A stretch of 8,248 nt of DNA from Verrucomicrobia bacterium SCGC AAA164-M04. GTDB lineage: Bacteria; Verrucomicrobiota; Verrucomicrobiae; Verrucomicrobiales; Akkermansiaceae. The first letter of the stretch is position 1, and each line of letters opens with the position of its first letter. A program made the position numbers and the translations under genes. Location of the stretch: assembly GCA_000383735.1 (NCBI GenBank), contig KB912201.1, forward strand, positions 62,969 through 71,216, read 5' to 3'. Shown here in pieces: positions 1 to 8,248 of the stretch. The notes beneath the pieces are model-generated. The model saw only the letters and a program-made list of their open reading frames with translations, had not been told where the DNA came from and searched no databases.

Positions 1-1
1 C

Positions 2-79
2 CGCGACCCACGAGCCAAGGAGCGTAAAAAGCCCGGGCAGCCCGGCGCCCGCAAGCGTTTCCAGTTTTCGAAGCGCTAG
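2..79 (+). CDS. rpsI: 30S ribosomal protein S9, C-terminal fragment (5' end outside window)
   Basis: Only the last 25 codons and a TAG stop are visible. The peptide begins RDPRAKERKKPG and ends RKRFQFSKR. This is the highly basic S9 (uS9) tail, whose terminal QFSKR is near-invariant; in the family this tail reaches into the ribosomal P site and contacts tRNA. No other family commonly ends this way, so the assignment is firm despite the short length. In most bacteria rpsI follows rplM, which would lie to the left of the window. A strong hairpin with a T run begins about 30 bases after the stop, so this is the last gene of its transcript. Confidence 0.9.
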   Translation, partial: RDPRAKERKKPGQPGARKRFQFSKR

Positions 80-106
80 GCCGCTTCAACGAAACCAACC
101 TCTCAG

Positions 107-138
107 AAAGCCGCTTCCTAAGGGATGCGGCCTTTTTT
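107..138 (+). terminator. Rho-independent terminator after rpsI
   Basis: The left arm GCCGC-T-TCC (110-118) pairs with GGA-T-GCGGC (123-131), with one T/T mismatch and a small loop. A run of six T at 133-138 follows almost directly. It lies about 30 bases after the rpsI stop and ahead of the convergent folD gene. Confidence 0.85.
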
Positions 139-176
139 GCGGCCCAGCCCGTCTTAAAAGGTGGGGAGGGAATCCG

Positions 177-205
177 AAAAAAATTAGATTGGAGACGCCT
201 CTCCA
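177..205 (-). terminator. Probable terminator after folD
   Basis: On the minus strand, just past the folD TGA, TGGAGA pairs perfectly with TCTCCA around a GGCG tetraloop (190-205). Six bases later comes a run of seven T (complement of 177-183). The gap between stem and T run is longer than ideal, so the call is moderate. With the rpsI terminator it would insulate the two convergent units. Confidence 0.5.
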
Positions 206-211
206 TAGAAT

Positions 212-1081
212 TCAAAGAACCCGGGCTGCCTTGATCGTATTCTTCATAAGCATCGCAATTGTCATCGGCCCAACTCCACCCGGAACCGGAGTGATTGCTC
301 CAGTCTTCTCAAAGACATCATTGTAATCAACATCTCCACAAAGACGGTAGCCGCGTTTTGCAACCGGATCTTCAACGCGATTGATGCCGACGTCGATAAT
401 CGTTGCTCCCTGCTTCACAAAGTCCTTTTTGATGAACTCGGGGATGCCGACGGCAGCCACAATAATATCCGCACGCCGACAAACCTCAGCTAGATCCTTA
501 GTCCTTGAATGGGCAACCGTCACGGTGGCGTCACTTCCCCTTGCCATCAGTAAAAGCGCCATTGGTTTACCCACAATCATGCTTCGCCCCACAACTACCG
601 CATCGGCACCAGAGGTTTCGACACCACTCGCTTCGAGAAGCCTCATACAACCCGCCGGAGTGCAGGGCACAAAGCCGGAAGAATCTTCCAGCGCCAACTT
701 AGCGACATTCTCAGGATGGAATCCATCTACATCTTTAGCCGGATCAATTGTGCGGACGATTTCCTCCTCATCGATCTGCAATGGTGGCGGCGATTGCACC
801 AAAATTCCGTGAATGGAAGCATCTTCATTGAGGCGCTTCACGGTGGCCAGAACCTCGTCCTGAGAAGCGTCCTTTGAAAGAACGACTTTTTCTGAATGAA
901 TTCCCAATTCGGCACACTTCCGAACTTTTGCATTAACGTAGACCTCGCTGGCCGGATCTTCGCCCACCAAGACAACGGCCAGACCCGGAGTAATTCCATG
1001 GGACTTCAAATCTTCGATTTCACGGGAACACTCCGCGAGGACTTCCTCCGCTACCTTTTTTCCATCAATGATCGCTGCCAT
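212..1081 (-). CDS. folD: Bifunctional methylenetetrahydrofolate dehydrogenase / methenyltetrahydrofolate cyclohydrolase
   Basis: FolD interconverts 5,10-methylene-, 5,10-methenyl- and 10-formyl-tetrahydrofolate in the cytosol, supplying one-carbon units and NADPH. The 289-residue protein has the family's usual length. Visible family motifs are [11 protein letters not shown] near residues 39-49 with Tyr48 and Lys52 (the catalytic lysine motif), ILVQ near 93-96 with Gln96, KDVDGFHP with Asp119, PCTPAG (139-144), the nucleotide-binding [16 protein letters not shown] (163-178), and [14 protein letters not shown] (265-278). I chose the ATG at 1081, giving [14 protein letters not shown], because family members begin there. 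A start 15 codons upstream would place an unrelated basic peptide inside the preceding gene. The start overlaps the end of the acyltransferase gene by 17 bases, which suggests co-transcription and translational coupling. One oddity is VQSPPP where VQLPLP is usual. Confidence 0.95.
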
Positions 1082-1754
1082 GGTTCTCTTCGCGGTCCGT
1101 GATATCTTGAAGTAGGCATTTCTCAAGCCTAAGCCGCTCTTTCTCGAATTCCTCGTTATCGAGTTGGCGCAGCACTGTTATCGGTTCCTCCAGAGTGATC
1201 CTGACCTTGCTGAAAGGTTTGGGGATCCGAAAAAGATCCCAGGTCTTCAGAGTCCAGCACGAGAGATAATCAATCCTCATAGCTACCATTGGGAGTCCGG
1301 TTGTTTGGGCAATTTTAATCACACCGGGCTGAAGTTGATATCGAGGACCCCGAGGACCATCAGGGGTAAACACAAGATCCTTCCCATTCTTCGCCGCTCG
1401 TCTCAACCCCACAATTGCAGCCGCGCCACGACGACTACTTGAGCCATGAACCGCACCAAACTTAAAGACTTTTACCGCCGAGGCTAATACAGCCCCATCC
1501 TTACTCGCACTCGTAAGCACGACACACTCCCGTTTCGGATATATTTTCCTCCACAAATAAGCAGCTGCAAAAATCCGATTATGCCACATGACGTGTATTA
1601 TCGGTTGATTACGGGCATTCAAACCACTGACATCCCCGATCACTTCACGCCGCAGAGTCATACCAAGAAGCCGAATCAACCAACCTAAAAGCTTTCCGCT
1701 CACACGAGCTTTCCTTGATGTTCGGATTTGGTTATCTGATGTCAAATTAATCAA
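1065..1754 (-). CDS. DUF374 family lysophospholipid acyltransferase-like protein
   Basis: This matches the DUF374 branch of the PlsC/LPLAT superfamily. Members are thought to transfer acyl chains to lipid acceptors at the inner membrane; the exact substrate here is unknown. Visible marks are a hydrophobic N-terminal stretch (about 21-33), MWHNR with the candidate catalytic His58, TSASKDG (81-87) in place of the classical HX4D aspartate region, HGSSSRRG (103-110), and the hallmark TPDGPRGP (130-137). At 229 residues it has the usual length. The start is uncertain. TTG at 1754 has an AAGGGG eight bases upstream; GTG at 1703 has AAGGA at good spacing and would give 212 residues that still begin before the hydrophobic segment. 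No in-frame ATG exists before codon 32. The 3' end overlaps folD by 17 bases. The pairing with folD is probably an accident of operon order, not a shared pathway. Confidence 0.85.
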
Positions 1755-1770
1755 GCTTTCTACCCCTTGG

Positions 1771-2001
1771 TTGCAAGACCGATTCGATAAGAAAAAACCA
1801 ATCTCAGTTCAATCCTTAGAACACCAATCATTCTTTTACAGTAAAATCGATTACGGGAAGCTTGAAGAAGGGTTTAACGATGTCGAAAAGGACCTTCACT
1901 CACGCAAAATCAGATACAACGCGATCACCCAGAGCTTCTTTAAGAAAAGAACACTGGAAGAACTCAATTTTCGCTCATATCTTGTGCGTGAAGAACGATG
2001 A
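1771..2001 (+). CDS. Doubtful small hypothetical protein upstream of erpA
   Basis: A 76-codon open frame begins with TTG and ends in an ATGA overlap with the next gene. The peptide is charged and helix-prone (KLEEGFNDVEKDL, FFKKRTLEELNF), with no Cys, membrane segment or recognised domain. Against it: there is no ATG in frame, no clear Shine-Dalgarno, and its start is only 16 bases from the divergent acyltransferase TTG, leaving no room for promoters. A competing frame starts at ATG 1880 with AAGAAGGG a few bases upstream and runs 44 codons to 2014, giving MSKRTFTHAK and so on. A candidate -10 box TAAAAT sits at 1842-1847. The stretch may thus be a real small gene in either frame, or merely the leader of the erpA operon. 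No function can be assigned. Confidence 0.3.
   Translation: MQDRFDKKKPISVQSLEHQSFFYSKIDYGKLEEGFNDVEKDLHSRKIRYNAITQSFFKKRTLEELNFRSYLVREER
1784..1812 (-). promoter_or_regulatory. Weak candidate promoter for the acyltransferase-folD unit
   Basis: On the minus strand TTGAAC (1807-1812) and TATCGA (1784-1789) are separated by 17 bases, resembling sigma-70 -35 and -10 boxes with several mismatches. Transcription would begin near 1777, just ahead of the TTG start at 1754 and including its AAGGGG. It rests on position and loose consensus only. If used, it lies inside the doubtful plus-strand ORF at 1771-2001. Confidence 0.25.
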
Positions 2002-2378
2002 TCACAGTGACTGAAAAAGCTGCTAGCGAACTCGCTAGCCTCCTTGCGTCTAAGAAGGCACCGGAAGGCACCGGACTGCGCCTTGGCGTGGAACGCGGTG
2101 GTTGCGCCGGCCTCGCTTACACCATGCGCATTGGAGAACCTCAAGAGGGTGACGAAATCATCAATCTGAATGGAACTCGCTTTATTGTGGCTCACGATTC
2201 TTTCGATTTCCTTGAAGGATGCACCGTCGATTTTGCCGATGAACTCTCAGACCGGGGCTTTAAAATTTTCAACCCCAACGCTTCACGCTCTTGTGGATGT
2301 GGAACCTCCTTTGAACCTTCCGAAGAAGGAAAAAAACCCCAATACGATCCTGCCCTCGACGGGACCAATTGCAAATAG
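1998..2378 (+). CDS. erpA: A-type iron-sulfur cluster carrier (ErpA/IscA/HesB family)
   Basis: A-type carriers accept Fe-S clusters from scaffold proteins and deliver them to apo-enzymes in the cytosol. The 126-residue protein shows the family pattern: ITVTEKAASEL at the N-terminus, GLRLGVERGGCAGLAY with Cys36, VAHDSFDFLEGCTVDF in the middle, and FNPNASRSCGCGTSF with Cys99 and Cys101. These three cysteines are the conserved cluster ligands. The spacing and the GCG-T-SF ending favour the ErpA subgroup, though IscA or SufA cannot be excluded. Beyond the usual end at residue 105 there is an extra tail of about 20 residues ending TNCK, with an additional Cys125. The ATG at 1998 is the natural family start. 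The next gene follows after six bases, so it is probably co-transcribed. Confidence 0.9.
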   Translation: MITVTEKAASELASLLASKKAPEGTGLRLGVERGGCAGLAYTMRIGEPQEGDEIINLNGTRFIVAHDSFDFLEGCTVDFADELSDRGFKIFNPNASRSCGCGTSFEPSEEGKKPQYDPALDGTNCK

Positions 2379-2384
2379 CCCAGT

Positions 2385-3125
2385 ATGGCCCTATCGGATT
2401 TCGATGATTCACCAAAAAAGCGCGCCCCGCTTTTTTGGTGGTTTCTCGCTAATATTCTGGCTGTCTCTTTTGCCATTACCTCCTGGATCGTTTGTCTTAA
2501 CCTATTCCGAGACCCCACCAATCCGACTAGCTATAAACTTATGATGAAGGTGGGGCGACTTGAATCACCTAAAGCCTTCTCTCCTCTCGAGACACCTGTC
2601 CCTATGAAGGACAGCAATCCAAAGGAGCTCGAAGCTCAATTTCAGAGTTTCAGCCAAACCGACCGCGAGGCCCTCAACAAAGAGCTGCGACGTGCTTATC
2701 TCAGCAATTTCAAAAAGCCAAAATTCCTCACTTACGTCACTGGAGAATACCGCATCATCGGAGTAGAGAACCTTACTGAAGAGGATTTTCTCAGCCCTGG
2801 TATTGTGGTGAAGGCCCAAGCCATGATTCGACCCGATGCGGTCGCCGCCCCCCTTCCCTACCCCGTCTTCCTCGAATGCCTCTTTCCATCAGAAGACGCC
2901 ATGCCTCAAAGCTTTCAGCTGGGAAATATACTGACACTTAAAAAACAGCGGGAATGCGCTGCTATTCTAAATATTGGGGAAACCGCTTTTGAGGATCGCC
3001 AAACCGTTTTCGTGACCGTAGTTCCCCTCGCAGCGGTGGAACACACGACTGCAAGTGGCGAAACTTTTACAATCACCCCTCCGGCGATGGCTAATCCCGA
3101 GGCCTCTCTCCCAGCTTACCCATAA
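2385..3125 (+). CDS. Single-pass membrane protein of unknown function
   Basis: I do not recognise the family of this 246-residue protein. Residues 1-14 are polar with a basic KKR patch. Residues 15-40 form one strong hydrophobic segment rich in Trp, Phe and Ile, a typical signal anchor with the N-terminus in the cytoplasm. The remainder would be periplasmic: a helical, charged stretch (about 76-110), then a mixed alpha/beta part from FLTYVTGEYRIIG (114-126) to TVFVTVVPLAAVEH (207-220), and a Pro/Ala-rich end. It has three cysteines (37, 165, 191) and no catalytic motif I can name. It begins six bases after erpA, and the GT51 gene begins 12 bases after it. That placement suggests an envelope role, possibly as a partner of the glycosyltransferase (inference). 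The ATG at 2385 is kept because it retains the membrane anchor. The start region contains a long hairpin. Confidence 0.75.
   Translation: MALSDFDDSPKKRAPLFWWFLANILAVSFAITSWIVCLNLFRDPTNPTSYKLMMKVGRLESPKAFSPLETPVPMKDSNPKELEAQFQSFSQTDREALNKELRRAYLSNFKKPKFLTYVTGEYRIIGVENLTEEDFLSPGIVVKAQAMIRPDAVAAPLPYPVFLECLFPSEDAMPQSFQLGNILTLKKQRECAAILNIGETAFEDRQTVFVTVVPLAAVEHTTASGETFTITPPAMANPEASLPAYP
2410..2440. other. 13-bp perfect inverted repeat in the start region of the membrane protein gene
   Basis: CACCAAAAAAGCG (2410-2422) and its exact reverse complement (2428-2440) flank a five-base CGCCC loop. The right arm carries six T. It sits 25 bases inside the coding region and about 30 bases after the erpA stop. 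It could act as an attenuator or mask translation of the downstream gene. Because the T run is inside the stem, it is not a textbook terminator. Confidence 0.55.
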
Positions 3126-3137
3126 GCAACGTCGATA

Positions 3138-4757
3138 ATGAGCTTGAGTTACCAAAATCGTCAACAGCGCTGGAGCAAATGGGTGAAGATCCTAAAACGC
3201 CTATGGGAATTTGCCTGGAAAGGCGGTCTTACCTTACTCATTCCCCTCTTATTAATGATCGGTTGGTATGCCTGGCACGCCAGCAAGTTCGACCTATCCG
3301 AAACCTCCCGTATGCCCGAGCGCACCATCTTGCTTGACCGTAATGGAATCGAAATCGGGACGATCCACGGAGCCAATCGTCGCCTTGTTGAATACGAAGA
3401 AGTTCCCACTTTCCTGAAAATCTGCCTTTTTGCTCGGGAAGACGCCCGCTTCATGGACCACGAAGGGGTCGATTTCTGGGGCCTGGCCCGCGCGACCTTG
3501 AGGAATGCCAAAGACCTCGACTTCACCCAAGGGGCTTCCACCCTTTCAATGCAACTGGCACGGAATACTTTCGATTTACGTGAGAAAAAATCCCTCAACC
3601 GAAAATTCCTCGAAATTGCGATCACCTACCGCATCGAATCAAAATTCTCAAAGTCAGAAATCCTAACGGCTTATCTCAATCGAATTTATTTTGGATCCGG
3701 CTTCAATGGTATCGAAGAAGCTTCCCTCAATTATTTTGGCCGCCCTACCTCCAGACTTACAAAAGGCCAATGTGCTCTCCTCGTCGGGATAATTAGAGCA
3801 CCACACGCCTGCAGTCCGTGGCGTAATCTTGAGGGAGCAGTCCGCCAGCGCAATGAAGTCCTCGACCGGCTCATCACAACTGAGGTGATCACCCCAGAAC
3901 AAGCTGATGCGATCAAATCCCAATCTCTCGATCTCCGTAATCCCAACTCCGGAGATCTTGAAACCGATCATGGAACACGCGTGCTGCGGCGTCCTCTCGA
4001 AATCGTTCTCAACGAAACACAGATTACGACTGGTGGCTTGGAAGTCATCACCTCAATTGATTTTCAGCTTCAACGCAAACTTGAAAAACTGGTTCAAGAA
4101 ACCTCGATTCCGGATGGATGCCAAATGGCTTCGATCGCTATCGATCCCCAAAACGGAGATGTTCTTGGAGTTGTCGGATGCCGTGAAAAAAAACCCACCG
4201 GCTTCAACCGAGCCCTTGATTCCCATCGCGACCTTGGCCCGCTCATGATTGAGCCCTTGATCGGGACAATTGCCCTCGAACGCGGACACACACCAATTGT
4301 CGGAAAGCCCGTCGCTACGGGACGCCAACTTCAGGCCCAAGACGCAATCCAGCTACTCAAAAGATTTGGATTTGAAGGGACTTTTGGAGTTGGCGAAGAT
4401 CTTTACCGGGGAACACTTAGCGTCTCACCTCTTGAATTGGCCACTGCTTACGCCACCCTTCTCCAAGATGGCTCGCGGCCTACTCCCGTCTTCGTTCGCG
4501 AACTAATCCAGAAAGAAAGAACCCTGTTCTCGCGCCCCGCCGCTTCCTTCCCCGCCTTCGCAGATCATTCTCGATTGGAAAAAGTTCCCGATTTCATCAG
4601 TGGCTTATCTCTTCCTGGAACTGATCATTGGGCTGCTACTCTTAGCCCAGAGAAAGTGATTGTTGTTTGGATCGGCTACGATAATCCAAAACCCTTCAAT
4701 TTAAGCCCCCAGGATTCGCAGAGATTGAAAACAGACCTTCAGAGAATCGCTCGCTAA
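3138..4757 (+). CDS. GT51 peptidoglycan glycosyltransferase (class A PBP) with an inactive transpeptidase domain
   Basis: The GT51 domain polymerises lipid II into glycan strands on the outer face of the inner membrane. A basic N-terminus and one membrane segment (about 31-47) precede it. All GT51 motifs are present: REDARFMDHEGVDFWG (100-115) with catalytic Glu101, QGASTLSMQLARN (131-143), NRKFLE (154-159) with the second glutamate Glu159, and KSEILTAYLNRIYFG (172-186). A class A PBP linker follows (TSIDFQLQ, 305-312), then a transpeptidase-like domain (IAIDPQNGDVLGVVG, 333-347; VVWIGYDN, 509-516). The penicillin-binding motifs are gone. Where SxxK is expected after the FNRA segment there is PLMIEP (368-373), with Leu and Glu for Ser and Lys. 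SxN reads roughly LQA, and KTGT is replaced near SLPGT. At 539 residues it is short for class A. It probably polymerises but cannot cross-link, and its C-terminal domain may be structural. The start has no clear ribosome-binding site. Confidence 0.9.
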   Translation: MSLSYQNRQQRWSKWVKILKRLWEFAWKGGLTLLIPLLLMIGWYAWHASKFDLSETSRMPERTILLDRNGIEIGTIHGANRRLVEYEEVPTFLKICLFAREDARFMDHEGVDFWGLARATLRNAKDLDFTQGASTLSMQLARNTFDLREKKSLNRKFLEIAITYRIESKFSKSEILTAYLNRIYFGSGFNGIEEASLNYFGRPTSRLTKGQCALLVGIIRAPHACSPWRNLEGAVRQRNEVLDRLITTEVITPEQADAIKSQSLDLRNPNSGDLETDHGTRVLRRPLEIVLNETQITTGGLEVITSIDFQLQRKLEKLVQETSIPDGCQMASIAIDPQNGDVLGVVGCREKKPTGFNRALDSHRDLGPLMIEPLIGTIALERGHTPIVGKPVATGRQLQAQDAIQLLKRFGFEGTFGVGEDLYRGTLSVSPLELATAYATLLQDGSRPTPVFVRELIQKERTLFSRPAASFPAFADHSRLEKVPDFISGLSLPGTDHWAATLSPEKVIVVWIGYDNPKPFNLSPQDSQRLKTDLQRIAR

Positions 4758-4844
4758 GTTGGCACATCAAACTCCCTTGATACTTCTTAAATTTTTCCAG
4801 CTGTCTCAAGATCTTTTTGTAGACCTTAGCTCTCTGAGGGAACG

Positions 4845-4874
4845 AAAAAACCGGAAGAATCCTTCCGGTTTTTT
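4845..4874. terminator. Bidirectional intrinsic terminator between convergent genes
   Basis: A perfect 13-bp stem, AAAAAACCGGAAG (4845-4857) against CTTCCGGTTTTTT (4862-4874), closes a four-base AATC loop. The flanking A and T runs give a U tract in either direction. It ends both the plus-strand operon, about 90 bases after the GT51 stop, and the minus-strand selenoprotein candidate, 25 bases past its TAG. The rest of 4758-4898 shows nothing else. Confidence 0.9.
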
Positions 4875-4898
4875 GTGTCATAATACAGTAGAGTATAC

Positions 4899-5294
4899 CT
4901 ACTTTTTGGCGAGGAGCTTGGCCACCACGGCATCGACTTCTTTCTTGCCATAAGTGTGTCCTTCGATCGTATCGACGAGTTTACCGCTCTTATCCTTGGC
5001 GATAATACCGTGCCCCTTGAGCTTAGCCTTTTTGATTTCTTCTTTGCTCTTGCCGGTTCCGACGAGGACGTTCTTGAAGGTGATTTCTTTCCCCTTTGTC
5101 TTTTTGAGATCATTCACGATGACCGAAATTTTTGCACAAAGCGGTCATCCATCGAAGTAATAATAAGTGAGCGTGGGAACTTTAGCCTCAGCAGCGACCT
5201 TCGCCACAGGCGCCTTTGACTCATCTGCTGAAGCAGTATTGATTAGGAGAATGGGCGCCAAAGCTGCGACCATCCAAGTGATTGTTTTTTTCAT
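4899..5294 (-). CDS. Candidate secreted thioredoxin-like selenoprotein (UxxC), in-frame UGA read as Sec50
   Basis: Two apparent ORFs lie in one frame separated only by a TGA at 5145-5147. Read through, they give 131 residues. Residues 1-23 form a signal peptide: KK, a hydrophobic core, then NTASA before DES, which fits cleavage after Ala23. A short Ala/Lys linker leads to strand-like LTYYYFDG, then U50-P-L-C53, then a helix with NDLKK. Next comes VLVGTG, a Lys-rich helix, the GIIAKD-SGKLVDTIEG hairpin and a final helix, a thioredoxin-like order. U50 and C53 are the only Cys/Sec residues, so they form a natural redox pair. UGA ends other genes here, so recoding must be local. I chose ATG 5294 because it begins a clean signal peptide; GTG 5342 would put a second hydrophobic stretch before it. 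No cis-Pro is evident after the third strand. The stop is TAG. The substrate is unknown; a periplasmic thiol oxidoreductase is inferred. The alternative is a Cys-to-stop pseudogene. Confidence 0.78.
5108..5147 (-). promoter_or_regulatory. Putative bacterial SECIS element and Sec UGA codon
   Basis: On the minus strand the UGA occupies 5147-5145. Twenty bases later GGUCAU (5124-5119) pairs with AUGAUC (5113-5108), with one G-U pair, around the loop CGUGA (5118-5114). A GU near the start of a small apical loop shortly after the UGA is what SelB recognises in known bacterial SECIS hairpins. A second, mutually exclusive fold exists: GAUGACCG, which contains the UGA (5150-5143), pairs perfectly over 8 bp with CGGUCAUC (5126-5119 or adjacent bases), and its inner UUU-GUGC-AAA also presents a GU. 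Both are hand-derived folds. Confidence 0.6.
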
Positions 5295-5365
5295 CGTGAA
5301 GAGAGTAGCCAGTAGAAACTTTATGGCAAGCCAATGCCACACTACTTCGATTCAGCCACTTCGCC

Positions 5366-6814
5366 CTAGGCCAAGAGATCTTTCACGACCTTGCCATGGA
5401 CATCAGTGAGGCGGTAATCACGACCCTGAAAGCGGTAGGTGAGTTTCTCGTGGTCAAATCCAAGAAGATGCATCCAAGTTGCTTGTAAATCGTGAACGTG
5501 GACCCTGTCACGGGCCACCGAAAAACCAAGTTCATCGGACGCACCGTGGGTGTAACCCCCTTTCACTCCTCCACCAGCCATGACCATAGTGTAACAATCA
5601 GGAAAGTGATCGCGACCAAGGACCGTTCCCTTAGCTGTCCGGCCTTCACGGAATGGAGTCCGCCCAAATTCTCCGCCGAGAACAATTAGGGTGTCGTCAA
5701 AGAGTCCTCGCTCCTTGAGGTCATTGATCAATGCCGCAATAGGTTTATCCATGGTGGCACATTTGTTGGTAAGCCCATCGCGTATGTCTTCCTTTGGATT
5801 TGTCCCGTGGAAATCCCAGCCCCAGTCGAAGAGCTGAACAAAACGAACTCCATCTTCGGCGAGACGCCGCGCGAGAAGGCAGTTGTTAGCGAAGCTCGAG
5901 GCACCGGGTTGAGCGCCGTAGGACTCAAGAGTCTTCTTCGATTCCTTCGAAATATCCATAACCTCGGGGACTGACATTTGCATACGAAAGGCTAGTTCGT
6001 ATTGTGCCATGCGAGTCAGGGTCTCAGGATGAGCAAAATCTTTGGAAGCGGCCTCATTGAGATCACGGAGGGCATCAAGGCTGGAGCGACGCAGGCTACG
6101 ATCCATACCCGGAGGATCAGTGACATAAAGAACAGGATCCCCTTTTGAACGACATTGCACGCCTTGATGGACAGACGGAATAAACCCCGAATCGAAAGAA
6201 CTCTTCCCGCCATTCGGCTGCACTCCACTTGAGATAAGGACCACGTATCCGGGAAGGTTTTGGTTTTCCGATCCCAGACCATAGGTAGTCCAGGCCCCGA
6301 AGGAAGGACGGCCTGGCTGCTGAAAGCCAGTGTGCACGAAAAGCTCAGCGGGAGCATGATTGAAATGATCAGTAGTCATCGAATTGATGATACAGAGATC
6401 GTCAGCCACGCCGTGCAAGTGCGGAATCGCGTCAGACATCCAAAGACCGTTCTTACCATACTGTTTAAAAGTCCGGGGGCTTCCCATCAGTTTGGGGGTT
6501 CCTGAAGTGAAGGCGAACTTCTTCCCCTTGATATATTCGTCCGGGCATTCCTGGCCGTCGCGCGTCACGAGCTCGGGCTTGTGGTCCCACAGATCGAGGT
6601 GGGGCGGTGATCCAGTGAGGTGAAGGTAAATCACCCGCTTCGCCTTGGGCGCGAAGTGCGGTAGCTTAGCAAGGAGGGGATTGTTCGGAGCTTCTAAGCC
6701 CATAGCATCGGACGCGAGCATCTCGCTAAGCGCAACCCCGCCGAGACCCATGGAGCATTGTTTGAAAAAGTGCCGCCGCGTTTTGTATTGCAGGCTTTCT
6801 AACTGTGGATTCAT
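5366..6814 (-). CDS. DUF1501 family protein, Tat-exported
   Basis: This 482-residue protein belongs to DUF1501, a family in the alkaline phosphatase/sulfatase-like superfamily that is abundant in Planctomycetes and Verrucomicrobia; no reaction is established. The N-terminus has a twin-arginine signal, TRRHFFKQC (12-20), followed by a hydrophobic GLGGVALSEML stretch, so it should be exported folded. Family marks are VIYLHLTGSPPHLDLWDHKP (61-80), the Asn-His-rich DHFNHAPAE (149-157), WGWDFHG (331-337), VLGGEFGRTP (378-387), GRDHFPDC (400-407), MAGGGVKGG (412-420), and YRFQGRDYRLTDVHG (460-474). Its length is typical. Asp and His in these motifs resemble metal ligands of the superfamily (inference). 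The start follows the upstream DUF1553 stop by 23 bases, the usual tandem order for this pair. No Shine-Dalgarno is visible. No terminator is evident between it and the selenoprotein candidate (71 bases). Confidence 0.9.
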   Translation of the reverse strand: MNPQLESLQYKTRRHFFKQCSMGLGGVALSEMLASDAMGLEAPNNPLLAKLPHFAPKAKRVIYLHLTGSPPHLDLWDHKPELVTRDGQECPDEYIKGKKFAFTSGTPKLMGSPRTFKQYGKNGLWMSDAIPHLHGVADDLCIINSMTTDHFNHAPAELFVHTGFQQPGRPSFGAWTTYGLGSENQNLPGYVVLISSGVQPNGGKSSFDSGFIPSVHQGVQCRSKGDPVLYVTDPPGMDRSLRRSSLDALRDLNEAASKDFAHPETLTRMAQYELAFRMQMSVPEVMDISKESKKTLESYGAQPGASSFANNCLLARRLAEDGVRFVQLFDWGWDFHGTNPKEDIRDGLTNKCATMDKPIAALINDLKERGLFDDTLIVLGGEFGRTPFREGRTAKGTVLGRDHFPDCYTMVMAGGGVKGGYTHGASDELGFSVARDRVHVHDLQATWMHLLGFDHEKLTYRFQGRDYRLTDVHGKVVKDLLA

Positions 6815-6837
6815 ACGATGAAAATTGGTTGGAGATT

Positions 6838-8248
6838 TTAGCGTTTCATCAAGGTCTCATCAAGATTGAGAAGGATATTCGCAACAACGGTAAGGGAGGC
6901 AAGCTCTACGACATCGATGTCTTTAGGAACTGGACCGATAGGATTGGTGGCCATTTCCTGCGCGAGCTTTTGGTCGGCGGCATACTTGCTGCGTGTAGAA
7001 TCGTATAAAGCGATCAGGCGAGAAGTTTCAAGCTCGTTAGGAGAGCGAGAAAGGCAAAGTTGGAAGCCATGTTTAATCATGGTAGCGACCGACCCTTTGT
7101 GCGCCACCATTCGTCGAGAGAGAGCCTGAGCAGCTTCTATGTAGACCGGGTCATTCAAGGTCACGAGAGCTTGCAACGGCGTGTTGGTATTCCCACGCCG
7201 CACAGTGCAAACCTCGCGATTGGGAGCTCCGAAGGTCGCCATGGAAGGATACGGACTGGAACGACGCCAGCTAGTATAAACGCCACGACGGAACTTATCC
7301 TCGCCAGAGCTTGTGCTCCAATCAGTGCCGCCTCCGAAGGCAGCCTTGAGACCAAGATTTGGCTGGGGCGGACGAACCGGAACACCGTACATTTTCGAAC
7401 TCAACAAACCCGAGACCGCGAGAGCCTGGTCGCGGATCATTTCCGCGGAAAGCCGGACCCGAGGACCACGGGCAACAAGACGATTGTCGGGATCTAGAAC
7501 AGCCATCTCATCGCTGACATGAGAATTCTGGCGATAGACCGATGAAGTGACGAGAAGGCGAAGAAAATTCTTAACATCCCATCCCCCATCCATGAATTCG
7601 ACCGCAAGCCAATCAAGGAGTTCGGGATGAGAAGGCCGTTCGCCCTGAGATCCAAACTCCTCACTTGTAAGGACGATTCCTACGCCGAAGAAATTCTCCC
7701 AAAACCGATTGGCGACTACACGGGCAGTCAGAGGGTTCTCTCGGTCCACCAACCATTTCGCCATCGCGAGTCGGTCAGGATTCGAGCCCTTGGGAAGCGA
7801 GCCGAAAACTTGAGGCACCCCCGGGCCGACCTCTTCCCCAAGACTCAAATAGCTCCCACGAAGTTGAATATGGGTCTTACGATGCCTATCCTTAGGCAGG
7901 TCACGCATAATGGGAACCGAGGTGAGAGGCTTGACGGAGGCCAGTTGCTTTTCGAGATCCGCGAGCTTCTTGGTGACAGCAAGTATGCTGGGATTGGTCT
8001 TACGGTAAACAGCAACTAATTGAGCCTTCTCAGCAGCGCTACGTTTGGCAGGAGAGGTTTTAAGGATTGCTATCATCTCGGAGGAAAGCGCCATGGAAGG
8101 ACCTGCAGAATCAGTTGCCAAAATCCGGAAGTGGCCAAGCGCATGATTTGGATAGCGCTGCAGAAGTCTAAGTTCGAGATCCCGCCCATCGAGAGGTTTA
8201 TTTAACTCGATCACGATATGATGATCCTGACCCAGCGATCCGCCAACC
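6838..8248 (-). CDS. DUF1549/DUF1553 (planctomycete cytochrome c-associated) protein, C-terminal part; 5' end outside window
   Basis: The frame is open to the right edge, so about 469 C-terminal residues are visible. The apparent GTG start at 8214 is internal: reading continues upstream as VGGSLGQDHHIVIELNKPL. The part near the edge (LLQRYPNHALGHFRILATD) is the beta-rich, F5/8-like end typical of the middle of these proteins. Next come a coiled linker rich in Lys/Ala, then THIQLRGSYLSLGEEVGPGVP, and the DUF1553 core: WLVDRENPLTARVVANRFWE, FGSQGERPSHPELLDWLAVEF, LLVTSSVYRQNS, GPRVRLSAEMIRDQAL, and RRGNTNTPLQALVTLNDPVYIEAAQ. Full-length relatives often carry an N-terminal cytochrome c-like (PSCyt1) domain and DUF1549; both would lie outside the window. 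They occur next to DUF1501 genes and are thought to be exported, with function unknown. The stop is TAA, 23 bases before DUF1501. Confidence 0.92.
   Translation of the reverse strand, partial: VGGSLGQDHHIVIELNKPLDGRDLELRLLQRYPNHALGHFRILATDSAGPSMALSSEMIAILKTSPAKRSAAEKAQLVAVYRKTNPSILAVTKKLADLEKQLASVKPLTSVPIMRDLPKDRHRKTHIQLRGSYLSLGEEVGPGVPQVFGSLPKGSNPDRLAMAKWLVDRENPLTARVVANRFWENFFGVGIVLTSEEFGSQGERPSHPELLDWLAVEFMDGGWDVKNFLRLLVTSSVYRQNSHVSDEMAVLDPDNRLVARGPRVRLSAEMIRDQALAVSGLLSSKMYGVPVRPPQPNLGLKAAFGGGTDWSTSSGEDKFRRGVYTSWRRSSPYPSMATFGAPNREVCTVRRGNTNTPLQALVTLNDPVYIEAAQALSRRMVAHKGSVATMIKHGFQLCLSRSPNELETSRLIALYDSTRSKYAADQKLAQEMATNPIGPVPKDIDVVELASLTVVANILLNLDETLMKR

Follow-up and report, generated by a model that had tools for sequence, protein, structure and literature searches.

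A putative exported thioredoxin-fold selenoprotein with a conserved UGA codon in marine Verrucomicrobia

The locus and its reading frame

The stretch of DNA analysed here (8,248 nucleotides, hereafter the window) contains a minus-strand reading frame from 5294 to 4899 with a single TGA, giving a protein of 131 residues when the TGA is taken as selenocysteine (Sec, U) and ending with a TAG stop codon at 4901–4899 (Table 1). When called with translation table 11 the frame falls apart into two ORFs, one of 65 aa running from an upstream GTG up to the TGA and one of 72 aa starting at the GTG at 5117, just as a first-pass annotation made from the letters had described it. Its further statements, that U occupies position 50 of the read-through product and that C53 is the sole cysteine, were both seen in the translation. 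The N terminus, judged by eye, comprises a basic MKK, a hydrophobic core and ASA preceding D24; this fits the earlier description of the protein as secreted, and we infer that export itself is highly likely. In an AlphaFold model the pLDDT is low at residues 1–13 and 16–36, and the domain that follows starts with PTLTYYYFDG-U-PLCAKISVIVNDLKK.

Table 1 Features at the locus, with positions in the window
Feature	Position	Strand	Basis
Candidate selenoprotein gene, 131 codons including UGA (Sec50), plus TAG stop	4899–5294	minus	translation, homologues
UGA codon (Sec50), first position of U-P-L-C	5145–5147	minus	conserved TGA in homologues
Cys53 codon, partner of Sec50, invariant (32 rows)	5136–5138	minus	alignment
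Signal-peptide-like N terminus, residues 1–23	5226–5294	minus	read by eye, translation and homologues
Variable linker, residues 24–40	5175–5225	minus	low pLDDT, poor conservation
Predicted thioredoxin-fold domain, residues 41–131	4902–5174	minus	AlphaFold model
His95-Gly96, invariant (32 rows)	5007–5012	minus	alignment; Gly96 aligns with thioredoxin cis-Pro
His113, invariant (32 rows)	4956–4958	minus	alignment
Putative bSECIS apical hairpin, GGUCAU-CGUGA-AUGAUC	5108–5124	minus	RNAalifold, pair counts, bSECIS model (available text of PMC13188914)
Codons 58–61, GTC ATC GTG AAT, no synonymous change (32 rows)	5112–5123	minus	codon alignment
Perfect 13-bp inverted repeat, 4-nt loop, A/T runs at ends	4845–4874	minus	by eye
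Upstream neighbour, DUF1501 protein (PF07394)	5366–6814	minus	Pfam

The best match to the window was L001 from Akkermansiaceae bacterium FRAM18_bin341 (genome G001), with 98.9% identity over 7310 bases and a second matching segment of 98.6% over 833 bases, and the window thus derives from the same species or a very close one. The upstream neighbour forms a gene pair with a PSD1/DUF1553 gene (5366–8247). Clustering placed relatives of this pair next to the gene in the window, L001–L008 and L020–L022, and other neighbours at the remaining loci; Pfam assignments of neighbours were made for the window genes and the PSD1 protein of L020. As each of seven carrier genomes has 42–72 DUF1501 matches, adjacency to DUF1501 is weak evidence. 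The gene at 3138–4757 encodes a penicillin-binding protein whose transglycosylase domain is strong and whose transpeptidase match is only partial, barely exceeding the cut-off (24.3 vs 22.1 bits). Between this convergent plus-strand gene and the selenoprotein gene sits the inverted repeat of Table 1, likely a terminator after the latter; a promoter and terminator consensus scan of 4700–5500 listed nothing, this repeat included.

Conservation of the UGA codon and of the hairpin that follows it

Homologues were searched for with read-through proteins carrying Cys at position 50. A scan of genome_contigs returned 22 relatives, from Verrucomicrobial MAGs and one bacterial bin, with 50–95% identity over the best segment, and codon 50 is TGA in all 22 loci. 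Within the family of G001, 33 of 244 genomes matched, yielding 33 site-spanning copies in 32 genomes, each with exactly one in-frame TGA; in the 33rd genome, G434, the sequence ends before the Sec site. An order-level draw gave matches in 48 of 386 genomes, of which 44 copies spanned the site and had exactly one TGA (44/44), the other four matches being G434 and three distant, stop-free thioredoxins. A phylum draw of 387 genomes returned only G001 and one distant match without a stop, and a plasmid collection gave no match to the selenoprotein. In total, 52 site-spanning copies from 51 Verrucomicrobial genomes have exactly one in-frame TGA (52/52), at a position confirmed as codon 50 in those loci whose sites were read as DNA.

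The argument of the first-pass annotation that chance would hardly place a TGA at exactly this codon is borne out by this recurrence, in the 22 loci as in every site-spanning copy, and the homologue search it proposed found the TGA kept between conserved flanks and no Cys homologue. Y45, Y46 and D48 on one side of the UGA and C53 on the other are invariant in 32 rows. Decay after the UGA was looked for and is absent, with dN/dS values of 0.00–0.14 downstream of it (10 pairs), indicating that purifying selection acts past the UGA. TGA also serves as the terminal stop of the family genes in L018, L053, L056, L084 and L090 and is thus not reassigned throughout. Comparison of the homologues shows the UGA at codon 50 to be conserved as a sense codon.

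RNAalifold, given 32 aligned sequences (30 distinct) and no prompting, predicted exactly one hairpin, at columns 24–40 from the UGA; in the window it lies 26 nt past the UGA, within codons 57–63. The bSECIS model, as laid out in the available text of PMC13188914, has a loop of 3–9 nt with a G in its first two positions, an upper stem of 4–16 bp, a distance of 16–37 nt from the UGA and an MFE of −7.5 kcal/mol or below. The window hairpin agrees with this model (5-nt loop CGUGA with G at position 2 and then U, 6 bp, 26 nt), and its fold of −12.0 kcal/mol over 54 nt is below the energy limit. The hairpin is part of the MFE fold in 32 of 34 rows (exceptions L010 and L011) and in 14 of 16 further rows (exceptions L079 and L090); seven of the 34 rows fold above −7.5 kcal/mol.

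Synonymous variation is missing in only four of the 33 residue-conserved codon columns of the 32 rows, namely codons 58–61. V58 is always encoded by GTC and V60 always by GTG, and two valines two codons apart being fixed as different codons is not explained by codon bias alone. The exact string GTC-ATC-GTG-AAT is departed from in seven of 46 more diverse rows (L079, L084–L086, L088–L090). These rows, all 46 distinct, show pairing in 97.1% of 276 cells, a fraction matched by none of 500 shuffles and compared with 14.5–47.5% in slid registers. The measures that the tool calls more robust, double-sided changes and pair types, are weaker than the pairing fraction: two pairs changed on both sides (equalled by 16 of 500 shuffles) and four further pair types (121 of 500). 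For the 32 rows alone the shuffle tests were not striking (32/500). In L088–L090 the U-A pair 26-38 has become C-G on both sides, accompanied by V58→A and D62→G, which may be a single event, and the loop there reads AGUUG with its G-U retained, loop G31-U32 being invariant in all 46 rows. Pairing is lost at 24-40 in six of the 46 rows, at 27-37 in L079 and at 25-39 in L090. Comparison thus shows that a conserved SECIS-like hairpin follows the UGA at 26 nt and that divergent members mostly keep it.

Two other candidate structures were considered. A lower SECIS stem is plausible in single folds, but the two subgroups differ in register and many cells are unpaired, and it was not established. The inverted repeat GAUGACCG/CGGUCAUC around the UGA, conspicuous in the window, is missing in U-V-L-C members and overlaps the conserved hairpin, and it was rejected as the SECIS. 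Rfam gave three sub-threshold matches on the window and none at the gathering threshold on L001, L012 and L020.

The selenocysteine machinery named in the first-pass annotation (SelA, SelB, SelD and tRNA-Sec) was found in most carrier genomes tested. Counting G434 as a carrier, SelA is present in 49 of 52, at E ≤ 1e-20 in all 21 first carriers and in 28 of 31 further ones (27 of 31 over the cut-off), and missing from G508, G737 and G744; among 14 control genomes only E. coli has it. In the draw of 244 genomes, for which the carrier and SelA scans took the same genomes as far as listed, SelA occurs in 32 of 33 carriers vs 38 of 211 non-carriers (Fisher p 2e-19, overstated because the genomes are related). 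SelB is over the cut-off in 17/21 carriers vs 2/14 controls, and SelD was found in 20/21 carriers and over the cut-off in 2/14 controls. tRNA-Sec is over the cut-off in 16/21 carriers and also in 5/14 controls, so that this test is not very specific, and ARAGORN identified four carrier tRNAs as tRNA-SeC with anticodon TCA. The SelD gene itself is interrupted by a single in-frame TGA in 19 of the 20 genomes with SelD (none in G017), and in L094 and L095, both read, this TGA falls in SCGGUASK; a second selenoprotein, this one known, thus seems to be encoded with UGA in the carrier genomes. G001, the genome nearest to the window, has SelA, SelB and a UGA-containing SelD, with no tRNA-Sec found over the cut-off, and in G014 and G020 neither SelB nor tRNA-Sec is over it; our guess is that such gaps stem from incomplete assemblies.

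Predicted fold and relation to known families

The AlphaFold model has a thioredoxin fold, and most of the structural matches listed, which share 10–22% identity with it, are thioredoxins, making this fold a near-certain prediction. The first-pass annotation had assigned a thioredoxin-like core to the downstream half of the frame: the fold stands, but not its confinement to that half, since the first strand (residues 41–46) lies upstream of the UGA and the fold therefore needs both halves.

No Pfam or NCBIfam model matched the window protein at cut-off, PF00085 reaching 13.3 vs the 23.5 bits of its cut-off. The 32 members gave weak thioredoxin-type and stray profile matches, the strongest being to NF047697 (thioredoxin TrxA; 28/32, best E 3.2e-6). 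On E-values only, TIGR01068 weakly matches five of the 32 (best 0.0039) and PF00085 two (best 0.0029). NF038096/slr1796, which we take to be a TxlA relative of the cd02950 group, weakly matches 18 of the 32. With bacterial thioredoxins (PF00085, TIGR01068), including those with Sec in a UxxC motif, the protein shares the predicted fold and the placement of UxxC just ahead of helix 1. It differs from them in its signal-peptide-like N terminus and in having U(P/V/F/I/M)(L/M/F)C across the family where thioredoxin has CGPC. Furthermore, where the third strand of thioredoxin starts with the cis-Pro, this family has His-Gly, the invariant Gly96 being the first residue of strand 96–100 in the model.

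Several described selenoproteins are comparable as far as the available text of their sources goes. GOS_C (NF045500; PMC2398784, PMC13188914) is likewise marine and has a thioredoxin-like fold and UxxC, but 312 Cys homologues of it are reported (PMC2398784), whereas none was found for the present family, and NF045500 matches none of the 32 members at E ≤ 0.01. GOS 'Trx-like 3' (cd02950; PMC2398784) is also a thioredoxin-like UxxC group and, compared by description only, differs in having Cys homologues (212 Sec and 183 Cys sequences). HUIPC (NF047660), SaoT (NF040730) and a DsbG-like family (NF041057) are further thioredoxin- or Dsb-like UxxC selenoproteins (PMC13188914), again without a match at E ≤ 0.01 in the 32 members. 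Among the 119 prokaryotic selenoprotein families and subfamilies in the available text of the 2026 inventory (PMC13188914) no entry was recognised as this one, judged by names, models and motifs, and the stem 'verrucomicrob' was not found in the available text of PMC13188914, PMC2398784, PMC12013277, PMC5029168 and PMC9312934. Some family sequences may be hidden in the GOS 'Trx-like' classes (PMC2398784, available text). Set apart by names, models and motifs, this group of thioredoxin-fold selenoproteins is either a family in its own right and new, or belongs to a broad metagenomic class in which it has gone unrecognised, and it has two unusual features, the lack of any Cys form found and the lack of the cis-proline.

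Proposed function and alternative readings

Taken as a whole, the gene very probably encodes an exported thioredoxin-fold selenoprotein. The single step of Sec insertion at UGA codon 50 can be held with greater confidence still, bordering on certainty, and would proceed by SelB carrying Sec-tRNA binding to the hairpin. The signal peptide would then drive export, and a periplasmic Se-S oxidoreductase is the most likely function. In such an enzyme Sec50, placed where helix 1 begins, would attack a disulfide, peroxide or similar substrate in the periplasm through its selenolate, Cys53 would resolve the intermediate as an intramolecular Se-S bond, and an electron donor would reduce this bond. His95 takes the position that in thioredoxin precedes the cis-Pro, and its role is probably to tune the selenolate. 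The first-pass annotation had proposed a thioredoxin-fold redox selenoprotein, which the model and the position of UxxC support; thiol/selenol redox activity is in our judgement probable, and naming any specific substrate would be speculative.

The alternative that retains most weight concerns function: Sec50-Cys53 together with His95 and His113 could bind a metal or metalloid, making the selenoprotein a periplasmic metallochaperone and not an oxidoreductase. A Gly replaces the cis-Pro, which may block metal binding to CxxC (PMC2757866, available text, citing Su et al. 2007). Both histidines are moreover invariant in the 32 rows. UxxC is, however, typical of redox selenoproteins, and we consider a metal-binding role rather unlikely.

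A true stop at the UGA would imply a 49-residue secreted peptide followed by a re-initiated protein of 72–81 residues, or a regulatory terminator. Of 140 database proteins among the matches listed, 120 do start after the site (72–146 residues, mostly 72–82), and U-P-M-C members have an ATG as the second codon past the UGA. Against this, the downstream part would be without the first strand of the modelled fold, the invariant residues lie on both sides of the UGA, the conserved hairpin is at SECIS distance, and a stop would be expected to drift to TAA or TAG instead of being TGA in 52 of 52 copies; a stop is thus very improbable. Slightly less probable again is a UGA read as tryptophan by a code change or a suppressor tRNA. 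The other 20 of the 140 proteins among the matches listed have W at the Sec site, but presumably because a gene caller translated TGA as Trp in these entries. In the loci read as DNA the codon is always TGA and never TGG (79/79 motif reads in overlapping loci), TGA also terminates some family genes, and a tryptophan code would neither need a conserved hairpin nor track SelA. A nonsense mutation, pseudogene or sequencing error has nothing in its favour except the TGA itself and is negligible, as the TGA recurs in many assemblies, which excludes the sequencing error that the first-pass annotation had considered, and as purifying selection is seen past it.

For the selenoprotein, a Cys homologue would be the usual, though not obligatory, proof of the Sec site. 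Cys at this site was found in 0 of the 140 database proteins among the matches listed, and genome searches at the phylum (387), family (244) and order (386 genomes) level gave no Cys form despite Cys-bearing queries. The protein searches returned 81, 201 and 179 matches, with the best 120 of 201 and the best 120 of 179 listed; the search with 201 matches scored the 7996 candidates sharing most words, and a Cys form scoring below about 112 bits might fall outside the best 120 listed. The absence of a Cys form is accordingly provisional. The closest Cys relatives met, among the matches listed and in the genome searches, are distant thioredoxins. Four stop-free matches were rejected as members, an exported thioredoxin-like protein with CIPC in G086 (E 2.5e-4) and thioredoxins with CGPC or CGQC in G668, G514 and G307 (E 3e-5 to 5e-3).

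One possible, though doubtful, explanation is that the family is Sec-only, with Cys never at the Sec site because the active-site chemistry is too demanding for it. The active site would then comprise Sec50, Cys53, the His95-Gly96 pair that substitutes for the cis-proline, and the invariant His113, tentatively with metal or metalloid binding. If true, this would run counter to what the deep-Sep authors write, namely that Cys-containing homologues now seem to exist for all known selenoproteins (PMC12013277, available text). The same text notes that selenoproteins without Cys homologues escape methods based on Cys/Sec pairs, and such methods would miss the present family. Annotation hides it as well, the 140 entries among the matches listed being either stubs past the Sec site or proteins carrying Trp. 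A family with a seemingly irreplaceable Sec makes the question 'why selenium?' testable, and the Sec machinery of marine Verrucomicrobiales would gain a client besides SelD.

Two database proteins, P0062 and P0063 (the latter named Rubritalea sp. by its source), start past a first Sec site. Their C-terminal residues, ...PSLTFYYYDQ and ...PSLTYYYIDQ, are those found ahead of the UGA in the family, and both are probably two-domain proteins with a second UGA. In the genus of G018, where such two-domain forms were looked for, two of 12 genomes match the family and no tandem form was seen. One MAG (JAKMGP01) has two copies, L003 and L005, whose gene neighbourhoods agree and whose DNA differs clearly; either a duplication took place or the bin mixes two species.
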